From Phosphitispora fastidiosa (lineage in GTDB: Bacteria > Bacillota > Thermincolia > Thermincolales > UBA2595): a DNA stretch of 64,000 bases. Positions 1 through 64,000 of this stretch are shown one piece after another. Within the stretch, counting starts at the first letter, position 1, and each line of letters starts with the position of its first letter. The stretch lies in contig NZ_JAHHUL010000004.1 of NCBI RefSeq assembly GCF_019008365.1, forward strand, positions 186,001 through 250,000, written 5' to 3'. Below the pieces are notes generated by a model. The model made no database searches. It saw only the letters and a list, made by a program, of their open reading frames with translations, and was not told the origin of the DNA. Made by a program: the position numbers and the translations under genes.

Positions 1-311
1 CCCCCTTCTGCAATCTTAAGCTGCCGGACCTTGTCAACCGGTTCCGGTGCCGCTTCCACCCGGCAGTTATAGTCACTGTCAAAGTAACAAATATCACCCT
101 TCGCCTTATCCGGGGTTTTGTACCTCAACTTATAGCTCACAACTGCCGCAGTGCTTGTCCCTTTGCTCCGCTGTACATCGATTGTGATAGTAATGGTTCC
201 CTTCTCCCCATCACCCAGCTTTGGCAGCACATTTCTCAGTGCTTCCTGAAAATCAACTTCCAGAGCCCCTCCGCTCATGGTGTCAAGCTTTAATTCAACC
301 TGCTTTTCCAA
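1..311 (-). CDS. Hypothetical element protein, partial (C-terminus outside window)
   Basis: An open minus-strand frame runs off the left edge; about 103 residues are visible. The start is taken as TTG at 311 because a GGGGGA ribosome binding site sits 9 nt upstream. An in-frame TTG at 320 abuts that site and is less likely. The N-terminus reads MEKQVELKLDTMSGGALEVD and continues as a soluble beta-rich sequence (GTITITIDVQR) with two cysteines near the visible end. No family recognised. It is the last visible gene of the leftward early operon. Confidence 0.6.
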   Translation of the reverse strand, partial: MEKQVELKLDTMSGGALEVDFQEALRNVLPKLGDGEKGTITITIDVQRSKGTSTAAVVSYKLRYKTPDKAKGDICYFDSDYNCRVEAAPEPVDKVRQLKIAEG

Positions 312-327
312 TATAAACAATCCCCCT

Positions 328-573
328 CTACGTTTCTATTACCTTCCCAAAGAAAACCTTCACGTCAATCATTGCCTGCCGCCTGTACTGCGGCGAAATA
401 TACCACCTCCTTAAATCAGGTTCCCACCGCCGATGCTCCTTTGGTATATGGTCCTTTAGTACCTGTAAAAACTCCATGTTGTAGCTCGGTTCTATGTACA
501 GACCGCCATCCTTGGCTTCTGAGGTATAACAGTAATTAACTTTTTGGCTGCAATATTCTCTTGTATTCGGCAA
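328..573 (-). CDS. Small hypothetical protein
   Basis: About 81 residues, rich in Arg, Tyr and Trp (RRWEPDLRRWYISPQYR). The alternation of a helix with W-x-P/W-x-I strands resembles the small HARP-like fold found next to some helicases and in short phage proteins, but this is only a weak resemblance. The TTG at 582 would also open the frame, but the AAGGAG site directly abuts it. TTG at 573 has the site 9 nt upstream and is preferred. The stop lies 16 nt before the next gene. Confidence 0.55.
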   Translation of the reverse strand: MPNTREYCSQKVNYCYTSEAKDGGLYIEPSYNMEFLQVLKDHIPKEHRRWEPDLRRWYISPQYRRQAMIDVKVFFGKVIET

Positions 574-582
574 AACACTCAA

Positions 583-596
583 CTCCTTCTAAGGAG
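583..596 (-). promoter_or_regulatory. Small hairpin containing the ribosome binding site
   Basis: CTCCTT-AG-AAGGAG is a perfect inverted repeat on the minus strand. The right arm is the AAGGAG ribosome binding site of the 81-residue gene. With two inner pairs open it forms a 5-bp stem with a 4-nt loop, so it could mask the site. No other evidence of regulation. Confidence 0.4.
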
Positions 597-755
597 GGGG
601 TCTGTTGCTGTTCAAAACATCACCCCGCTTCGTTTTTGGTTATTATTTATGAGTGGATAGGGTAAAAAAAATAATTAAAAAAGTAATTACTTTTGTAATT
701 TAAATTTGCATAGAATTGAACAGGTTTGGATAAGAATAGAATAGGTAAGTGTTTG

Positions 756-1709
756 TTATTGTGTGGAATGGGTAAAAAAATTAAGGTTCATCTGAATGTT
801 TTTGAGTCTATTTTCGGCAATTTTTATGTATTCAGGATTAAGTTCTATGCCAATGTAATTTCTGCTCAACTCTATTGCAACTAAAGCCGTTGTCCCTGCT
901 CCCATGAATGGGTCCAGCACTATTCCACCCTCCGGACACCCGGCAAGGATGCAGGGTTCAATCAATTTTGGTGGGAATGTGGCAAAATGCGCTCCAGAGA
1001 AGGGTTTGGTAGGCACGGTCCAAACTGTACGCTTGTTTCGTGTTTCAGAACCTTCCCACTTAGCCCCATTGCCATAAAACGACCGCAACTTGCCTGTTGT
1101 GTCATCATCATAACACTTGGAACGCGCCCAGCTTCCTCCCGGCCAATTTGCTTTTTCTTTTATTGCTTCATAGTCGTAATAATACCTGCGTGCCTTGCTT
1201 AACAGAAACAAATATTCGTGTGCCTTGGTGGGCCGGTCTTTTACCGCTTCCGGCATACAACTCGGTTTGTGCCATATGATGTCTGAGCGCAGGTACCACC
1301 CATTTGCCTGAAGCGCAAAGGCCAATCTCCATGGAATCCCAACAAGGTCTTTCGGTTTTAATCCTTCCGGAATTTGCGGCCTCATAATTTTCCTGGCTCT
1401 TTTGGTTGCTTCTTTAGTCCCCTCAATATGAATATTATCACCCATAGTACCCGGTGCGCTGGGAGCGTAGCAATCGCCAATGTTTAACCATAAGGTTCCA
1501 TCGTCCCGCAAAACCCGTTTAACCTCCCGGAACACTTCAACCATGTTAGACACATATTCTTCCGGAGTAGGTTCAAGTCCCAACTGGCCAGCAACACCAT
1601 AATCTCGCAGGTTCCAATATGGGGGAGAGGTTACACAGCAATTAACGGATTTGTCAGGCAGGGTTTTTAATATATCGAGAGCATTGCCAAGAATGATTTG
1701 GTTGACCAT
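756..1709 (-). CDS. Site-specific DNA methyltransferase (beta class, N4-cytosine or N6-adenine)
   Basis: A 317-residue SAM-dependent amino-methyltransferase. The catalytic motif IV is TSPPYW (residues 27-32) near the N-terminus. The SAM-binding motif I (LDPFMGAGTTA) lies near residue 265, followed by GIELNPEY. This IV-before-I order defines the beta class. TSPPY is common in N4-cytosine enzymes but also occurs in N6-adenine enzymes, so the base cannot be assigned. No restriction endonuclease is adjacent, so it is probably a solitary enzyme protecting or marking element DNA. It starts 1 nt after the RecD2-type stop, implying translational coupling. Confidence 0.9.
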   Translation of the reverse strand: MVNQIILGNALDILKTLPDKSVNCCVTSPPYWNLRDYGVAGQLGLEPTPEEYVSNMVEVFREVKRVLRDDGTLWLNIGDCYAPSAPGTMGDNIHIEGTKEATKRARKIMRPQIPEGLKPKDLVGIPWRLAFALQANGWYLRSDIIWHKPSCMPEAVKDRPTKAHEYLFLLSKARRYYYDYEAIKEKANWPGGSWARSKCYDDDTTGKLRSFYGNGAKWEGSETRNKRTVWTVPTKPFSGAHFATFPPKLIEPCILAGCPEGGIVLDPFMGAGTTALVAIELSRNYIGIELNPEYIKIAENRLKNIQMNLNFFTHSTQ

Positions 1710-1710
1710 T

Positions 1711-3909
1711 TCATTCTCCCTTCAACCTCTCTTTCAGCCTGCTGTGCCGCTCTGCTATCCGGTCATTCTGGATAGCCCTGCTAACCGATTGTTCCTGACA
1801 CACCAGCACCAGCTTATTCTTTGCTCTTGTAATGCCGGTATAAATCAGATTCCGCTGTAACATTATATAGTGCTGGTTCACAATCGGCATGATTACCAGC
1901 GGGAACTCTGAACCCTGGCTCTTATGAATTGTGCTGGCATATGCCAATACAACTTCATCCAGATCATCATACGGGAAAAAGATGTCAGTCCCATTACCAA
2001 AGTTGATATATACCCCCTCGACATTGGCCCCGGATTTGTTTGGTTCTTCCCCTGTTGCAATTATCTGGCCAATATCCCCGTTGAAAACTAGCTTATTATA
2101 ATCATTTCGGATAACCATAACCTTATCTTTGATGCGGTAAAAGCTCTTGGTCTTATTGTCCGGTGCCTCAGGGTTGACGATATCCCGGATTAAATCATTC
2201 AGCGCATTTACCCCGGCACTTCCCTTCCGCATTGGACATAATACCTGGAAGTCCATAATCCCCATGCCACTTAAAACCGCATTCCTGACCTCAGTTTCCA
2301 CCCACCCTGCCACACCTTCAGCATCATCCACTAATCGGCATACGTAATCATCAAACTGCTCATATAAGGGGATCTCCTGCCCCTGCCGTATCCTGTGGGC
2401 AAACTCGGCAATCTTACTACCCTGCGCCTGCCGGTAATTGTACTCCAAAAACGTTGTGGGAATTTCCTGTGAGGAAATGCAATCCCGCAAAACACTACCG
2501 GGACCTACGCTCGGGAGCTGGTCAACGTCACCCACTAAAACAACCTGCATATCCAGCGGTAGCGCCCTAAAGAGACTATCCGACAACTCCACGTCTGCCA
2601 TAGAGTATTCATCCACAACCAGCAATCCCGACTCCAATTGATTCAGTTCATTATGCTGAAACCCACATTCCGGGTTATATTTTAATAGCCGGTGCAGAGT
2701 TAGTCCGTCTATGCCGGTTGTTTCGGTAATTCTTTTTGCTGCCCTGCCGGTTGGCGCTGCCAGATATATGGGTTTGTCGGGGTACATGTCTTTATAGATT
2801 GAGACGATCCCATTTATAACCGTACTCTTGCCTGTTCCTGGCCCGCCCGTGATAATACTTAAACAGTTTGATAAAACCATGACAACCGCGCCCCTTTGTT
2901 CCGGGGCATACTCAATATTAATTAGTTTTTCAAACTCCTGTACCATGTTGTCAATACCAACCGGAGGCAACATCCTCTGCCTATTCAGGGCCCGTATCCG
3001 GTTAGCCAGGCTAACCTCTGCTTCATACATCTTAACAGGGTAAATGCAATTACCTTCCCGGATACAGCGTTCATCCCTGATAATCTTGGCATTGGCCTGG
3101 GCAATATCGCCTACGTCAACACCGCTGGTTTTGCCGCACAGTTTCAGTACTGCAGGCACAATGTCTCTGGGCCTAAGGTAACAATGTCCGTCATTGCCTG
3201 CTTCCTTCAGGGCAAACTCAATCGCTGCCTCAATCCGGTGCGGGTCGTTGGGGAGGACTCCCACGGAGTAGGCCACCCTGTCAGCCAGCTTAAAACCTAC
3301 TCCGTGGATGTGGTCAGCCAACACAAACGGATTTTCCTTTACCGTCCTGACCGCATCCTGCCCAAAAGCATTATATATTTTAACTGCTAGGTTAGGGGTA
3401 ACCCCTTCACGGCAGATAAGCGCAGATAACTCAGCAACCACACTATTAGCGGTCAAGTGTTTATGCACTTCCTCTGCCATTTCCGGAGTAATCCCCTTCA
3501 CCTTCAGCAGACAGCCGGGCCCTTCCTTTTGAATGATATCCAGACAGTTTTCGCCCAGGGTGTCATATATGGCATTGGCCTTTACATACCCCACGCCAAA
3601 AGCCGTTGATGTCAGGTAAGATGTAATACCGGTCTTGGTAGTGGGTATCTGAATATCACAGGACACAAAATTAAACTGTTTGCCCCATTTAGCATCATTA
3701 AACCATGACCCGGTAAGTTCAACTTCATCAAGTTCCCTGATACCGGTCACGTTCCCTTTGCAGTTGAAAATGTCGGACCCGGCTTGCAGAGAAAATATTA
3801 CAAATCCATTATCCGCTTTAGGCCCGTATTTAATCCTTTGAACCGTTCCCCGGAGCTTATCCGTTGCCGGGACTTCCTGCTTCTTCTTCCGCGCTGTTCT
3901 CGGTGTCAT
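1711..3909 (-). CDS. recD2: RecD2-type SF1B 5'-3' DNA helicase
   Basis: About 732 residues, the usual length for RecD2/TraA-type helicases that work without RecBC. An N-terminal OB-like segment (residues 20-90) is followed by helix-hairpin-helix segments (residues 100-230). The motor has Walker A GGPGTGKS (about 355), Walker B VVDEYSM (about 432), motif III GDVDQLPSVGPG (about 465), and C-terminal motifs STIHKSQGSEF and YTGITRAK. Start: ATG 3909 has AGGTG upstream; GTG 3921 (four codons earlier) is the alternative. Both overlap the upstream gene. Probable role: duplex unwinding in element recombination or replication, with the SbcCD-like proteins encoded just upstream. Confidence 0.9.
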   Translation of the reverse strand: MTPRTARKKKQEVPATDKLRGTVQRIKYGPKADNGFVIFSLQAGSDIFNCKGNVTGIRELDEVELTGSWFNDAKWGKQFNFVSCDIQIPTTKTGITSYLTSTAFGVGYVKANAIYDTLGENCLDIIQKEGPGCLLKVKGITPEMAEEVHKHLTANSVVAELSALICREGVTPNLAVKIYNAFGQDAVRTVKENPFVLADHIHGVGFKLADRVAYSVGVLPNDPHRIEAAIEFALKEAGNDGHCYLRPRDIVPAVLKLCGKTSGVDVGDIAQANAKIIRDERCIREGNCIYPVKMYEAEVSLANRIRALNRQRMLPPVGIDNMVQEFEKLINIEYAPEQRGAVVMVLSNCLSIITGGPGTGKSTVINGIVSIYKDMYPDKPIYLAAPTGRAAKRITETTGIDGLTLHRLLKYNPECGFQHNELNQLESGLLVVDEYSMADVELSDSLFRALPLDMQVVLVGDVDQLPSVGPGSVLRDCISSQEIPTTFLEYNYRQAQGSKIAEFAHRIRQGQEIPLYEQFDDYVCRLVDDAEGVAGWVETEVRNAVLSGMGIMDFQVLCPMRKGSAGVNALNDLIRDIVNPEAPDNKTKSFYRIKDKVMVIRNDYNKLVFNGDIGQIIATGEEPNKSGANVEGVYINFGNGTDIFFPYDDLDEVVLAYASTIHKSQGSEFPLVIMPIVNQHYIMLQRNLIYTGITRAKNKLVLVCQEQSVSRAIQNDRIAERHSRLKERLKGE

Positions 3910-4321
3910 TTTTGATTTCACCTGCCCTTAACTCTTTTACATCAAACACAATGCCCTGACAAAAAGGTTCATCGTCTTCATAAATTGTAAACTTAGCATG
4001 GGGAATATCTGTTTTATAACTCCATGCAAGCTCACCGTCACACCAAACCGCTTCAATAACCTTAGTATTCTTCTTTGCTTCTTTACTGTATTTACATTCA
4101 CAGTTGCAGTCTTCAAAAACCCCATCCTTATCAAGGTAAATTTCTTTTCCAAGATAGCAACCGGCTTCATCATCAATTGCGCCGCGAAACTCAATACCAT
4201 CATCACTGTAACCAAAAACAACTACAAAGCCTAATTCTTTTGCCAGTTTTTCTTCTTCAAGGGTTATTTCGTGTCCCATTTCCCTTCCGGCAAGTTTCTT
4301 GGCAAATTCAAATATATTCAT
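3857..4321 (-). CDS. Hypothetical acidic protein
   Basis: 154 residues, with a helical N-terminus (MNIFEFAKKLAGREM), a beta-rich middle with a CNCEC cysteine pair near residue 75, and an acidic tail. No family recognised. Its 3' end overlaps the helicase start by about 50 nt in another frame, so the two are probably translationally coupled. Gene density and orientation support it as real. Confidence 0.6.
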   Translation of the reverse strand: MNIFEFAKKLAGREMGHEITLEEEKLAKELGFVVVFGYSDDGIEFRGAIDDEAGCYLGKEIYLDKDGVFEDCNCECKYSKEAKKNTKVIEAVWCDGELAWSYKTDIPHAKFTIYEDDEPFCQGIVFDVKELRAGEIKNDTENSAEEEAGSPGNG

Positions 4322-4344
4322 CCTTACTCAGCTACCTTTCTTTG

Positions 4345-4659
4345 TTACCAAAAACTCCATTCTCTTCTTGTGATTTCGCACCACAAATCATCTAACTTCT
4401 TATTGTAAGGGTCATTGAGATTTTCAGGGATAAAACTTTCAACAGCTTTTTGATACTTTTCTGGTTCCATGATAAAGACAATGATTTCATCTGCTGTTTT
4501 GCCATCTTTTGACTTTAAGTCATAGCAACCACCATGGTCTATATCCGTATCCCGAAAAGGCTCCATTAAAGCATTTAACACCTCTTTGGTTAGGATACCG
4601 GCATCATGTAGGGCAACAACTTGTTGCTCCATAATTGTGTAGCCTTGATTCCACCCCAT
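4345..4659 (-). CDS. Hypothetical protein
   Basis: 104 residues, soluble, mixed helix and strand, one internal DHGGCYDL segment. No recognised domain. It sits 2 nt after the SbcD-like stop and 23 nt before the next gene, inside the same transcription unit. The first codons (MGWNQG) overlap nothing. Confidence 0.55.
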   Translation of the reverse strand: MGWNQGYTIMEQQVVALHDAGILTKEVLNALMEPFRDTDIDHGGCYDLKSKDGKTADEIIVFIMEPEKYQKAVESFIPENLNDPYNKKLDDLWCEITRREWSFW

Positions 4660-4661
4660 CC

Positions 4662-5738
4662 TTACCCAGCCACCTTTCTTTGTTCACGCCCCAGATATTC
4701 CCGCGCTTTGCCGATCCTCCGCATAACATCATCAACCAAGTGCTTCGGCACCTGCTTCATGTCAGCAATGTTCCGGATAATCTCCTGAGCAGTGAGAAAC
4801 TTCATTTCCCCTTCCTGGTTGAGCAGAGATAAAAACTTCTTCATGTTTTCTTCCCGCTCAGTCTGCTTCACAATATGCTCCCGGCTGAGAACCTCGCTGC
4901 CCGGTTTGGCACATTTCAGCGGTACCAGTGTGGCTGTAGCAGTATCCTCGGTGAACTCCAGCACCGTGACCTGCACCGGCCTGACCATGTCTTCCGGCGT
5001 GGCATCCACCCGGGCCAGTGCGCCGGGGTTGGAGAAAATACTGCCAACTTCCCTTGGTCCCTGGGCACTGATACAATTGTATATAACTTTATTGTTAATG
5101 CTTTCTTTTCCGGCTATCCCATACCCATTATGCAAGTGCCCGGTCAGCACCACATGAGCATTTGTTTTGCAGTTTTTTATCAGCGTATGCGGTCCGTATA
5201 TCGGCTCCGGTGTTAGTGAACCGTGGACGGCATGAACAATCCAATCATTGTTGTTTTGGGGTTCAGGAGCCATATAATCTTCCCCAGTAGTATCAATATC
5301 CGGGTGATATCCCTGCCCTGTGAGATGGATTTGCTTAGCTTTACTTCCAACCCAGAACCTAACAGGTTCACGGCCCAACACCTTCAGCACTTTTACTCTG
5401 TCCAACAGTCCCAGTTTGGTCCTGTAGACAGTTTCAAGATTGTGCACAAATTCGTCATGGTTGCCAGGTACAACATAAATCGGTACAGGTGATTCCATCA
5501 ATACTTCCGCAAAGTCCCCTGCAACGGAATCTGACATGTCTGGCATGTCGGATAAATCCCCGCTGTGAACGATAATAACTTCATGCTCAAATTTGTTCCG
5601 TTCAAGGATATTTTTAGCCATCTGAAACACTTCCCGGAACTTTTCCCGCATGGCTGCCGGGAAATCGTCTATCCGGCCCTTGGGGTTGTTTCCCCGGTAC
5701 TGGCTGTCGGTCATATGGATGATGAAGAATTTAATCAT
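4662..5738 (-). CDS. SbcD/Mre11-like metallophosphoesterase
   Basis: 358 residues of the calcineurin-like phosphoesterase fold. Metal-binding motifs are visible in order: motif I TDSQ (D11), motif II GDLSD, motif III GNHDE, motif IV HAVHG and motif V GHLH. In canonical SbcD/Mre11 motif I is D-x-H; here the histidine is a glutamine, a variant known in other calcineurin-like enzymes. It overlaps by 4 nt the gene for the Walker-B half of a Rad50-like ATPase, which argues for an SbcCD-type nuclease acting on DNA ends. The C-terminal third is helical and may be the capping or partner-binding domain. Confidence 0.85.
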   Translation of the reverse strand: MIKFFIIHMTDSQYRGNNPKGRIDDFPAAMREKFREVFQMAKNILERNKFEHEVIIVHSGDLSDMPDMSDSVAGDFAEVLMESPVPIYVVPGNHDEFVHNLETVYRTKLGLLDRVKVLKVLGREPVRFWVGSKAKQIHLTGQGYHPDIDTTGEDYMAPEPQNNNDWIVHAVHGSLTPEPIYGPHTLIKNCKTNAHVVLTGHLHNGYGIAGKESINNKVIYNCISAQGPREVGSIFSNPGALARVDATPEDMVRPVQVTVLEFTEDTATATLVPLKCAKPGSEVLSREHIVKQTEREENMKKFLSLLNQEGEMKFLTAQEIIRNIADMKQVPKHLVDDVMRRIGKAREYLGREQRKVAG

Positions 5739-6376
5739 AACCTCACCGCCTCCGATATCCCATCATGCTTCCTGATCTCATAGGCCACATCAGCAATGTC
5801 GGCAACTGCCGCCTGGTGTGTGATATTGAACACTTGTCTGCCGGTTTTCTCCGCGTACTGCTCAATAAAATAGGCAAAGTTTTTGATATGCTTCACATCA
5901 ACATGTTTGCCGGATTCGTCGAAAAACACCTGTCCTTCTGCCCGGAACATTTCCAGCATAGCCGACCGGAGAGCAAGGCTGACCACATCTGCAGCTCCCC
6001 CACCATCTTCTTCCGGTGGATGCTCAATATCATGCTCACCGGACTTATCAGTTATCAGCCAATAAGCTGCCGGGGTGCCCTGTGCATAGTCCGTGATTTT
6101 GACCTTGAAGCCGACATGCTCTTCCTCTGTGAACACCGTCTGCAGGCCCGCAGTGGTTACCTGTTCGATATGTGCTACCGTCTGCCTGCGGGCATATTCC
6201 GAGGCCTCAGATAGCAGCAACTTTTCTGCTTCCCAATTGGTAATATCATCCTTTGCCTGATTGAGTTCGTTTTCCGTTTCGCGAAGTTGATCCAGGAGCA
6301 GTTCCCTGGCCCCGAACTGGCGGGTATAATCGGCTTGCATTGTTGTAAGGATGGATTCAACTTGTTGAAGGTTCAT
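5735..6376 (-). CDS. Rad50/SbcC-like ATPase, C-terminal half (signature, Walker B, H-loop)
   Basis: 213 residues. A short coiled coil (about residues 5-75) leads into an ABC-type ATPase C-lobe. A signature-like segment, DGGGAADVVSLALR, begins about residue 124. Walker B is VFFDESG (D153-E154) and the H-loop histidine is in NITHQA (H187). There is no Walker A here; that is on the separate gene at 6828-8420. The signature is degenerate relative to LSGGE but keeps the glycine run and the following hydrophobic helix. It overlaps the phosphoesterase by 4 nt and the upstream small gene by 20 nt. The coil is far shorter than that of the other half, so simple antiparallel pairing of equal arms is unlikely. 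Confidence 0.8.
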   Translation of the reverse strand: MNLQQVESILTTMQADYTRQFGARELLLDQLRETENELNQAKDDITNWEAEKLLLSEASEYARRQTVAHIEQVTTAGLQTVFTEEEHVGFKVKITDYAQGTPAAYWLITDKSGEHDIEHPPEEDGGGAADVVSLALRSAMLEMFRAEGQVFFDESGKHVDVKHIKNFAYFIEQYAEKTGRQVFNITHQAAVADIADVAYEIRKHDGISEAVRL

Positions 6377-6545
6377 TTAATTCACCTTCCCCGCTGTAGA
6401 GTTCTTCATTCCCCTGAACGGTTTCAGCGACATCTGCAATTTTCTCCAAAGCATCTGCAATACGTTCCCATACGCAACCCTTGGCACTGTTAAAATTACA
6501 GTGGTCACCGTCACATATTGAATTACATCTCATGCCTCCATCCAT
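6357..6545 (-). CDS. Small cysteine-containing hypothetical protein
   Basis: 62 residues with an N-terminal cysteine cluster (C7, C11, C16, C24) followed by an amphipathic helix (WERIADALEKIADV). The start ATG overlaps the upstream stop as TAATG, and the 3' end overlaps the ATPase half by 20 nt, so it is likely co-translated. Possibly a small zinc-binding accessory; no family recognised. Confidence 0.5.
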   Translation of the reverse strand: MDGGMRCNSICDGDHCNFNSAKGCVWERIADALEKIADVAETVQGNEELYSGEGELNEPSTS

Positions 6546-6826
6546 TACACCATCACGCCCCTATACTGTTCCGGGATCAGGGTCTCAACTTCTGCCAGGT
6601 CTTTTTCAATCTCGGTTCCAAGTTCGGCAAGCACAGTCTCAATTTCAGCCGGCTCAACATGAAGGGCCCGAATTTCTTCGTCATTTTTCCTGAGTTGTTC
6701 TTCGTATGTCTCCTTGTTGGTCTGAGCCTTAACCCGCTCCTCTTTGCCCTTCTCAATAGCAGTCTTCAGACTGTTAATTTTAGCAGTAACATCAAAACGA
6801 GTGACTTCCATTTTGGGAATTGCCAT
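6545..6826 (-). CDS. Small coiled-coil protein between the two Rad50-like halves
   Basis: 93 residues, almost entirely a charged helix (about residues 10-80) with heptad-like leucine and isoleucine spacing. It lies exactly between the Walker A and Walker B halves of the split ATPase and is joined to both sides by a 1-nt gap and a TAATG overlap. It might bridge or stabilise the arms of the complex. That is inference from position only. Confidence 0.6.
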   Translation of the reverse strand: MAIPKMEVTRFDVTAKINSLKTAIEKGKEERVKAQTNKETYEEQLRKNDEEIRALHVEPAEIETVLAELGTEIEKDLAEVETLIPEQYRGVMV

Positions 6827-6827
6827 A

Positions 6828-8420
6828 TTAAATAACCTCCTTTATTCTTTCAGGCACCACGATACAACCGCATGTTGGACAGGTGCCTGACCGTTTTAAA
6901 GTTTCAACGTATTCCTTCTGATCTCGGTCAATTTCTTTAGTGATGTTAATAATGGTTTTGTGTGTTCGGTCAACATCTTCAAAACCCAAAGTACGCTTTA
7001 CTGATAAAACGTATAACTGTTTCTTTTTTGCAAATTTCTCAATAACTTTTGTCAAAAGCTGTTCCGCTGCCAACAGGTTAGCAGTATCATCCAATACCTT
7101 GTCAGCCTGCCACACTTCGCCGCCGTAATTGTCCCTGTTCCCGGCCAGCACATAAAGCTTTTCCCGCTTGGACTTGGCCTCCATAACCTTGTTGAGCAGC
7201 TCTTCTGCCTTGGCCAACTTCTCGGTCCTTTTCATCGTGTCAATCGCTAAAGCCAGGTTTCCGCAGACATTACTCCTTTGGGCAGCCAGTGCTTCAATTT
7301 TGCGTTTTCTTTCAAGTTTTGCGGTAAAATCAATCAGTTTTTTGTCAGCAGCCGGAATGTTTTCTGTATTAGCAATGGTCATTTTTGCAATAAGAATGTT
7401 ATCTTTTGCATCATTTCGTGCATTTTTTAGCTGGTTTAATGTAGAAAACCGTGCTTTTTTGTTTTCAACCAGCTGCAACAACTCACCGGCCCTGGCAATA
7501 TTCCGGGTGTCCTTGAGCGCCTCTTCTGCCCGAATGATATTGAACACCAATTCATTCTTCCGGGTACAGAGCCCGGTAAGAGCCGCCTTGCGGTTATTCT
7601 TTTCAATTAGGGCCATTAGCTGCGCCTGGGCATCTTCAACGAACTTGGTGCCGATGAACCGTTCTTCCTCAGCCCGGATTTTAATGAGCAGACATTCTCT
7701 CTGTGTTGCTAATTCCATGAGCCTGTTGCGAAACTCAGTAAACTTTTTGACCTTTTCCCTTATCAATCCGATAGCTTTGATTTTTTTCTCCAAATCCTCC
7801 AGGTGATCATACTCCTTTAGGTCTTCCTGTTTTTCTTTGATGCCCTCAGTAAGCCGTTTTTCATCCTGTTTCCGGCGGTGTATATCAACACCCAACCCCT
7901 TACTAGCATAATCCAACTCTTCTGTACCAGCCAGCTTCCCAAGGATCTTCGCTCTGGCAGGTGCGGTAGTAACCTTTGTACCCAAAAAAGGGCCGTCTAA
8001 CTGTTCTGCCAGGTTAATGTTCAGCGGTTCTAGCCCACCAATCGTAATGGGTTTGATGCCGGTTATTTCCTGCACTTCCATCGGCACCATTCCAGCCCTG
8101 CCTTCATCATAATCTGCTGACTTTCCATCCGGGACTGCCACTGTATACCGACTTATCCCGCCACGGGTCCGGCGATAACTTACGACATACCCATCATCAT
8201 ATTTGACACTGATCTTACATTCGCTGGCCCCTGTGCGTATAAAGTCAGACCCATCAGGGATGTTGTAAAACAGCTTCCTGAGAGCCCGGAAGATGTTTGA
8301 TTTTCCGCAGCGGCTTTGACCTGTTAACACTGTCACCTTCCCGGTTGGAGCCGGATGCAGGACCGTTTTCTTGTGCGTAGTATGATTAATAATTGTGATT
8401 TCAATTATTTGTCGCAACAT
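6828..8420 (-). CDS. Rad50/SbcC-like ATPase, N-terminal half with terminal zinc-hook motif
   Basis: 530 residues. Walker A is GQSRCGKS (34-41), preceded by a Rad50-type N-lobe. A long helical region from about 185 to 505 follows. It contains six degenerate repeats of about 47 residues; anchor leucines or isoleucines lie near 220, 268, 314, 362, 408 and 455, with recurring L-L-x-x-V…K…L-x-x-L…R. The protein ends with CPTCGC (C514, C517), matching the CxxC apex of a Rad50 zinc hook, then 11 residues. There is no signature or Walker B; these are on the gene at 5735-6376. So the gene stops at the hook instead of continuing back down the second arm. The start has a strong AAGGAGGG site 4 nt upstream. 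Confidence 0.85.
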   Translation of the reverse strand: MLRQIIEITIINHTTHKKTVLHPAPTGKVTVLTGQSRCGKSNIFRALRKLFYNIPDGSDFIRTGASECKISVKYDDGYVVSYRRTRGGISRYTVAVPDGKSADYDEGRAGMVPMEVQEITGIKPITIGGLEPLNINLAEQLDGPFLGTKVTTAPARAKILGKLAGTEELDYASKGLGVDIHRRKQDEKRLTEGIKEKQEDLKEYDHLEDLEKKIKAIGLIREKVKKFTEFRNRLMELATQRECLLIKIRAEEERFIGTKFVEDAQAQLMALIEKNNRKAALTGLCTRKNELVFNIIRAEEALKDTRNIARAGELLQLVENKKARFSTLNQLKNARNDAKDNILIAKMTIANTENIPAADKKLIDFTAKLERKRKIEALAAQRSNVCGNLALAIDTMKRTEKLAKAEELLNKVMEAKSKREKLYVLAGNRDNYGGEVWQADKVLDDTANLLAAEQLLTKVIEKFAKKKQLYVLSVKRTLGFEDVDRTHKTIINITKEIDRDQKEYVETLKRSGTCPTCGCIVVPERIKEVI

Positions 8421-8437
8421 AAACCCTCCTTTCTTAT

Positions 8438-8482
8438 GGCAGGGACAGGCAACACTCTTCGCTCCGCTTGCCCGCCCCTGCC
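8438..8482 (-). promoter_or_regulatory. 15-bp hairpin just upstream of the Rad50-like N-half
   Basis: In the minus-strand RNA two 15-nt arms (8468-8482 and 8438-8452) pair throughout, with two G-U pairs, around a 15-nt loop. The hairpin begins 6 nt after the zinc-ribbon stop and ends 17 nt before the next ATG. No U-run follows, so it is not an ordinary terminator. It may stabilise mRNA ends, mark a processing site or attenuate downstream expression. Confidence 0.6.
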
Positions 8483-8487
8483 AAGAC

Positions 8488-8616
8488 TTAACTAATTTTG
8501 ATTTTGCTTATTTTCAAGCATTTACGGCAGGTAATCTTATGTGTATTTCCCCTGGCTGGTGGATTAATATTGACGTTTCCGCTTTTACAGTATTGACAAA
8601 CAACCTGACCCGACAT
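8488..8616 (-). CDS. 42-residue zinc-ribbon protein
   Basis: The product begins MSGQVVCQYCKSG and has a second pair CRKC, giving CxxC-x(n)-CxxC, a minimal rubredoxin-like zinc ribbon with a basic C-terminus. GGCAGGTG lies a few nucleotides upstream of the ATG, and the gene starts 15 nt after the preceding stop. The size, spacing and paired cysteines make it likely to be real. Confidence 0.65.
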   Translation of the reverse strand: MSGQVVCQYCKSGNVNINPPARGNTHKITCRKCLKISKIKIS

Positions 8617-8630
8617 CACCAACACCTGCC

Positions 8631-9434
8631 TTAATATGGTTCGCCATCATCAACAATGGTTTGCTGTGCTTCTGCTCCTGCGCTTCCGGCATCCCCTGTC
8701 TCATAATCTTCATCGGTAACGTCTTCCTTAGACCACGCGTCTTTGAATTGATTGCGAACCTTGTTCAGTTCAAGAATCTGCAGCGGCGGCACCTTTGTTC
8801 CGCTTTTGCACTTTACAACACTAATATCATAACCGTTGATCTGTGCCGGGATCAGGGCCAAAATAACCTCTGCCATCAGGTCGGGAATCCCTTGGGTAAT
8901 CCTTGCGCTCCAAAAGTTATCCCAAGTCTTTAATGATGTCGGTGGCAGACTGACCATTATCGGCACAAACTGTCCACTGGGGATAATGAATGCCCGCCGC
9001 ATTTCCTTACAGGCTTTGCCTTTGCTGTCCCGTTCCGAAGTAGCAGCAGAGCCCCACTGATTCTGCGGGCAGGTTACGCATGGCCTACTGTTCTTATCCC
9101 TGTCGGTCCCCGTAATACCGTCAATAGAACTGCAGATAGGCACTTTGTTGGAATCATCGGACCGGTCCCAATATCCTCGAGTGATCTGCTTGAACACCGC
9201 AACACCTTTCAGCTCTTCATGCGGGTTTCCTAACGGATCAGTGAAGGTTTGGTTATCCTTGTTGATCTTGAACCGCTGTGGCTTGAAATTAAACCCCTGC
9301 TTGCTGTCTTCGTATGTTTCCTGCATGACAGCAGCCAGTTCCGCTTTTTGCTCTTCAGTAAGGCTGCTGGTATCCATTCCCGCCAGCATCATACCAACTT
9401 GGCTGTTATCAACCGTAGCTAACTGAGTTGACAT
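8631..9434 (-). CDS. Phage-type ssDNA-binding-like protein with cysteine cluster
   Basis: About 267 residues. A central segment carries CVTCPQNQWGS and, after about 15 residues, GKACKEMRR, a four-cysteine arrangement that could bind zinc. The C-terminus is acidic and disordered (DDGEPY), as in many ssDNA-binding proteins that recruit partners through their tail. The position among recombination genes supports a DNA-binding role; the family assignment is inference. ATG 9434 is preferred over ATG 9440 because AAAGGAGG is at proper spacing only from the second. Confidence 0.55.
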   Translation of the reverse strand: MSTQLATVDNSQVGMMLAGMDTSSLTEEQKAELAAVMQETYEDSKQGFNFKPQRFKINKDNQTFTDPLGNPHEELKGVAVFKQITRGYWDRSDDSNKVPICSSIDGITGTDRDKNSRPCVTCPQNQWGSAATSERDSKGKACKEMRRAFIIPSGQFVPIMVSLPPTSLKTWDNFWSARITQGIPDLMAEVILALIPAQINGYDISVVKCKSGTKVPPLQILELNKVRNQFKDAWSKEDVTDEDYETGDAGSAGAEAQQTIVDDGEPY

Positions 9435-9481
9435 GTTCATTCCTCCTTTAATTGCTTATTATTTATGAGCTACCGGCAACA

Positions 9482-9919
9482 CTAAGCCAGCAAGCTGAGT
9501 TTTGATGCCATCATACCTCCGACCGTGCTGTGTGCTTTAAACTCATCTTCCAGCATCTTCAGGTCAAACTGCGCTGAATTATAAGCCTCTTCTGCCTCGT
9601 TAAATTGTTTGAGGGCGGCCTGGTATTCAGGATCAGACATTTTTATCTGTGCCAAAGCCGCATCCCTGGATTCCTTATTGCTGAACGCTGGCTTATTTGT
9701 GTTGGGGTTAATCTCGGCAGCAATCATGGCCATTAGGACACCTTCAGCGGCCAGCAGGTTTGATTTTGTCGCTTTAAACATCTGAGACAGGGCAGTGATA
9801 TTTTCCTGCTGTTCCCGGATTCTCCGGGGATAATCCAAGATTTTGGATATCATCGGGTCAATACCGGCTTCCTTAAGCAATTCTCTTTTAGCCTGTTTAA
9901 TGGCTTCCTGTAAATCCAT
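9482..9919 (-). CDS. Hypothetical helical protein
   Basis: 145 residues, mainly helical, with coiled-coil-like segments near residues 30-65 and 95-135 (NEAEEAYNSAQFDLKMLEDEF). This architecture is common among small recombination-associated phage proteins. No catalytic motif and no confident family. It lies between the ssDNA-binding-like gene and a small HTH gene. Confidence 0.6.
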   Translation of the reverse strand: MDLQEAIKQAKRELLKEAGIDPMISKILDYPRRIREQQENITALSQMFKATKSNLLAAEGVLMAMIAAEINPNTNKPAFSNKESRDAALAQIKMSDPEYQAALKQFNEAEEAYNSAQFDLKMLEDEFKAHSTVGGMMASKLSLLA

Positions 9920-9946
9920 AAATCGTTACCTCCCTTTAATTTTGTT

Positions 9947-10219
9947 TTACGAAGCTTTTTTGTAAGCTCTGCGGTCAAGCATTTGCCCAATTGGGCAGCG
10001 CGAACATCTAAGCTGAAGTAGCCTGGTAAATTGTGATGTGCGACCCATAGGGGTGTCGTGCAGTCTAGTTAATACTTCTACTGGAATTTCAAGAGAGCCT
10101 TTCTCATATTTGCACTGTGTACTTGGCGTGACATTGGCCATGGCCGCTGCCTTTTTCTGGTCAAAGATACTGCGTTCTCTTGCCAACCTATATAATTCGT
10201 GTTCTTTCACCGCTTCCAC
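9947..10219 (-). CDS. Small HTH-like protein
   Basis: About 90 residues with a helix-turn-helix-like stretch (KKAAAMANVTPSTQCKYEKGS) near residues 24-45, reminiscent of the XRE fold. A CSRC pair lies near the C-terminus. GTG 10219 has GGGGG 8 nt upstream; GTG 10228 overlaps that site. Possibly a transcriptional regulator of the early operon. Confidence 0.55.
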   Translation of the reverse strand: MEAVKEHELYRLARERSIFDQKKAAAMANVTPSTQCKYEKGSLEIPVEVLTRLHDTPMGRTSQFTRLLQLRCSRCPIGQMLDRRAYKKAS

Positions 10220-10305
10220 GTTTGACACCCCCTTTCAATTTCTTTTTTGGAAATTTTTGTAGATTTCTTTTGAATAATCAGTTATTATTTGTTTGCGAGT
10301 CAGAA

Positions 10306-10440
10306 TTATCTGATATTCCCCGATGCTCTAAAATACTTGGTCCATTGTTTTGCTTTTGCCTTTTGCAGTCTCCGGTTTTCGAGATTTTCGCACCACTCAG
10401 ATACAAATTTACGAATTGACTGCAACAGCTTTTTGAACAT
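10306..10440 (-). CDS. Very small basic protein
   Basis: 44 codons, N-terminus MFKKLLQSIRKFVSEW, strongly amphipathic and basic. An excellent GGAGGTGA site lies 8 nt upstream. A longer frame over the same bases (10278-10466) has no ribosome binding site and is rejected. It overlaps the preceding small gene by 32 nt. Function unknown. Confidence 0.5.
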   Translation of the reverse strand: MFKKLLQSIRKFVSEWCENLENRRLQKAKAKQWTKYFRASGNIR

Positions 10441-10573
10441 TGCCTATACTCACCTCCTTCGAGCATGTCTCGGCTTCACAGATGATTTCGTTTAATATCC
10501 GAATCCCTTGTGCATACAGTGTTTCATTTAACTTATAGGGCCTATAAACAACCTTATATGTTTCCTGTTTCAT
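10409..10573 (-). CDS. Small hypothetical protein overlapping the regulator gene
   Basis: 54 residues starting MKQETYKVVYRPYKL. The middle, LYAQGIRILNEII, resembles a helix frequent in tiny phage proteins encoded after early regulators. The ATG lies inside the 3' end of the Cro-like gene (20-nt overlap), with only a weak GGTGAT upstream, so translation is probably coupled. Confidence 0.45.
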   Translation of the reverse strand: MKQETYKVVYRPYKLNETLYAQGIRILNEIICEAETCSKEVSIGNVQKAVAVNS

Positions 10574-10868
10574 TGTCGGGATCACCGTCCCCAGCCTTTT
10601 TTAAGGCAAGATATTCTTCTTCGGCTTCCTTGAGCAGCTCCCACAATGGCTTATTTAGTGCAACTGCTAATCTGGCCATAGTTTTAAGTGATGGGTTATA
10701 AGCACCTCTTTCAACTTCGGTCAAATATGTTTCGCTTATTTCGGCCTTTTCGGTTAACTCTTTAATCTTGATATCTTGAAGCAGCCGATGCCTTCTAATG
10801 ACTTTACCCAGTGAAATTCGGATCTCATCTGAAAACTCATACAAAAAACATTTTTTCATTTTATCCAT
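10554..10868 (-). CDS. XRE-family Cro-like regulator
   Basis: 104 residues. The N-terminal HTH spans about residues 18-75 (LGKVIRRHRLLQDIKIKELTEKA then ISETYLTEVERGAYNPSLKTMARLA), the pattern typical of phage and ICE repressors. AGGGGGTGA lies 8 nt before ATG 10868. It is divergent from the repressor at 11137, with a 268-nt region carrying two promoters and operator-like repeats. It probably controls the leftward operon. Confidence 0.8.
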   Translation of the reverse strand: MDKMKKCFLYEFSDEIRISLGKVIRRHRLLQDIKIKELTEKAEISETYLTEVERGAYNPSLKTMARLAVALNKPLWELLKEAEEEYLALKKAGDGDPDNETGNI

Positions 10869-10940
10869 TAACGTGAATCACCCCCTGAAGATAATTTAAA
10901 ACTCACTAATCTTGAACATTAACCAACCAAACACGGTGCT

Positions 10941-10961
10941 TTGCACATTATTTTTGTGCAA
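10941..10961. promoter_or_regulatory. Operator-like inverted repeat O1
   Basis: TTGCACA (10941-10947) and TGTGCAA (10955-10961) are perfect 7-bp arms around a 7-bp spacer TTATTTT. A second, less symmetric copy of the same core lies at 11037. It sits downstream of the leftward promoter, where a repressor would block transcription. Confidence 0.6.
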
Positions 10962-10993
10962 CCTGAGCTAAAAAATAAGCAAGTATTTTCTAT

Positions 10994-11022
10994 ATAATAA
11001 AACTATTTTAGAGCATTGTCAA
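10994..11022 (-). promoter_or_regulatory. Leftward sigma-A promoter for the early operon
   Basis: TTGACA (11017-11022) and TATTAT (10994-10999) are separated by 17 bp on the minus strand. The match to consensus is strong, and the promoter reads into the Cro-like gene at 10868. Confidence 0.7.
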
Positions 11023-11036
11023 GTATTTTTCTGTTT

Positions 11037-11056
11037 TTGCACACTATTTTTGAGTT
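11037..11056. promoter_or_regulatory. Operator-like site O2
   Basis: This site matches O1 at 16 of 20 positions: the left arm TTGCACA is identical and the right arm is degenerate. It lies between the -35 elements of the two divergent promoters, so occupancy could affect both. Confidence 0.5.
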
Positions 11057-11080
11057 TATTTATTTTTACATTATTTGCTA

Positions 11081-11109
11081 TTTAGAAAAACATTCTGCTT
11101 TGATATAAT
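11081..11109 (+). promoter_or_regulatory. Rightward promoter of the repressor gene
   Basis: TTTAGA (11081-11086), 17-bp spacer, TATAAT (11104-11109), followed by AAAGGAGGG and ATG 11137. An earlier ATG at 11130 is too close to the ribosome binding site. Confidence 0.6.
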
Positions 11110-11136
11110 AAGCAAAGAAAGGAGGGATAATGAAAA

Positions 11137-11649
11137 ATGCGACAACAAAAGAAATCTTTGATAATAAAGATTAAAAGCCTCCGAGAATCAAAAGGATTGT
11201 CCCAGAGAGATTTGAGTGCTAGGATTATTGAAATTTTTGGTAAAGAAAACGGCGTATCAAGTTCTTATATAGGGATGATTGAGTCTGGTCAAATAAATCC
11301 TTCCTTAAAGTCGTTGCAAAAGATTGCAAAAGCTCTTGGGGTAGAATCATCTTACCTTCTTCATGAGCCAGGCGATGGTGAAACTGTTGAATTTGAAATA
11401 TATAGAGATAATTATTCACTCAAAGAAAAAGAGTTCCTTGCCCGCGAAGAGGTCAAGCCTTTAATAACTTTGGCCGCTAACTTAACAGCCAAAGGCATAA
11501 CAGTGGATCAAATAAAAAAATCACTCCAGTTGGTTATTAAATTAACCAACGAATTAGAACCAGAACCAGAGAACAAGCTAGAACCAGAACCGGAAAACGA
11601 ACCAGAACCAGAGAACAAGCTAGAACCCGATAATACAGAAAAAAATTAG
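11137..11649 (+). CDS. XRE-family repressor (CI-like) with repetitive acidic tail
   Basis: 170 residues. The N-terminal HTH (about residues 8-72) includes ESKGLSQRDLSARI and SSSYIGMIESGQINPSLKSLQKIAKAL. A helical middle segment is followed by a C-terminal run of near-identical units of the form LEPEPENK (about residues 139-165), a low-complexity acidic tail. There is no LexA-type peptidase domain, so induction would not be by RecA-stimulated self-cleavage. It is divergent from the Cro-like gene, the standard lysis/lysogeny or ICE maintenance arrangement. A hairpin terminator overlaps its stop codon. Confidence 0.8.
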   Translation: MRQQKKSLIIKIKSLRESKGLSQRDLSARIIEIFGKENGVSSSYIGMIESGQINPSLKSLQKIAKALGVESSYLLHEPGDGETVEFEIYRDNYSLKEKEFLAREEVKPLITLAANLTAKGITVDQIKKSLQLVIKLTNELEPEPENKLEPEPENEPEPENKLEPDNTEKN

Positions 11650-11669
11650 AACCCCGAAAGGGGTTCTAA
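11646..11669 (+). terminator. Hairpin terminator of the repressor gene
   Basis: TTAGAACCCC and GGGGTTCTAA form a perfect 10-bp stem with a GAAA loop. The stop codon TAG is inside the left arm. The following T content is low, so termination strength is uncertain. Confidence 0.65.
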
Positions 11670-12064
11670 TAACATGTACTTTTTAGAAGTTTCGCTTCTT
11701 TTGGGACAAACAATACAGGTATATCGTTTTTATAGTAGAGAGTGTTTAGTATTAACAGCTTATTGGTTTCTATCCTTTTTATTTCCGGCTCCATTTTTTG
11801 AAAAACAACCTTTCTTGTCACAAACAACACTCTCCCTTTTTGTTAAGTTCAAACATTCGTTCGGTTAATATAATTTTAACCCACAAAAGACCTTCTGCCA
11901 ACCCCCTACCTCTCTACATATTATTGTGTATTTCTACAAATGATTACCGTTATCGATGTAATAATTTTCTAACAATTTGGACCCAAATACAGGATTCAGG
12001 GTTTGAAATACGGGATTGCAGGGTTGAAACACTTATTATTAAAGAGTATTAAGGAGCAAAAACT
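11670..12064. other. Intergenic region upstream of the recombinase
   Basis: An AT-rich gap of about 395 nt without a convincing gene. It holds a short AGAAG/CTTCT hairpin with trailing Ts near 11687 and, just before the recombinase, two imperfect 21-bp direct repeats. It may contain the recombinase promoter and part of the att region, but no att core can be named from one end alone. Confidence 0.5.
11989..12030 (+). repeat. Two tandem 21-bp imperfect repeats before the recombinase gene
   Basis: Units 11989-12009 and 12010-12030 agree at 15 of 21 positions and share GGATT and TTGAAA cores. They lie 35 nt upstream of the recombinase ATG. A regulator or recombinase binding site is possible. Confidence 0.5.
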
Positions 12065-13546
12065 ATGACTAATTTCGACATTCAGAGAGTAATAATTTAT
12101 CCAAGAAAATCACGGGAAGACGTTGAACGGGAAAAAGAAACCGGTGAAGATTGCCTGGCCGCCATGACAGAAATGCTATGCAATACCTGCAAAAAGCGCA
12201 GTATCCAGTACACAGAAAATGATATTATGCCTGAAATTGGTTCTGCGGACACAATTGATGACCGCCCGGTATTCAAAGAAATACTGGAAACATATATTCC
12301 GTCAGGCAGTTACCAGGGTATTGTTGTCCGTGAGATATCCCGCCTGGGCCGGGGCAATTTTACAGATGCCGGCAGAATATATGATGCGCTTATAGCCTAT
12401 AACTTCTATGTAATTACCCCACATAAAATATACGATCCTTCCAATCTTGCGGACAAAAGACAGATCCGGATGGAATTATTTATTGCCAGAGAAGAGTATG
12501 AAAACATCAAAGAACGTCTATGGGAATATCGTGACGCAAAAGCCAAAAAAGGATTTTCCGGTTGCCGGTCTAATACTCTTGGACTTAATTCAAACCGCGG
12601 GAAGTGGAGTATAATTCCGGAAGAAGTCAAGATAGTGTTAGACGTTTTTCAGATGCGGGCAAAAAACATATCATTCCCGGAAATTGCTGATGTTTTAAAT
12701 TCCCGCGGAGTAAAGACTAAATATGGTGGGAAGTTTTATGCGGGCACTATATATAAAATTGTTACCAACAAAAGGTATATCGGTATCCATACTTGGAAGG
12801 GTGTTGAATACCCCGCTAAACATCCGCCGATCGTTCCTATGGATCTGTGGAACAAGGTCCATCAGGAGATTCAACCTCAAAACACACATGCAATTAGCAG
12901 CCCGAGAGACAATGATTACCTTGTTGAGTTATATTGCCATGAGTGTGGCAGCCGCATGTATGGATGGAAACAGAAACGAAAAAATAGCGAATATATAATA
13001 TACGATTGCTCTGGACGCAGAAATGGCAGTGAATGTACTCATTTAAAACCTGGCAACAAGATTCACAAAACGGTCCTGGAAGAGCTGAAAAAAATAATAT
13101 TAAACCCGAAGATACTGATGTCAATAATATCTGAAAGCGACAAATCGAAGTCTACTAACTTAATGCGTATTGCCCAGCAGATTAAGGACCGTGAAAAATT
13201 GCTTTCTCAAAAAGAGAAGTTCCTTCTAAGACTGGATGCTGATTACGAAAGGGAAGATTCCCCGTTGCTTCCCGAAATATACAACCGCAGATACTCTGAA
13301 ACAATGACCGTGATTAACAATCTAAAAAACGAAATATTAAAACTAAAAAGGGAAGCAACGGGGTTAAATGTTAAAGTAGAATCGATTGATTTTGTCCTGA
13401 AAAACCTTCAACTTGCTATAGATAATTGGGACAAGCTGAACAATAAAAGGAAGAAGGTTTTAATAAAATCCTTCTTCCCCAGGATTGAAATTTCCAGAAA
13501 CGGAACTATGTATTTTGATAAAAATGTTCCGACATCCCTTGAATAA
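12065..13546 (+). CDS. Large serine recombinase (integrase)
   Basis: 493 residues, the usual length for large serine integrases. The N-terminal resolvase domain has the nucleophile in YPRKSRED (S16) and arginines in REISRLGRG (R93, R96). A recombinase domain (about 155-270) is followed by a zinc ribbon (C291, C294, C315, C324) and a coiled coil (about 365-460), as in phage integrases. AAGGAG lies upstream of the ATG. It catalyses attP x attB integration; excision usually needs a separate directionality factor, and the small HTH proteins of the element are candidates. Its outward position beside host genes suggests attR or attL lies just after it. Confidence 0.95.
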   Translation: MTNFDIQRVIIYPRKSREDVEREKETGEDCLAAMTEMLCNTCKKRSIQYTENDIMPEIGSADTIDDRPVFKEILETYIPSGSYQGIVVREISRLGRGNFTDAGRIYDALIAYNFYVITPHKIYDPSNLADKRQIRMELFIAREEYENIKERLWEYRDAKAKKGFSGCRSNTLGLNSNRGKWSIIPEEVKIVLDVFQMRAKNISFPEIADVLNSRGVKTKYGGKFYAGTIYKIVTNKRYIGIHTWKGVEYPAKHPPIVPMDLWNKVHQEIQPQNTHAISSPRDNDYLVELYCHECGSRMYGWKQKRKNSEYIIYDCSGRRNGSECTHLKPGNKIHKTVLEELKKIILNPKILMSIISESDKSKSTNLMRIAQQIKDREKLLSQKEKFLLRLDADYEREDSPLLPEIYNRRYSETMTVINNLKNEILKLKREATGLNVKVESIDFVLKNLQLAIDNWDKLNNKRKKVLIKSFFPRIEISRNGTMYFDKNVPTSLE

Positions 13547-13555
13547 CAAGGTTTT
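13537..13555 (+). terminator. Short terminator overlapping the recombinase stop
   Basis: CCTTG-AATAA-CAAGG followed by TTTT. The TAA stop lies in the loop region. A 5-bp stem is weak but the layout is that of an intrinsic terminator. Confidence 0.45.
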
Positions 13556-13647
13556 ATGGGCTTATTGCAAAACGTATGTAATCCTTTTACTACAATAATA
13601 TTAGAAAAAAAACAACAGCTGAGATTTTTTCAGAATTAATAATTGTC

Positions 13648-14790
13648 CTATAGATAGCTGTGCGGGCTGACCGGCGAACCATTTTTCCTGACTGTAAAGT
13701 GAAGGTGCGGGCCCGTACTCCACCCGGTGCTGCCAACTTTGCCGACTGTTTCTCCCTTGGCGACTTCCTGACCGTCAGATACCGACTGGGACGAAAGGTG
13801 GGCATACATAGTAGTTATTCCTGCCCCATGGTCAACTATAACCACTTTGCCATAAGCGTTCTGCCAGCCGGCATAAATAACCGTACCACTGTCTGCAGCC
13901 TTTACCGCTGTTCCGGAAGGGGCCGGGATATCAATCCCGTCGTGGAACCTGCGCTCCTTCAGTATGGGATGCATCCTCCAGCCATACTCAGAACTTATCC
14001 TCGAATATCCCGGTAAAGGCCAGATAAGCTGCCCGGTACCCTTGGCCTTTGAATTTGCCGACTTCCGCCTGATTAACTCGTCCAGCGCCTTAGACTCTTT
14101 TTCCATTTCATTCAGGGCATCTTTTAATGCTTCCTGGGTGGACTTAATTTCATCAAGCTTTTCTTCCCGGTCGCCCTTAATTGACTCCAGGCTTGACTGC
14201 TGAGTCGATTTCCTGGTTTCCAGAGCCCTGACTTCACTTAATTTCATCTCAAGGTCAGCTTTTTTATTGGAAATATCACGACGTTCAGCCTGAATGTTAT
14301 TTACCAGTTCGGTATCCTGTTTGACTATCCGGCTTAAAAACTCGAACCTGGTAACAAAATCGGAGAAACTATTGGCGCTAATCAGCACTTCCAGGTAACT
14401 CACCTGTCCATTCATGTATATATCCTTAACCCTTACATTAAGAACCGCAGTGCGTTCCCCCAGCCTCTCTTCGGCATCCTTTAAATCAACCCTCACCTTG
14501 TCAACCTGTGCACTGACCTTTTTGATTTTTGAGCGCAGCACATCAAGGTCGTTTTCTACCTGGTCAATAGACTTGTCCAGATTGGACAGTTCCTGCAGTA
14601 CGGCCTTTTCCTTTTTCTTCTCAGTACTAATCTGTCTCTGGGTTTGGGTCATTTCCTGCTGCTTCCGTCTTTGCTCATTAATCAGGTTATCCAGCTCACC
14701 GGCAAAGGACGGGATGATAGAAGCCGCAAGCAGGATGCAGGAAGTTATAATGGCCGCAAAAATCCGGCCTTTTTTTGATATTTGATCCAC
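13648..14790 (-). CDS. M23 peptidoglycan hydrolase with coiled coil (EnvC-like, FtsEX partner)
   Basis: 380 residues. A signal peptide (residues 1-30, ending SFAG) is followed by a long coiled coil (about 33-250) and a C-terminal LytM domain (about 262-380). The zinc and catalytic motifs are visible: HDGIDIP and HLHF. It cleaves cross-linked peptides of the wall outside the membrane. In Firmicutes and Proteobacteria such coiled-coil M23 enzymes are activated by FtsEX through the coil, and here ftsX ends 17 nt upstream. The GTG start has GGAGGG upstream. The C-terminus is complete, so the neighbouring element has not truncated it. Confidence 0.9.
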   Translation of the reverse strand: MDQISKKGRIFAAIITSCILLAASIIPSFAGELDNLINEQRRKQQEMTQTQRQISTEKKKEKAVLQELSNLDKSIDQVENDLDVLRSKIKKVSAQVDKVRVDLKDAEERLGERTAVLNVRVKDIYMNGQVSYLEVLISANSFSDFVTRFEFLSRIVKQDTELVNNIQAERRDISNKKADLEMKLSEVRALETRKSTQQSSLESIKGDREEKLDEIKSTQEALKDALNEMEKESKALDELIRRKSANSKAKGTGQLIWPLPGYSRISSEYGWRMHPILKERRFHDGIDIPAPSGTAVKAADSGTVIYAGWQNAYGKVVIVDHGAGITTMYAHLSSQSVSDGQEVAKGETVGKVGSTGWSTGPHLHFTVRKNGSPVSPHSYL

Positions 14791-14807
14791 TGGTTTCCCT
14801 CCTTCAC

Positions 14808-15701
14808 CTAAATCCTTAAGAACCTGCGCATTGAGATGCCACTCCCCACAGCTCCTATAAACATACCCGCTCCCAGCATGGAACCGCCCAGTACCAGCAT
14901 GAAGTGCGGGTCTGTCTGCAGCCCGAAAACGGCATAATTGAAATTGCTCTGGATGTAATCAGTGAAAGAAACATAACTAATACCGACTACAAGGACTGCC
15001 AGCAACGCTCCGGTAAAACCAAGCGCCATACCTTCCATCAGGAAGGGCCACCTGATAAACCAGTTGGTAGCGCCAAGGACTTTCATTATCTCAATCTCTT
15101 TTCTCCTATTGAACACAGTCAATCTGATGGTTGTGGCAATCAAAAAAACAGCTGCCAGGCCCAGCAGAACTATAATCGTAATCCCTACTATACGAACCCA
15201 CTTAATGACTGCAAAAAGCTTTTCCACAAAGTCTTTGCCATAATCAACCTTTTGCACCTGTTTAAGAGCCTGAAGACCTTCGGCCACCTTGCCCACATCT
15301 TCAGGTGCAATGGTATTTATGACAAACAGGTGAGGCAGGGGATTCTTACCGCCAAGGGCATCTACCATGTTCTGCTGGGCCCCTAGTTCTTGCCTGAATT
15401 CCCTTAGGGCTTGGTCCTTGCTTTTGAACTCTGCCTTGGCGATCCCGGGCAGCTTATTTATCTCTTCCTTCAGCGCCCGGGCCTCAGCTTCAGCCACATT
15501 ATCCTTCAGATAGGCAATTATCTCCACATTAGATTCCAGCCTGGTTGCCAGGTAGTTAGCATTCATCACAGTTATCAGAGATGCCCCGAATATAATCAGG
15601 GATACGGCAACCGTGCCAATGGAGGCCAAGCCCATCCAATTATTGCGGTACAGGGATTTGCAGGCTTCACGGACGAAGTAGCCAAAAGTCCTAATCCTCA
15701 T
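14808..15701 (-). CDS. ftsX: Cell-division ABC transporter permease FtsX
   Basis: 297 residues. There is one membrane segment near residue 30, an extracytoplasmic loop (about 50-170) that contacts wall hydrolases, and three further membrane segments. ATG 15701 is chosen over an upstream frame extension because it has GAGGTGG 8 nt before it and gives the usual MRIRTFGYFVREA start. It overlaps ftsE by 11 nt. It forms the complex that transmits ATP hydrolysis by FtsE to the M23 hydrolase encoded next. Confidence 0.95.
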   Translation of the reverse strand: MRIRTFGYFVREACKSLYRNNWMGLASIGTVAVSLIIFGASLITVMNANYLATRLESNVEIIAYLKDNVAEAEARALKEEINKLPGIAKAEFKSKDQALREFRQELGAQQNMVDALGGKNPLPHLFVINTIAPEDVGKVAEGLQALKQVQKVDYGKDFVEKLFAVIKWVRIVGITIIVLLGLAAVFLIATTIRLTVFNRRKEIEIMKVLGATNWFIRWPFLMEGMALGFTGALLAVLVVGISYVSFTDYIQSNFNYAVFGLQTDPHFMLVLGGSMLGAGMFIGAVGSGISMRRFLRI

Positions 15702-16377
15702 ACCCGTATCCACCTCGTTCCTCATCCCTGGCAATCTTACCTTTTTCCAGGGCAACAACCCTTTTTCTCATTGAGTCCACAATTTCTTTGGCATGTGTGG
15801 CCATAATGATGGTTGTCCCACATTTATTTATTTCCTGGAGCAGGGTTACGATCTCCCACGAGGTGTCAGGGTCGAGGTTCCCGGTAGGTTCATCGGCTAT
15901 AACCAACGGCGGGTTATTTACAATAGCCCGGGCAATAGCCACCCTCTGCTGTTCTCCGCCTGACAGCTCAGATGGCATTACATTAGCCTTATCGGCAAGC
16001 CGGACCAGCGCCAGCGCCTCCGGCACTGCTTTCCTGATTTCCTTCCGGGATGCCTCTATCACTTCAAGGGCAAACGCAACATTCTCAGCTACTGTTTTGC
16101 TTTGCAGCAGCCGGAAGTCCTGAAATATTACCCCGATTGACCTCCTGATATAGGGTATTTCACGCTGCTTATAACGGGAAATATTTTTCCTGTTAAAGAG
16201 AATTTGGCCCCGTGATGGCTGCTCCTCCCGAAAGATTAACTTTGTCATTGTTGACTTACCGGCACCGCTGGGGCCTACCAGAAATACAAATTCACCCTTT
16301 TCTATTCTCAGTGTTATATCTGTCAAAGCTTTGGTCCCATTCGGGTAGACCTTGGAGACATTAATCATATTTATCAT
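15691..16377 (-). CDS. ftsE: Cell-division ABC ATPase FtsE
   Basis: 228 residues. Walker A GPSGAGKS (35-42), signature LSGGEQQR, Walker B VIADEP and an H-loop in MATHA are all present. The family signature is textbook. It is first in the ftsE-ftsX-M23 operon; AGGGGTG lies upstream. An in-frame ATG three codons later is also possible. Confidence 0.97.
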   Translation of the reverse strand: MINMINVSKVYPNGTKALTDITLRIEKGEFVFLVGPSGAGKSTMTKLIFREEQPSRGQILFNRKNISRYKQREIPYIRRSIGVIFQDFRLLQSKTVAENVAFALEVIEASRKEIRKAVPEALALVRLADKANVMPSELSGGEQQRVAIARAIVNNPPLVIADEPTGNLDPDTSWEIVTLLQEINKCGTTIIMATHAKEIVDSMRKRVVALEKGKIARDEERGGYGYED

Positions 16378-16846
16378 TTAAGAATTAACACCCCTAACAA
16401 TATTGTTTCGACTCAGTGGTACATCTGTTGGGCTGTAAAATAAGCCTGTCTCATCGACTCTCAAATATAGTTAATTTTTTCGACATTATATCTTAAATTC
16501 CTCTTTTAAAGTTTAGAATTAACAGGATTTTCTAAGGGGGGTGGCGAGATGTTGTACCGATTTTCCGCACCTCACCACTTGGCAATGTCATTGCCGGAGT
16601 ATAGGACTGTCACGGTATCATTCCACAAAACTTGTAAGAAATAAATGAATTTAAAAACATTTGGAAAAATATACATAATAATGCAGGAAATAAAAAAAGT
16701 ATGTCAAAAGAATTATTAAAAAGACACATTTTATTAATATTCGACCCCAAAAGAATTTTTTCATTAAATTATTATAATCTTTGAAAGGAGGTATTTTTCA
16801 CACAATAGCAAATCAATATCTTAATATTTACTTTTGGAGGGGTACG
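16378..16846. other. AT-rich gap between ftsE and the HD island
   Basis: This divergent intergenic region contains a TATAAT at 16773-16778, an orphan AAAGGAGG at 16784 with no sensible ATG after it, and a decamer AGAATTAACA repeated at 16381 and 16513. One very small frame with a good ribosome binding site is listed separately. No RNA gene recognised. Confidence 0.5.
16549..16644 (+). CDS. Possible 31-residue peptide
   Basis: ATG 16549 follows a GGGGGG run at 7 nt. The product begins MLYRFSAPHHLAMSL and ends KTCKK. No family known and no coding-bias evidence beyond the ribosome binding site, so this is tentative. Confidence 0.25.
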   Translation: MLYRFSAPHHLAMSLPEYRTVTVSFHKTCKK

Positions 16847-17248
16847 ATGCTTAACTCAGATAGGATAGATTTAAAGCCTTTGGTATTGGGTTGTATTGCT
16901 TGGAACTCAGAATCAAACATCGAAGAGCAACGACTTTATTATAAACTTAAAACCATCGTTGAGAAGCTAAACAGTCACGGAATTGACGTTGAATTGGAAG
17001 ATTATAGTGATCAAATTGAAATGTTACTTAGTTTCTGGATTAGTCAGAATTACATAGAGAAGAACAATAATTATATTTGCATAATAGAATCAAAGAAACA
17101 ATATTTTAACAAGGAATTTGTCTTACAGAGATTGTTTGACAGAAGGTCGATTATTGCCAAAAAAGTAGCGTCAACTTTTAGTGAGGTTTTCGATAATGAA
17201 GACGAAGATTTTTCGAGACCCGGTCCATGGATATGTACAAATAAATGA
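16847..17248 (+). CDS. Small winged-helix-like protein paired with the HD phosphohydrolase
   Basis: 133 residues. The start at 16847 is set by GGAGGGG 5 nt upstream. Residues about 35-85 (LKTIVEKLNSHGI … LLSFWISQNYIEKNNNYI) look like a winged-helix fold ending in a beta wing; the tail is acidic (DNEDEDF). The 3' end overlaps the next gene by 53 nt, so the two are almost certainly co-expressed. No known name. It might be a DNA-binding regulator or a regulatory subunit of the HD enzyme. Confidence 0.65.
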   Translation: MLNSDRIDLKPLVLGCIAWNSESNIEEQRLYYKLKTIVEKLNSHGIDVELEDYSDQIEMLLSFWISQNYIEKNNNYICIIESKKQYFNKEFVLQRLFDRRSIIAKKVASTFSEVFDNEDEDFSRPGPWICTNK

Positions 17249-18503
17249 GAATGATTTGAAATTCATCGACACTCTTGCTTTTCAAAGATTAAGGAGGATA
17301 CGCCAATCAGGCTGTCATACAGTGTATCCTAGTGCAAATCATACTAGATTTGAACATTCAATTGGTGTAATGCATTTAGGAATGAGAGTATTCCAAACGG
17401 TTGTTAACAAACTACCACCTGACCAGCAAGAGATTATCAGACCTTTAGAAAATACAGTTCGGTATGCTTGTTTGTTACATGATGTGGGACATACTCCACT
17501 ATCTCATACCGGAGAAATTGTTTTTGATAAAAATAATTTACGTGATGAATTGCATAACAAAATAGGAAAAATTAACCTGGTTAACGGGGCTCAACACGAA
17601 TACTTAAGTTGCTTAGTTGCATTACATATTTTCAACCAGGAACTTGAGGAATTTGGATGTGATAAAGAACTGTTTTGTCGTATGATAACTGGTAATTTAT
17701 ACCCAAACACAGTCGACAACAAAGTAAAAAACGGTATTATAGAGATTTTGAATTCGTCGATAGATGTAGACAAATTGGATTACTTCTGTAGAGATTCGTT
17801 CTCTTCGGGTACAGGAAACACCTTAGTTTCAATTGATACTGATAGATTAATACGAGCCTATAATATAGTTAGTGGTAAACTGTGCTTTGATTCATCTGCA
17901 CTAAGTGTTGTTGCCAATTTTGTTTATGCAAGAAATACTCTGTATATGTGGGTATATAACCATCACGTTACAGTTTATACAGACCATCTCTTACAAAAAT
18001 TCTTGTCAACATTAGACCCACCAACGAAGCAAAAGTATTTTTCAATAGAAGCTATAAGGGATAACTTAGTTGATGACCATGATATTTACCAACTGTTTAA
18101 AGAATTAAAAGATAGCAGTCCTATAAATAATTCACTTTATCAACAACTTTTTGGTAGAGCACACTATAAAGCTCCTTGGAAAAACCAATTCCAATTGAAA
18201 GAGCTATTTTCTCAAGCAGATGCCCAATTAGGACAATTTATTAATACAGACCCCAGCAACATAGAAAGCGATTTAAAAGAGAAACTGCAGTTAGACGAAG
18301 GCAACATTTTTGCAGTTAAAGCGGAGTACAAGTTTAAAAGCCCAAAAGTGTACCTCAATTTATCGGGAATAACAAAAGATTTTGCATCAATTTTCCATAA
18401 AGATATCTATTTTACTTTACTTGATACGGTTCCAATGGTATATGTTCATCCTGAAGTAGACCTTGAGACAGTTAGGACAGCTGTAAAACAGTTATACATT
18501 TAG
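17196..18503 (+). CDS. HD-domain phosphohydrolase (SAMHD1/dGTPase-like, COG1078 type)
   Basis: 435 residues. The N-terminus FRDPVHGYVQI is diagnostic of this group. The metal site is visible as H54 in RFEHS, H95-D96 in LLHDVGH, and an aspartate in DVDKLDY (near 192). Relatives hydrolyse dNTPs or other nucleotides. The C-terminal 150 residues are less conserved. ATG 17196 follows GAGG; GTG 17181 is an alternative. The pair is visibly AT-richer than the flanking ftsE and transketolase genes and runs opposite to them, which suggests acquisition by transfer. A palindromic repeat lies immediately downstream. Confidence 0.85.
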   Translation: MKTKIFRDPVHGYVQINENDLKFIDTLAFQRLRRIRQSGCHTVYPSANHTRFEHSIGVMHLGMRVFQTVVNKLPPDQQEIIRPLENTVRYACLLHDVGHTPLSHTGEIVFDKNNLRDELHNKIGKINLVNGAQHEYLSCLVALHIFNQELEEFGCDKELFCRMITGNLYPNTVDNKVKNGIIEILNSSIDVDKLDYFCRDSFSSGTGNTLVSIDTDRLIRAYNIVSGKLCFDSSALSVVANFVYARNTLYMWVYNHHVTVYTDHLLQKFLSTLDPPTKQKYFSIEAIRDNLVDDHDIYQLFKELKDSSPINNSLYQQLFGRAHYKAPWKNQFQLKELFSQADAQLGQFINTDPSNIESDLKEKLQLDEGNIFAVKAEYKFKSPKVYLNLSGITKDFASIFHKDIYFTLLDTVPMVYVHPEVDLETVRTAVKQLYI

Positions 18504-18512
18504 AAAGCTGAA

Positions 18513-18551
18513 AAGGGGTAGATATGTTCCGGAAGAATATATCTACCCCTT
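18513..18551. repeat. Palindromic intergenic repeat, short form
   Basis: AAGGGGTAGATAT (18513-18525) and its exact complement (18539-18551) flank a 13-nt centre whose TTC and GAA also pair. It could terminate the plus-strand HD transcript, though few Ts follow. Its ends match the long element at 25648-25764, so it belongs to a dispersed family. Confidence 0.7.
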
Positions 18552-18590
18552 ACACGCTTTTGTATTAAGTAACCGGACTGTCCCTTTACT

Positions 18591-19535
18591 TTATCCTTTT
18601 TTCCTGCCCATGACCTTTTTAGCTGCAGCAGCAATATCCCCAGCCATCAGCCCGTATTTCTGCAGCAGCTCGGACGGTGGGCCGGATTCGCCAAAGGTGT
18701 CCCTGACACCCACCATTTCCTGGGGAACCGGTTCGGACTGTACCAGGACCTCGGCCACTGCGCTGCCAAGACCTCCAATGATGTTGTGCTCTTCCGCAGT
18801 TACCACAGCCCCGGTTTCCCGCGCTGCCTTTAGAATCACATCCCTGTCAATAGGTTTGATTGTATGCATATTAATGACCCGGACACTGATATTTTCCCCG
18901 GCCAGCGCCTCAGCGGCCTCTACTGCCTGACCTACCATTAAACCACAGGCGATGACGGTAACATCACTGCCCTCCCTAAGAGTGACAGCTTTTCCTACCT
19001 CAAAACGGTAGTTTTCATCAAACACCGCCGGAAGGCCCAGCCTGCCCAGTCTCAGATAAACAGGCCCCTTTATTTCCACTGCTGCCTCTACCGCCTTTTC
19101 TGTCTCCACAGCATCTGCGGGTACGATTACTGTCATATTGGGCAGTGTCCGCATCAGGGAAATATCCTCAATCGACTGGTGTGAAGCCCCATCTTCACCT
19201 ACACTGATTCCCGCATGAGTGGCGGCAATCTTAACATTCAGCTTCGGATAGGCTATGGAATTACGAATCTGCTCAAAAGCCCTTCCGGTGGCAAATACCG
19301 CGAAAGAACTGGCAAAAGGTATTTTCCCTGCGGCAGCCAATCCGGCGGCTGTCCCCAGCATGTTTTGCTCGGCAACTCCCATATCAAAAAAACGTTCCGG
19401 GAATACTGCGGCAAAATCCGCTGTCTTGGTCGATTTAGAAAGGTCGGCATCAAGGACTACTATGTTATTGTTCACTGCTCCCAACCGGGCCAAGGTTTTC
19501 CCATAAGCTTCACGTGTTGCTATTTTTTTACTCAC
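18591..19535 (-). CDS. Transketolase, C-terminal subunit
   Basis: 314 residues covering the pyrimidine-binding and C-terminal domains of transketolase ([30 protein letters not shown]). Many Clostridia and archaea encode transketolase as two chains. The GTG start at 19535 has GGAGGGG upstream and overlaps the N-subunit stop by 8 nt, which ensures equal synthesis. It transfers two-carbon units in the non-oxidative pentose phosphate pathway, in the cytoplasm. Confidence 0.95.
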
Positions 19536-20361
19536 CGGCTTCCCCTCCCAACTCGGCCAGGGCCTGGCATATCTGCTCACCATTCGGGGCGCTGCCGTGC
19601 CAGCCTGCCTGATTTTCCATGAATGAGACTCCTTTTCCCTTAACAGTGTTGGCCACAATCATAACAGGTTTCCCCTTAATCTCCCTGGCTCTGGCCAAAG
19701 CATCGGTAATTTCCTTCATATTATGGCCATCTATCTCCTCAACATGCCATCCAAAGGCACGCCACTTGTCTGCCACAGGTTCCGGTGACATTACTTCGGT
19801 GACAGGACCGTCAATCTGCAGTCCATTATGGTCCAGGAAGGCAACCAGATTGTCAAGCTTATAATGGGCTGCCGCCATAGCAGCCTCCCAGACCTGACCC
19901 TCCTGGATTTCCCCATCACCAAGAACCACATAAACACGGTAATCACGCTTGTCCAATTTACCGGCGATAGCCATCCCATTAGCCACCGAAAGCCCCTGGC
20001 CAAGGGACCCTGTTGACATCTCAATCCCTGGCAGGTGTTTCATACTGGGGTGTCCCTGCAGCCTGCTGCCGGTTTTCCTCAGGGTCATCAGTTCATCCAC
20101 CGGAAAAAACCCTTTTTCAGCCAGGGCAGCATATAAAACAGGCGCAGCATGCCCCTTACTGAGTACAAACCGATCCCTTCCCGGCCAATCCGGCTTCTGC
20201 GGGTCAGTCTTCATCTCATTAAAAAATAGAGCCGCAACAATATCGGCAGCGGAAAGTGAACCTCCGGGATGCCCTGACCCGGCTTCCCCCAGCATCCTTA
20301 CGATATCCTGCCGCATTTTACAAGCCTTGGCCTCCAAATCCTGCAGTACAGAACTATCCAT
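19528..20361 (-). CDS. Transketolase, N-terminal subunit (thiamine-diphosphate binding)
   Basis: 277 residues. The motifs SGHPGGSLS and [11 protein letters not shown] and the ThDP motif [13 protein letters not shown]…DHNG are all visible. The start at ATG 20361 has AGGAGTGAC upstream, whereas the longer frame has no site. It works with the adjacent C-terminal subunit. Confidence 0.95.
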
Positions 20362-20395
20362 TTTTTTGTCACTCCTTCTCGGTTTTGTGATTATT

Positions 20396-21238
20396 TCACA
20401 CTCTTCTCTTAAAGCCCTCTCCCAAGACTTCATGAACATCTGTCAGGATAACAAAAGCCTTTGGGTCGATACTATGTACCAGTTTTTTCAATATAGAGAT
20501 TTCAGCCCTGGTAACAACAGAAAACACAACATCCCGGTCGGTCCCGGTATACATTCCTGTACCCTTTAAGGTAGTGACCCCCCGATCCATCTGGCTCAGG
20601 ATAGCTTCAGATATCTCCCGGGGCCTGTCGGAAATAATCAGCGCTGCCTTGGCATAGCCAAAGCCCTCCTGGACCATATCAATTACCCTTGACGTGAGAA
20701 ATATTGTGAGCAGGGCATAAAGGGCCAGTTCCGCACTCTTGAAGGTGATTCCAGCTGCAGCTATAACAGCGGCATCAATCATGAAGAGAACAACACCGAC
20801 ACTCATTTTCATGTAATTATTTACAATGGCGGCAGCAAGGTCAGTGCCCCCTGTTGTACCCCCGTTGCGGAAAACAATACCGATTCCGATACCGGTTACA
20901 ATACCTCCATATATGGATGCAAGCAGCGGGTCCCTGGTGGGAACAGGCAGAATCGGCGCCAGGAGGTCCACCGCCAGGGAAATGGTCACCGTCCCGAATA
21001 AGGACCTGATACCAAAGCCCACCCCCAGCTTCCTTATTCCGATAAGGAAAAGGGGCACGTTTATGATGAGCATGGTCATGCCCACCGGAAAACGTGCCGC
21101 ATAATAAACAATAGTGGCAATCCCGCTTACCCCGCCGGCAGCAATCTTATTAGGCACAAGAAACATATCCAGGCCTATTGCAGTAAGTAAAACACCAATT
21201 AATATGAAAAAATATTCGCGTATTAGCCTTCGTTTCAA
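20396..21238 (-). CDS. YitT-family membrane protein (DUF161 + DUF2179)
   Basis: About 280 residues: five to six membrane segments (about 10-190) including GGVSGIATI and [12 protein letters not shown], then a cytoplasmic DUF2179 domain ([15 protein letters not shown] … [13 protein letters not shown]). Function of the family is not established. TTG 21238 has AAGGGAG at 9 nt; ATG 21259 is a possible earlier start without a site. Confidence 0.9.
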
Positions 21239-21305
21239 GGAAGCCAACTCCCTTAGCATGCTACTAGTATAATCCCTCGGGAGCGCCTGTTCTAATCACA
21301 ATGTT

Positions 21306-22410
21306 TTACCGGTGTTTAGCCTGTGACTGCAGGTAAGCAGAGATAAACGGGGAGATATTTCCATTCATTACCGCATCCACATTACCAATCTCGACTCCCG
21401 TCCGGTGGTCTTTCACCAGGGTATAGGGTTGAAAAATGTATGATCTGATCTGACTTCCCCAGGCAATATCCTGCTGTTCTCCGCGGAGTGCGCTGATCTC
21501 CTGCTCCTTCTGTTTTAGCTGCAGATCCAGGAGTTTCGCCTGAAGAAATTTCATGGCCTTCAGGCGGTTTGCATGTTGGGAGCGCTCATTCTGGCACTGG
21601 ACAACAATTCCTGAGGGCAGGTGTGTTATCCTTACCGCGGAATCGGTTTTATTGACATGCTGCCCGCCGGCCCCGCCGGAACGGTAAGTATCAACCTTCA
21701 AATCCCCCGGGTCAATAACAACCAGGTTATCGTCCTCAACCTCAGGAAGCACATCAACTGAGGCAAAGGAAGTATGCCTTCTTCCTGAGGCGTCAAAAGG
21801 CGATATCCTTACCAAACGGTGCACTCCTTTTTCAGTCTTGAGGTAACCGTAAACATTTTCACCGGTAATAAGCAGTGAAGCGCTCTTGACACCGGCTTCG
21901 TCCCCAGGCAGGAAGTCCAGGGTTTCGACACCATAGTCCCTTTCATCAGCCCACCTGGTATACATACGCAGCAGCATTTCCACCCAGTCCTGGGCCTCAG
22001 TGCCCCCTGCTCCGGCATGTAGTGAAATAACAGCATTAGCCCGGTCGTACGGACCGCTTAATAACAGTACCAGTTCAATACCACTGAGGATGGCTTCAAG
22101 CTCTTCCATGTCCCTGGATACTTCCTTTTCCAGGGATTCATCCCCCTCTTCCATGCCCAGCTGCCAGAGAAGATTAACATCTTCATACATTCGGGACACT
22201 TGGTTATAATCATTTATCCTGCTTTGCAGGCGGTTAATCTCCTGCATCGCTTTTTGGGCCGCTTCCGGTTCATCCCAGAAACCGTCCTCAGCGGAGCGTG
22301 ATTCCAATTCTGCCGCCTTTTTTAATTTGTTATCAAAGTCAAAGAGAAACCCTCAGATCTTCAATACGCCTTCCGAGCATTTCCAGTTCCTTTTTTAAGT
22401 CTGCCAGCAC
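21306..22410 (-). CDS. prfB: Peptide chain release factor 2, with programmed +1 frameshift
   Basis: RF2 recognises UGA and UAA. The gene is in two frames: codons from GTG 22410 to CTT 22342, then an in-frame TGA (22339-22341) that is bypassed by +1 slippage at CTT-TGA-C, continuing from 22340. The total is 367 residues. SPF (stop recognition) and GGQ (peptidyl hydrolysis, RSGGAGGQHVNK) are present. An AGG precedes the slip site as in the classical autoregulatory signal. It has its own strong promoter. Confidence 0.97.
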
Positions 22411-22461
22411 ACGTATACCCCCAAATCCTTTTTATAGCTGTTATATTTCTCAGCCTATATA

Positions 22462-22490
22462 ATTATACTTTCCCCTGAAATTTTTGTCAA
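22462..22490 (-). promoter_or_regulatory. Sigma-A promoter of prfB
   Basis: TTGACA (22485-22490), 17-bp spacer, TATAAT (22462-22467): a perfect consensus on the minus strand, about 50 nt before the GTG start and directly after the stop of the upstream gene. Confidence 0.85.
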
Positions 22491-22493
22491 AAT

Positions 22494-23669
22494 TTAATAT
22501 CCTTTTTGTGAATTTGCCATATCCCTGGCTATATGGAAGTTTCCCTCTATCGTGCCCCCGGTTCCAAAACCATAACGGACATCAAAGCCGGTCCGGCCCT
22601 TTATAGCGGCCTTAATCCTGGTAACCATTTTTTTAATGATGCTGTCTTCCAGCACCTTTGTAATCACAGCATATTCATCCCCGCCTACCAGGCTGACCAT
22701 ATCTTTTTCCCGGTAAAAATCCTGTACCCGGATAACAGAACGGATAGTATGCAGCACCTCTTTTTTCATAGACTGCACCTTGTATTCACTGTTATTGACC
22801 ACAAAAGACCCAAAACTTCTGATATCCAGCAGAATTACTGTCTCCCTGCCATTCAGGCTGTTTCCCAGCAGGGAAATACGCGGGTCGGAAGTATCGGTCA
22901 CCCCTATCACCAAGTCTTTTACCAGTTCATCTTCCATCTTTTCCGGTTCACCATTAAGGCAAACCCGCCCTTCAAACTTTCTTTCAATAGCACATAGCTG
23001 ATCAATAACTGCAACTGCCTGTGAGAGTATGCTGCCGCTTACAGCATACTGCCCCGGTTTATAATGAAGAATGTCTTCATAAATCACCCCTGGCAGGAAA
23101 AGACCTCTTGCCATCAGTCTAAGTGTCTCCGGCAAAATTTTAACATGATGATGCAGTACAATAGCTTCCAGAATATCATCCTTCAGGTTATACGTCTCCC
23201 CAATCAGCAAGCCGCGTTCAATATGGTCATGCAGCGGGGCGCTGAACTCCACCCAGGAGGGAATGCCATAGCGTTTCAGCCTCCTGGGCACCTTTACCGG
23301 TTTCATCTTCCGGTCGCCAAAGCCCCTGTCATCAACTTCTTCCCCCTTGCCGGAGTCATGGAACAAGACCGCTGTCAGGAGTTTCTCCCTGCTTATGCCA
23401 AGCTCCTGAAGACAATTTTCCCTGACCTGGAGCGCATGTTCACACATCCGGACAACATGGTGCAATTGATTCTCGCCAAGGCAGACAACATCAGCCAGTT
23501 GGAACAATTCCTGTATTTCAAATATCCTGTTAAGGACCGGTATGATGTGCGGGCTGACAAGACTGTGCATTACTTTAAGCATCAGCTCGCGGCTGCACAT
23601 CGCTGAATGGCAGTCGTCTGTCCGGCCGCATTCGACTTTCTCTCCATGGCACATTAACTTAAGCTGCAA
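22494..23669 (-). CDS. HD-GGDEF signalling protein (putative diguanylate cyclase)
   Basis: 391 residues. An N-terminal HD domain (about 60-200) shows H…LFHDSGKGEE…HDH…HHH. A C-terminal GGDEF-type domain follows (about 260-385) with LVGGDEYAVI, so the signature is GGDEY instead of GGDEF. A complete RxxD inhibitory site is not apparent. The GYP motif of HD-GYP enzymes is absent, so the HD half may act on another nucleotide or be a sensor. The TTG start has GGGAGG upstream. It follows motAB, fitting a role in motility control. Confidence 0.8.
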   Translation of the reverse strand: MQLKLMCHGEKVECGRTDDCHSAMCSRELMLKVMHSLVSPHIIPVLNRIFEIQELFQLADVVCLGENQLHHVVRMCEHALQVRENCLQELGISREKLLTAVLFHDSGKGEEVDDRGFGDRKMKPVKVPRRLKRYGIPSWVEFSAPLHDHIERGLLIGETYNLKDDILEAIVLHHHVKILPETLRLMARGLFLPGVIYEDILHYKPGQYAVSGSILSQAVAVIDQLCAIERKFEGRVCLNGEPEKMEDELVKDLVIGVTDTSDPRISLLGNSLNGRETVILLDIRSFGSFVVNNSEYKVQSMKKEVLHTIRSVIRVQDFYREKDMVSLVGGDEYAVITKVLEDSIIKKMVTRIKAAIKGRTGFDVRYGFGTGGTIEGNFHIARDMANSQKGY

Positions 23670-23732
23670 CAGGCCGTCCTCCCTTCAAATGGCGTCAGTA
23701 CCCCCTGTTAAGAATTCTTCCACAGTAGAAAA

Positions 23733-23764
23733 AGGATGCCTTTGACATTATGTCATGACATCCT
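23733..23764 (-). terminator. Terminator after motAB
   Basis: On the minus strand AGGATG/CATCCT (6 bp) encloses GACAT/ATGTC (5 bp) and is followed by a T-run. It lies between motB and the HD-GGDEF gene. Confidence 0.55.
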
Positions 23765-23831
23765 GGTGTCTAAATATTCTAAGCTGTCTCTGTATGTAAA
23801 CTATCCTGTCTCTAATCCCTGTTCACCATTA

Positions 23832-24596
23832 CTATTCAACAATTATAACCTGATTATCCTTTCCGGGTTCAGCGATATTCAGCAAACTCTTCAATACTAC
23901 TATGTCAACCCGGCGGTTTTTGACCCTGTTCTGTTCAGAGGTATTGGGAACTATGGGACGGAATTCGCCATAACCGGTAGCAGACAGCATTTCCGGTTTA
24001 AGACCGACCTGGGTTACCAAATACCTGACCACATTGGTAGCCCGTGCCGTTGAGAGTTCCCAGTTGGAAGGATAACGGCTGGTATTTATGGGAAGGTTGC
24101 AGGTATGTCCTTCGATGCGGATATTATTCGGCATCTTTGCCAGAACCTGGCCGACATCGCCAACTACATTCCTGGCTTCCGGGGTCAAATCAGCAGACCC
24201 AATCCGGAAGAGCAGGGCTTCCTTGAGACTAATCACCAGCCCGCGTTCTTCCTGACCCACCTCGACCTTGCCCTCAAGTCCTTTTTCCTTGATATACTTT
24301 TCCAGTTCTTTCAAGGCCCCTTCCATGCTGGCCGCCTCAGTCTTTGCGCCGGCAGCAGTCTGTCCTGTATCCACCAACATCGGACCCGGGGCCTCACCAA
24401 CAAAACTACCACTCTTTTCCCCCAGCAGGGCCTCACTCATAGAAGATGACAGCTGAGCAAATTTCTTCGCATTTACATTACTAATAGTATACATCAGCAC
24501 GAAAAATATCATCAAGAGGGTAATCAGGTCAGAATATGTAATGAGCCATCGTTCATGGTTGGGCGCCTTTTCCGGCTCGCCTTTGCGTCTGCCCAT
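23832..24596 (-). CDS. motB: Flagellar stator protein MotB
   Basis: 254 residues. One membrane helix (about 18-40) carries the proton- or sodium-binding aspartate in ITYSDLITLLMIFF (D23). A linker/plug is followed by an OmpA-like peptidoglycan-binding domain (about 110-235; IEGHTCNLP, NWELSTARATNV, RVKNRRVDI). It anchors the stator ring to the wall, with MotA encoded 10 nt upstream. Confidence 0.95.
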   Translation of the reverse strand: MGRRKGEPEKAPNHERWLITYSDLITLLMIFFVLMYTISNVNAKKFAQLSSSMSEALLGEKSGSFVGEAPGPMLVDTGQTAAGAKTEAASMEGALKELEKYIKEKGLEGKVEVGQEERGLVISLKEALLFRIGSADLTPEARNVVGDVGQVLAKMPNNIRIEGHTCNLPINTSRYPSNWELSTARATNVVRYLVTQVGLKPEMLSATGYGEFRPIVPNTSEQNRVKNRRVDIVVLKSLLNIAEPGKDNQVIIVE

Positions 24597-24606
24597 GCAA
24601 TCACCC

Positions 24607-25383
24607 CTATTCCTTGGAGGCTATGTTTTCCTGACGTACTTTTGTTGCTAAGAAGGCTTTCAGTTTTTCCTTTACAATACTCGGGTTGTCACCTGCCTGG
24701 ATGGAAAGGATGCCCTCAAGGGCTATCTCCATAACAAACCGCTCCTGCTTACTCTTCAGTTTTAACTTATGACCGATAGGCAGCCAGGCAACGTTTGCAA
24801 AAGCCACGCCGTAAAGTGTCGCAATAAAAGCTACTGCAATTGACGGGCCCAGGGAATCCGGATCAGCCAGGTTACTGAGGACGTGGACAAGACCCATAAC
24901 GGTTCCGATAATACCCATGGTAGGTGAATAACCGCCGGCTGCTTCAAAGATCTCGGCCCCAATTTTATGTCTCTGATCGGTGAATTCTATCTGTGTCTCC
25001 AGAATATCCCTTACCAGGGCCGGGTCGGTACCATCCACCACAAGCTGTATCCCCTGCTTGAGAAAATCATCATCAATAGTGGCTGTCTCCCTTTCCAGGC
25101 TCAGCAGCCCTTCACGCCTGGCCTTTTCTGCAAAACTGCTTAAAATAGCAATAAGCTCCTGGACCTCATATCTCTTCTCAGTGAAAGTGATTTTAATCAG
25201 CTGGGGTACCTGCTTAATGTCTTCCATCGAGAAACTGGCAATAGTAGCCCCTGCAGTACCACCGAATACAATCAATGCCGCAGTCGGTTCCAACAAGGAA
25301 GTAAAATGGCCGCCCTCCAGCAAAAAGCCGCCTACGAGCATTGCAAATCCGAGTACAAGTCCTAAAATTGATGATAAATCCAC
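24607..25383 (-). CDS. motA: Flagellar stator protein MotA
   Basis: 258 residues, four membrane segments and a cytoplasmic loop (about 60-145) with charged residues for rotor contact. The conserved segment GGYSPTMGIIGTVMGL is present. GTG start. Ion specificity (H+ or Na+) cannot be read reliably. Confidence 0.95.
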   Translation of the reverse strand: MDLSSILGLVLGFAMLVGGFLLEGGHFTSLLEPTAALIVFGGTAGATIASFSMEDIKQVPQLIKITFTEKRYEVQELIAILSSFAEKARREGLLSLERETATIDDDFLKQGIQLVVDGTDPALVRDILETQIEFTDQRHKIGAEIFEAAGGYSPTMGIIGTVMGLVHVLSNLADPDSLGPSIAVAFIATLYGVAFANVAWLPIGHKLKLKSKQERFVMEIALEGILSIQAGDNPSIVKEKLKAFLATKVRQENIASKE

Positions 25384-25589
25384 GCTTGGCCCACCCTCTT
25401 AATCACATTTATTTATTATAATAATTGGCTGTTTTTTCGTCTTTTCCTGCAAAAATTATGGATAATTTGACATTTTTTTCACTTGTGCCTGACATAATCG
25501 GGGCAGCTGCCATTAGACACTGTCCTTATCATTCATTCCTGACAATATCAGGTATCGTAAAAAAGCAGGCCTGACTTTAGGTATTGGGC

Positions 25590-25616
25590 AAAAAAAAGAG
25601 CTCTCAGGCTGAGCTC
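25590..25616 (-). terminator. Intrinsic terminator downstream of secA
   Basis: On the minus strand GAGCTC, a 7-nt loop, GAGCTC, then eight Ts. It ends the secA transcript, including the palindromic element in its 3' untranslated region. Confidence 0.7.
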
Positions 25617-25647
25617 ACGTTTTATTGAATAGCTAAATTGTTATAAA

Positions 25648-25764
25648 ATAGGGGTAGATGTGTTCCGAAACGCGGAGTCTGTCGTCCGTCCGGCCAGCGA
25701 CCCGCAAAGCGGGAGCTGCTGCCGGCGGAGACGTAGCCCGCGGTAGGAATACATCTACCCCTAT
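25648..25764. repeat. Palindromic intergenic repeat, long form
   Basis: Outer 14-bp arms ATAGGGGTAGATGT (25648-25661) and the exact complement (25751-25764). Inside are nested GC-rich pairings, including CCCGC-AAA-GCGGG (25700-25712) and a CCGTCCGGC/GCCGGCGG stem. The outer arms and adjoining TTCC/GGAA match the short element at 18513. It is transcribed as part of the secA 3' region. Confidence 0.75.
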
Positions 25765-25803
25765 CCAATTACAATTCAACAATCAAAAACATATGAAGCT
25801 CTG

Positions 25804-28419
25804 CTAACTGCCACAGCACTTTTTGTATTTCTTCCCGCTTCCACAGGGACACGGGTCATTCCTGCCGACACGGTTTTCCACCTTCCGCGGCTGCCTGGGC
25901 CCGCTGTCCTCGTTATATCTGTTCTCAGTAACATTCTGGTGCTGGGCAACGGGTTCCTTGACAACATTTACCCTGAAGATATAGCGAACGACATCCTCCT
26001 GGATAGATGAAATCATGTTCTGGAACATCTCATATCCCTCAAACTTGTATTCCACCAAAGGATCCTTCTGCCCATACGCCCGGAGTCCGATACCCTGCCG
26101 CAGCTGGTCCATGGCATCAAGGTGGTCCATCCATTTTTCGTCAACCATGCGGAGCAAAATTACCTTTTCGATATGCCTGGCATTTTCCTCACCAAGCTCC
26201 TGTTCACGGGCATCATACGTATCCATTGACTTTTTGTACAATAGGTCTTTGACCGCATCCCTGCCCATGTCTGCCAAATCCTCAGGAGTCAGTTCATGAT
26301 GGGGCAGGTACAATTCACCTGCGTGCTCAAGCAGCCCCTGAAGATCCCATTCCTCGGGGTGTACCCCCGGGTTGCAGTAGACATCCATGTCGCTGTCTAT
26401 CATTGTCTCAATCATCTGGTTGATGGTTTCCCTGAGGTTTTCTTCAAGAAGCACCCGCCGGCGCTGTTCATAAATTACTTCCCGCTGCTTGTTCATTACA
26501 TCATCATATTCCAAAACGTTTTTCCTGATATCGAAGTTGCGGTTCTCCACCCTCTTCTGGGCTGTCTCAATTGACCTGGTAATCAGGGAATGTTCAATCG
26601 GAATATCATCTTCCATCCCCAGTTTGCCCATCAAAGAGCTGATATTATCAGAGCCAAAAAGGCGCATCAGATCATCTTCCATCGAAATATAGAACCGGGT
26701 GGACCCGGGGTCACCCTGCCGTCCGGTACGACCGCGGAGCTGATTATCAATACGACGGCTCTCATGGCGCTCAGTACCTATAATATGCAGGCCTCCGAGA
26801 GATACAACTTTTTCGTGCTCCTGATCAGTTTCGGCTTTAATTTTATTGAAAAGTTTTTCATAGTTTTCCCGGTCAACCTGTTCGTTGTCACCCTTCTTTG
26901 CCTGTTCCTGTGCCAGGAACTCAGGGTTCCCCCCCAGGAGGATGTCAGTACCACGACCGGCCATGTTAGTGGCAATAGTAACTGCACCGAAACGACCGGC
27001 TTGGGCTACGATTTCCGCTTCCTTTTCATGATGCTTTGCATTAAGTACCTGATGCGGAATACCCCGTTTCTTCAGCGTCACACTTAATTCTTCAGATTTC
27101 TCAATGGAAATGGTACCCACCAGAACCGGCTGCCCCAGGGCATGCCGTTCCGCGATTTCGTCTACGGCAGCATCAAACTTGGCCTTCTCGGTCTTGTAGA
27201 TAACATCCGGCAAATCTTTCCTTATCATTGGCCTGTTAGTAGGAATAACTACCACATCGAGCCCATAGATTTTGCGGAACTCGTCCTCTTCAGTTATAGC
27301 AGTACCTGTCATTCCTGCCAGCTTCTCATACATCCGGAAATAGTTCTGGAACGTAATGGTGGCCAGGGTCTGAGACTCCCGTTCAATTTTGACCCCCTCT
27401 TTGGCCTCAATAGCCTGGTGCAGGCCTTCACTGTAACGGCGTCCCAGCATCAGCCGCCCGGTAAACTCATCCACAATGATTACTTCACCGTCTTTAACCA
27501 CATAATCCCGGTCCCTTTTCATCAGGCCATGGGCCTTGAGCGCCTGGTTCAGGTGGTGTGTGAGTTCGATATGGTCATCTTCATAGAGGTTCTGAACCCC
27601 CAGGATTTGCTCAACTGCGGTCACACCCTCCTCGGTAAGAACAACGGTGTGAGCCTTTTCATCAACAGTAAAATGTTCTTCCCTTTTCAGTCTTGGCACT
27701 ACTTTTGCCATTGTGTAATAAAGGTCGGTAGCCTTGTCAGCCTGTCCTGATATAATCAGCGGGGTTCTGGCCTCATCAATCAGAATACTGTCAACCTCAT
27801 CCACAATAGCATAATAGAGGTCCCTCTGGACCATGTTCTCTTTTTGAATTACCATATTATCCCTGAGGTAATCGAAACCAAACTCATTATTGGTTCCGTA
27901 AACTATATCAGAACTATAGGCCGCAATTTTTTCATCATAATCCAGCCCGTGAACAATCAGGCCAACAGATAGACCCATAAACCTGAAAATCTGCCCCATC
28001 CATTCACTGTCCCTTGTGGCCAGATAATCGTTTACCGTAACAATATGCACTCCCCGCCCGGTAAGAGCATTAAGGTACGCCGGCAGTGTGGCCACAAGGG
28101 TTTTACCTTCACCGGTCCTCATCTCAGATATTCTTCCCTGGTGAAGGACCATCCCACCTATCAGTTGGACATCAAAATGCCTCATTCCCAATACCCTTTT
28201 AGAGGCTTCCCTGACAACAGCAAATGCCTCCGGAAGAATGTCATCAATATCAGCGCCATCAGCCAGTCTGTTTCTAAACTCTCCTGTTTTCCCCTGCAGT
28301 TCAGTGTCTGTCAGCCTCTGAAGTTCCGGCTCAAGACCATTTATTTCATTAACGGTTTTCTGGAGCTTTTTGATAATCTTAGCATTATCATCAAACAGCT
28401 TCTTCACAAACCCTAGCAT
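25804..28419 (-). CDS. secA: Preprotein translocase ATPase SecA
   Basis: 871 residues. DEAD-motor motifs are RTGEGKT (Walker A, near 105) and [13 protein letters not shown] (near 210). The preprotein cross-linking and helical scaffold regions follow, and the C-terminal zinc-binding SEC-C motif is [13 protein letters not shown]. It drives post-translational export through SecYEG. Full length for the family. Confidence 0.98.
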
Positions 28420-28493
28420 AAAAACACCCCTTTTTTTAAATAAACAAAAGAGACCTGTGCGGCCTCACTAAAACACAGTTATACACATTTTAG

Positions 28494-28522
28494 ATTTTAG
28501 CACTTTTGGCAGGAGAGTTCAA
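28494..28522 (-). promoter_or_regulatory. Promoter of secA
   Basis: TTGAAC (28517-28522), 17-bp spacer, TAAAAT (28494-28499) on the minus strand, about 75 nt before the ATG. Confidence 0.6.
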
Positions 28523-28560
28523 GCCGCGGCGAAATGGGGAATATTAGTGTTTCAGGGAGG

Positions 28561-29088
28561 TTATTGGGTTTTACCCCTGATTACTTTTATTATCAACGCC
28601 AAAACTCCTGCATTTAGCAGGATATCCCCTATGCTGATCAATTGACGCTGGTATGGCAATTTTATATAAAATATGTCTGCCAGGAAGGCCAATGATGTCT
28701 CATCTGTCATCAGCCCATGGGTCCCACCCCTCCCGGCGGCCAGGAGCTCAGCCATCTGCGCGGGAATTACATCAGCACGCACCGGCATCTGACCGGCATT
28801 TAACGCAATAACCGCAAAATTAAGCAGGGTTCCCGCAATAATTAGCTGCATCCCTGGTATGCTGCGGTTTTTAACTAAGGCAAACAATAGGATCAGATAT
28901 GAAAGGGTGTGCAGATAGGAATATCCCCCAAACTCCCACCTGGGGGCTCCAAAATCAATGCCTACTTGAATTAAGTAGGCCACCACAATAACATATATAA
29001 ATTTAATTTTTAACTGACTGAGATTGCTGAAACGTCCTCCGGTCACCATGCCGATAATAACAGCAGCAATTATAATTTCAAAAAACAT
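28561..29088 (-). CDS. DUF5317 membrane protein
   Basis: 175 residues with five hydrophobic segments; begins MFFEIIIAAVIIGMVTGG. The conserved LNAGQMPVRAD segment near residue 97 is characteristic of DUF5317. Function unknown. It overlaps the upstream HD-GYP gene by 11 nt, so it is co-translated with it. Confidence 0.8.
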   Translation of the reverse strand: MFFEIIIAAVIIGMVTGGRFSNLSQLKIKFIYVIVVAYLIQVGIDFGAPRWEFGGYSYLHTLSYLILLFALVKNRSIPGMQLIIAGTLLNFAVIALNAGQMPVRADVIPAQMAELLAAGRGGTHGLMTDETSLAFLADIFYIKLPYQRQLISIGDILLNAGVLALIIKVIRGKTQ

Positions 29089-30346
29089 CTAAAATCTCAC
29101 CCCGTCTGTAAAGTACTTTTTTAAACTTTCCAATCAAGTTAGGGTCAAATTGGGTACCGGCCAGTTGTTCTATCTCCGCAACCGCCTGCTCCGGAGTTTT
29201 GGCTCCTCTGAAGGGGCGGTCAGTGGTCATAGCATCATATGCGTCCGCCAGAGCCAATAACCGTGACACAAGCGGTATACTTTCGCCCTTCAGCCCGGCA
29301 GGATACCCTGTGCCGTCATACCTCTCATGATGGTGCATCACAAAAGAGGCTTTAGAAGAAAGAAACTTTATTTTCTGCAGAATTTCTGCCCCCAGAATAG
29401 CATGCTGTTTAACCGTCTCATACTCCTCATAAGAAAGCGCCCCGGGCTTGTTAAGTATTTCGTCAGAAACCCCTATTTTCCCTGCATCATGAAGGAGGGC
29501 GACATACTCAAGCTTCTGGAGGTCCTTTTCAGAAAAACTGAACTCCTTTGCCAGTGCCAGAGTCAGCTCCGCGACCCGCTCAGAATGTCCCTTCATGTAC
29601 GGGTCTTTGGCCTCTATAGCCTTGGCAAGAGTCCTCACAGTCTTCAGGTAGCTCTGCTGTATATTCAGGGACAACCTGAATGCGTGACTCACTAACATAA
29701 CCGGAACAAAAAAGAGGAGGAGAACAAATAACTGTGATTCCAAAACACTGTGTCTAATTATATAAACTAAGAGATATGTTAAAAATGCCAGGGCAAAAAA
29801 GTTGCCTCCAATGGTCTTTATGGCTGAAGACCAGTTGGCATAAAAGGAGTCTCCTGTATGCAGAACACCTTCAAGAGCGATAAATACAGTATATACAAGG
29901 AAATAAACCACTGATGCCATTACAGATGCAGCCACCGGAGGCAAACCCGCCAGGTAAGCCACACCTGCCGCTCCTGTAGCCAAAGCCATCTGAGAGGATA
30001 ATTTGACGATACCGCTAAAGGACGCCTCCCGCCCAAGCAGTATGGCAAAAAACCCGGAGGCAAAAGTTGTCACAAATCTAGTTATTATTGCTGCAGGAAC
30101 ACCATAAAGAGCGAGCAGCACCAGGTCCAGGATAAACGCCACCGAAAAAACAGTTCCCTGTGACAACCGAGCCGGCATTAGCTGTGCTATAAAAGAAAGC
30201 ATTGCATAAATAGCCACCGGCGAAAGAAATCTTTGATTTATAAGAAATATACTAATGAACACAACCAGTAATCCACTGGTCACTGTAATAAATGTGACTA
30301 CCCGGTGACCAGCAGCAGCTGTTTTAGAAACGGCCCCTGTTTCCAT
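29078..30346 (-). CDS. Membrane-bound HD-GYP phosphodiesterase (copy 1)
   Basis: About 422 residues. The N-terminal half has seven or eight membrane helices; the C-terminal half is an HD-GYP domain with LLHDAGKIG, HHHERYDGTGYPAGLKGE and ALADAYDAMTTDRP. The family hydrolyses c-di-GMP (some cleave cGAMP). ATG 30346 has GGGAGGGG upstream. It has the same architecture as the next gene, suggesting tandem duplication followed by divergence. Confidence 0.92.
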   Translation of the reverse strand: METGAVSKTAAAGHRVVTFITVTSGLLVVFISIFLINQRFLSPVAIYAMLSFIAQLMPARLSQGTVFSVAFILDLVLLALYGVPAAIITRFVTTFASGFFAILLGREASFSGIVKLSSQMALATGAAGVAYLAGLPPVAASVMASVVYFLVYTVFIALEGVLHTGDSFYANWSSAIKTIGGNFFALAFLTYLLVYIIRHSVLESQLFVLLLFFVPVMLVSHAFRLSLNIQQSYLKTVRTLAKAIEAKDPYMKGHSERVAELTLALAKEFSFSEKDLQKLEYVALLHDAGKIGVSDEILNKPGALSYEEYETVKQHAILGAEILQKIKFLSSKASFVMHHHERYDGTGYPAGLKGESIPLVSRLLALADAYDAMTTDRPFRGAKTPEQAVAEIEQLAGTQFDPNLIGKFKKVLYRRGEILDVF

Positions 30347-30402
30347 AGCCCCTCCCATATTGATGCTAATTCTTGGTTAAACTATCTCATATATTCTCTT
30401 AT

Positions 30403-31689
30403 CTACTTCTCGGCAACTGATGCGGCCTCCAGAAAAGCTCTATACTCTTCTGTCGGCTTACCGCTCCGTAACAACACAAAGGCTTCTACAAGTTCGGGGT
30501 CAAAGTGTGTCCCCGAGCAGTTCCTTACCTCCTCCAGAGCCTCTTCCGGTGTCATTTTGCTACGGTAAGACCTATCGGAAGTCATGGCATCAAAGGAATC
30601 TGCCAAAGTAATAATCCTGGCGCCAAGTGGTATGACCTTTCCTTTAAGGCCGTCAGGATACCCGGAACCGTCATATTTCTCATGGTGATTCCTGACAAAA
30701 TGTGTAAAAGACCCGAGGTAATTGAGATCCTTTAAGATATGTTCACCAATAACCGGATGCAGCTTAATTTTGTCAAACTCGTTGTCCGCCAGTCTGCCCA
30801 CTCTCGTTAGGAGTTCATCACTGATACCGATTTTGCCGATATCATGCAGGAAAGCCATGTGCTGAATCGCTTCCACCTGGTCTTCCCGGAGCCTCAACTG
30901 GCGTGCCAACTCTACAGCATAATTGGCCACTCGGTCGGAATGACCCCTGGTATATCTGTCCTTGGCATCCAGGGCGCCGGCCAAAGCCTCCAGAGTATTT
31001 ATATAAACCTCCCTGGTGTCCATGTAAGATTTAAATATATAGCGGGCCAGGAGCAATGGAGCAAAAAACAGAATTACTCCCATAGGACCGGTGTAGGTAT
31101 AGGTTTTTGCCATCAACAGTCCTAATGGAGCCAACATTATTAGATTAGGTATTGCCCACCTCATATTTGTAAGCCATATTCCGTATAAGGAAATGTTAAA
31201 CTCCAGCGACATAATTAGTGAAAATGCCGTACCATTCACCGCAAGATAAGCGAATGTAGCACCTATATAAGGAAGCACGTTTTCTAAACTGATATTATAA
31301 CGGGAACCTCCCAAATATTGATAGACTAAACCGGCAGTTCCCGTAGCCAAGACAAATTGTGCACAATTAAATGCCAGTCTATGAATTTTACTTTTCGAAA
31401 TAATTTCGCTGGCAATATTGGCAGCTAACATGACAAAAGCGGAAATAGTTGGTCCAAAAAGTACAATACTGGCAAACGCCACTGCCTCTGTAACCGTAAC
31501 CCTGCCTCCCCGCGGCAGCGATACAGGCATTGAATCAGCAAAAATCGCCAAAACTGAAAAAAACAGGAATTCTTTAATCATTTCGCTATTAATTTGAAAA
31601 GAAGGAATTAATAGAAATAGTAAAACTATTGCAGATGTTACAGTAACAATAATATATATTTTAACTATCGCGGGAGGGGAACCGTTCAA
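30403..31689 (-). CDS. Membrane-bound HD-GYP phosphodiesterase (copy 2)
   Basis: 428 residues: N-terminal membrane domain (about 1-200) and C-terminal HD-GYP (FLHDIGKIGISDELL, NHHEKYDGSGYPDGLKGK, TLADSFDAMTSDRSY). The TTG start at 31689 has GGTGGG 6 nt before it. The gene begins directly after the T-run that ends the structured RNA/peptide unit, so read-through at that point would decide its expression. Confidence 0.92.
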   Translation of the reverse strand: MNGSPPAIVKIYIIVTVTSAIVLLFLLIPSFQINSEMIKEFLFFSVLAIFADSMPVSLPRGGRVTVTEAVAFASIVLFGPTISAFVMLAANIASEIISKSKIHRLAFNCAQFVLATGTAGLVYQYLGGSRYNISLENVLPYIGATFAYLAVNGTAFSLIMSLEFNISLYGIWLTNMRWAIPNLIMLAPLGLLMAKTYTYTGPMGVILFFAPLLLARYIFKSYMDTREVYINTLEALAGALDAKDRYTRGHSDRVANYAVELARQLRLREDQVEAIQHMAFLHDIGKIGISDELLTRVGRLADNEFDKIKLHPVIGEHILKDLNYLGSFTHFVRNHHEKYDGSGYPDGLKGKVIPLGARIITLADSFDAMTSDRSYRSKMTPEEALEEVRNCSGTHFDPELVEAFVLLRSGKPTEEYRAFLEAASVAEK

Positions 31690-31706
31690 TGTAAACCCAC
31701 CTTTTT

Positions 31707-32002
31707 AAAAAAAACGGACCGACAGTGCATTACTCTGTAGCTTAGTGGCTTAAATACTTGTATTAGTACTTGAAACCTGCACCACCTGCTAAAACTAAAG
31801 TAACAATAGCCATAGCGATCTTAACCAAAGTTGCTTTCATGTAAAGTAACCCCCCGTTCCGTCTCTGACTCAACCGGTAACCGCTATGTACCAGCCGGTA
31901 TCTGGACTTCCGCTCGGGTGGTTCCGCTCGTATGTTGCATTTTTTTCTGGTCATACTTTACCGAAAAACAATTTAAAACAAAGATCTGGGCTCTGTCGGT
32001 CC
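31707..32002 (-). ncRNA. Candidate structured RNA enclosing a peptide gene
   Basis: In the minus-strand RNA, GGACCGACAG (31993-32002) is exactly complementary to CTGTCGGTCC (31716-31725), which is followed by eight Us. Inside, AACCACCCG (31915-31923) pairs at 8 of 9 positions with CGGGGGGTT (31848-31856), which holds the ribosome binding site of the peptide gene. A hairpin CTGGTA/TACCGG (31889-31894, 31874-31879) lies between. Part of this (UAGCGGUUACCGG) resembles the 3' half of c-di-GMP-I riboswitches, but the 5' GACGCAAAGCC signature is missing. Class unknown. Confidence 0.5.
31763..31840 (-). CDS. 25-residue hydrophobic peptide
   Basis: MKATLVKIAMAIVTLVLAGG, then AGFKY. There is a short basic start, one hydrophobic segment and a short polar tail. 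GGGGGG lies 9 nt upstream of ATG 31840. An in-frame extension upstream would read through the structured leader and has no good start. It could be a signal peptide-like pheromone precursor, a small membrane regulator of the adjacent HD-GYP protein, or a type I toxin; the sequence does not decide. Confidence 0.6.
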   Translation of the reverse strand: MKATLVKIAMAIVTLVLAGGAGFKY

Positions 32003-32028
32003 TTTAAAATAACATAACTAATTGGGTA

Positions 32029-32685
32029 TCAATCATTAAGCAGCAGCGCCATCCGCCTGTTAATAGCGGCGAGAGTTGCTTTGACAGCTGCTTCCCTCTC
32101 GTCATGATTAAGAAATGCTGAGCCAATCAACCTCTCTTCTCCTACATTTGTTATCAGGGAAATCGAAACTGCAACAGCATCTCTTCCGGCAAGCACAAAA
32201 CGCGTAATATCCTCTGTAACCATATTGCAGGTTCCCTTCATATAACTCTCTATAGCCAATACAGTTGCCTGTGCGATAACTCTGAGCTTATTATTTGCCG
32301 TACTTGGACCGGATGCAATGCCACCATACATTTCGCCGCCGATCTCAAGATCAACCTTGGCCTCAGTCTTCCTGCCCCCCGAACTAACGGTTACAGCGAC
32401 CAGTTTAGGCCTTACTTCCTGCATTGGACCAGGGCCTTCATCATCCTGCATCTGAGCAACACTCACTTTTTTATGGTCAATGCTAATCCCAAACTGAGCC
32501 ATGAAAGCCGATTCAATATCCCGCACTATCTGTTTTGGGCCCCGGCTGGACCCAGAGAGTACATGTATTTCGGCAATTTCACCGGCCTCATCAGTTACAA
32601 TTCGCGCGGAAATGACGTCTTTTATCTGCCTGATAATGTCCTCATAATCAGTAAGCTTACCTTCGACGTACCTGTCTGATGCCAT
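32029..32685 (-). CDS. Conserved hypothetical protein with two alpha/beta domains
   Basis: 218 residues. The N-terminal part (about 1-85) contains RIVTDEAGEIAEIHVLS and IVRDIESAFMAQFGISI, like a small sensor or KH-type alpha/beta fold. The C-terminal half (about 95-218) repeats a beta-alpha pattern (KLVAVTVSS…KVDLEIGG…ATVLAIESY). ATG 32685 has GCGGGGG upstream; an earlier ATG (32727) lacks a site. Not named; located between hpf and the HD-GYP genes. Confidence 0.6.
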   Translation of the reverse strand: MASDRYVEGKLTDYEDIIRQIKDVISARIVTDEAGEIAEIHVLSGSSRGPKQIVRDIESAFMAQFGISIDHKKVSVAQMQDDEGPGPMQEVRPKLVAVTVSSGGRKTEAKVDLEIGGEMYGGIASGPSTANNKLRVIAQATVLAIESYMKGTCNMVTEDITRFVLAGRDAVAVSISLITNVGEERLIGSAFLNHDEREAAVKATLAAINRRMALLLND

Positions 32686-32916
32686 AAAAACCCCCGCGTT
32701 TCTTTCTAAATTTTTTATAACTGCCATTTAGTACCAAGTTCTGAAAATTATATTTCTATTTTCTACTTTTAAGCAGTATTTCCTTCTTTTTCTTAGACAA
32801 AATAATATAAAATTTTTCCGAAATTCTGTTAATTAATATATTTTTGCCAAATTTACCCCACATCTTAGTGATTCAAGAGTTCTTGGCAGCTCTCTTTTCG
32901 ATTTCTGACAATATTA

Positions 32917-32945
32917 AAAGGACTCACCTATAATCGGCGAGCCCC
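32917..32945 (-). terminator. Terminator downstream of hpf
   Basis: In minus-strand RNA GGGCUCGCC and GGUGAGUCC form 9 bp with two G-U pairs around a 7-nt loop, followed by UUUU. Pairing is complete only on this strand. Confidence 0.7.
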
Positions 32946-32973
32946 TTTTTGTCAAATGATGTATTAATAATTT

Positions 32974-33492
32974 TTAGAACTCCGGCTCAATCAAGCCATA
33001 ATTTCCATCCTTCCTTTTATACAACACATTTACTTCTTCAGTCTCTGCATTGGAAAAAACAAAGAAACTGTGACCCAGCAGATTCATTTGCATTACAGCC
33101 TCCTCCACCGGCATTGGCTTAACAGCGAACCTCTTGGTCTTCTTTATAAAAGGCTCCTCATAGCTTTCGTTGTCAGCAGCGGCAGGTACAGCCTTGCCTT
33201 CCACCCTGGACTTTTTGCTCAGCTTACCCTTATACCTGGCAATCTGTTTCTCAAGTTTCTCAATAACCAGGTCAACCGAAGCATACATATCACCGGTTGC
33301 CTCTTCTCCTCTAAGTATCATTCCATTAACAGGTATGGTCACTTCCACCTTGTGGGTATCCTTCACAACTACCAAAGTAACCTGTGCCTCGGACAGATCA
33401 AGGTATTTTTCAAGTTTTACAAGTTTTCTTTCGACATAATCTTTTAAAGCATTAGTAACTTCGATATTCTTTCCCCTGACAATGATCTTCAT
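32974..33492 (-). CDS. hpf: Ribosome hibernation-promoting factor, long form
   Basis: 172 residues. The N-terminal S30AE domain (1-100; MKIIVRGKNIEVTNALKDYVE) binds the ribosomal decoding centre. The C-terminal domain (about 115-172; VEEAVMQMNLLGHSFFVF … DGNYGLIEP) dimerises to form 100S ribosomes. The length is that of the long form usual in Firmicutes. A ribosome binding site (AAAGGAGTGG) precedes the ATG. Confidence 0.96.
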   Translation of the reverse strand: MKIIVRGKNIEVTNALKDYVERKLVKLEKYLDLSEAQVTLVVVKDTHKVEVTIPVNGMILRGEEATGDMYASVDLVIEKLEKQIARYKGKLSKKSRVEGKAVPAAADNESYEEPFIKKTKRFAVKPMPVEEAVMQMNLLGHSFFVFSNAETEEVNVLYKRKDGNYGLIEPEF

Positions 33493-33663
33493 AATTGGCC
33501 ACTCCTTTCGGTCACTTTCTTTATTACTATTCCCTTAATCTGGGCAAAAATCCTTCCTGTAGCCGCAATTATTCTGTATTATTTGGAACTATCTTTGCCA
33601 TTCCACTATTAAAGGGTAAGTGCCATCTTTATCCATCAACTGCCGTCTGTCTATAGCTACTTA

Positions 33664-33690
33664 AAAACCCCAGGGAATTTATCCCTGGGG
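33664..33690 (-). terminator. Terminator of the cold-shock gene
   Basis: CCCCAGGGA and TCCCTGGGG make a perfect 9-bp stem with a 5-nt loop; on the minus strand it is followed by TTTTT. Confidence 0.85.
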
Positions 33691-33713
33691 TGAATTCACT
33701 TGGTTGTACTAAT

Positions 33714-33911
33714 TTATAGTTTTACAACATTAGCAGCTTGAGGTCCACGTGCACCTTCCACGATTTCGAATTCAACACTCTGACCTTCAGCCAGGGTTTT
33801 AAATCCTTCTTCCTGGATGGCGGAAAAGTGTACAAATACATCTCCTCCGTCTTCCCTTTCAATAAAGCCGAATCCTTTTTCCTGATTAAACCATTTTACT
33901 TTACCCAACAT
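33714..33911 (-). CDS. Cold-shock protein (CspA family)
   Basis: 65 residues, a single OB-fold cold-shock domain with both RNA-binding motifs: RNP1 KGFGFIE and RNP2 DVFVHFSAI. An RNA chaperone. Monocistronic, with its own promoter and terminator. Confidence 0.97.
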
Positions 33912-33966
33912 TCTTTACATTCCCCCTAAAAAAAATATCAGTGAGCCTAGGTAAACCCACTACTTC

Positions 33967-33995
33967 ATCCTAACATAGCAGCTAAATTTTGTCAA
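33967..33995 (-). promoter_or_regulatory. Promoter of the cold-shock gene
   Basis: TTGACA (33990-33995), 17-bp spacer, TAGGAT (33967-33972) on the minus strand, giving a leader of about 50 nt. Confidence 0.65.
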
Positions 33996-34091
33996 CACGC
34001 AGAAAATTTCTATCGAATTCATAATTTTGCCATATAAACCCACAAAAATCCAAAAAACAAATGTCGAAAAATTACTATTACAAAACCCGAC

Positions 34092-34180
34092 TGTGAATAC
34101 TTTCCCCTGGGGATAATGTGGATAAGCCTGTTAATAAGTATTAAAATCAGGGGTTCAACTGGGGATAATTTTGTGAATCC
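34092..34180 (-). promoter_or_regulatory. Cluster of DnaA-box-like 9-mers
   Basis: Six same-orientation 9-mers resembling TTATCCACA lie in 89 bp: 34092 (2 mismatches), 34108 (1), 34117 (perfect), 34129 (2), 34160 (1) and 34172 (3). The boxes at 34108 and 34117 abut. They are in an AT-rich gene-free stretch (about 33996-34260). No dnaA, dnaN or parAB is nearby, so this is unlikely to be oriC; a DnaA titration or regulatory site is possible. Confidence 0.5.
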
Positions 34181-34260
34181 GAATATTTTGTCAAATTTAC
34201 CTGGCCGATTTGTCGAAAAGCGACCGGCGGCTGTGGCGACTAATTTCTCCAGATAATTAA

Positions 34261-34284
34261 ATAACCCGGAATTCTCCGGGTTAT
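34261..34284 (-). terminator. Hairpin downstream of the zinc-ribbon gene
   Basis: ATAACCCGGA-ATTC-TCCGGGTTAT, a perfect 10-bp stem. The following minus-strand sequence is AT-rich but not a pure T-run. Confidence 0.6.
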
Positions 34285-34296
34285 CGACAATTCAGT

Positions 34297-34578
34297 TTAT
34301 CTTCTGCTTTCAAAGCAGTCACGGCAGTAAACCGGCCTGTCATTCCTTGGCATAAAAGGAACCTGAGTTTCCGCTCCGCAATCAGCACATACCACGGTGT
34401 GCATCTCCCTGGGCCTTCCGCTGTTCCGGCCCCCGGAACGCCTGTTGGAGCGACAGGATTTACACCTCTGGGGCTCGTTTTCAAAGCCTTTTTCAGCATA
34501 AAACTCCTGTTCTCCGGCAGTGAATATAAATTCATTGCCACATTCTTTACATACCAGTGTCTTGTCTTCGAATGACAT
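34297..34578 (-). CDS. Double zinc-ribbon protein (CxxC-CxxC type)
   Basis: 93 residues. The first ribbon is CKEC…CKSC, the second CADC…CRDC, joined by a basic Arg/Gly linker (SNRRSGGRNSG). Such proteins are common and uncharacterised in Firmicutes and probably bind nucleic acid. ATG 34578 has GGAGG 7 nt upstream. The leader folds into a hairpin that pairs that site. Confidence 0.85.
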   Translation of the reverse strand: MSFEDKTLVCKECGNEFIFTAGEQEFYAEKGFENEPQRCKSCRSNRRSGGRNSGRPREMHTVVCADCGAETQVPFMPRNDRPVYCRDCFESRR

Positions 34579-34585
34579 GATAGAA

Positions 34586-34640
34586 CCTCCCACTTCTTAG
34601 GTGATTCAACCTGGATCCCGTTTGCCGCCTAAGAAGGAGG
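34586..34640 (-). promoter_or_regulatory. Leader hairpin masking the ribosome binding site
   Basis: In the minus-strand RNA CTTCTTAGG (34628-34636 on the plus strand) pairs perfectly with CCTAAGAAG (34593-34601). CCTC also pairs with GAGG of the ribosome binding site across a small bulge. The loop is about 26 nt. The structure would block translation initiation of the zinc-ribbon gene until opened. Confidence 0.55.
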
Positions 34641-34668
34641 CCCCAGTTGCAGGTTGTATTATGAGTCA

Positions 34669-34697
34669 ATTATATATTCAGTTTAGGATTTTTGCAA
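34669..34697 (-). promoter_or_regulatory. Promoter of the zinc-ribbon gene
   Basis: TTGCAA (34692-34697), 17-bp spacer, TATAAT (34669-34674) on the minus strand. The leader of about 85 nt contains the hairpin described above. Confidence 0.65.
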
Positions 34698-34755
34698 TAA
34701 TTTTCCGTAAATACGGTTCGTTTTTCCGCATAATGTAAAGTTTTTCTCCATTTTC

Positions 34756-35301
34756 TTATTTCTTGCTGTCAATAAAACGGGGTTCCGGGAATTTTTCCGG
34801 CCTATCCAGATATGTCTGCTGAATCTGGTGGTGCTGCTTTATCTTTTTCAACTCTGCAGTTACATCCTGCATGATGTTTTTCATAGTCGTCTGGTTTTTA
34901 TGATCAATTTCAATAATCTCTTTAATTATCTTTTCTATTACTCTTTTTTGTTCAAAAAAATCTCTTCTGAGGTCAGCATTAATTAAATCCTGAACCTTGT
35001 CCAGATTAAATTCTTTAAGGTGCAGGATATTCATGACAGATTCTTTATGTGGTCGAATATCCTCTTCCAATTTAGTGATATCTTTTATAATAAGTCCTCT
35101 TTCAGACATTACCTCAGTAATGTGTGCGGACAGAGTTTCGGAAGTTTCAGCAGTTTCGCCGTCAACAGCTTTGTCTGACTCTTCGGCAAGAGTTTTCCCC
35201 AGCTTTTGTGACATTTGAAGCAGCCTTAGGTACAACTGGACCTGCTGCTTCAAACCGGTATTAATATGTTGAATATGATTGTTCAGGTTTTTAACCTTCA
35301 A
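34756..35301 (-). CDS. Coiled-coil flagellar protein, FlgN/FliT-chaperone-like
   Basis: 181 residues, almost wholly helical, with coiled coils about residues 10-35, 60-100 and 115-160. The gene overlaps fliS by 11 nt and ends the glycosylation operon. Size, helical content and position are those of export chaperones; sequence identity to FlgN or FliT is not evident. TTG start with AGGTGGTG at 8 nt. Confidence 0.6.
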   Translation of the reverse strand: MKVKNLNNHIQHINTGLKQQVQLYLRLLQMSQKLGKTLAEESDKAVDGETAETSETLSAHITEVMSERGLIIKDITKLEEDIRPHKESVMNILHLKEFNLDKVQDLINADLRRDFFEQKRVIEKIIKEIIEIDHKNQTTMKNIMQDVTAELKKIKQHHQIQQTYLDRPEKFPEPRFIDSKK

Positions 35302-35707
35302 TATTTACACCACCTGCAGCCGTTGTTGGCTGACCCGACTTATATTTAAGAGCAGCTTCTACCCACGCGTCACGCATATCCTGGACCTGTTCCGTGACCT
35401 GTTCAATCAGAACGGGGTCCTTTTTTATATTTGCTTCGATTAGCATCCTGTTCCAGAAATCATAAATATTGCGCAGGTTAAAGGCTATTTCCCCTGTATT
35501 CATGTCAAGGCTGACATTAAATTCGTTAATAATGTCCTGGGCTTTGCAGATATATCTGTTTGCTTCCTCTATGTTCTTATTCTCTACAGCTTCCCTGGCA
35601 ATCCGCAGAAATTTCAGGGCCCCATCATAAAGCATAATGACCAATCGTTCGGGACTGGCAGTTTCCACCGCTGTCTGTTTATAAGTATTGTAAGGATTAG
35701 CTTGCAT
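35291..35707 (-). CDS. fliS: Flagellin export chaperone FliS
   Basis: 138 residues. Begins MQANPYNTYKQTAVETASPE; the LVIMLYDGALKFL helix is characteristic. FliS binds the flagellin C-terminus in the cytoplasm and prevents premature polymerisation. ATG 35707 has GGAGTGG upstream; a longer frame is not needed. It overlaps the pseG 3' end by 11 nt. The flagellin and fliD genes are not in the window. Confidence 0.93.
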   Translation of the reverse strand: MQANPYNTYKQTAVETASPERLVIMLYDGALKFLRIAREAVENKNIEEANRYICKAQDIINEFNVSLDMNTGEIAFNLRNIYDFWNRMLIEANIKKDPVLIEQVTEQVQDMRDAWVEAALKYKSGQPTTAAGGVNIEG

Positions 35708-36821
35708 CAAAACTCCACTCCTTTTTTGTTTGGTACTTTTGTAATATTTTATGGGCACATCTCCGGCAGCCGTAACCGTCTACCAAAGCCGGTCCCTTTT
35801 TGCTCATTTCCCAGCGCTTTTCCCAATCAGTACATATTTCAGTTATTATTGATGATAATTTGGAAATTGATACGTTGTGTCCCATTCCCAAATTAATAAG
35901 TGCGCCTTTCTGTGCCATTTCAGCGGCAGCGGTCACCTGGTTGTCCGCCTGAAGCAGAACTACAGCAGGTGTACCGGTACACGATAATTCATATAATGTT
36001 GTCCCCCCGGCCGTAACCGCCAAATCAGAAGACATCATCAGAGCTGCCATATTTTTCACATTATGAAGTAATTCAACGGGATTTCGCACCTTACCTGCGA
36101 ACTCTGCTATTTTTTTTAAATTTTGGAAGCCTGGCCCGATAATAACCTTTGTCTCAAAATCACCAGGCACTTCATCCAAGGCCTGTACTATTTTGGGGGT
36201 GAGGTTTAGAGGGTCACTGCCTCCCACAGATACAAGAACATTATTTACTTCTCTTTTTAGGGTTCTATCTCCCTTTTGGACAAATTCATCACGCAGCAGC
36301 ACATAATCTGTCCCCAGCAGGAATTCAGTATCTGAGCTTCCAGATTGGTAATCCATACCTGTGGCATATACGTTTCCGTTAATCACCAAATCTGAGGTAA
36401 AAATAATTTGATTAAGGTCATCTATAGAAACAACAAGGTCTGCTGCACAACCAATCTGCTCCAGGTAATCCCGGTCAACCGAATAAGAATCAGTAATAAC
36501 AATATTTGTATCGTGTTTTTCCAAAATTTCTTTAACTTTTGCAATTTCCCCCACAGGATTGCTCCGCTGAATTCCGATGACTTTGTAGCCGTTTTCCGCA
36601 ATTAGCCTGCTGACAGCACTGTTTTGCGCGGTAATAAACATTATTTCGACGTTTTCGCCCCTGGCCGCATGTCCGGGCATCTGCTCCAGAGCTGCATCTT
36701 GTATGGCCTTTGCCAGCGCCAGGCACCTCATTATATGGCCCATACCCAATTGGGGACCGCCATCAGCACGAAAGACCACCTTTATTTTATTCCTGTTTTT
36801 TACTGCTTGTATCCTGCCCAT
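35697..36821 (-). CDS. pseG: PseG, UDP-2,4-diacetamido-2,4,6-trideoxy-L-altrose hydrolase
   Basis: 374 residues. The N-terminus has the family motif FRADGGPQLGMGHIMRCLALA; the C-terminal lobe has a GT-B-like UDP-binding site (TAGGTTLYELSCTGTPAVV). It removes UDP to give the hexose used by PseI. ATG 36821 overlaps the upstream stop by 8 nt less than a possible earlier start and has AAAGG before it. Confidence 0.92.
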   Translation of the reverse strand: MGRIQAVKNRNKIKVVFRADGGPQLGMGHIMRCLALAKAIQDAALEQMPGHAARGENVEIMFITAQNSAVSRLIAENGYKVIGIQRSNPVGEIAKVKEILEKHDTNIVITDSYSVDRDYLEQIGCAADLVVSIDDLNQIIFTSDLVINGNVYATGMDYQSGSSDTEFLLGTDYVLLRDEFVQKGDRTLKREVNNVLVSVGGSDPLNLTPKIVQALDEVPGDFETKVIIGPGFQNLKKIAEFAGKVRNPVELLHNVKNMAALMMSSDLAVTAGGTTLYELSCTGTPAVVLLQADNQVTAAAEMAQKGALINLGMGHNVSISKLSSIITEICTDWEKRWEMSKKGPALVDGYGCRRCAHKILQKYQTKKEWSFDAS

Positions 36822-36828
36822 ACCCGGC

Positions 36829-37563
36829 TTAAACCTTTTTCTGCTCGATATGAGCATTTATTCCTGCCAGCCCCGGCTTTTCGTTAAGCAGCCGGATAAC
36901 ATCGGCCATTTCGATAATATCACCGGGTCTGTACAAAGCCGCATAAATTTCCTTAATCAGCTTAAAATCCTCTGGAGTATCAACAGTCAGCCTCAGGTCC
37001 GGCCTGTCCAGCGGAGGCTCTGCGCAAACATTCATTAGGGTGAAATCTTCAGGATGACGGTACATATATAGAGTTACATGTTCTCTGTAGGACTTTTCGG
37101 AAGCCAGCCTGTCAGCCCGTTCCAGTGCATCTCTGGAAAATACCTCTGTATCAAGCCCCCTGGGATAAGTCCGTTCAATGGTATTGCTGACATAGTCGGC
37201 ATTTCCCAAGAGGTAGGATTCAACCACCCTGTCTACAGTTGCCGGATCAATCAGGGGACAGTCACTGGTAACCCTGATGATGTTATCGGCATTTACCTTC
37301 CGGGCAGCCCCCAGATACCTCTCCAGAACATCGTCCTCTGACCCGGCAAACCAGGTAACCCCGTACTTTTCGGCTAATTCTATGATTGGCCGACAATCTG
37401 TATTAACTGTTGTGGCAATAACAATTTCATCAATAGTTCCGGCCTTGCGCAGCCGGTCAATCAGATGCTCCAGGAGCGGTTTCCCGGCAACCTCCAGCAG
37501 CACCTTCCCGGGCAAACGGGTGGAACCATACCTGGCCTGGACAATACACGCTGTTTTAGACAT
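36829..37563 (-). CDS. spsF: SpsF-type cytidylyltransferase, probable CMP-pseudaminate synthase step
   Basis: 244 residues. The nucleotidyltransferase motif IVQARYGSTRLPGKVL is followed by VTSDCPLIDP. This COG1861 type substitutes for the NeuA-like PseF in many pse clusters, and here it lies between pseI and pseG. It would activate pseudaminic acid with CTP. ATG 37563 is preferred (GAGGTG 6 nt upstream). Confidence 0.85.
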   Translation of the reverse strand: MSKTACIVQARYGSTRLPGKVLLEVAGKPLLEHLIDRLRKAGTIDEIVIATTVNTDCRPIIELAEKYGVTWFAGSEDDVLERYLGAARKVNADNIIRVTSDCPLIDPATVDRVVESYLLGNADYVSNTIERTYPRGLDTEVFSRDALERADRLASEKSYREHVTLYMYRHPEDFTLMNVCAEPPLDRPDLRLTVDTPEDFKLIKEIYAALYRPGDIIEMADVIRLLNEKPGLAGINAHIEQKKV

Positions 37564-37626
37564 CCCTTTCACCTCATATCTCAGCCAAAGTATTCATGAC
37601 ACTCAACTTTTCTCAGACGATTTCAA

Positions 37627-38676
37627 TTATATCTTGTCCCAGGTGATCGGCTCATTGGTCTTAATATCAACTGCTGCCTTTCTGCCGATAACTGTGTCCA
37701 GATACCTGGGATGGAGCCCGACGCCGGGACGCAGTATTGCCAGCATTTCCCTGGTTATCTCTGCTCCGATGGGAATATCTGTGGCCGCAAAAATGCTTCT
37801 TCGGCCCCTCTGGTGATGAATTTTCTCGGATTCAGCCAGTCTTTTTACCGGGCTGCCCACACACATTTCAGCCTCCCGGATACCTTTGACCATTGCCTTA
37901 AGTTCACCGGGATTCAGGGCAAACTTGTGGTCCGGTCCCTTTAGACTGTTATCAATGGTAAAGTGTTTTTCGATTACCCGGGCCCCCCTGGCGGCAGCCG
38001 CTATAGGCACGGTTATACCCAAAGTATGATCGGAATAACCTACCGGAACTTGGAACGCTGTCTTCAGAGTATCCATAACAGCCAGGTTGACATCCCCCAG
38101 CGGCATCGGATAGCTGATACCGCAGTGCAGCAGCGCCGCCTGCCTGTTGCCTGCTGCATATACCGCTTCCAGGGCTTCTTCAATTTCTCCCAGGGACGCC
38201 ATCCCTGTTGACAGGATAACCGGTTTTCCTTTTTTGCCTATATAGTTGAGAAAAGGTAAATCAACCAGTTCGAATGAAGCTATTTTGTAAGCCGGAACGT
38301 CAAGCTTCTCCATCAGTTCAACAGCGTCATAATCAAAGGGTGTGGTCAGAAAAATGATTCCTTTGCTCAGTGCATATTCCATCAGTTCAGCCTGCCATTC
38401 CCGGGGCAGTTCAAGGCCTTTATACAGCTCATAGAGGGTTGGGACACCCTCGTACTCGTTACCGAGTTTCATGATTTCATGAGAGGTATTTGCAGCAATC
38501 TTATCTGCAGTAAAGGTCTGAAATTTTACCGCATCCGCCCCGGCCTCAACAGCAGCATCAATAAGCCGCTTGGCCTGGCCCAGGTCCCGGTCATGGTTGC
38601 TGCCGGCCTCAGCGATGATGAAACAGGGGTGACCGGGTCCTATGGTTTTGCCGGCAATCTTTATTTCCTGTGCCAT
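37627..38676 (-). CDS. pseI: Pseudaminic acid synthase PseI
   Basis: 349 residues. A NeuB-type TIM barrel (about 1-275; IAEAGSNHDRDLGQAKRLI, VKFQTF, GYSDHTLG) is followed by a C-terminal antifreeze-like SAF domain (about 285-345). It condenses 6-deoxy-AltdiNAc with phosphoenolpyruvate. Assignment to PseI, as opposed to NeuB or LegI, rests on the neighbouring pseG, pseB and pseC. Confidence 0.92.
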   Translation of the reverse strand: MAQEIKIAGKTIGPGHPCFIIAEAGSNHDRDLGQAKRLIDAAVEAGADAVKFQTFTADKIAANTSHEIMKLGNEYEGVPTLYELYKGLELPREWQAELMEYALSKGIIFLTTPFDYDAVELMEKLDVPAYKIASFELVDLPFLNYIGKKGKPVILSTGMASLGEIEEALEAVYAAGNRQAALLHCGISYPMPLGDVNLAVMDTLKTAFQVPVGYSDHTLGITVPIAAAARGARVIEKHFTIDNSLKGPDHKFALNPGELKAMVKGIREAEMCVGSPVKRLAESEKIHHQRGRRSIFAATDIPIGAEITREMLAILRPGVGLHPRYLDTVIGRKAAVDIKTNEPITWDKI

Positions 38677-39476
38677 TAGCCGTCCTCCTTAAGTGTCCAG
38701 AGATTAAGCAGAATCGGTTTCAACTGCTGTAAATCAGTTATCTCAAAGTCCGCTTCATAGAGCAGGTCTTTTTTGATTGCAAAACACATCCCGCCCGGTC
38801 TCCATATCCTAACCGTGTGCCAGCCAAGTTTCCTGGCAGTAACAAAGTCTTTTTCCGGGTTATCTCCGATGTATACGCATGATTCCGGCACAACACCCAA
38901 TTTGTCCATAACCCTCTGATAAGGAACCGGACTGGGTTTCCAACACTCAGTTCCGAAGTCGTCGCTGACGATAATTATATCCATCATGTCTTCCAGGCCA
39001 AGGGCCTTTATTTTGTTCCACTGGACACCGGCAGCGCCGTCAGTGATGAGCCCCAGCTTTATTTCAAATTTTAAATCGCGGGCAATTTCCGGTGCACTTT
39101 CCCAGTTACTTCCCTTTAAATAAGGTATACTTATCTTTAAATCCCTGAGGATTTCCCCGGCATCAGGGTAAAACTCAAGTACCGGTTTGTGGCTGCGATA
39201 AACCTCCACGAGCAGGCTCACCAGTGAGGAATCCAGCCCATTATCCAGGAGCACCCGGTCAAAAATCCTGCCCCTGCCCTCTTCACACAGCAGCTGCTGC
39301 ATCTGCAGAAACAGTTTTTGGTTATTTAACCCGTAGCTGCCGGCCAGGTATTGGGCCACAGCCTTGAAGCCGCTGGACACAAACTGTCTTTCATCATACA
39401 GGGTATCATCGAGGTCGAAGACAACCGCTTTAGGATTAACTGTTTTGGGCAGCTTATTAGTATTCTCTAAAGGCAT
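38676..39476 (-). CDS. HAD-family hydrolase
   Basis: 266 residues. HAD motif I is VVFDLDDTLYDE (D20, D22), motif II is in GLITDG, motif III includes the lysine in CWKPSPVPY, and motif IV is YIGDNPEKD. It is probably a sugar or sugar-acid phosphatase for a glycan precursor. It is paired with the ATP-grasp gene 3 nt upstream and overlaps pseI by 1 nt. Confidence 0.88.
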   Translation of the reverse strand: MPLENTNKLPKTVNPKAVVFDLDDTLYDERQFVSSGFKAVAQYLAGSYGLNNQKLFLQMQQLLCEEGRGRIFDRVLLDNGLDSSLVSLLVEVYRSHKPVLEFYPDAGEILRDLKISIPYLKGSNWESAPEIARDLKFEIKLGLITDGAAGVQWNKIKALGLEDMMDIIIVSDDFGTECWKPSPVPYQRVMDKLGVVPESCVYIGDNPEKDFVTARKLGWHTVRIWRPGGMCFAIKKDLLYEADFEITDLQQLKPILLNLWTLKEDG

Positions 39477-39479
39477 GCT

Positions 39480-40460
39480 TTACTGCTCCTTAACCAGGTC
39501 TTTTCTCGTTATTTGACTTAAATTATCTTCATCCAGAAATAGGGCCTCATCATACCGAAGTATGTATAAGCCATCCTTAAAAGTATGTTTCAGAGGCTGA
39601 AGTTTTTCCTTCTGTATCATTCGGGCCAATAGCTGCGGGTAATTAACCCCGGCTGCAATCGCCAGCGGCACCCCGCCGCCAAATCTTGGGTTAATTTCAG
39701 TAAAAAGCACTTGCCCCTCAGCTTTTTTAAACGCCTGTATCGTAAGAGGACCAATACCTCCCAGCTTTTCCGCGACTTCGACAGTAAGGTTGATAAGCTC
39801 AATGTCTTTTACCGTACGGGATTTGCTCACCTCTCCCGTGCGCACCTCAATCCTTTCCCTTGGGACTACGGCAATCGTTTTCCCGGTAAAATCATTCAAT
39901 ACATCCATCGTATATTCAACGCCCTCGATAAATTCCTGGATAACCGGATTGGGGACATATTGAAGAAAGAACTTCAGTTCTTTTTTATTGTTTACCCGAA
40001 AGGTATTTGTGCTGCCCATACCGCTTCTGGGTTTAATGAAAAGCGGAAACCGGCACTTTGATGGAATCTCTTCCGGTAGATAAGTAGCCGGAGATTTGAT
40101 ACCGCCTGAACAAAAAAACCGGTATGTCTGGTACTTATCCTGACAAATCTCCAGGGCCTCATCTGACGAAAGTATCAGGGTCGTTCCGACAGATGCAAAT
40201 GAATCCCTGTGAGCCGCCAGAACCAGAAACTCCGGCTCCAACAAGGGTATCAGGCCACTGATTTTTTCCCTTTTACATATTTCCAGCAGTGACGGAATGT
40301 ATTGTTCATCATTGAACCTGGGTATCTGATAATGTTTATCTGTAAAATGTGCCGCCGGGGCCAATGGGCTGATATCGGCAGATATTACCTTACCCCACCG
40401 GCAAAAATATTTAATCAATTCCACTCTGCGCCCAACACTGGTAAACAGGAAATTAACCAT
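39480..40460 (-). CDS. ATP-grasp ligase (carbamoyl-phosphate-synthase-like)
   Basis: 326 residues. A pre-ATP-grasp Rossmann segment (FTSVGRRVELIKYF) is followed by FIKPRSGMGSTNT, VQEFIEGVEYTMDV and the metal site ITEINPRFGGGVP (written FTEINPRFGGG here). It would form an amide or ester from a carboxylate and ATP. In a glycan operon this suggests attachment of an amino acid or similar group to a sugar. Substrate unknown. Confidence 0.85.
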   Translation of the reverse strand: MVNFLFTSVGRRVELIKYFCRWGKVISADISPLAPAAHFTDKHYQIPRFNDEQYIPSLLEICKREKISGLIPLLEPEFLVLAAHRDSFASVGTTLILSSDEALEICQDKYQTYRFFCSGGIKSPATYLPEEIPSKCRFPLFIKPRSGMGSTNTFRVNNKKELKFFLQYVPNPVIQEFIEGVEYTMDVLNDFTGKTIAVVPRERIEVRTGEVSKSRTVKDIELINLTVEVAEKLGGIGPLTIQAFKKAEGQVLFTEINPRFGGGVPLAIAAGVNYPQLLARMIQKEKLQPLKHTFKDGLYILRYDEALFLDEDNLSQITRKDLVKEQ

Positions 40461-41548
40461 TATGAAACATCTCCACCCATAACCAAATCCATGGCATCTT
40501 TGACTACTATATCCATATTGGCATACTTATACTGGCCCAGCCTTCCTATGCACCGGACATTTTCAAGTTTCTCCGCTTCCTGACGGTACAGTTGATACAA
40601 TTCCCTGTTCTCTTTTTTAGGGATTGGGTAGTAGGGTTCCCCCTCTGAGGTAGCATATTCCTTTACGATTGTTGTCTTGTCAGATTTCTGACTTGTGAAA
40701 TGTTTAAATTCCGTTATCCTGGTAAAATCATAATCATTGGGGTAGTTGACTGTGCCTACAGGCTGGTAATACTCCATATTATGAGTCGTAAATTCAAACC
40801 GTAAAGACCGGTATGGCAGCCTGCCATATTTATAATTAAAATAATAATCAATAGGGCCGGAAAAAATCATTTCACTATAATTAATTTCATCCTGAATATC
40901 CTTAAAATCCGTGTTCAGCAATATGCTAATATTACTGTGGGCCAGCATTTTTGCAGCCATTTTGGTATACCCCTGTGCCGGTATGCCCTGATACCTGTCG
41001 CTAAAATACCTGTCATCCCTGTTGTGTCTGACGGGAATTCTTGCGGTGACCTCCTTATCCAGGTCTTTGGGCTCTAAATCCCATTGCTTTATCGTGTAGC
41101 CTCTGAAAAAGAGTTCGTACAGCTCATGTCCCACCTTGCTGATGACCATGTCTTCGGCATTGGCTACTTCCCTGCCGCTGTCCCCTACCCTGGCAAAAAA
41201 ACTGCCTATTGTGTGACTGTCATACCCCGTTCCATACAGCATGTTGACAGTATCTATGTTGATAGGCATGGGTACCGTTTTCCCATTAACAAAAGCAAGC
41301 ACCCGATGCTGGTAATAAATCCATTCTGTAAAGCGGGACAAAAAATCCCAGACCTCTTTGTAGTTTGTATGAAAAATATGGGGCCCGTAATTATGAATTA
41401 AAATGCCGTGTTCATTGTAAGAATCAAACACATTTCCCCCGATATGGCTTCTCCTGTCAACTATCAGGACACGTTTTCCTTTTTCAGCAAGCAGCCTGGC
41501 ACAGGTTACCCCTGACAAGCCACACCCCACAATCAGATATTCAAACAT
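40460..41548 (-). CDS. glf: UDP-galactopyranose mutase
   Basis: 362 residues, a flavoenzyme. FAD-binding VGCGLSGVTCARLLA, RSHIGGN, NYGPHIFHT and PVGTVNYP are diagnostic. It converts UDP-galactopyranose to UDP-galactofuranose (some homologues act on UDP-GalNAc). Overlaps the ATP-grasp gene by 1 nt. Confidence 0.95.
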   Translation of the reverse strand: MFEYLIVGCGLSGVTCARLLAEKGKRVLIVDRRSHIGGNVFDSYNEHGILIHNYGPHIFHTNYKEVWDFLSRFTEWIYYQHRVLAFVNGKTVPMPINIDTVNMLYGTGYDSHTIGSFFARVGDSGREVANAEDMVISKVGHELYELFFRGYTIKQWDLEPKDLDKEVTARIPVRHNRDDRYFSDRYQGIPAQGYTKMAAKMLAHSNISILLNTDFKDIQDEINYSEMIFSGPIDYYFNYKYGRLPYRSLRFEFTTHNMEYYQPVGTVNYPNDYDFTRITEFKHFTSQKSDKTTIVKEYATSEGEPYYPIPKKENRELYQLYRQEAEKLENVRCIGRLGQYKYANMDIVVKDAMDLVMGGDVS

Positions 41549-41564
41549 AACAGCCCTCCCATAC

Positions 41565-42257
41565 CTACTCTTCCCCGTATATTAGTTTTGATTTCCGGCA
41601 TTCATAGACCCGGTACAGCCAGTCCAGGTTTTTTCCGACAATTACTATATAGACCAAAATGTCTAATTTCCCCAATAAGGCAAACACAGATATTAAAAAA
41701 TATATTGTAAAGATATCAAATGAAGGGATTATGCCCCTGTCAAGAAACCATTGTTTCCATGGAGCCCTTACCAGTGTATGGTTTTTCATAAATGGAACCA
41801 CATAATACTGAATTACAATCACATCCAGATAAATTGTCCCCACAAAAGCCGCTTTAACCCATATGGGAACATCAACTGCCCAGGCAATGGAAACAAATAA
41901 AAACAGTCTTAAAATCTGATCACAAATCTTGTCAAGCTTGGCCCCAAAAGGTGTACACCGGTTAGTCAGGCGGGCCAGATTACCATCAGCTCCATCAAGA
42001 AAGTGATGCAGTTGTAATAGTATCGCCCCGGCTACCCAGTGATAAGTTGCAAAAGACAGCGCTGCTGTAGTTCCTATTAAAAAAGATAAAATTGTCACCA
42101 TATTTGGAGTCATTTTCAGGTCAAAAACCAGCTTGGTAAAAAACGGGTCAATAATGTGGGCATAATACCTGTTGATAAAGTATTCATGCCTCCTTCGTTC
42201 AGTAACTATATACCGCTCTTTAAAACTCCTGTACCTGCTAATAACATTGTTTATCAT
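41565..42257 (-). CDS. CDP-alcohol phosphatidyltransferase-family membrane enzyme
   Basis: About 230 residues with five or six membrane segments. The catalytic motif D-G-A-D-G-N-L-A-R…G…D…D (DGADGNLARLTNRCTPFG, then KLDKICD) is complete. The family transfers a phospho-alcohol from a CDP-activated donor. The nucleotidyltransferase encoded just upstream could make that donor. ATG 42257 has GGGG at 9 nt; a longer frame would overlap the upstream gene. Confidence 0.88.
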   Translation of the reverse strand: MINNVISRYRSFKERYIVTERRRHEYFINRYYAHIIDPFFTKLVFDLKMTPNMVTILSFLIGTTAALSFATYHWVAGAILLQLHHFLDGADGNLARLTNRCTPFGAKLDKICDQILRLFLFVSIAWAVDVPIWVKAAFVGTIYLDVIVIQYYVVPFMKNHTLVRAPWKQWFLDRGIIPSFDIFTIYFLISVFALLGKLDILVYIVIVGKNLDWLYRVYECRKSKLIYGEE

Positions 42258-42291
42258 ATAAATTACCCCGAAATCTCCGGCATATTTTATT

Positions 42292-43062
42292 TTAAGCCCC
42301 TTCACGGGCTGCTGCCACTTCATCCAGATAAGTTTTCCCGTTTTCCGCTATTCTCGGGTAGATTACTTTCCGCGCAGCCTCAAGGTCCTCGGGAAAATCA
42401 ATTTCTATAGAGGGCAAATGAGAGATATCTATGGCGCTTATATTGACTTCTGAGAGCATTTCATCCACTGCGAGTTCAAAAAACGCATTCCCGTGCCCTT
42501 TTTGCACTCCTTCTTCTAATTTAGTGATAAATACAGGGTTAATCTCTTGATTGAACCTTGCTATCCCGATAAATTCGCCTGCCGCCTTATGTACATCCAG
42601 TTTCTTACCAATTTCCATAATTGCCTGTCCATTTAAGATAACCTTTACTTCTTCCTCACCGCATTTTTTGAAATCAACTGCCATACATGTCTCATTTTTA
42701 GAAGTCAGCATGTGGATTACTTCAGGGTGAAATATTACATCAGCATTAAAATAAAGGAAATCACTTCCTGCCATTTCTTCTTTTGTCAGCCACAATGAGT
42801 ATAAGGTATTTGTTATCCCATACTGCTCATTTACAATAAACTTCACTTTTAACGCAGGGTAATTGCGGCTTATATAATCATATATCTGCTCTTTAAGGTA
42901 TCCCACAACAATAACAACTTCAGTAATACCGCCCGCAATAATTGCATCCAGCTGGTGACCCAGGATGGCTTTAGGTCCAACATCCACCAGGCATTTAGGG
43001 ATATTGTCAGTATAAGGTCTTAATCTGCGACAAGCCCCTGCTGCAAGGATAATAGCCTTCAA
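42292..43062 (-). CDS. Sugar- or polyol-phosphate nucleotidyltransferase
   Basis: 256 residues. KAIILAAGACRRLRPYT and PKCLVDVGPKAILGHQL are the nucleotidyltransferase signature, closest in style to the LicC and inositol-phosphate cytidylyltransferase groups. No acyltransferase repeat at the C-terminus. With the CDP-alcohol transferase downstream it would give a two-step route to a phospho-linked group. TTG 43062 gives the standard start. Confidence 0.85.
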   Translation of the reverse strand: MKAIILAAGACRRLRPYTDNIPKCLVDVGPKAILGHQLDAIIAGGITEVVIVVGYLKEQIYDYISRNYPALKVKFIVNEQYGITNTLYSLWLTKEEMAGSDFLYFNADVIFHPEVIHMLTSKNETCMAVDFKKCGEEEVKVILNGQAIMEIGKKLDVHKAAGEFIGIARFNQEINPVFITKLEEGVQKGHGNAFFELAVDEMLSEVNISAIDISHLPSIEIDFPEDLEAARKVIYPRIAENGKTYLDEVAAAREGA

Positions 43063-43067
43063 TAAAA

Positions 43068-44486
43068 TCAACTCCCATTGTTTGCTAAGATTTCATCTCG
43101 AACCTTAATTGCCTTCAGTTTCCTTACCCACAAAGGAAAAACTGTGACTTTCATAAAATTAAACAAAAACGCATATAAATCAGTCACCAAACGGGTTCCC
43201 AAATTAAGTCTCAGGTAATTACCGTATCCGTCAAACAGAACAAATTGTTTAGGATTCAATTTATCTACCTTTCGCCGCCACATTTTCCATCCCCTGTCAG
43301 CAAATACCTGGCTGCTTCCAAACAGCACTACATCATAGATACCATCTAGCTGCTGCCATTCACGGGCAATAGTTATTCCCGAATACAATACGCCTTCTTT
43401 GCCTGATGAACCCTGCGGCAACAAGACGGTATAATCTTTTATCTCCGCACACTCCTCCAAAATTCCCCTGACCTCATTCAACATCTTTACAGTCACATTT
43501 CCTAATATCAATACACGGCAAACACTGCCTTCAATCTCTTTAAAAGGATTAGGGGCTCGTTCCGGTTTTGACTGAGGGAGGTCATTCTTTTTACCCCTTT
43601 TGTTAGCCAGTAAATCGGAAAATGCTGTCATAAGCGTTTTGGCTACATTCTTTTTACCAAAATACTTCGAAGTAAATACAGCCTGATACAAACTTGTCAA
43701 AATACCGTAATTGGTTTTTTCCCATTGTTCATTCTGAGTATGTCTGTTAAGAAAGAATATTTTATTTCGCCAATAGTAATAAGACGGTAAATTCGAATTT
43801 TTAAAACGGGAACCCATTTTGTGCCATACTTTCGAAGATGGCACAGCCAAAATTTTATAGCCTGCTTTTTTTATTCTCGTACACCAATCAATTTCGTCAA
43901 AATAGAGAAAATAATCCTGGTCCATCAAACCTACCCTGTTCAAACACTCGTTTCGTACCAGAAGTGAACATGCTATCACATAATCAACTTCAAAATTTCC
44001 TTTCGGAACCAGGTCTTCAGTCACACCTACTAAGTGAGGCTTTGTTTCAGCTTTTTGCCAATCTATAAATGCACCCAGCGTCTGTAGTTTATCAGGATAA
44101 TCCATCTGATAAATAGCAGACCCCACCATACCGATTTGAGAGTCTTTTTCCACTACTGTAATTAATTCTTTTAAAGCATTACTATCTAAAATAACATCAT
44201 TATCCAATAGATATGAATATTTGTATTTTCCTTCTTTCATTATTCGTTTAAGTCCAGTGTTAAATCCGCCGGACCCACCGAGGTTTTCTTTATTAACAAT
44301 CAAATTTATCTGGGGGAAATTCTCTCTTATGGCTTCAACAGAACCATCTGACGAAGCATTATCGACTACATAAAGGTCGTAATTGTCATAGTTCTGTTCA
44401 AGTACTGATTTTATGCAATTTAAGACATAATCTTTTTTATTCCAGTTACAGATTACAACACCGACTTTAGGATTATCAGAAATCAT
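43068..44486 (-). CDS. Family 2 glycosyltransferase (rhamnosyltransferase-like)
   Basis: 472 residues. GT-A fold: VGVVICNWNKKDYVLNCI at the start, DNASSDGS, DNDVIL and FDEIDWC as the donor and metal sites. A C-terminal extension (about 310-470) contains a Rossmann-like stretch (VLILGNVTVKMLNEV … VVLFGSS), without the DN motif of the shared small module. ATG 44486 has GGGGGG at 7 nt. Confidence 0.88.
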   Translation of the reverse strand: MISDNPKVGVVICNWNKKDYVLNCIKSVLEQNYDNYDLYVVDNASSDGSVEAIRENFPQINLIVNKENLGGSGGFNTGLKRIMKEGKYKYSYLLDNDVILDSNALKELITVVEKDSQIGMVGSAIYQMDYPDKLQTLGAFIDWQKAETKPHLVGVTEDLVPKGNFEVDYVIACSLLVRNECLNRVGLMDQDYFLYFDEIDWCTRIKKAGYKILAVPSSKVWHKMGSRFKNSNLPSYYYWRNKIFFLNRHTQNEQWEKTNYGILTSLYQAVFTSKYFGKKNVAKTLMTAFSDLLANKRGKKNDLPQSKPERAPNPFKEIEGSVCRVLILGNVTVKMLNEVRGILEECAEIKDYTVLLPQGSSGKEGVLYSGITIAREWQQLDGIYDVVLFGSSQVFADRGWKMWRRKVDKLNPKQFVLFDGYGNYLRLNLGTRLVTDLYAFLFNFMKVTVFPLWVRKLKAIKVRDEILANNGS

Positions 44487-44510
44487 AGTTTGTCCCCCCA
44501 AATCGCTTAT

Positions 44511-45638
44511 TTAAAACATTTTAAAGAAATCAGTCTCAGGGCGCAGACCTTTTTTCAGTAATCCTGCAGCAATTTCATCTGCATGTTCCGACATAATCAA
44601 TATCCTAGCTTGTCCACCGGGGTAAATCTCATCAGCGTGTAAAACACTTATTCCTGATATGTTAAGGCCTTTTTTTTCATAACTGCTGTCATAAATTCCC
44701 TGAACAGATATTCCAAAATATCCTGCTGCTTCCGGGGAATATCTCCCGCCTGCACCCGCGCCATAGATGCAGGCGTTTTTAGAGTCAGGAAAAACATGAT
44801 TCTTCAGGTAAAAAAACTTCGCATATGCCATTAACCTTGCCATTAAATCTGCTGACGGACAATCATAGCAACCGTTTTTATCAGGTCTGCATAGAGAAAT
44901 TGCTTTTTCGACCAGATCATCATCTATTCCGTGTTTTTGGAAAACTTTTTTGTTTTTATCAATGATCAAACCAAAGTTGTTCATCATTCTTTCTTTGTTT
45001 TTAGTCACACATCCCGGATGGGTCCTGTAATAGCCCAGCTTTTTATCAACATATTTATACTTATATTTGTCAGCAATCCTAATGAACATGTCATATACCG
45101 AGCCAACAGAAAACCGTTCATCATAAGGACCGGCTGAAGTAAATACTTCTCTTCTGTACAAAAAGGTGCTCTCCGGAAAATAGAGTCCAAATAAGAGGTC
45201 TTTAACCGGCTGATCACTCATTATATTATTAAAACCTACCATTCTTGGGACAAGTATTTTTCCCTCACTGTCAATCCTCTGTGAATCACAGTATACGATT
45301 CCTGTGTCAGAAGAGCTGTTATCGATAACAGGCGCCAGGGTTTCAAGCAAGCTGGGTTCCCAGTAGTCATCAGAATCAAGTTTACATATATACTTCCCCT
45401 GAACCAAATTTAAAGCTCTATTCATTGAAGCGGGAATTCCCCGGTTAGATTGGTGATATACTGTGAACTTGGGTTTTGTTTCATAAGTATGAAGGATTTC
45501 CGGAGTGGCATCAGTAGAGCCATCATTTATAATGATTACTTCCCAATCCTGATAGGTCTGTTTTTCGATGCTGTCAAGAGTTTGCTTTAAATAGTTATGG
45601 TTGTTGTAGGCTAACACGATTATACTTACTTTAGGCAT
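44511..45638 (-). CDS. Family 2 glycosyltransferase with C-terminal small Rossmann-like module
   Basis: 375 residues. The GT-A domain (1-250) shows VSIIVLAYNNHNYLKQTL, NDGSTDAT and KLDSDD. The C-terminal module (about 283-375) starts CIYGAGAGGRY and has an acid after the second strand (GIYDS), then ILIMSEHAD and ends TDFFKMF. A similar module recurs in five other proteins of the island. Confidence 0.9.
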   Translation of the reverse strand: MPKVSIIVLAYNNHNYLKQTLDSIEKQTYQDWEVIIINDGSTDATPEILHTYETKPKFTVYHQSNRGIPASMNRALNLVQGKYICKLDSDDYWEPSLLETLAPVIDNSSSDTGIVYCDSQRIDSEGKILVPRMVGFNNIMSDQPVKDLLFGLYFPESTFLYRREVFTSAGPYDERFSVGSVYDMFIRIADKYKYKYVDKKLGYYRTHPGCVTKNKERMMNNFGLIIDKNKKVFQKHGIDDDLVEKAISLCRPDKNGCYDCPSADLMARLMAYAKFFYLKNHVFPDSKNACIYGAGAGGRYSPEAAGYFGISVQGIYDSSYEKKGLNISGISVLHADEIYPGGQARILIMSEHADEIAAGLLKKGLRPETDFFKMF

Positions 45639-45662
45639 TTCTCCACCCCAAATACAAGGTTT

Positions 45663-46679
45663 TTAAAAATAGACTACAAAGTCCTCTAAGTGCCTGTATC
45701 CCCACGATTTCAGCAATTCATTAATCTGAAACTTACCTATACTTGAAGCAATTAAAACCTTATAACCCTTTGTCCGGTCTTTTAAAATATCAGGAGAATA
45801 CACATATCTGCCCTGAATTTGGGTTCCCTGCTTATCGCTGCCGCTATCAAGGAATCCTTCAATGTCCAGGCCGTTTTCTTTAAGGATTTCCAATACGGTC
45901 AGGCCCGCACTCCCTGCTCCCCAGATCAATGGCTGCCTTTCCTTATAGAGATTACGTATTTCATCTTCCTTTATCTGAAATATCATTCTGTTATTTAAAT
46001 TCTTGTATTTGGCCATATTTGATGACGAAGAAACCCTGATTTTCAATAACACTTCGTTAATTTTGCAGGTTTTATAACCAAGCTTGTTCAATCGGTAAAA
46101 CAGCTTGTAATCTTCCGCAACCCTGAAGCTGCCATCATACCCTATTGGTGTTATGACTTCCCTTCTGGCCATTATGGTTCCATGAGTTATACAGCAGTAC
46201 CAATACAGTTTTTCCCTTATTTCTTCAGGCGAAAAGGGCCTGTTTTTATCCTTTTCAACAATGCTTTTATAAAACTTATATCTTTCACTTTCTCCAACTT
46301 CACTGTTAGACGGGAAATACTCCACAAATGAATCAACCAGGGAAATGTCAACCCGTTTATCAAGAATGTCCTTCTGCTTACCCAACCTATCAACGTGGCT
46401 AATATCATCTGCATCCTGTCTGGCAACATATTTTCCGGAAACCTTTTCTAAACCAAAGTTTAAAGCATTGGCTAGCCCGCCATTTCCCTCAAGGTTGTAC
46501 ACTTTTATTCGTTTGTCGGAAGCATAACTTCTAATTACGTTTAAAGAATTATCTGTGGAGCCATCATTTATTATAATAAATTCAAAATCCTGATAAGTCT
46601 GATTTAAGATACTCTCTATAGCTTCACAAAGGTAGTTTTCTGCATTGTAGACAGACATTAATACACTTACTTCAGGCAT
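45663..46679 (-). CDS. Family 2 glycosyltransferase with C-terminal small Rossmann-like module
   Basis: 338 residues. The GT-A domain shows VSVLMSVYNAENYL, NDGSTDNS and RQDADD. The C-terminal module (about 251-338) shows IWGAGSAG, GFLDSG, VLIASS and ends EDFVVYF. ATG 46679 has GAGGTGG at 6 nt; the upstream frame extension is not used. Confidence 0.9.
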   Translation of the reverse strand: MPEVSVLMSVYNAENYLCEAIESILNQTYQDFEFIIINDGSTDNSLNVIRSYASDKRIKVYNLEGNGGLANALNFGLEKVSGKYVARQDADDISHVDRLGKQKDILDKRVDISLVDSFVEYFPSNSEVGESERYKFYKSIVEKDKNRPFSPEEIREKLYWYCCITHGTIMARREVITPIGYDGSFRVAEDYKLFYRLNKLGYKTCKINEVLLKIRVSSSSNMAKYKNLNNRMIFQIKEDEIRNLYKERQPLIWGAGSAGLTVLEILKENGLDIEGFLDSGSDKQGTQIQGRYVYSPDILKDRTKGYKVLIASSIGKFQINELLKSWGYRHLEDFVVYF

Positions 46680-46698
46680 TGCTTCCACCTCACAAATG

Positions 46699-47706
46699 TT
46701 AAACCAAACAAAAGAAATCTTTATACCTTGCATAGCCCGAGTCTTCCAATTTATCCGAAACTTCATCCCGGCCAACAGTAGTTGTTAATAAAACTAACTT
46801 GCCAGTTTTCTTCCCGGCGGTTAAAACTTCCCGGGGTGATACGATGTTTGTATCAAGAAACATTTCACCCTGCAAAGAAGCGCTGCTGTCTATAATAGCG
46901 CTGATTTCCAACCCAATTTCTTTAGCCAGTCCCACTACGATTCTTCCCACACTTCCCAAACCCCAGACATATACATCACGATCACCAAATAAATTTTTAT
47001 TTCTTTTCAAGTACTCCACCTTTGCCCTTAAGGCACTTTCAAACTGGAACTGTTTTTTGTCCAGAGACATTTGTTTTCTGTGTATCCTGTACCTGTATAA
47101 TTCTTTAGGCAGTTTAAAAACACTGCCGCACTCAGTCAATCTTAACACAAATTCGTAATCAAGGGCCGCTTTGTAATCAACAGATAATCCGCCAACTTTT
47201 AGAAAGTCGGTTTTTCTAAGCGTAATGGTGGGACCGGGTACAGTCATGCCCTGAAGCAGCAGCCCGTCAACCTCATCAGGCGCCTGGTCAAACCATGCTT
47301 TTTTTTGTTCAGCCAAAGGTTTTATCTCTTCATCCTCCCACATTACATCGATGTTGGAACCAACAGCAACACAGCCGGGATTTTGCTGCAAAAACTCTAG
47401 CTGTTCTTCAGCCCTCTGTTTATCACAAATATCATCAGAATCCATCAGCAGTATGTATTCACCCGTGGCAAAGTTGTTAACCATAAAGTTAACCCCATAA
47501 GACTTTCCCTTGTTTTCATCTGAGTGATAATATTTGATTCTTGGGTCAGAAAGGCTTTTGATAATATTGAGGCAGTTATCTGTTGAGGCATCGTCAAAAA
47601 TCAGCAGCTCAATATCTGGATGTGTCTGGTTTAATACGCTTTTTACCGCTTCACTTAAATACCTGCCGTCATTATAGACAGACATAACAAAACTTGCTAA
47701 GGCCAT
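46699..47706 (-). CDS. Family 2 glycosyltransferase with C-terminal small Rossmann-like module
   Basis: 335 residues. The GT-A domain shows SFVMSVYNDGRYL, FDDASTDN and LMDSDD. The C-terminal module (about 246-335) shows VWGLGSVG, AIIDSS, VLLTTT and ends KDFFCLV. With its two downstream neighbours it forms a run of three GT2-plus-module genes, probably duplicated in place. Confidence 0.9.
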   Translation of the reverse strand: MALASFVMSVYNDGRYLSEAVKSVLNQTHPDIELLIFDDASTDNCLNIIKSLSDPRIKYYHSDENKGKSYGVNFMVNNFATGEYILLMDSDDICDKQRAEEQLEFLQQNPGCVAVGSNIDVMWEDEEIKPLAEQKKAWFDQAPDEVDGLLLQGMTVPGPTITLRKTDFLKVGGLSVDYKAALDYEFVLRLTECGSVFKLPKELYRYRIHRKQMSLDKKQFQFESALRAKVEYLKRNKNLFGDRDVYVWGLGSVGRIVVGLAKEIGLEISAIIDSSASLQGEMFLDTNIVSPREVLTAGKKTGKLVLLTTTVGRDEVSDKLEDSGYARYKDFFCLV

Positions 47707-47768
47707 TTTTTCACCTCAAAAAATCACCGTATTTTCTGGATAAAAGTTCTTTGGCTTTGTTATTCCAC

Positions 47769-48632
47769 TCATGCTAGTAATTGAGCCAGATAGTTTCTAT
47801 AAAAGGTAGCTGGCAAATCATTAATTATAGTTGAAAGCTGCTCAGAATTTATGTATCCCATTCGGTAAGCAATCTCTTCTATACAGGAGATTTTGAGTCC
47901 CTGTCTCTTTTCAATAGTGGCGATAAAATTCGAAGCATCCAACAGGCTGTCCGGGGTGCCGGTATCTAACCACGCAATTCCCCTTTGGAGCAATTCTACT
48001 CTTAACTGTCCTTTGCTCAAATACTCTTTATTTATATCGGTAATCTCTAATTCTCCCCGTGCTGAAGGCTTTAGCTTTTTTGCTGTTGCCACAACATTTT
48101 GATCATAAAAATATAAGCCTGGCACTCCATAGTTTGATTTAGCCTTTTTGGGCTTTTCCTCAAGACTCAAAACGGTGCCGTCTTTACTAAACTCCACAAC
48201 ACCATACCGTTCAGGTTCACTCACCCAATAACCAAATATTATTGCTCCTGATTCCAATTTAGCGGCTTTTCTTAAAATATTCGGTAACCCTTGTCCATAA
48301 AAAATATTGTCCCCTAACATTAAACAGACACTCTGTCCATTAATAAAGTGTTCTCCAATAATAAATGCCTCTGCAATTCCTTTAGGCTCTTTCTGCACTC
48401 CGTAGGATAACTTGATTCCCCACTTAGTTCCGTCACCTAATAATCGTTTGAATTTCGGAGTATCTTCCGGAGTGGATATAATCAAAATGTCCCTGATGCC
48501 TGCCAGCATTAAGGTGGATAAGGGGTAATAAATCATCGGTTTGTCATAGACAGGTAGCAGCTGTTTACTTACAGCAGTTGTACTTGGGTATAATCTGGTC
48601 CCACACCCGCCGGCCAAAATAATCCCCTTCAT
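47769..48632 (-). CDS. rmlA: Glucose-1-phosphate thymidylyltransferase
   Basis: 287 residues, full length. [32 protein letters not shown] and [11 protein letters not shown] are diagnostic. It makes dTDP-glucose, precursor of dTDP-6-deoxyhexoses. Good ribosome binding site. The following dehydratase (RmlB) is not identifiable in the window. Confidence 0.96.
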
Positions 48633-48714
48633 AAGGCCCTCCTCTCCGCTATCACTGATGACAACCCCGTGTCACAAGGTTATCACCGGCATAAACAACA
48701 CTTCCTGATTGAAT

Positions 48715-49734
48715 CTATGTTGTTAAAACATGTCTTATTGGCTCAATTTTTGTATTGTAAGAATATATTTCGCTTGAAGGGCTATCAAAACTAAATTCTT
48801 TAATAAACTTGTCCGGTATATAAACACCACACATATTATTGTCAACACTGAAAATATTTTTCTGTAAATTCTTTGGTACTGCATCATAAACGGCGTTTAC
48901 GGTTGTTACGATATAATCGTTTCTTTTTTCCTTGAAATCATGCCAAACCACTATGGATTTACTGCTGTCAATAATTTCAAAAATGTTTTTTGTATCTGTT
49001 TTAACTCCGTCATACGAATGATCACCGTCGATAAACACCAAATCGATTCCTTTGGGAATTTCCGTATAATCGAATTTTTTTGAATCTGCAAAATAATGTT
49101 TTACATTATTTCTCCTATACGAAAAGTAACGGCTAAAGTTTTTCTTGTTAAGAATTCCTTTAAAATATTTCTCCAAACTAAAGTCATCATCAGGCAAAGA
49201 TATGCTATAGCAATCATCAACAACTTCTGAAACAGCGGCAATACTCTCCCCCATCCAGGTGCCTATTTCCAGGTAAATTTTTACGTTGAATTTTACCGCT
49301 AAAACCTTTAGAAACAAAATGTCCAGCAGACCAGACCCTCCCGTTAAAAATGTAAAATTACTCACCTGTAATTTTTTACTGTTGGCGGAAGCTAATAAAG
49401 CTCCCAGGTTAATGGATTTAATTCTGAATTTTTTTTTCAGACTATTCCAGGAGGCTTTATTTATTAAGTCATATGTAAAAATTTCAAAGTTTTTAATACC
49501 TGACTCCAACAACTGATAAGAAATCTCCTGGTGGTAACTGCTGGTTATGATTACTTTTATATTCTTTAATTCAAAGAGTTCTTCAGGGGAAATAATATTC
49601 AGGCCATCAAAGTTTTTCCCCCATTTTCGCTTGTCATTATCACAGAAAGCAACAATATTTACCTTATCTGTCAGCAGCATTTTTGCAGCCTGTCCCAGCT
49701 TTGAAGCCCCAAATAAAATTACCTTTTCAGACAT
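48715..49734 (-). CDS. Small Rossmann-like module fused to a SAM methyltransferase
   Basis: 339 residues. The N-terminal module (1-95) shows VILFGASKLGQ, FCDNDKRKWGKNFDG and VIITSSYHQE. The C-terminal class I methyltransferase (about 125-300, Methyltransf_24-like) has EIGTWMGES (SAM loop) and FIDGDHSYDGVK. It probably methylates a glycan. AGGGGAG precedes the ATG. Clearly AT-rich like its upstream neighbours. Confidence 0.8.
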   Translation of the reverse strand: MSEKVILFGASKLGQAAKMLLTDKVNIVAFCDNDKRKWGKNFDGLNIISPEELFELKNIKVIITSSYHQEISYQLLESGIKNFEIFTYDLINKASWNSLKKKFRIKSINLGALLASANSKKLQVSNFTFLTGGSGLLDILFLKVLAVKFNVKIYLEIGTWMGESIAAVSEVVDDCYSISLPDDDFSLEKYFKGILNKKNFSRYFSYRRNNVKHYFADSKKFDYTEIPKGIDLVFIDGDHSYDGVKTDTKNIFEIIDSSKSIVVWHDFKEKRNDYIVTTVNAVYDAVPKNLQKNIFSVDNNMCGVYIPDKFIKEFSFDSPSSEIYSYNTKIEPIRHVLTT

Positions 49735-49746
49735 ATGTTACTCCCC

Positions 49747-50883
49747 TCATTGAATTATTTGATAAATAGAACCCACAATGTATTCCAAATCAGTCATGGA
49801 TAAATCCGGATATATCGGCAGGCGCAATAACCTTTGACTTAAATCTTCAGTAAGAGGCAGCATGCCTTTTTCATATCCCAGTTTCTTACCCATGGGAGAC
49901 AGGTGAAGCGGCACATAATGGAAAAAACTTTGGATGCCTTTTTCTTTTAATCTATCAATCAAGCCATTCCTCGTTTCTTCTGACCGGACAAGAATATAAA
50001 AAATATGAAAATTAGGCTGACACTCCTTTGGTATTGTGGGCAATTGCAGTAAACCTTTCTCTTCAAGAGGCTTCAGAGACTCACAGTAATAATCAAAAAC
50101 AGTCTTTCGCCTGGCATTAATTAGGTGGCGGTCTTCTAACTGCCCCAATAAAAATGCTGCCAAAATATCTGCTGGTAAATAACTCGACCCTATGTCGGTC
50201 CAGGTATACTTGTCTACTTCTCCCCTAAAAAACTTGCTTCTGTTGGTACCTTTCTCCCTGATAATTTCCGCCCTTTCCATAAGGTCTTTATCTGAGTTTA
50301 TTAATATTGCTCCTCCCTCACCGCAGGAATAATTTTTAGACTCATGAAAACTGTAGCATCCGATATCCCCGATGGTTCCCAAAAACTGTCCCTTATATTT
50401 CGCAGTCACTCCCTGGGCTGCATCTTCAACAACCTTCAGCTTGTAGTTCCCCGCAATATCCATAATACTGTCCATGTCACAAGCCACACCGGCATAATGG
50501 ACAGGAAAGACAGCCCTGGTCTTTTTAGTTATCTTTCTTTCTATGTCTTTAGGGTCAATGTTCAATGTATCAGGCTGAACTTCTGCAAAGACAGGCCTGG
50601 CGCCCCTCAGTACTATGGCGTTGGCTGTGGAAACAAAAGTATAAGAAGGCAGAATAACCTCATCGCCTTCCTTTAAATTAAGTAATAATGAAGCCATTTC
50701 AAGCGCTGACGTACAGGAAGTTGTCAGAAGAGCCTTTTTTGTATTGAACTCCCTCTCAAGGAAGCCGTGTACCATTTTTGTAAATTTACCGTCGCCCGCT
50801 ATTCTTTTGCTAATAATTGCCTGCTCAGCATATCTAGCCTGCTTCTCGACAATATATGGAATATTAAAAAGTATCTCTTTCAT
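49747..50883 (-). CDS. DegT/DnrJ aminotransferase, dTDP-4-keto-6-deoxyhexose transaminase (WecE/RffA-like)
   Basis: 378 residues. PLP-dependent: the lysine lies in SFHESKNYSCGEGG, with LTTSCTSALEMA and VVEDAAQG. The segment ILPSYTFVSTANA is typical of RffA/WecE, which make dTDP-Fuc4N or a C4 epimer. This fits RmlA and the WecF-like transferase in the same island. ATG 50883 has GAGG at 8 nt. Confidence 0.88.
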   Translation of the reverse strand: MKEILFNIPYIVEKQARYAEQAIISKRIAGDGKFTKMVHGFLEREFNTKKALLTTSCTSALEMASLLLNLKEGDEVILPSYTFVSTANAIVLRGARPVFAEVQPDTLNIDPKDIERKITKKTRAVFPVHYAGVACDMDSIMDIAGNYKLKVVEDAAQGVTAKYKGQFLGTIGDIGCYSFHESKNYSCGEGGAILINSDKDLMERAEIIREKGTNRSKFFRGEVDKYTWTDIGSSYLPADILAAFLLGQLEDRHLINARRKTVFDYYCESLKPLEEKGLLQLPTIPKECQPNFHIFYILVRSEETRNGLIDRLKEKGIQSFFHYVPLHLSPMGKKLGYEKGMLPLTEDLSQRLLRLPIYPDLSMTDLEYIVGSIYQIIQ

Positions 50884-50908
50884 AATATAGACCTCACTAC
50901 CGGCTGTT

Positions 50909-51553
50909 TTATTTTTGTTCATACTTCTTTAAACACACTGCTTCGAAAGTTGTCATCTTTTTTCTATCTATACATTCATACCAAATATCCTCTTGTGATT
51001 CTATAAATTCTAATCTCCTATAGAATTCTTCGTTATGAAAAGATTGAGGAATTAATACTACACCGGTATCATCACATACAGCTATTGCTCCATCGTATTG
51101 ATTTCTTCTTTCAATTATTATTTTTTCATCAAGTTTACTTTCTAACTGAACATTTTCACAGCCAATGGGATTAAACCCTTCACACCAAATTGGCCAATTT
51201 TCTTTCATCAGTCTGGGAACATCTCTTAAATTACCGACAACCACAATAGCGGAAACCTGTCTGTATAGAATTAGGTATTTCGAAACTAAATCACCAAAAA
51301 CAGCCTTGTTATCAGAGTCAAAAACTTCAACAAGAACTATATCATTTTCCTTAACGTGCTGGAGTTGTTCATGAAGATCCCAGTTGCTCCCCCCATATGC
51401 GTAAGCCCAGAACACATTTCCAACCTCAAAATGCCCCCTGTTTAAAGCTTTAATGTTAGGTATCGCACCTCTCTTACCTAAGCAGTCAGCAACCTCCGTT
51501 GAAGAAACTCTATTCTTTTTGATGTATTCAATCAACTTTTGTTGTATGTCCAT
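50909..51553 (-). CDS. RraA-family protein (aldolase-like)
   Basis: 214 residues of the RraA / 4-hydroxy-4-methyl-2-oxoglutarate aldolase fold. The segment FGDLVSKYLILYRQVSAIVVVGNLRDV keeps the arginine-aspartate pair of the metal and pyruvate site. An RNase E role is excluded by taxon. In this operon an aldolase acting on a keto-acid-type sugar precursor is a reasonable guess. Confidence 0.75.
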   Translation of the reverse strand: MDIQQKLIEYIKKNRVSSTEVADCLGKRGAIPNIKALNRGHFEVGNVFWAYAYGGSNWDLHEQLQHVKENDIVLVEVFDSDNKAVFGDLVSKYLILYRQVSAIVVVGNLRDVPRLMKENWPIWCEGFNPIGCENVQLESKLDEKIIIERRNQYDGAIAVCDDTGVVLIPQSFHNEEFYRRLEFIESQEDIWYECIDRKKMTTFEAVCLKKYEQK

Positions 51554-51620
51554 TTTTGTACCCCCTAAAACTTCTTACTTAAATACTAAAGCTTTGTGAT
51601 GAAGTATTTGAACAGTTAAT

Positions 51621-52424
51621 TTATAACCCTAGTCCGGTGAAATTCATTATATTTTTATAAGCTATATTCTCAACCTTTTCTCGGTCCAACCCTTGCGAAA
51701 AATAATTAAATCTTTCTCGCAGCTTTTTCGAATCAAACTCTGGGCCATCAGAACCAACACAGATTCTCCTATCAAAATTCTTAAATAAGAATTGAATATC
51801 TAAATCTAAGGAACTTCCCTCATATTTACACAAAGTTAAAGATAAATCTAATAAAACATTATGAAATTCCCTTGCAACCTCCATCATTTCGAATAACCTT
51901 ACAGTACAGGAGTGTAAAAGAATTATTTTTTCACCATTTAGTTTTGATAACAACTCTCTCAAACTTACCATGTTATTCCTATAATAATCATTTCCAGAGC
52001 GGTAAAAATAAGTGCATAACATCACAGCTAAATTTAATTCATTAGCTGTTTTTACAACCTCAGGCAATAAAACGTTGTCGTAAGTTACCTTTGAGAATCT
52101 CGGGTGTATTTTTATTCCTACATAATTCAATTTAGATACTTTAGTCAGTAATTCTCTGATATCATGACTTTCTTGAATGTCATCAAAGCGCAAGCCTGCG
52201 ATGGGATATAATAAATCCGATTTAGACCTGATAAACTCACTATACTTTTCCAAATTATAATTTCCTACATCAGGAAGTCCAACAGCAAAAGCCCATCGTA
52301 TATTATTTTCTTGCATCTGCACTATTAGCTCTTCAGGAGAATTCTTGCCATTATATTTTGGTTGAAGCCAATTACTGTTCATTGTGGGGTGTACTAAGCT
52401 GTCAAATAAAGGTATATTATTCAT
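51621..52424 (-). CDS. Amidohydrolase-family TIM-barrel protein
   Basis: 267 residues. The order of motifs is amidohydrolase-2-like: FDSLVHP near the start, GIKIHPRFS in the middle, LLHS, and VGSDGPEFD at the end. The usual H-x-H after strand 1 is not intact (SLVHP), so metal binding may differ. ATG 52424 has GGAGGTG and overlaps the upstream ATP-grasp stop by 8 nt. Confidence 0.7.
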   Translation of the reverse strand: MNNIPLFDSLVHPTMNSNWLQPKYNGKNSPEELIVQMQENNIRWAFAVGLPDVGNYNLEKYSEFIRSKSDLLYPIAGLRFDDIQESHDIRELLTKVSKLNYVGIKIHPRFSKVTYDNVLLPEVVKTANELNLAVMLCTYFYRSGNDYYRNNMVSLRELLSKLNGEKIILLHSCTVRLFEMMEVAREFHNVLLDLSLTLCKYEGSSLDLDIQFLFKNFDRRICVGSDGPEFDSKKLRERFNYFSQGLDREKVENIAYKNIMNFTGLGL

Positions 52425-53601
52425 AAAGCACCTCCACGGTTGTTTTGATCTGCTCAATTAATTGCAATAAAGATTCTTCCTTTTTCTCCCAAGCTATAAA
52501 GTATCCCGCTCTCGACCTATCGTCAACCGGTGGATATAAATAATCACCTTTTTTAAAGTTCAAATCGATATCTATAACATTTTCCAAAGACTTAATCTTA
52601 TCAAGTCCCAGAATTTCCTTAACCCTGCCGCTTTCAAATACAAAAAATTCTAAAACCGCACTAATATCAAGTTGATTAGCATCATCAATTTTATGGATTT
52701 TTTCCCCTAACGCCATTTTAATTAAAAGCTCATTGGTATTTACCCCTGAAAGCAACGGAACAATATGTGAAGAGATTTTTGTCCCTCCTCCTCTGGCAGC
52801 CACTTCTATTAAATAAAAATCATTATTCCAGTACTTATATTCGGCATGTGTGATCCCAAATGGCAGTTCCATTCTTTCAATTAAGTTATTGTTTAATGTT
52901 TTTAACTCTTCAAATCCTTTTGAATTCGAATACAATAAGCGACTTGCTACAACCTCATTCTCCTTAAAATGCTTCTTCTTTGAAACTGCCAAAGAACAGT
53001 GCATCGCAGCAGTTTTAAAACCTTCTACTGTATATTCTGTACCTCCAATAAACTGTTCAGCTAGAACAGATTCGCTGTCACAGTAACTTAAGGTATTGTT
53101 ATATTTGTCTTCAAGTTCCTCAATAGTACCTATTTTGTAAACACCTCTGCTGGATTGGTTATTGGTTGGCTTTATCATGAAAGGAAATCCAAGTTTGACA
53201 GCAGCTTCCTTTATGTCATTAAGGGAAAAACAACGATAAAAATCAGGAGTGGGAAAACCATTTTTGTGGCAAAACTCTCTCATTCGAAACTTGTCTGTAA
53301 AAAGTCTGGCCTTATCATATCCAATTCCGGGAAGGCCTAAATGCTCACATAAATAAGCGACAGTGGGCACAGCAATATCACTTTGGTCAGTAATTATCGC
53401 ATGAGGCTCATATTTTTCTGCTATCTCTAAATTCTTATCTTTATCTCGAACATCGGCTACAATTCCAACATCGGCATACTTGAATCCTTCTGATTTTTCA
53501 TATAAGTTTGTATTTATAACATAACAACCTAGTTCCTTGGCTTTTTTAATAATTGGGACTTGCCATTGCCCACCACCGATGACCATTACTTTCTTTAACA
53601 T
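52417..53601 (-). CDS. ATP-grasp ligase (second type)
   Basis: 394 residues. It begins VMVIGGGQWQVPIIKKAKEL, typical of carboxylate-amine ligases related to PurK and carbamoyl-phosphate synthase. ATP-grasp residues are seen in FMIKPTNNQSSRGVY, AEQFIGGTEYTVEG and LIEVAARGGGTK. It is distinct from the ATP-grasp gene at 39480. It precedes the amidohydrolase- and RraA-like genes, suggesting a three-gene modification cassette. Confidence 0.85.
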   Translation of the reverse strand: MLKKVMVIGGGQWQVPIIKKAKELGCYVINTNLYEKSEGFKYADVGIVADVRDKDKNLEIAEKYEPHAIITDQSDIAVPTVAYLCEHLGLPGIGYDKARLFTDKFRMREFCHKNGFPTPDFYRCFSLNDIKEAAVKLGFPFMIKPTNNQSSRGVYKIGTIEELEDKYNNTLSYCDSESVLAEQFIGGTEYTVEGFKTAAMHCSLAVSKKKHFKENEVVASRLLYSNSKGFEELKTLNNNLIERMELPFGITHAEYKYWNNDFYLIEVAARGGGTKISSHIVPLLSGVNTNELLIKMALGEKIHKIDDANQLDISAVLEFFVFESGRVKEILGLDKIKSLENVIDIDLNFKKGDYLYPPVDDRSRAGYFIAWEKKEESLLQLIEQIKTTVEVLYE

Positions 53602-53637
53602 ATTAGCAACCCTTTCCCAGAAAATATAAATCGGATT

Positions 53638-55560
53638 TTAACAAAAGATACCTTCATATATTTTTTTAATATACTCTTCGGACATTTCTCTGAAAATAGC
53701 TGCATTACTATTTTCGTTTATAGAAGAATTTAAAGAAACTATTTCATCAATACTTCCCATTCGCTCTATATCGAACACTTCTAATCCGTGATTCTTAAAA
53801 AACTTATAGGTTACTAAATTTTTCTTCATATAAACCTTTTTACCGGCATGTAATAAAGAAACGAGGTTCCCAAAAGCTTGCTGCCTGTTGTGGTTCATAA
53901 ATGCTACATCAACTTGACTCAAAATATGAATATACTTTGAGGGATCCAAAAACTTCGTTAATGGCATAAACTGCTCTCCCAATATTTGCTTCCCCATTCG
54001 GAGAAGTTCTTTAACATATAACTGGTTGCCATAAGCTAACGGAACAAACACACAGAATTCCCTGCTGTTTAAATCTTTCAGTTTATATATAATCTCCAGA
54101 TGATTATTGGATGGATCACCGGAATTCCCCAACATAAAAACATGTTTATATTCTTGTTTGAAATTAAATTCACACTTATATGGAGGTTTCATTTCAATTA
54201 TCTTTTTTAACTCAACAACATTAGGGTAAACGAACTTTTTGTGTCTTGCATTGGTCATGAACTTTGATTTCATCAACTTAACTTCGAGTTCGTTAAAACC
54301 TAATAGATTATCAACTCTTCTGATGGCACCTTTTCTAAACCTTAAAAAAACCTTTCCCTTTAAGGCATTGTTTTGATTATCCGATCTTTCATATCCAATG
54401 TCCTCTAAAAATCTATCAGTCTTTTCATCATACAGTTTTATATCAATAAAATTGTAAAAGTCTGCTCCCCATAGATTCCAATTTATCTCTTTATTTAGAT
54501 CATACCGGCACATAAACCAACAGATATGATCTTTAAGAAAATGAATTACGACTTTCCTGCTGTCTTGGACAAGTTTGAGCAATTTTTCTGCATATATCTC
54601 CCTGTATATTTCGGGAGTGCTAAAAACGATGACATTGTCAAACCGGTTTTCCCTGACGTAAGTCAATTGTTTTTTGGGGTTAACGATAACAAAAACATGC
54701 TGATTTACATCAAAATTATAATTTATAAATTCTATAAATTTTTGGCTATATACATTGTCAATCATTAAGTGCAGATAATAATTTCCTGCTCTCTTCTCTT
54801 TACCTGCGGACTTTCTCTCTTTAAGCTGTCTCCTGATATCTTTTTCAAACTTGCTTTCAATATGATTAATTCTGTTTGCCAGTTCATATTGCAGTGCTTC
54901 ATTTTCAATCTGGGCCAAAACTCTTTCGAACATTTCAAGAGCTCTTAAGTACTCTCCCTTTTCAAGTAAATCATTTGCCAGATAATAGTTATAATGTATG
55001 TCAGCTTTATAATCAGTTTTTCTTACAGCATCAGTCAACAGGCTTCTAATCTCATGCCTCTGCTTACCTGCCGGGACATTTATATATGCTTTTAAACTTG
55101 GAATCCTTCCATCCAGGGGAACAAATCTTTCATACTCACTTAAAAGATTGTTAGCATCTTCTACAAACCCGTGTTCCACCAGATTGGCAACCTTTTTATA
55201 AATCAGACTCATTTCATGATTTATTAGAACCTCAATATCCTGGTCTATCACATTAATAAACAGTTCCAGCCCATTCCAAAAATGTCTATACTCCTGAAAA
55301 CCCATTTTTTGCAATTGATCAGCTATTTCCTCATAAAAGGAACTTGCTATTATAACTATTACTTCATCCTTATTTTCGTTTTTACATGTTTGGGGATTAA
55401 GAACTTTACCTCCCATAAACGTCGTGTTCCATTTTGCTTTATTGTTATCAACATAATAGGAAACATGGTTAGCCAATTTCTTTGTAATTGTCTCCCCGGC
55501 ACTGCCTGTACCAAAAATAATTATTTTTTTGTCTGCAACCCCTTTAATAAAGCGTTTCAA
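53638..55560 (-). CDS. Small Rossmann-like module, TPR-like region and WecF-like (GT56) glycosyltransferase
   Basis: 640 residues. The N-terminal module (about 8-105) shows IIFGTGSAGE, YVDNNKAKWNTTFMGG and VIIASSFYEE. A helical TPR-like stretch follows (about 115-260). The C-terminal half resembles the TDP-Fuc4NAc:lipid II transferase family: MLGNSGDPSNNHLEII, VPLAYGNQLYV and MNHNRQQAFGNLVSLL. With RmlA and the DegT enzyme this implies transfer of a dTDP-4-amino-deoxyhexose. TTG start with GGGTGG at 7 nt. Confidence 0.8.
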   Translation of the reverse strand: MKRFIKGVADKKIIIFGTGSAGETITKKLANHVSYYVDNNKAKWNTTFMGGKVLNPQTCKNENKDEVIVIIASSFYEEIADQLQKMGFQEYRHFWNGLELFINVIDQDIEVLINHEMSLIYKKVANLVEHGFVEDANNLLSEYERFVPLDGRIPSLKAYINVPAGKQRHEIRSLLTDAVRKTDYKADIHYNYYLANDLLEKGEYLRALEMFERVLAQIENEALQYELANRINHIESKFEKDIRRQLKERKSAGKEKRAGNYYLHLMIDNVYSQKFIEFINYNFDVNQHVFVIVNPKKQLTYVRENRFDNVIVFSTPEIYREIYAEKLLKLVQDSRKVVIHFLKDHICWFMCRYDLNKEINWNLWGADFYNFIDIKLYDEKTDRFLEDIGYERSDNQNNALKGKVFLRFRKGAIRRVDNLLGFNELEVKLMKSKFMTNARHKKFVYPNVVELKKIIEMKPPYKCEFNFKQEYKHVFMLGNSGDPSNNHLEIIYKLKDLNSREFCVFVPLAYGNQLYVKELLRMGKQILGEQFMPLTKFLDPSKYIHILSQVDVAFMNHNRQQAFGNLVSLLHAGKKVYMKKNLVTYKFFKNHGLEVFDIERMGSIDEIVSLNSSINENSNAAIFREMSEEYIKKIYEGIFC

Positions 55561-55647
55561 TTTGCGTCCACCCTGTCATTAAGGTAATTCACATCCACCC
55601 ATCGAGTCATTCCGGTAACCCCGAAGTCATTCATGTACAATGAAAAA

Positions 55648-56658
55648 CTATTTTTGCTTGATGCATAAATAAACAGTTTCTTTTTGCACCAACCCAAATT
55701 TTCTTAATTCTTCAGCACTAAATTTTTTCACATAATCATCAACCTTCACACTAAACCCGGCAGCTCTCACCCGATCCACATAATCAAGCCCGTACATCCT
55801 CACGTGGTCGTACTGTCCAAAGACACGTTGGCGCTCTTCAGGAGTAGCTATGGCCGGATCTTCAAATGTTTTCTTCCTATTTACATCTATAGGCACCTGC
55901 AGGACTGCCCAGCCTCCTGGTTTTAAAACTCTGTACAACTCCCGCATCGCCAAGCCGTCATCCACAATATGTTCCAAAACATGATTACACAGGATGACAT
56001 CAAAGGTATTTTCTTTAAATGAGATATCAGTGATATCCATTTTCACCATCGCTAAATCAGAGATTAAATCGGCACTGATATAGTCTACATTCGGCTTAGA
56101 CTTTAGTTCCTTTTGAATAATATACTCAGGGGCAAAATGCAGTACTTTTAGCTTGTCTGAAAAGAGATTTGTGTTCGTTTTAAAATAAAGCCAAAGCAAG
56201 CGGTGTCTCTCAAGTGAACCGCAAACCGGGCACTTGGCATTTGGCCTGAGGTTTGATTCAACTCCAAACGGTAAAAACATATAAAAATAGTTGTTACAAC
56301 ATGGACAGTAACAAGACATTTCTCTATAAGATGATCTGCTAAATATGTTAAAACTTCTATTATCATCTACCCGTAATACTGCGTCAGTTTCTTCATACCC
56401 CAGAGCTTCAAGTTGTTTTTGCACTGTCGAGTATGCATGACAACCAATTATAACCGCTCTGTCCTTATATTCCTGTCTCAATAGCTGTTCCGGCCCGCAA
56501 ACCGGGAGACCGTCAAAAGTCCCACCTTGCTTAGCAGGGTCATTATCAATAAATTCAATTTCTAATTCCTTAAAAGCCAGCTTACACTGTTGATATATAC
56601 TACCGGGACCCCATATTAAAAGTTTATCATTGTTGATAAAGTCCGGTGTCAAACTCAT
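55648..56658 (-). CDS. Small Rossmann-like module, zinc-binding segment and SAM methyltransferase
   Basis: 336 residues. The N-terminal module (about 10-100) shows IWGPGSIYQQ, FIDNDPAKQGGTFDG and VIIGCHAY. Two cysteine pairs (CPCC and CPVC) then form a zinc-binding insert, followed by a class I methyltransferase with FDVILCNHVLEHI and LKPGGWAVLQV. ATG 56658 has GGGGG at 9 nt. Probably modifies a flagellin glycan. Confidence 0.82.
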   Translation of the reverse strand: MSLTPDFINNDKLLIWGPGSIYQQCKLAFKELEIEFIDNDPAKQGGTFDGLPVCGPEQLLRQEYKDRAVIIGCHAYSTVQKQLEALGYEETDAVLRVDDNRSFNIFSRSSYREMSCYCPCCNNYFYMFLPFGVESNLRPNAKCPVCGSLERHRLLWLYFKTNTNLFSDKLKVLHFAPEYIIQKELKSKPNVDYISADLISDLAMVKMDITDISFKENTFDVILCNHVLEHIVDDGLAMRELYRVLKPGGWAVLQVPIDVNRKKTFEDPAIATPEERQRVFGQYDHVRMYGLDYVDRVRAAGFSVKVDDYVKKFSAEELRKFGLVQKETVYLCIKQK

Positions 56659-56785
56659 ATAAATGTTCCCCCAATGCGATGCCATTAACTTGGTTACTTA
56701 ATTAACAACATAATCCATCTATTTTGTTCGCTTCATCACTTACAAAATCCTGCTTATTGTGACAAATAATGCTATATTTTTCCTC

Positions 56786-57982
56786 CTATTGCCTCCTGTA
56801 GTATGCCATCACCTTACCCACAGCCTCAATAACATCATCCACATCCCGTTCCGCCATTTTGGGAAACAGGGGCAGTGTTATCATCTCAGAGTAAAGCTCT
56901 TCGGCCCTGGGACAAAGTCCCCCGGGATACCCCAAGTCCCCGTAATACGGGTGCAGGTAAACAGGAATATAATGTACATTGGCCCCGATATTTTCCGCCC
57001 TCAGAGCTTCAAAAACCCTTCTTCTGTCAACCTTTAGACGTTCGGTGTTCAGCCTGATGATGAACAAGTGCCATCCCGATTCCCGGTCATCCTCTCTGAC
57101 CTGGAGAGAAATTTCCGGCATATCCGTAAAGGCCTCAATATATCTGGCCACGATTTCCCGCCGGCGCTCCAGGAACCGGTCAGCCTTTGCCAGTTGGCTC
57201 AGTCCCAGTGCAGCCTGTACATCTGTCAGCCGGTAATTGTAACCCTCGAACTGCATTTCATAATACCATGGTCCTTCGTCCCGCACCAGCCGTTCCCCAT
57301 CCCTGGTTATCCCGTGGCTCCTGAACTGCATCAGCCTATGGTAAAGATTAACATCATTTGTCGTTATCATGCCGCCTTCACCTGTGGTAATGTGCTTTAC
57401 CGGATGAAAACTGAAAATCGTCATCTGACTTAACCCGCCGATTCTCTGTCCCTTATATGACGCCCCCAAGGCATGGGCAGCGTCCTCAATAACAACCAGG
57501 TTATGTTCCCGGGCAATTTGGTGAACCTCATCCAAATCCGCGGGCAGACCGGTAAAATGCACCGGAATGATGGCTTTGGTCCTGCTGTTCAGCTTACCCT
57601 CTATTTCATGCGGGTCTATATTCCAGTCGGAATCCTTTATGTCTGCAAATATCGGCTTCCCACCCATATAAAGGACACAGTTGGCTGAAGCGGCAAAGGT
57701 AATAGGTGTGGTAATAACCTCAACACCGGGGCCGATTCCGGCGGCAAAGGCAGCAGCATGCAGGGCTGCAGTACCATTAGCCACCGCAACAGCATACCTG
57801 GCCCCCACATATTCGGCAAACCTGGCTTCAAATTCATTAATCCTGGGCCCGGTGGTCAGGTAATCACTTTTTAATACCTCAACAACACTTCTGATATCAT
57901 CTTCTTCAATCCATTGCTGTCCATATGGCAGCATTTCCCGGCGCACCGGGCTGCCACCCTCAATTGCCGGTAAATTAACCAT
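56786..57982 (-). CDS. pseC: PseC, UDP-4-amino-4,6-dideoxy-L-AltNAc transaminase
   Basis: 398 residues. DegT-fold PLP enzyme: the lysine is in FSFHPVKHITTGEGG, with VANGTAALHAAAFA and VVIEDAAHALGA. ITFAASANC is characteristic of PseC. It follows PseB in the pathway. Two adjacent ATGs (57985 and 57982) share AGGTG. Confidence 0.93.
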   Translation of the reverse strand: MVNLPAIEGGSPVRREMLPYGQQWIEEDDIRSVVEVLKSDYLTTGPRINEFEARFAEYVGARYAVAVANGTAALHAAAFAAGIGPGVEVITTPITFAASANCVLYMGGKPIFADIKDSDWNIDPHEIEGKLNSRTKAIIPVHFTGLPADLDEVHQIAREHNLVVIEDAAHALGASYKGQRIGGLSQMTIFSFHPVKHITTGEGGMITTNDVNLYHRLMQFRSHGITRDGERLVRDEGPWYYEMQFEGYNYRLTDVQAALGLSQLAKADRFLERRREIVARYIEAFTDMPEISLQVREDDRESGWHLFIIRLNTERLKVDRRRVFEALRAENIGANVHYIPVYLHPYYGDLGYPGGLCPRAEELYSEMITLPLFPKMAERDVDDVIEAVGKVMAYYRRQ

Positions 57983-58009
57983 CATCAACACCTGTTTCCA
58001 AATAAATTA

Positions 58010-58954
58010 TTACTTCATATCATTTACACTAATCCATTCCGCCGTCCTCTTGATGCCTTCCTCCAGAGAAACAGCAGGTTCCCACCCCAGCAGATTCTTT
58101 GCTTTCCCATAGTTACACAATAGCTTGGGGATTTCGCTCTGGGGATGGATATGAGGGATATGTTTAATCCTGTCCGGCTCTTCACAAATCAACCGGGCAA
58201 GCTCGTTCACCGAGATATCCCGCCCCAATCCGGCATTGACAATCTCACCATCAACCCTGTCCGAATAGCCTGCCTGAGCCACAAAACGGGCACAGTCCGT
58301 AACATAAAGCAAATCCCTGGTCTGAGTACCGTCGCCATATATGTTTAGTGTTTCACCCCTGAGCTTCTTTTTGATAAATATGCTGATAACGCCGCCTTCA
58401 CCGGAACTCTTCTGAAAAGGGCCATATGTATTGAATGGGCGGATAACAACCACAGGCAGCCCATATGTATGAAAATATGACAAAACCATGTTTTCCCCGG
58501 CAATTTTTGATCCCGAATATGGCGAAGCCGGTTTGGTCCTCCAGGCTTCATCAATACCCTCCGGCGATGCAGCCCGGTCATAGACCATGCAGGTACTCAT
58601 AAATACCATCTTGGCATTGTTCCTGCGGCACTCTTCCAGAACGTTAAAGGTTCCTTCAACATCATTGGCAAATGTCGTTCCCGGGTCATCAATGCTGTCC
58701 TGAACATTTATACTGGCAGCCAGGTGATAACAAATATCATATTTGTTGCTGAACACATCCCGGAGAACTTTTTTGTCCTTGATATCCCCGGTCACGAATT
58801 CCCTGAAGCCGGTATGATGCATGAATTCGGCTATATTGCTGTGCCTTCCGTTAGCAAGGTTGTCCAGAACCCATACATCATGACCGTCATCCAGAAGTTG
58901 TTTGACCACCCATCTTCCGATAAACCCGGCCCCGCCTGTTACCAAAACCTTCAT
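58010..58954 (-). CDS. NAD-dependent sugar epimerase/dehydratase (extended SDR)
   Basis: 314 residues. Glycine motif TGGAGFIGRWVV, active-site YSGSK with the upstream serine/threonine in MSTCMVYD, and FNTYGPFQ. An exact substrate cannot be read; UDP-glucose 4-epimerase and dTDP-glucose 4,6-dehydratase relatives are both possible. It overlaps pseB by 1 nt. Confidence 0.88.
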   Translation of the reverse strand: MKVLVTGGAGFIGRWVVKQLLDDGHDVWVLDNLANGRHSNIAEFMHHTGFREFVTGDIKDKKVLRDVFSNKYDICYHLAASINVQDSIDDPGTTFANDVEGTFNVLEECRRNNAKMVFMSTCMVYDRAASPEGIDEAWRTKPASPYSGSKIAGENMVLSYFHTYGLPVVVIRPFNTYGPFQKSSGEGGVISIFIKKKLRGETLNIYGDGTQTRDLLYVTDCARFVAQAGYSDRVDGEIVNAGLGRDISVNELARLICEEPDRIKHIPHIHPQSEIPKLLCNYGKAKNLLGWEPAVSLEEGIKRTAEWISVNDMK

Positions 58955-60012
58955 TAATTTGCCCTCCTGATTTCATCTGTTACATGCTGCTTGCGGCGGT
59001 CCAACAGCTCTTCGGCATATAAAAGCTGCTTCAGTTGTACCTTATTTAAAGGAGCCACCTCATCTGACCGGTAAGTTTTAACTTCAGCCGGTTTCGCCCC
59101 CCTGTAGTCGTACCGTTTTAGCTCATAACCCGGTGGGATGGCAAACATTTTAGGGAATTCCATAGCAAATTTGGCTTCTTCACATGTCATGAGTTCCTCA
59201 TACATTTTCTCACCGGGACGCAGGCCAATGGTTTCCACCGGAATTTCATCAGGTTTAAAACCACACAGTGGAGCAAACTCTTGCATCATTATTTCAGCCA
59301 AATCCCCGAGACGGATAACCGGCATTTTCAGGACAAAGGTCTCTCCCCCCTTGGCCCTTCTTGCTGCTTCCAGAGTAAGCATTACTGCCTGGCTTAATGA
59401 CATCATAAACCGGGTCATTGCAGCAAGAGTTACCGTAACCGGCCCCCCTGCCTGGATCTGTTTCTTAAACAGGGGGATTACCGACCCCCGTGAACCCATC
59501 ACATTACCAAACCTTACTGCACAAAAAACAGTCTTAGCGCTGCCTTTATAATAATCAGCAGCCGAAACCAGCCGTTCCGCCACCAGCTTCGTTGCTCCCA
59601 TGGTATTCGTAGGGCTGATAGCCTTATCGCTGCTGGTATAGATGACCTTACTTACCCGGTTGTACAGAGCAGCATCGATAACGTTCTGTGTCCCGATAAT
59701 GTTTGTTTTAACTCCCTCAAAGGGGTTATACTCACAGGAGGGCACATGCTTCAGGGCTGCAGTGTGGAACACGATATCAATTTCTTCCATGGCCCGCATG
59801 AGACGCTCTTTATCTCTTACATCCCCCAGGAGGTATCGGGTGTTTTTATATCCGGAAAGTTCAAACTGCAAGTCAAACTGTTTTGCTTCATCCCTGCTGA
59901 AAATGCGCACTACCTTAGGGTCATACTTTAAAATCTCATTAAGCAGGGCTTTCCCCAGGGTCCCTGTACCCCCGGTTATCAAAATCTTCTTATCCTGAAT
60001 CAAGTCTCTCAT
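58954..60012 (-). CDS. pseB: UDP-GlcNAc 4,6-dehydratase, PseB/FlaA1-like
   Basis: 352 residues. ITGGTGTLGKALLNEIL, RIFSRDEAKQFDL and TSSDKAISPTNTMGATK are diagnostic of the FlaA1/CapD group. The tyrosine of the Y-x3-K motif is replaced by methionine (MGATK), as in WbpM-like enzymes. It starts the pseudaminic pathway, with pseC 1 kb downstream. Confidence 0.9.
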   Translation of the reverse strand: MRDLIQDKKILITGGTGTLGKALLNEILKYDPKVVRIFSRDEAKQFDLQFELSGYKNTRYLLGDVRDKERLMRAMEEIDIVFHTAALKHVPSCEYNPFEGVKTNIIGTQNVIDAALYNRVSKVIYTSSDKAISPTNTMGATKLVAERLVSAADYYKGSAKTVFCAVRFGNVMGSRGSVIPLFKKQIQAGGPVTVTLAAMTRFMMSLSQAVMLTLEAARRAKGGETFVLKMPVIRLGDLAEIMMQEFAPLCGFKPDEIPVETIGLRPGEKMYEELMTCEEAKFAMEFPKMFAIPPGYELKRYDYRGAKPAEVKTYRSDEVAPLNKVQLKQLLYAEELLDRRKQHVTDEIRRAN

Positions 60013-60017
60013 CTAAC

Positions 60018-61883
60018 CTACTCCCCTTGCCTCAAAAGATTTTCCAGCTCAACCAGAGCGCCGCTAACCATCTTTCCGGCCTTTCCGGCTGCTTCATTTA
60101 TCCCCTCATACAGCTCTATGGAACATAAGGCAATCCGTTTGCCCTTCCCGTTTTCTGTGTCTTCAGTTTCTTTGACGGATTTAAGATTATGTTTCATTTT
60201 GATTATTGATTTCTGGAACATCAGGGTAAACAGTTCTGTTGACTCCTTTAATTCAGCTATCCGCCTGTCAGTCCGGTCAAGCTCCCGGAGAAGTTTATTT
60301 ACAGCCCGGTAATCAGACAAGCGTTTCTCGTAAAACTCCAGCAGTTTACGGGAAGCTGAGATCCCTTTGCCTGCTTCCTTTTCCAGCCGGCTTAGCTGCA
60401 GCTTTAAGCTTTCGATATTTTCTTTAATCTCTGCCAGCCTGTCCTTTTCAGGAGGCGCATATTCCCTGATAAGCCTTGCGATTTTTATATCAGCCTTTAC
60501 CTCTCCAGTACAGAATTCCCTGATAACCTGGGAAAGAGGCATAATTTCAGTGCCGGGAATTTTGGCGCCACCTTCGGTGGCATCAATAACCCGATGTGTT
60601 TCCCTTGATTCATTAATTTTGATTTCAAACCACCTGATAAAGGTAGCCATGACCCTGTCAGTAAGGACCTTGGTTCCAAAGACACCGTCCACTTCAATAA
60701 TCTCACGGCCCCGGAAATTTTCAATGGTCCGGTGGTCAAAGGCGGTTCCTTTGGCATGGGCCTGGTTGTCTGTATAAGCCAGATCCTGTCCCATCAGGAT
60801 AATAGGGTTACAGCCCAGTTTCCGGGCTAGGTCAAAAGCCACACAGGCTACTGAAGGTCCCATTTGGTACAGGCCTTTCTTTTCCATCAGGGTTTTTTCT
60901 ATCCACGATACCAGGTTTTCATGGCAGCCACCCACCAGTTTAGGTCCGGAATAGGTTTTTGGTATTTCGGGATAAATGGTAAGATCAAATACCAGTGGAA
61001 CATCCATAGCAGGTATATTCTGAAAGTGCCGGTAATTGGGTTTTCCGCCATCGACCGATATTATCAGGTCCGGTTCAATGCCGGCCTGTATCATAGGTTT
61101 CAGGGCCGTACCCACACATATGATGACACTGTTACCTTTGGCATCTTTAAGCAAATGAATATTATTATTTAAAGAAGGCCCGGCTGATACAATAATAGCC
61201 GGCGTCTCCGGAAATTCCCCATAAAGCGTTGCAATACCAGGGCTGATAACTATTTGAGGCAGATTGGCAAACAGGTTATGCAGCCATTTTTCAGAGAAAT
61301 AAAGAATTGTGTTCATTTCCACAATAAGATTACTTACAGCATTGGTAATCTTGGTTTTCAGTTTATCATAATCGTCCTGAAATAGCCTTACCGCAGGTTT
61401 ATAGTCCAGGAATTGAATTTTTTCAAGGTGGTTAAAACCGACCACTTCCCCTAAAAAAACCTCTAACTCCATATGCCTCTTCCCGGCCAATATAGACACA
61501 TTCTTACGATGCAGCAAATCAATGGCATTACTGGATTCATAAGCATTAAGTATAAGTTCGTGGCATATTTCAACAATAATGAGTTTACAATTATCAGGTA
61601 CCTTTTTTAAGAGTTCCGCAACATGATATCCCAAGCCATAACCGAAGACAAAATAAACATCACCCTGTTTCGGCGAAATCGGCTCTGCCCATTGTTGGGC
61701 TTCCCGAATCGGGTCATATGAACTATGCACAAAAACCGCCTTATCATCCGTTATTGCCTTAAGAGTCGGCCAGCCTGACCTGGATGATAATTTCTCAAAC
61801 CCGATTTCCATCTCTTCTTCTGCAAGAGAATCATAGTTAAGACATTTTCCTTTTAGCATTTTCTGATACTGTGCTTTTTCCAT
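60018..61883 (-). CDS. Motility-associated factor (Maf, DUF115) glycosyltransferase, long
   Basis: 621 residues. The Maf core (about 200-470) contains IIVSAGPSLNNNI, ISVDGGKPNYRHF and MGQDLAYTDNQAHAKG. The N-terminal region has a Rossmann-like FGYGLGYHVAELL. A helical C-terminus of about 130 residues may bind flagellin. Maf proteins attach nonulosonic acids to Ser/Thr of flagellin in the cytoplasm. TGATG overlap with the upstream Maf gene. Confidence 0.9.
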   Translation of the reverse strand: MEKAQYQKMLKGKCLNYDSLAEEEMEIGFEKLSSRSGWPTLKAITDDKAVFVHSSYDPIREAQQWAEPISPKQGDVYFVFGYGLGYHVAELLKKVPDNCKLIIVEICHELILNAYESSNAIDLLHRKNVSILAGKRHMELEVFLGEVVGFNHLEKIQFLDYKPAVRLFQDDYDKLKTKITNAVSNLIVEMNTILYFSEKWLHNLFANLPQIVISPGIATLYGEFPETPAIIVSAGPSLNNNIHLLKDAKGNSVIICVGTALKPMIQAGIEPDLIISVDGGKPNYRHFQNIPAMDVPLVFDLTIYPEIPKTYSGPKLVGGCHENLVSWIEKTLMEKKGLYQMGPSVACVAFDLARKLGCNPIILMGQDLAYTDNQAHAKGTAFDHRTIENFRGREIIEVDGVFGTKVLTDRVMATFIRWFEIKINESRETHRVIDATEGGAKIPGTEIMPLSQVIREFCTGEVKADIKIARLIREYAPPEKDRLAEIKENIESLKLQLSRLEKEAGKGISASRKLLEFYEKRLSDYRAVNKLLRELDRTDRRIAELKESTELFTLMFQKSIIKMKHNLKSVKETEDTENGKGKRIALCSIELYEGINEAAGKAGKMVSGALVELENLLRQGE

Positions 61884-63250
61884 CAACAATTATTCCCCTT
61901 CGGCATAATCAATCTCGCAATCCTTTCATGAAGGCCTTCCTGATCAAGATTACTATCTTCCCCGAACCAAGACAGCTGCCCAAAGGCATCACAAAACGGA
62001 ATCACTTCGGTTCCCCGAATCTGCGCACCTTCCAGGGAAGTGTTGATAAATCTTCTTTTACTCTCCCTGGCAATCCGGTCTTCAATCCATTTTCTGTATA
62101 TATCCAGCGCCCTGGATGTAGATAATATTTTGCCATTATTTCCTTTTACTTTGCGCAAAACCATGTTATCTTCCATATCAATTTTTCTGTGAGTACTGGA
62201 ATCAGCGTGTAATCTGTTATTGGGGAATGCCAAATCCTGCCCCACAAAAATAATTGGATTACTGCCCATTCTTATTGCTATGTCAAGCAGGGTCGTAGCT
62301 ACCGAACCGCCTGTCTCTACTGCTGCAGACGGCACAGCATTTAATTTATCAAGGAGGTCCTGCTCATTGGGAAAAGCTAATACTTTTGGCCCCTGGTAAT
62401 TCTGCACAACTTGAGGAGTTACGGTAGGAAATATGGCTAACGGAATATCTTCATTAATTCCGGCAATCTGATTCACCACAAATTGCTGGGGGTCTGTGAT
62501 GACAGCTAGATGTGGCCTGATTCCTCTGCTAAGCAATGGTTTCAATACCGACCCAACCGCTAAAACGAGCCCCTTCTTTTCCGCAAGGAACCCGGCCAAA
62601 TGTGGCAGGGCTGCATCAAGTGACGGGCCTGCTGCAATTAAGACAGCGGGTACATTCTGAAAACGGTTAAATAAAACCGAAACATCACCCAACTTCCTGC
62701 AGTATTCAGCATTAGCTGCCAGGTTAATCTCCATTTGCCCGGAAAAACGCTGGTAGGAAGACCTTTTTACCTCCCAGTCCTCCAAGACTGTCCTGAAATC
62801 AGCCGCTGCTGCCGGAAGCAATTCCAGTGAAGGGCGGTGCACCACAAGCGTACTTCCCTTATTGCCGCCAATATCAAGAGCTGACGCCAGTCTTGCAGCC
62901 AGCAGGCTAATGTCATCTTCCACAATAAGGCTAACCCTGGCATCTGCAGCAAGTTGCTCCAAATTACCCACCTTTTTCAGATACTCAAATACCTCACTGC
63001 CTAACTGAAATACATACACCCGCCCGTCTTTTCCCACTCTGTCAAGCGCTGCGGCAATATGGTAACCGAGTCCGGCCCCATAGACCACAGCGGTATCCCC
63101 TTTGTTGATATCATAGCTGTCGATCAAGCGGCCTGCTTCTTTTACCGGGTCATACCTGCTGTGCAGGTAGATTTCCCTTGACCCGGTATCTATCCTGGCA
63201 GTATTCATGCCGGACCGTGCCTTTTCAGGAACAATCTTCAACCGTATCAT
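61883..63250 (-). CDS. Motility-associated factor (Maf, DUF115) glycosyltransferase, short
   Basis: 455 residues with the same layout as the downstream paralogue but lacking the long helical C-terminus: VYGAGLGYHIAAAL, LIAAGPSLDAAL, VGQDLAFPNNRLHA and TSLEGAQIRGTEVIPF. The two genes are probably an old duplication, perhaps with different sugars or acceptor sites. Overlaps the gene at 63247 by 4 nt. Confidence 0.9.
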   Translation of the reverse strand: MIRLKIVPEKARSGMNTARIDTGSREIYLHSRYDPVKEAGRLIDSYDINKGDTAVVYGAGLGYHIAAALDRVGKDGRVYVFQLGSEVFEYLKKVGNLEQLAADARVSLIVEDDISLLAARLASALDIGGNKGSTLVVHRPSLELLPAAAADFRTVLEDWEVKRSSYQRFSGQMEINLAANAEYCRKLGDVSVLFNRFQNVPAVLIAAGPSLDAALPHLAGFLAEKKGLVLAVGSVLKPLLSRGIRPHLAVITDPQQFVVNQIAGINEDIPLAIFPTVTPQVVQNYQGPKVLAFPNEQDLLDKLNAVPSAAVETGGSVATTLLDIAIRMGSNPIIFVGQDLAFPNNRLHADSSTHRKIDMEDNMVLRKVKGNNGKILSTSRALDIYRKWIEDRIARESKRRFINTSLEGAQIRGTEVIPFCDAFGQLSWFGEDSNLDQEGLHERIARLIMPKGNNC

Positions 63251-63837
63251 TCCTTTTCCCTGAGTGAATTCAGCGTATCACTTATCAAGGGTACAAGTTC
63301 CTGGATAAATGGGGCCAGTTCATATTCCAGTAAGTCTGCTATCAAAACATAATCTCTGTTCTGCCACCCCTCCAACAGCTCCTCCAGCTTTTTACCATAA
63401 CCTGCTGCAGACGACCTGAAGGAGTCCTGCAAAATATTACTGTCAATAATCAGAACTGCACCCGACAGTATCTGACCCAGCCATTCCATTCCCGGAACTA
63501 CCTGAAGAAATTTGGAGATGCCCTCACCCTCACGACCTTCCTGGAGAAAAGCAGCAATATCTGTTAAGCCGCTTTGGAGTACCGGTAAATACGTAACTGC
63601 TGTTTCCAGCCCATCAGTGATCACCTGTCCCGGGGTCCCCACCATCAGAGATAGGGTATCAATATCATTCAAACCGGCTATTTCCGCCAGGTTTATACTG
63701 CTCTTAACACCATTAACCTCAGCTTCCATGATAACCAGGTTATTCTCCTTTATAGCGCCCTGTAACTGTGCTATAATTTCACCCTGGGTCATATCTTCCC
63801 CAAATAACATTTCCCGGTCATTTACAGTAACCTTCAA
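63247..63837 (-). CDS. Hypothetical protein upstream of the Maf genes
   Basis: 196 residues. A small ubiquitin-like beta-rich start (MKVTVNDREMLFGEDMTQGE) is followed by a helical remainder. No catalytic motif. TTG start with GGGAGGAC upstream. Found in an operon with Maf, so a flagellin-glycosylation accessory role is possible. Confidence 0.65.
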   Translation of the reverse strand: MKVTVNDREMLFGEDMTQGEIIAQLQGAIKENNLVIMEAEVNGVKSSINLAEIAGLNDIDTLSLMVGTPGQVITDGLETAVTYLPVLQSGLTDIAAFLQEGREGEGISKFLQVVPGMEWLGQILSGAVLIIDSNILQDSFRSSAAGYGKKLEELLEGWQNRDYVLIADLLEYELAPFIQELVPLISDTLNSLREKE

Positions 63838-63839
63838 AG

Positions 63840-64000
63840 TCAGTCCTCCCTCTCCCTGTTCAAAAAATACCCGCCGCCCGGACCCCGGCGCACCCGGATC
63901 AGGCCCCTGTCAAAAAGGGCTTTCCCCTGTTCCCTGACATAGGACGGGGTAACATTCAGGGTTTTACTTATCTCGGCAGAAGACAGCGGGTTCGCATAAG
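63840..64000 (-). CDS. Winged-helix protein, partial (N-terminus outside window)
   Basis: The last 52 residues are visible: SSAEISKTLNVTPSYVREQG, then GLIRVRRGPGGGYFL. This is a winged HTH ending in a glycine-rich wing, Rrf2-like in style. The stop lies 2 nt before the next gene's TTG, so the two are coupled. It may regulate the flagellar glycosylation operon. Confidence 0.6.
   Translation of the reverse strand, partial: YANPLSSAEISKTLNVTPSYVREQGKALFDRGLIRVRRGPGGGYFLNRERED

Follow-up and report, generated by a model that had tools for sequence, protein, structure and literature searches.

Here we describe a structured RNA of Phosphitispora fastidiosa that is a member of a large RNA family without earlier description in Rfam or the open literature, folded around a micro-peptide gene and followed by one type of c-di-GMP enzyme, a MASE9 membrane sensor joined to an HD-GYP domain. 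This adds a structured RNA family and a micro-peptide family, both previously undescribed, with strong comparative support and a wide distribution, and ties both of them to a single c-di-GMP enzyme class. The role of the MASE9 membrane domain, as well as that of a micro-peptide in second-messenger signalling, becomes directly testable.

The folded unit and its closing stem

In the window, by which we mean the whole 64,000-nucleotide stretch of DNA analysed, the unit (31707-32002, on the minus strand like every feature described in this section) fills the gap between gene X (32029-32727, 232 aa) and the MASE9/HD-GYP gene (30403-31689, TTG start; Pfam HD_5 at 3.5e-37 and MASE9 at 6.9e-6). A preliminary description of this DNA had noticed two ten-base arms in exact complement, and on the minus strand this is true of the closing stem, P1, whose 5' arm GGACCGACAG (31993-32002) is the exact complement of its 3' arm CUGUCGGUCC (31725-31716), with 267 nt separating the two. 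Eight Us (31707-31714) follow after one intervening G, with no local terminator hairpin, again as described. P1 encloses the micro-peptide gene (31763-31840; 25 codons plus stop, MKATLVKIAMAIVTLVLAGGAGFKY) and two copies of a GAGCGGA motif, the first (31923-31929) conserved in alignments and the second (31909-31915) of a GAGCGG type kept in most homologues.

The window unit folds at -88.3 kcal/mol, compared with -74.3 kcal/mol for dinucleotide shuffles (z = -2.9), and P1 appears in the MFE structure of 74 of 74 homologous units tested (mean z = -4.1). P1, like the peptide and the neighbouring genes, lies outside all covariance models used in the searches. Its arms pair in 40 of 40 loci (own mean 34.6, minimum 26; shuffled arms 17.7 +- 3.1), the best-scoring helix being weak or not the conserved arm in G009 and a few other loci. 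Across 51 distinct registered arms, 85.5% of cells are paired versus 70.6 +- 1.4% with 3' arms reassigned at random, and 169 cells are doubly changed versus 68 +- 12 under the same reassignment. The arm sequence differs by clade (GGACCGACAG, UUGAAGCCGGCAG, UUGACCGGCGGUAU, GGGGGCCCCGG); P1 forms in nearly all homologues, from different sequences and with strong covariation. The hairpin P5 (31871-31897), with a conserved UAGCGG in its loop (31886-31881), also covaries cleanly: it is 99.1% paired, with 48 doubly changed cells in 38 sequences, double changes in five of its six pairs, and a score of 0.666 versus 0.227 when shuffled. The UAGCGG...UUACCGG hairpin singled out earlier is likewise present in the unit. 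Since a DNA search found the unit kept in 7 of the 9 genomes of the window's family, P1 recurs in the MFE structure of every homologue tested, and P1 and P5 both covary, the unit goes beyond chance; the pairings kept in related genomes and the covariation of P1 bear out the original reading of a structured RNA closed by a long-range stem, and show this stem to be conserved.

Further pairings involve the peptide's ribosome binding site (RBS). As first reported, the RBS segment CGGGGGGUU (31856-31848), which forms the 3' arm of P4, pairs at eight of nine positions with the upstream segment AACCACCCG (31923-31915). Over 90 loci, P4 reaches a mean score of 15.5, against 13.4 for swapped and 13.2 for shuffled arms, so that a paired RBS holds in aggregate and not in every clade; RBS hiding by P4 is common, not universal, as the Syntrophomonadaceae-labelled clade has a weak P4 or none at all. 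Different clades use unrelated sequences for this pairing: close to the AGCGG motifs lie segments that pair with the stretch from RBS to AUG, as in L140 (CGGCUUUAGC/GCUGAAGCUG), L151 (CGAAUAUAGC/GCUAUAUUCG) and L033 (GGAAAACCC/GGGUUUUCC). Hiding of the RBS by P3 as well, in the window's family, is supported but not general: GUAAAG (31956-31961) pairs with CUUUAC (31841-31846), immediately 5' of the AUG, and this helix is kept in seven aligned family loci, mostly invariant, with one mismatch in G004. Two putative helices that extend into the ORF look plausible both in the fold and among relatives. P2 (GAUCUU, 31981-31986, with AAGAUC, 31822-31817, inside the ORF) is part of the MFE structure of the window unit, and similar pairs can be seen by eye in relatives, in most of which the shuffle test is not significant; P6 (31729-31804), joining GUUACUUU (31804-31797, within the ORF) to AGAGUAAU (31736-31729), is possible in relatives and singly significant in G003 only. 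The number and order of core motifs differ among clades. Unpaired AGCGG elements are strongly conserved inside the covarying fold, a hint of some ligand or protein.

Past P1, a U-rich tail is present in 37 of 75 homologues, those of the window and its family included. The P1-dependent terminator proposed in the preliminary description is therefore not supported as a general mechanism, and P1 plus U8 as a universal terminator is contradicted by clades without a U-tract. The 3' arm of P1 starts a median of 12 nt past the peptide stop and the HD-GYP start lies typically about 20-25 nt past P1; in the window, the gap from stop to P1 is at least 34 nt, longer than in most homologues. Such a placing of P1 is well suited to linking the peptide's translation with HD-GYP expression, which in the U-tract clades could include an attenuator.

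Distribution and the partner gene

Covariance model R1, a 123-nt core without P1, found the unit in 7 of 7 order members that passed a quality filter (at least 90% complete, at most 5% contaminated). From the identical coordinates and score of the match in G007 and of L026, a Thermincola MAG contig, we infer that a Thermincola MAG belongs to the window's family. Scanning 85,000 species genomes with a pattern brought up units in Syntrophomonadaceae, in Thermincola, in other Bacillota MAGs and on a single Gemmatimonadetes MAG contig; six pattern matches (L025, L029, L035, L037, L038, L040), without peptide or neighbours, were false positives. The wider model R3 gave matches in 52 of 398 sampled Bacillota genomes, a count that includes two false matches (G090, which is L116, and G359, which is L117), with one copy each and from many families; the weak model matches L116, L117 and L123, which have neither peptide nor neighbours, were dropped. 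Altogether this amounts to about 75 homologues, one per genome, plus one Gemmatimonadetes-labelled contig. The covariance-model E-values are rough, and the family claim is based on features outside the models. Indeed, the order X, RNA, peptide, HD-GYP is found in 40 of 40 distinct loci and nearly all further loci agree, an upstream or downstream gene being unreadable by script or cut at the contig end in a few. On the Gemmatimonadetes-labelled contig (L022, 800-898, minus strand), which has an X-RNA-peptide-membrane gene order, P1 (GGGGGCCCCGG) is unusual and the peptide has diverged; this cassette may reflect transfer or mis-binning.

Of the 398 sampled Bacillota genomes, 163 have gene X, in many cases immediately ahead of secA. 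At the X loci that R3 did not match, the peptide is present in 19 of 19 cases with HD-GYP as the next gene and in 0 of 18 with secA or other genes in that place, a count that was not blind, the peptides of L148 and L155 having been found on second reading only. A scan from the MASE9 side, on a set that overlaps the earlier locus sets, placed a peptide-like ORF upstream of 23 of 24 readable MASE9/HD-GYP genes (weak in L179 and L185) and of 0 of 5 MASE9 genes without the HD-GYP motif. It is thus the MASE9/HD-GYP enzyme that the peptide accompanies and not X, which was rejected as a partner given its presence in so many genomes and the absence of the peptide where HD-GYP is missing. The link to a c-di-GMP phosphodiesterase-type gene that had been drawn from the window alone thus extends to the homologues, in which the MASE9/HD-GYP gene lies downstream of the unit. 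Gene X itself has no Pfam or NCBIfam entry and encodes a two-domain protein for which structure search gave mixed, weak matches (LeuA regulatory domain, dsRBDs, EscJ/FliF). At L164 (G004 C48:150000-153800), two tandem copies of it precede the RNA unit.

The micro-peptide, the enzyme and a proposed circuit

The peptide gene, so far a prediction from one sequence, proves genuine and conserved in relatives, with homologues in 76 loci that range from 19 to 29 residues (25 in the window) and share the consensus M(K/A)xK(L/V/I)x(K/R)xLxA(L/I)xxL(V/I)LAG(G/A)Ax(F/Y/W)(K/R)W. Single-base codon differences comprise 692 synonymous and 227 nonsynonymous cases (75% synonymous versus 30% expected), and changes at codon positions 1, 2 and 3 number 499, 180 and 1103, a pattern that indicates purifying selection at the protein level. 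No Pfam or NCBIfam family was found for the peptide. Columns 15, 18, 22 and 25 of its alignment are almost always small residues, which would be typical of packed transmembrane helices. The peptides of L092, L094, L104, L112 and L099 are short and poorly hydrophobic, with mainly the C-terminal GG..(F/Y/W).W left, and such versions would suit a function of the nascent chain or of the C-terminus no less than a membrane helix.

The signature residues of HD and HD-GYP do not vary across the alignment of the enzyme, and 13 of 14 members carry MASE9. Its AlphaFold model has a mean pLDDT of 86.5; in Foldseek searches the catalytic part matches HD-GYP structures and the membrane part matches the ECF S-components RibU, FolT, BioY and ThiT (TM by target length about 0.6-0.7; E 0.004 to 0.4), and the membrane domain is accordingly modelled as an ECF S-component-like fold. 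S-components dock to their partners via small-residue helix faces, which makes a small transmembrane partner plausible here. The peptide is, as a small subunit should be, both conserved at the protein level and co-inherited with its partner gene.

The occurrence of an RNA-plus-peptide cassette before one MASE9/HD-GYP type across many Firmicutes families suggests that the peptide is probably a partner or regulator of the enzyme. We give about even chances to an RNA-gated making of a membrane micro-peptide of ~25 residues that works with the MASE9/HD-GYP receptor as a small transmembrane partner or regulator. The unit would be a folded part of a polycistronic mRNA that controls production of the peptide, which would be co-expressed with the downstream MASE9/HD-GYP protein. 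P4, and in the window's family P3, would hide the peptide RBS until some trigger at the conserved AGCGG elements opened the structure and turned peptide translation on; a ribosome at the peptide stop, so close to the 3' arm of P1, could then open P1 and couple peptide synthesis to HD-GYP expression. The small-residue face of the peptide may pack on the S-component-like domain and so tune c-di-GMP breakdown. A stronger version, in which the RNA senses a cellular signal and gates a transmembrane micro-peptide that is an obligate regulatory subunit of the S-component-like HD-GYP receptor, seems to us rather unlikely; if true, an RNA-peptide-enzyme circuit would control c-di-GMP across Bacillota, perhaps beyond.

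Known families and rival explanations

Rfam gave no match at gathering score in the whole window, nothing above noise in the unit (a bglG-cis-reg match at E 0.71 being noise), and nothing in 20 homologous loci except two tRNAs. The likeness to c-di-GMP-I aptamers suggested earlier found no support, as the c-di-GMP-I model had no match in 31650-32060 even at E up to 10. The c-di-GMP-I riboswitch (GEMM-I) also has a c-di-GMP gene as neighbour, and one hairpin of the unit loosely recalls its 3' half; however, the fold here is another, encloses an ORF and has no covariance-model match. A T-box-like GGGUGGUUCCGC on the opposite strand was not conserved. In the open-access literature searched, we found no paper on MASE9, on the RNA or on the peptide, and the main text of three structured-RNA surveys (PMC11109978, PMC8632094, PMC6429828) is without HD-GYP or secA.

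A conserved ORF with signs of coding selection, putatively translated, directly before the HD-GYP gene is what a leader-peptide attenuator would present, and although we doubt this explanation it is, together with a riboswitch, one of the two main rivals. A signal would make the nascent peptide stall or slow the ribosome near the stop, masking the 3' arm of P1 so that HD-GYP is expressed; otherwise P1 with the U-tract would terminate, or P1 would hinder the HD-GYP RBS. The spacing of P1 from the peptide stop and the HD-GYP start would agree with this, as would the narrow range of peptide lengths, the conserved C-terminal LAGGA.(F/Y/W)(K/R)W and the U8 of the window. However, the U-rich tail occurs in only about half of the homologues, no conserved antiterminator pairing was found (by eye, alternative pairings are possible in single clades), the residues past the W are free to vary, conservation covers the entire hydrophobic pattern and not the C-terminus alone, and the stop-to-P1 gap of the window exceeds most. 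Unpaired nucleotides under strong conservation within a covarying fold, a P4 stem that pairs with the RBS and a second-messenger enzyme next door would also suit a riboswitch, with the AGCGG elements and the P5 loop as the pocket and binding of some ligand altering P4 or P1. We consider this improbable, given a lack of likeness to c-di-GMP-I or another Rfam family, the differing number and order of motifs among clades, and an enclosed ORF under protein-level selection, which a plain riboswitch would not need. The preliminary description had proposed either a variant riboswitch or a peptide-controlled switch; both are conceivable, but the co-inheritance data lead us to read the peptide first of all as a companion product of the HD-GYP protein.

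The pattern MxK..(K/R)..LxxLVLAGGA-x(F/Y/W)(K/R)W, with a membrane sensor encoded downstream, might instead describe a precursor resembling a signal peptide, with K/R in its n-region, an h-region and an AGGA cleavage site, that frees a short aromatic-basic peptide to be sensed by the MASE9/HD-GYP receptor. Charged core residues would make some homologues poor signal peptides, and the tail motif is not alike in every homologue, so we put little weight on such a secreted signal. As for a type I toxin-like module, in which 5'-3' end pairing and RBS sequestration silence the mRNA of a hydrophobic toxin, the small hydrophobic peptide, the long-range end pairing and the paired RBS would all be in keeping with it; nonetheless, the single copy at a fixed operon position in the genomes examined, the strict HD-GYP link and the lack of any promoter-like site in the unit on its other strand (none was found on the plus strand over 31600-32002) make it very improbable.

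The RNA-gated membrane peptide that we prefer shares features with several known systems. The uORF and leader-peptide elements, such as tnaC and the ilvB uORF motif, a leader-peptide-type element (PMC10272879), share with the unit a structured leader that lies right ahead of the main gene and contains a small conserved ORF provided with an RBS. The unit differs in that a long-range stem closes round the entire ORF and in that its peptide is conserved across many families; conserved terminator and antiterminator structures were not found in it. Type I toxin mRNAs of the hok/AapA type combine 5'/3' end pairing, a sequestered RBS and a small hydrophobic product, all of which have counterparts here, whereas our unit is a single-copy operon element bound to an HD-GYP gene, with no antisense RNA seen. 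KdpF, CydX and CbiN are small membrane subunits encoded beside the membrane protein that they serve, much as the predicted transmembrane peptide is coded next to a membrane protein; none of them is known to be embedded in a conserved RNA fold, and the predicted partner here is a c-di-GMP phosphodiesterase-type receptor.

The two adjoining HD-GYP genes that had been noted are both there, but only the first is tied to the unit. The second (30358-29078, minus strand), also a membrane HD-GYP gene, has no MASE9 match and no peptide unit of its own, and is followed on its 3' side by DUF5317 and then secA. Elsewhere in the window, a strong terminator-like hairpin (33691-33667, minus strand; ACCCCAGGGA...UCCCUGGGGU, then U4) lies between a cold-shock gene and hpf.
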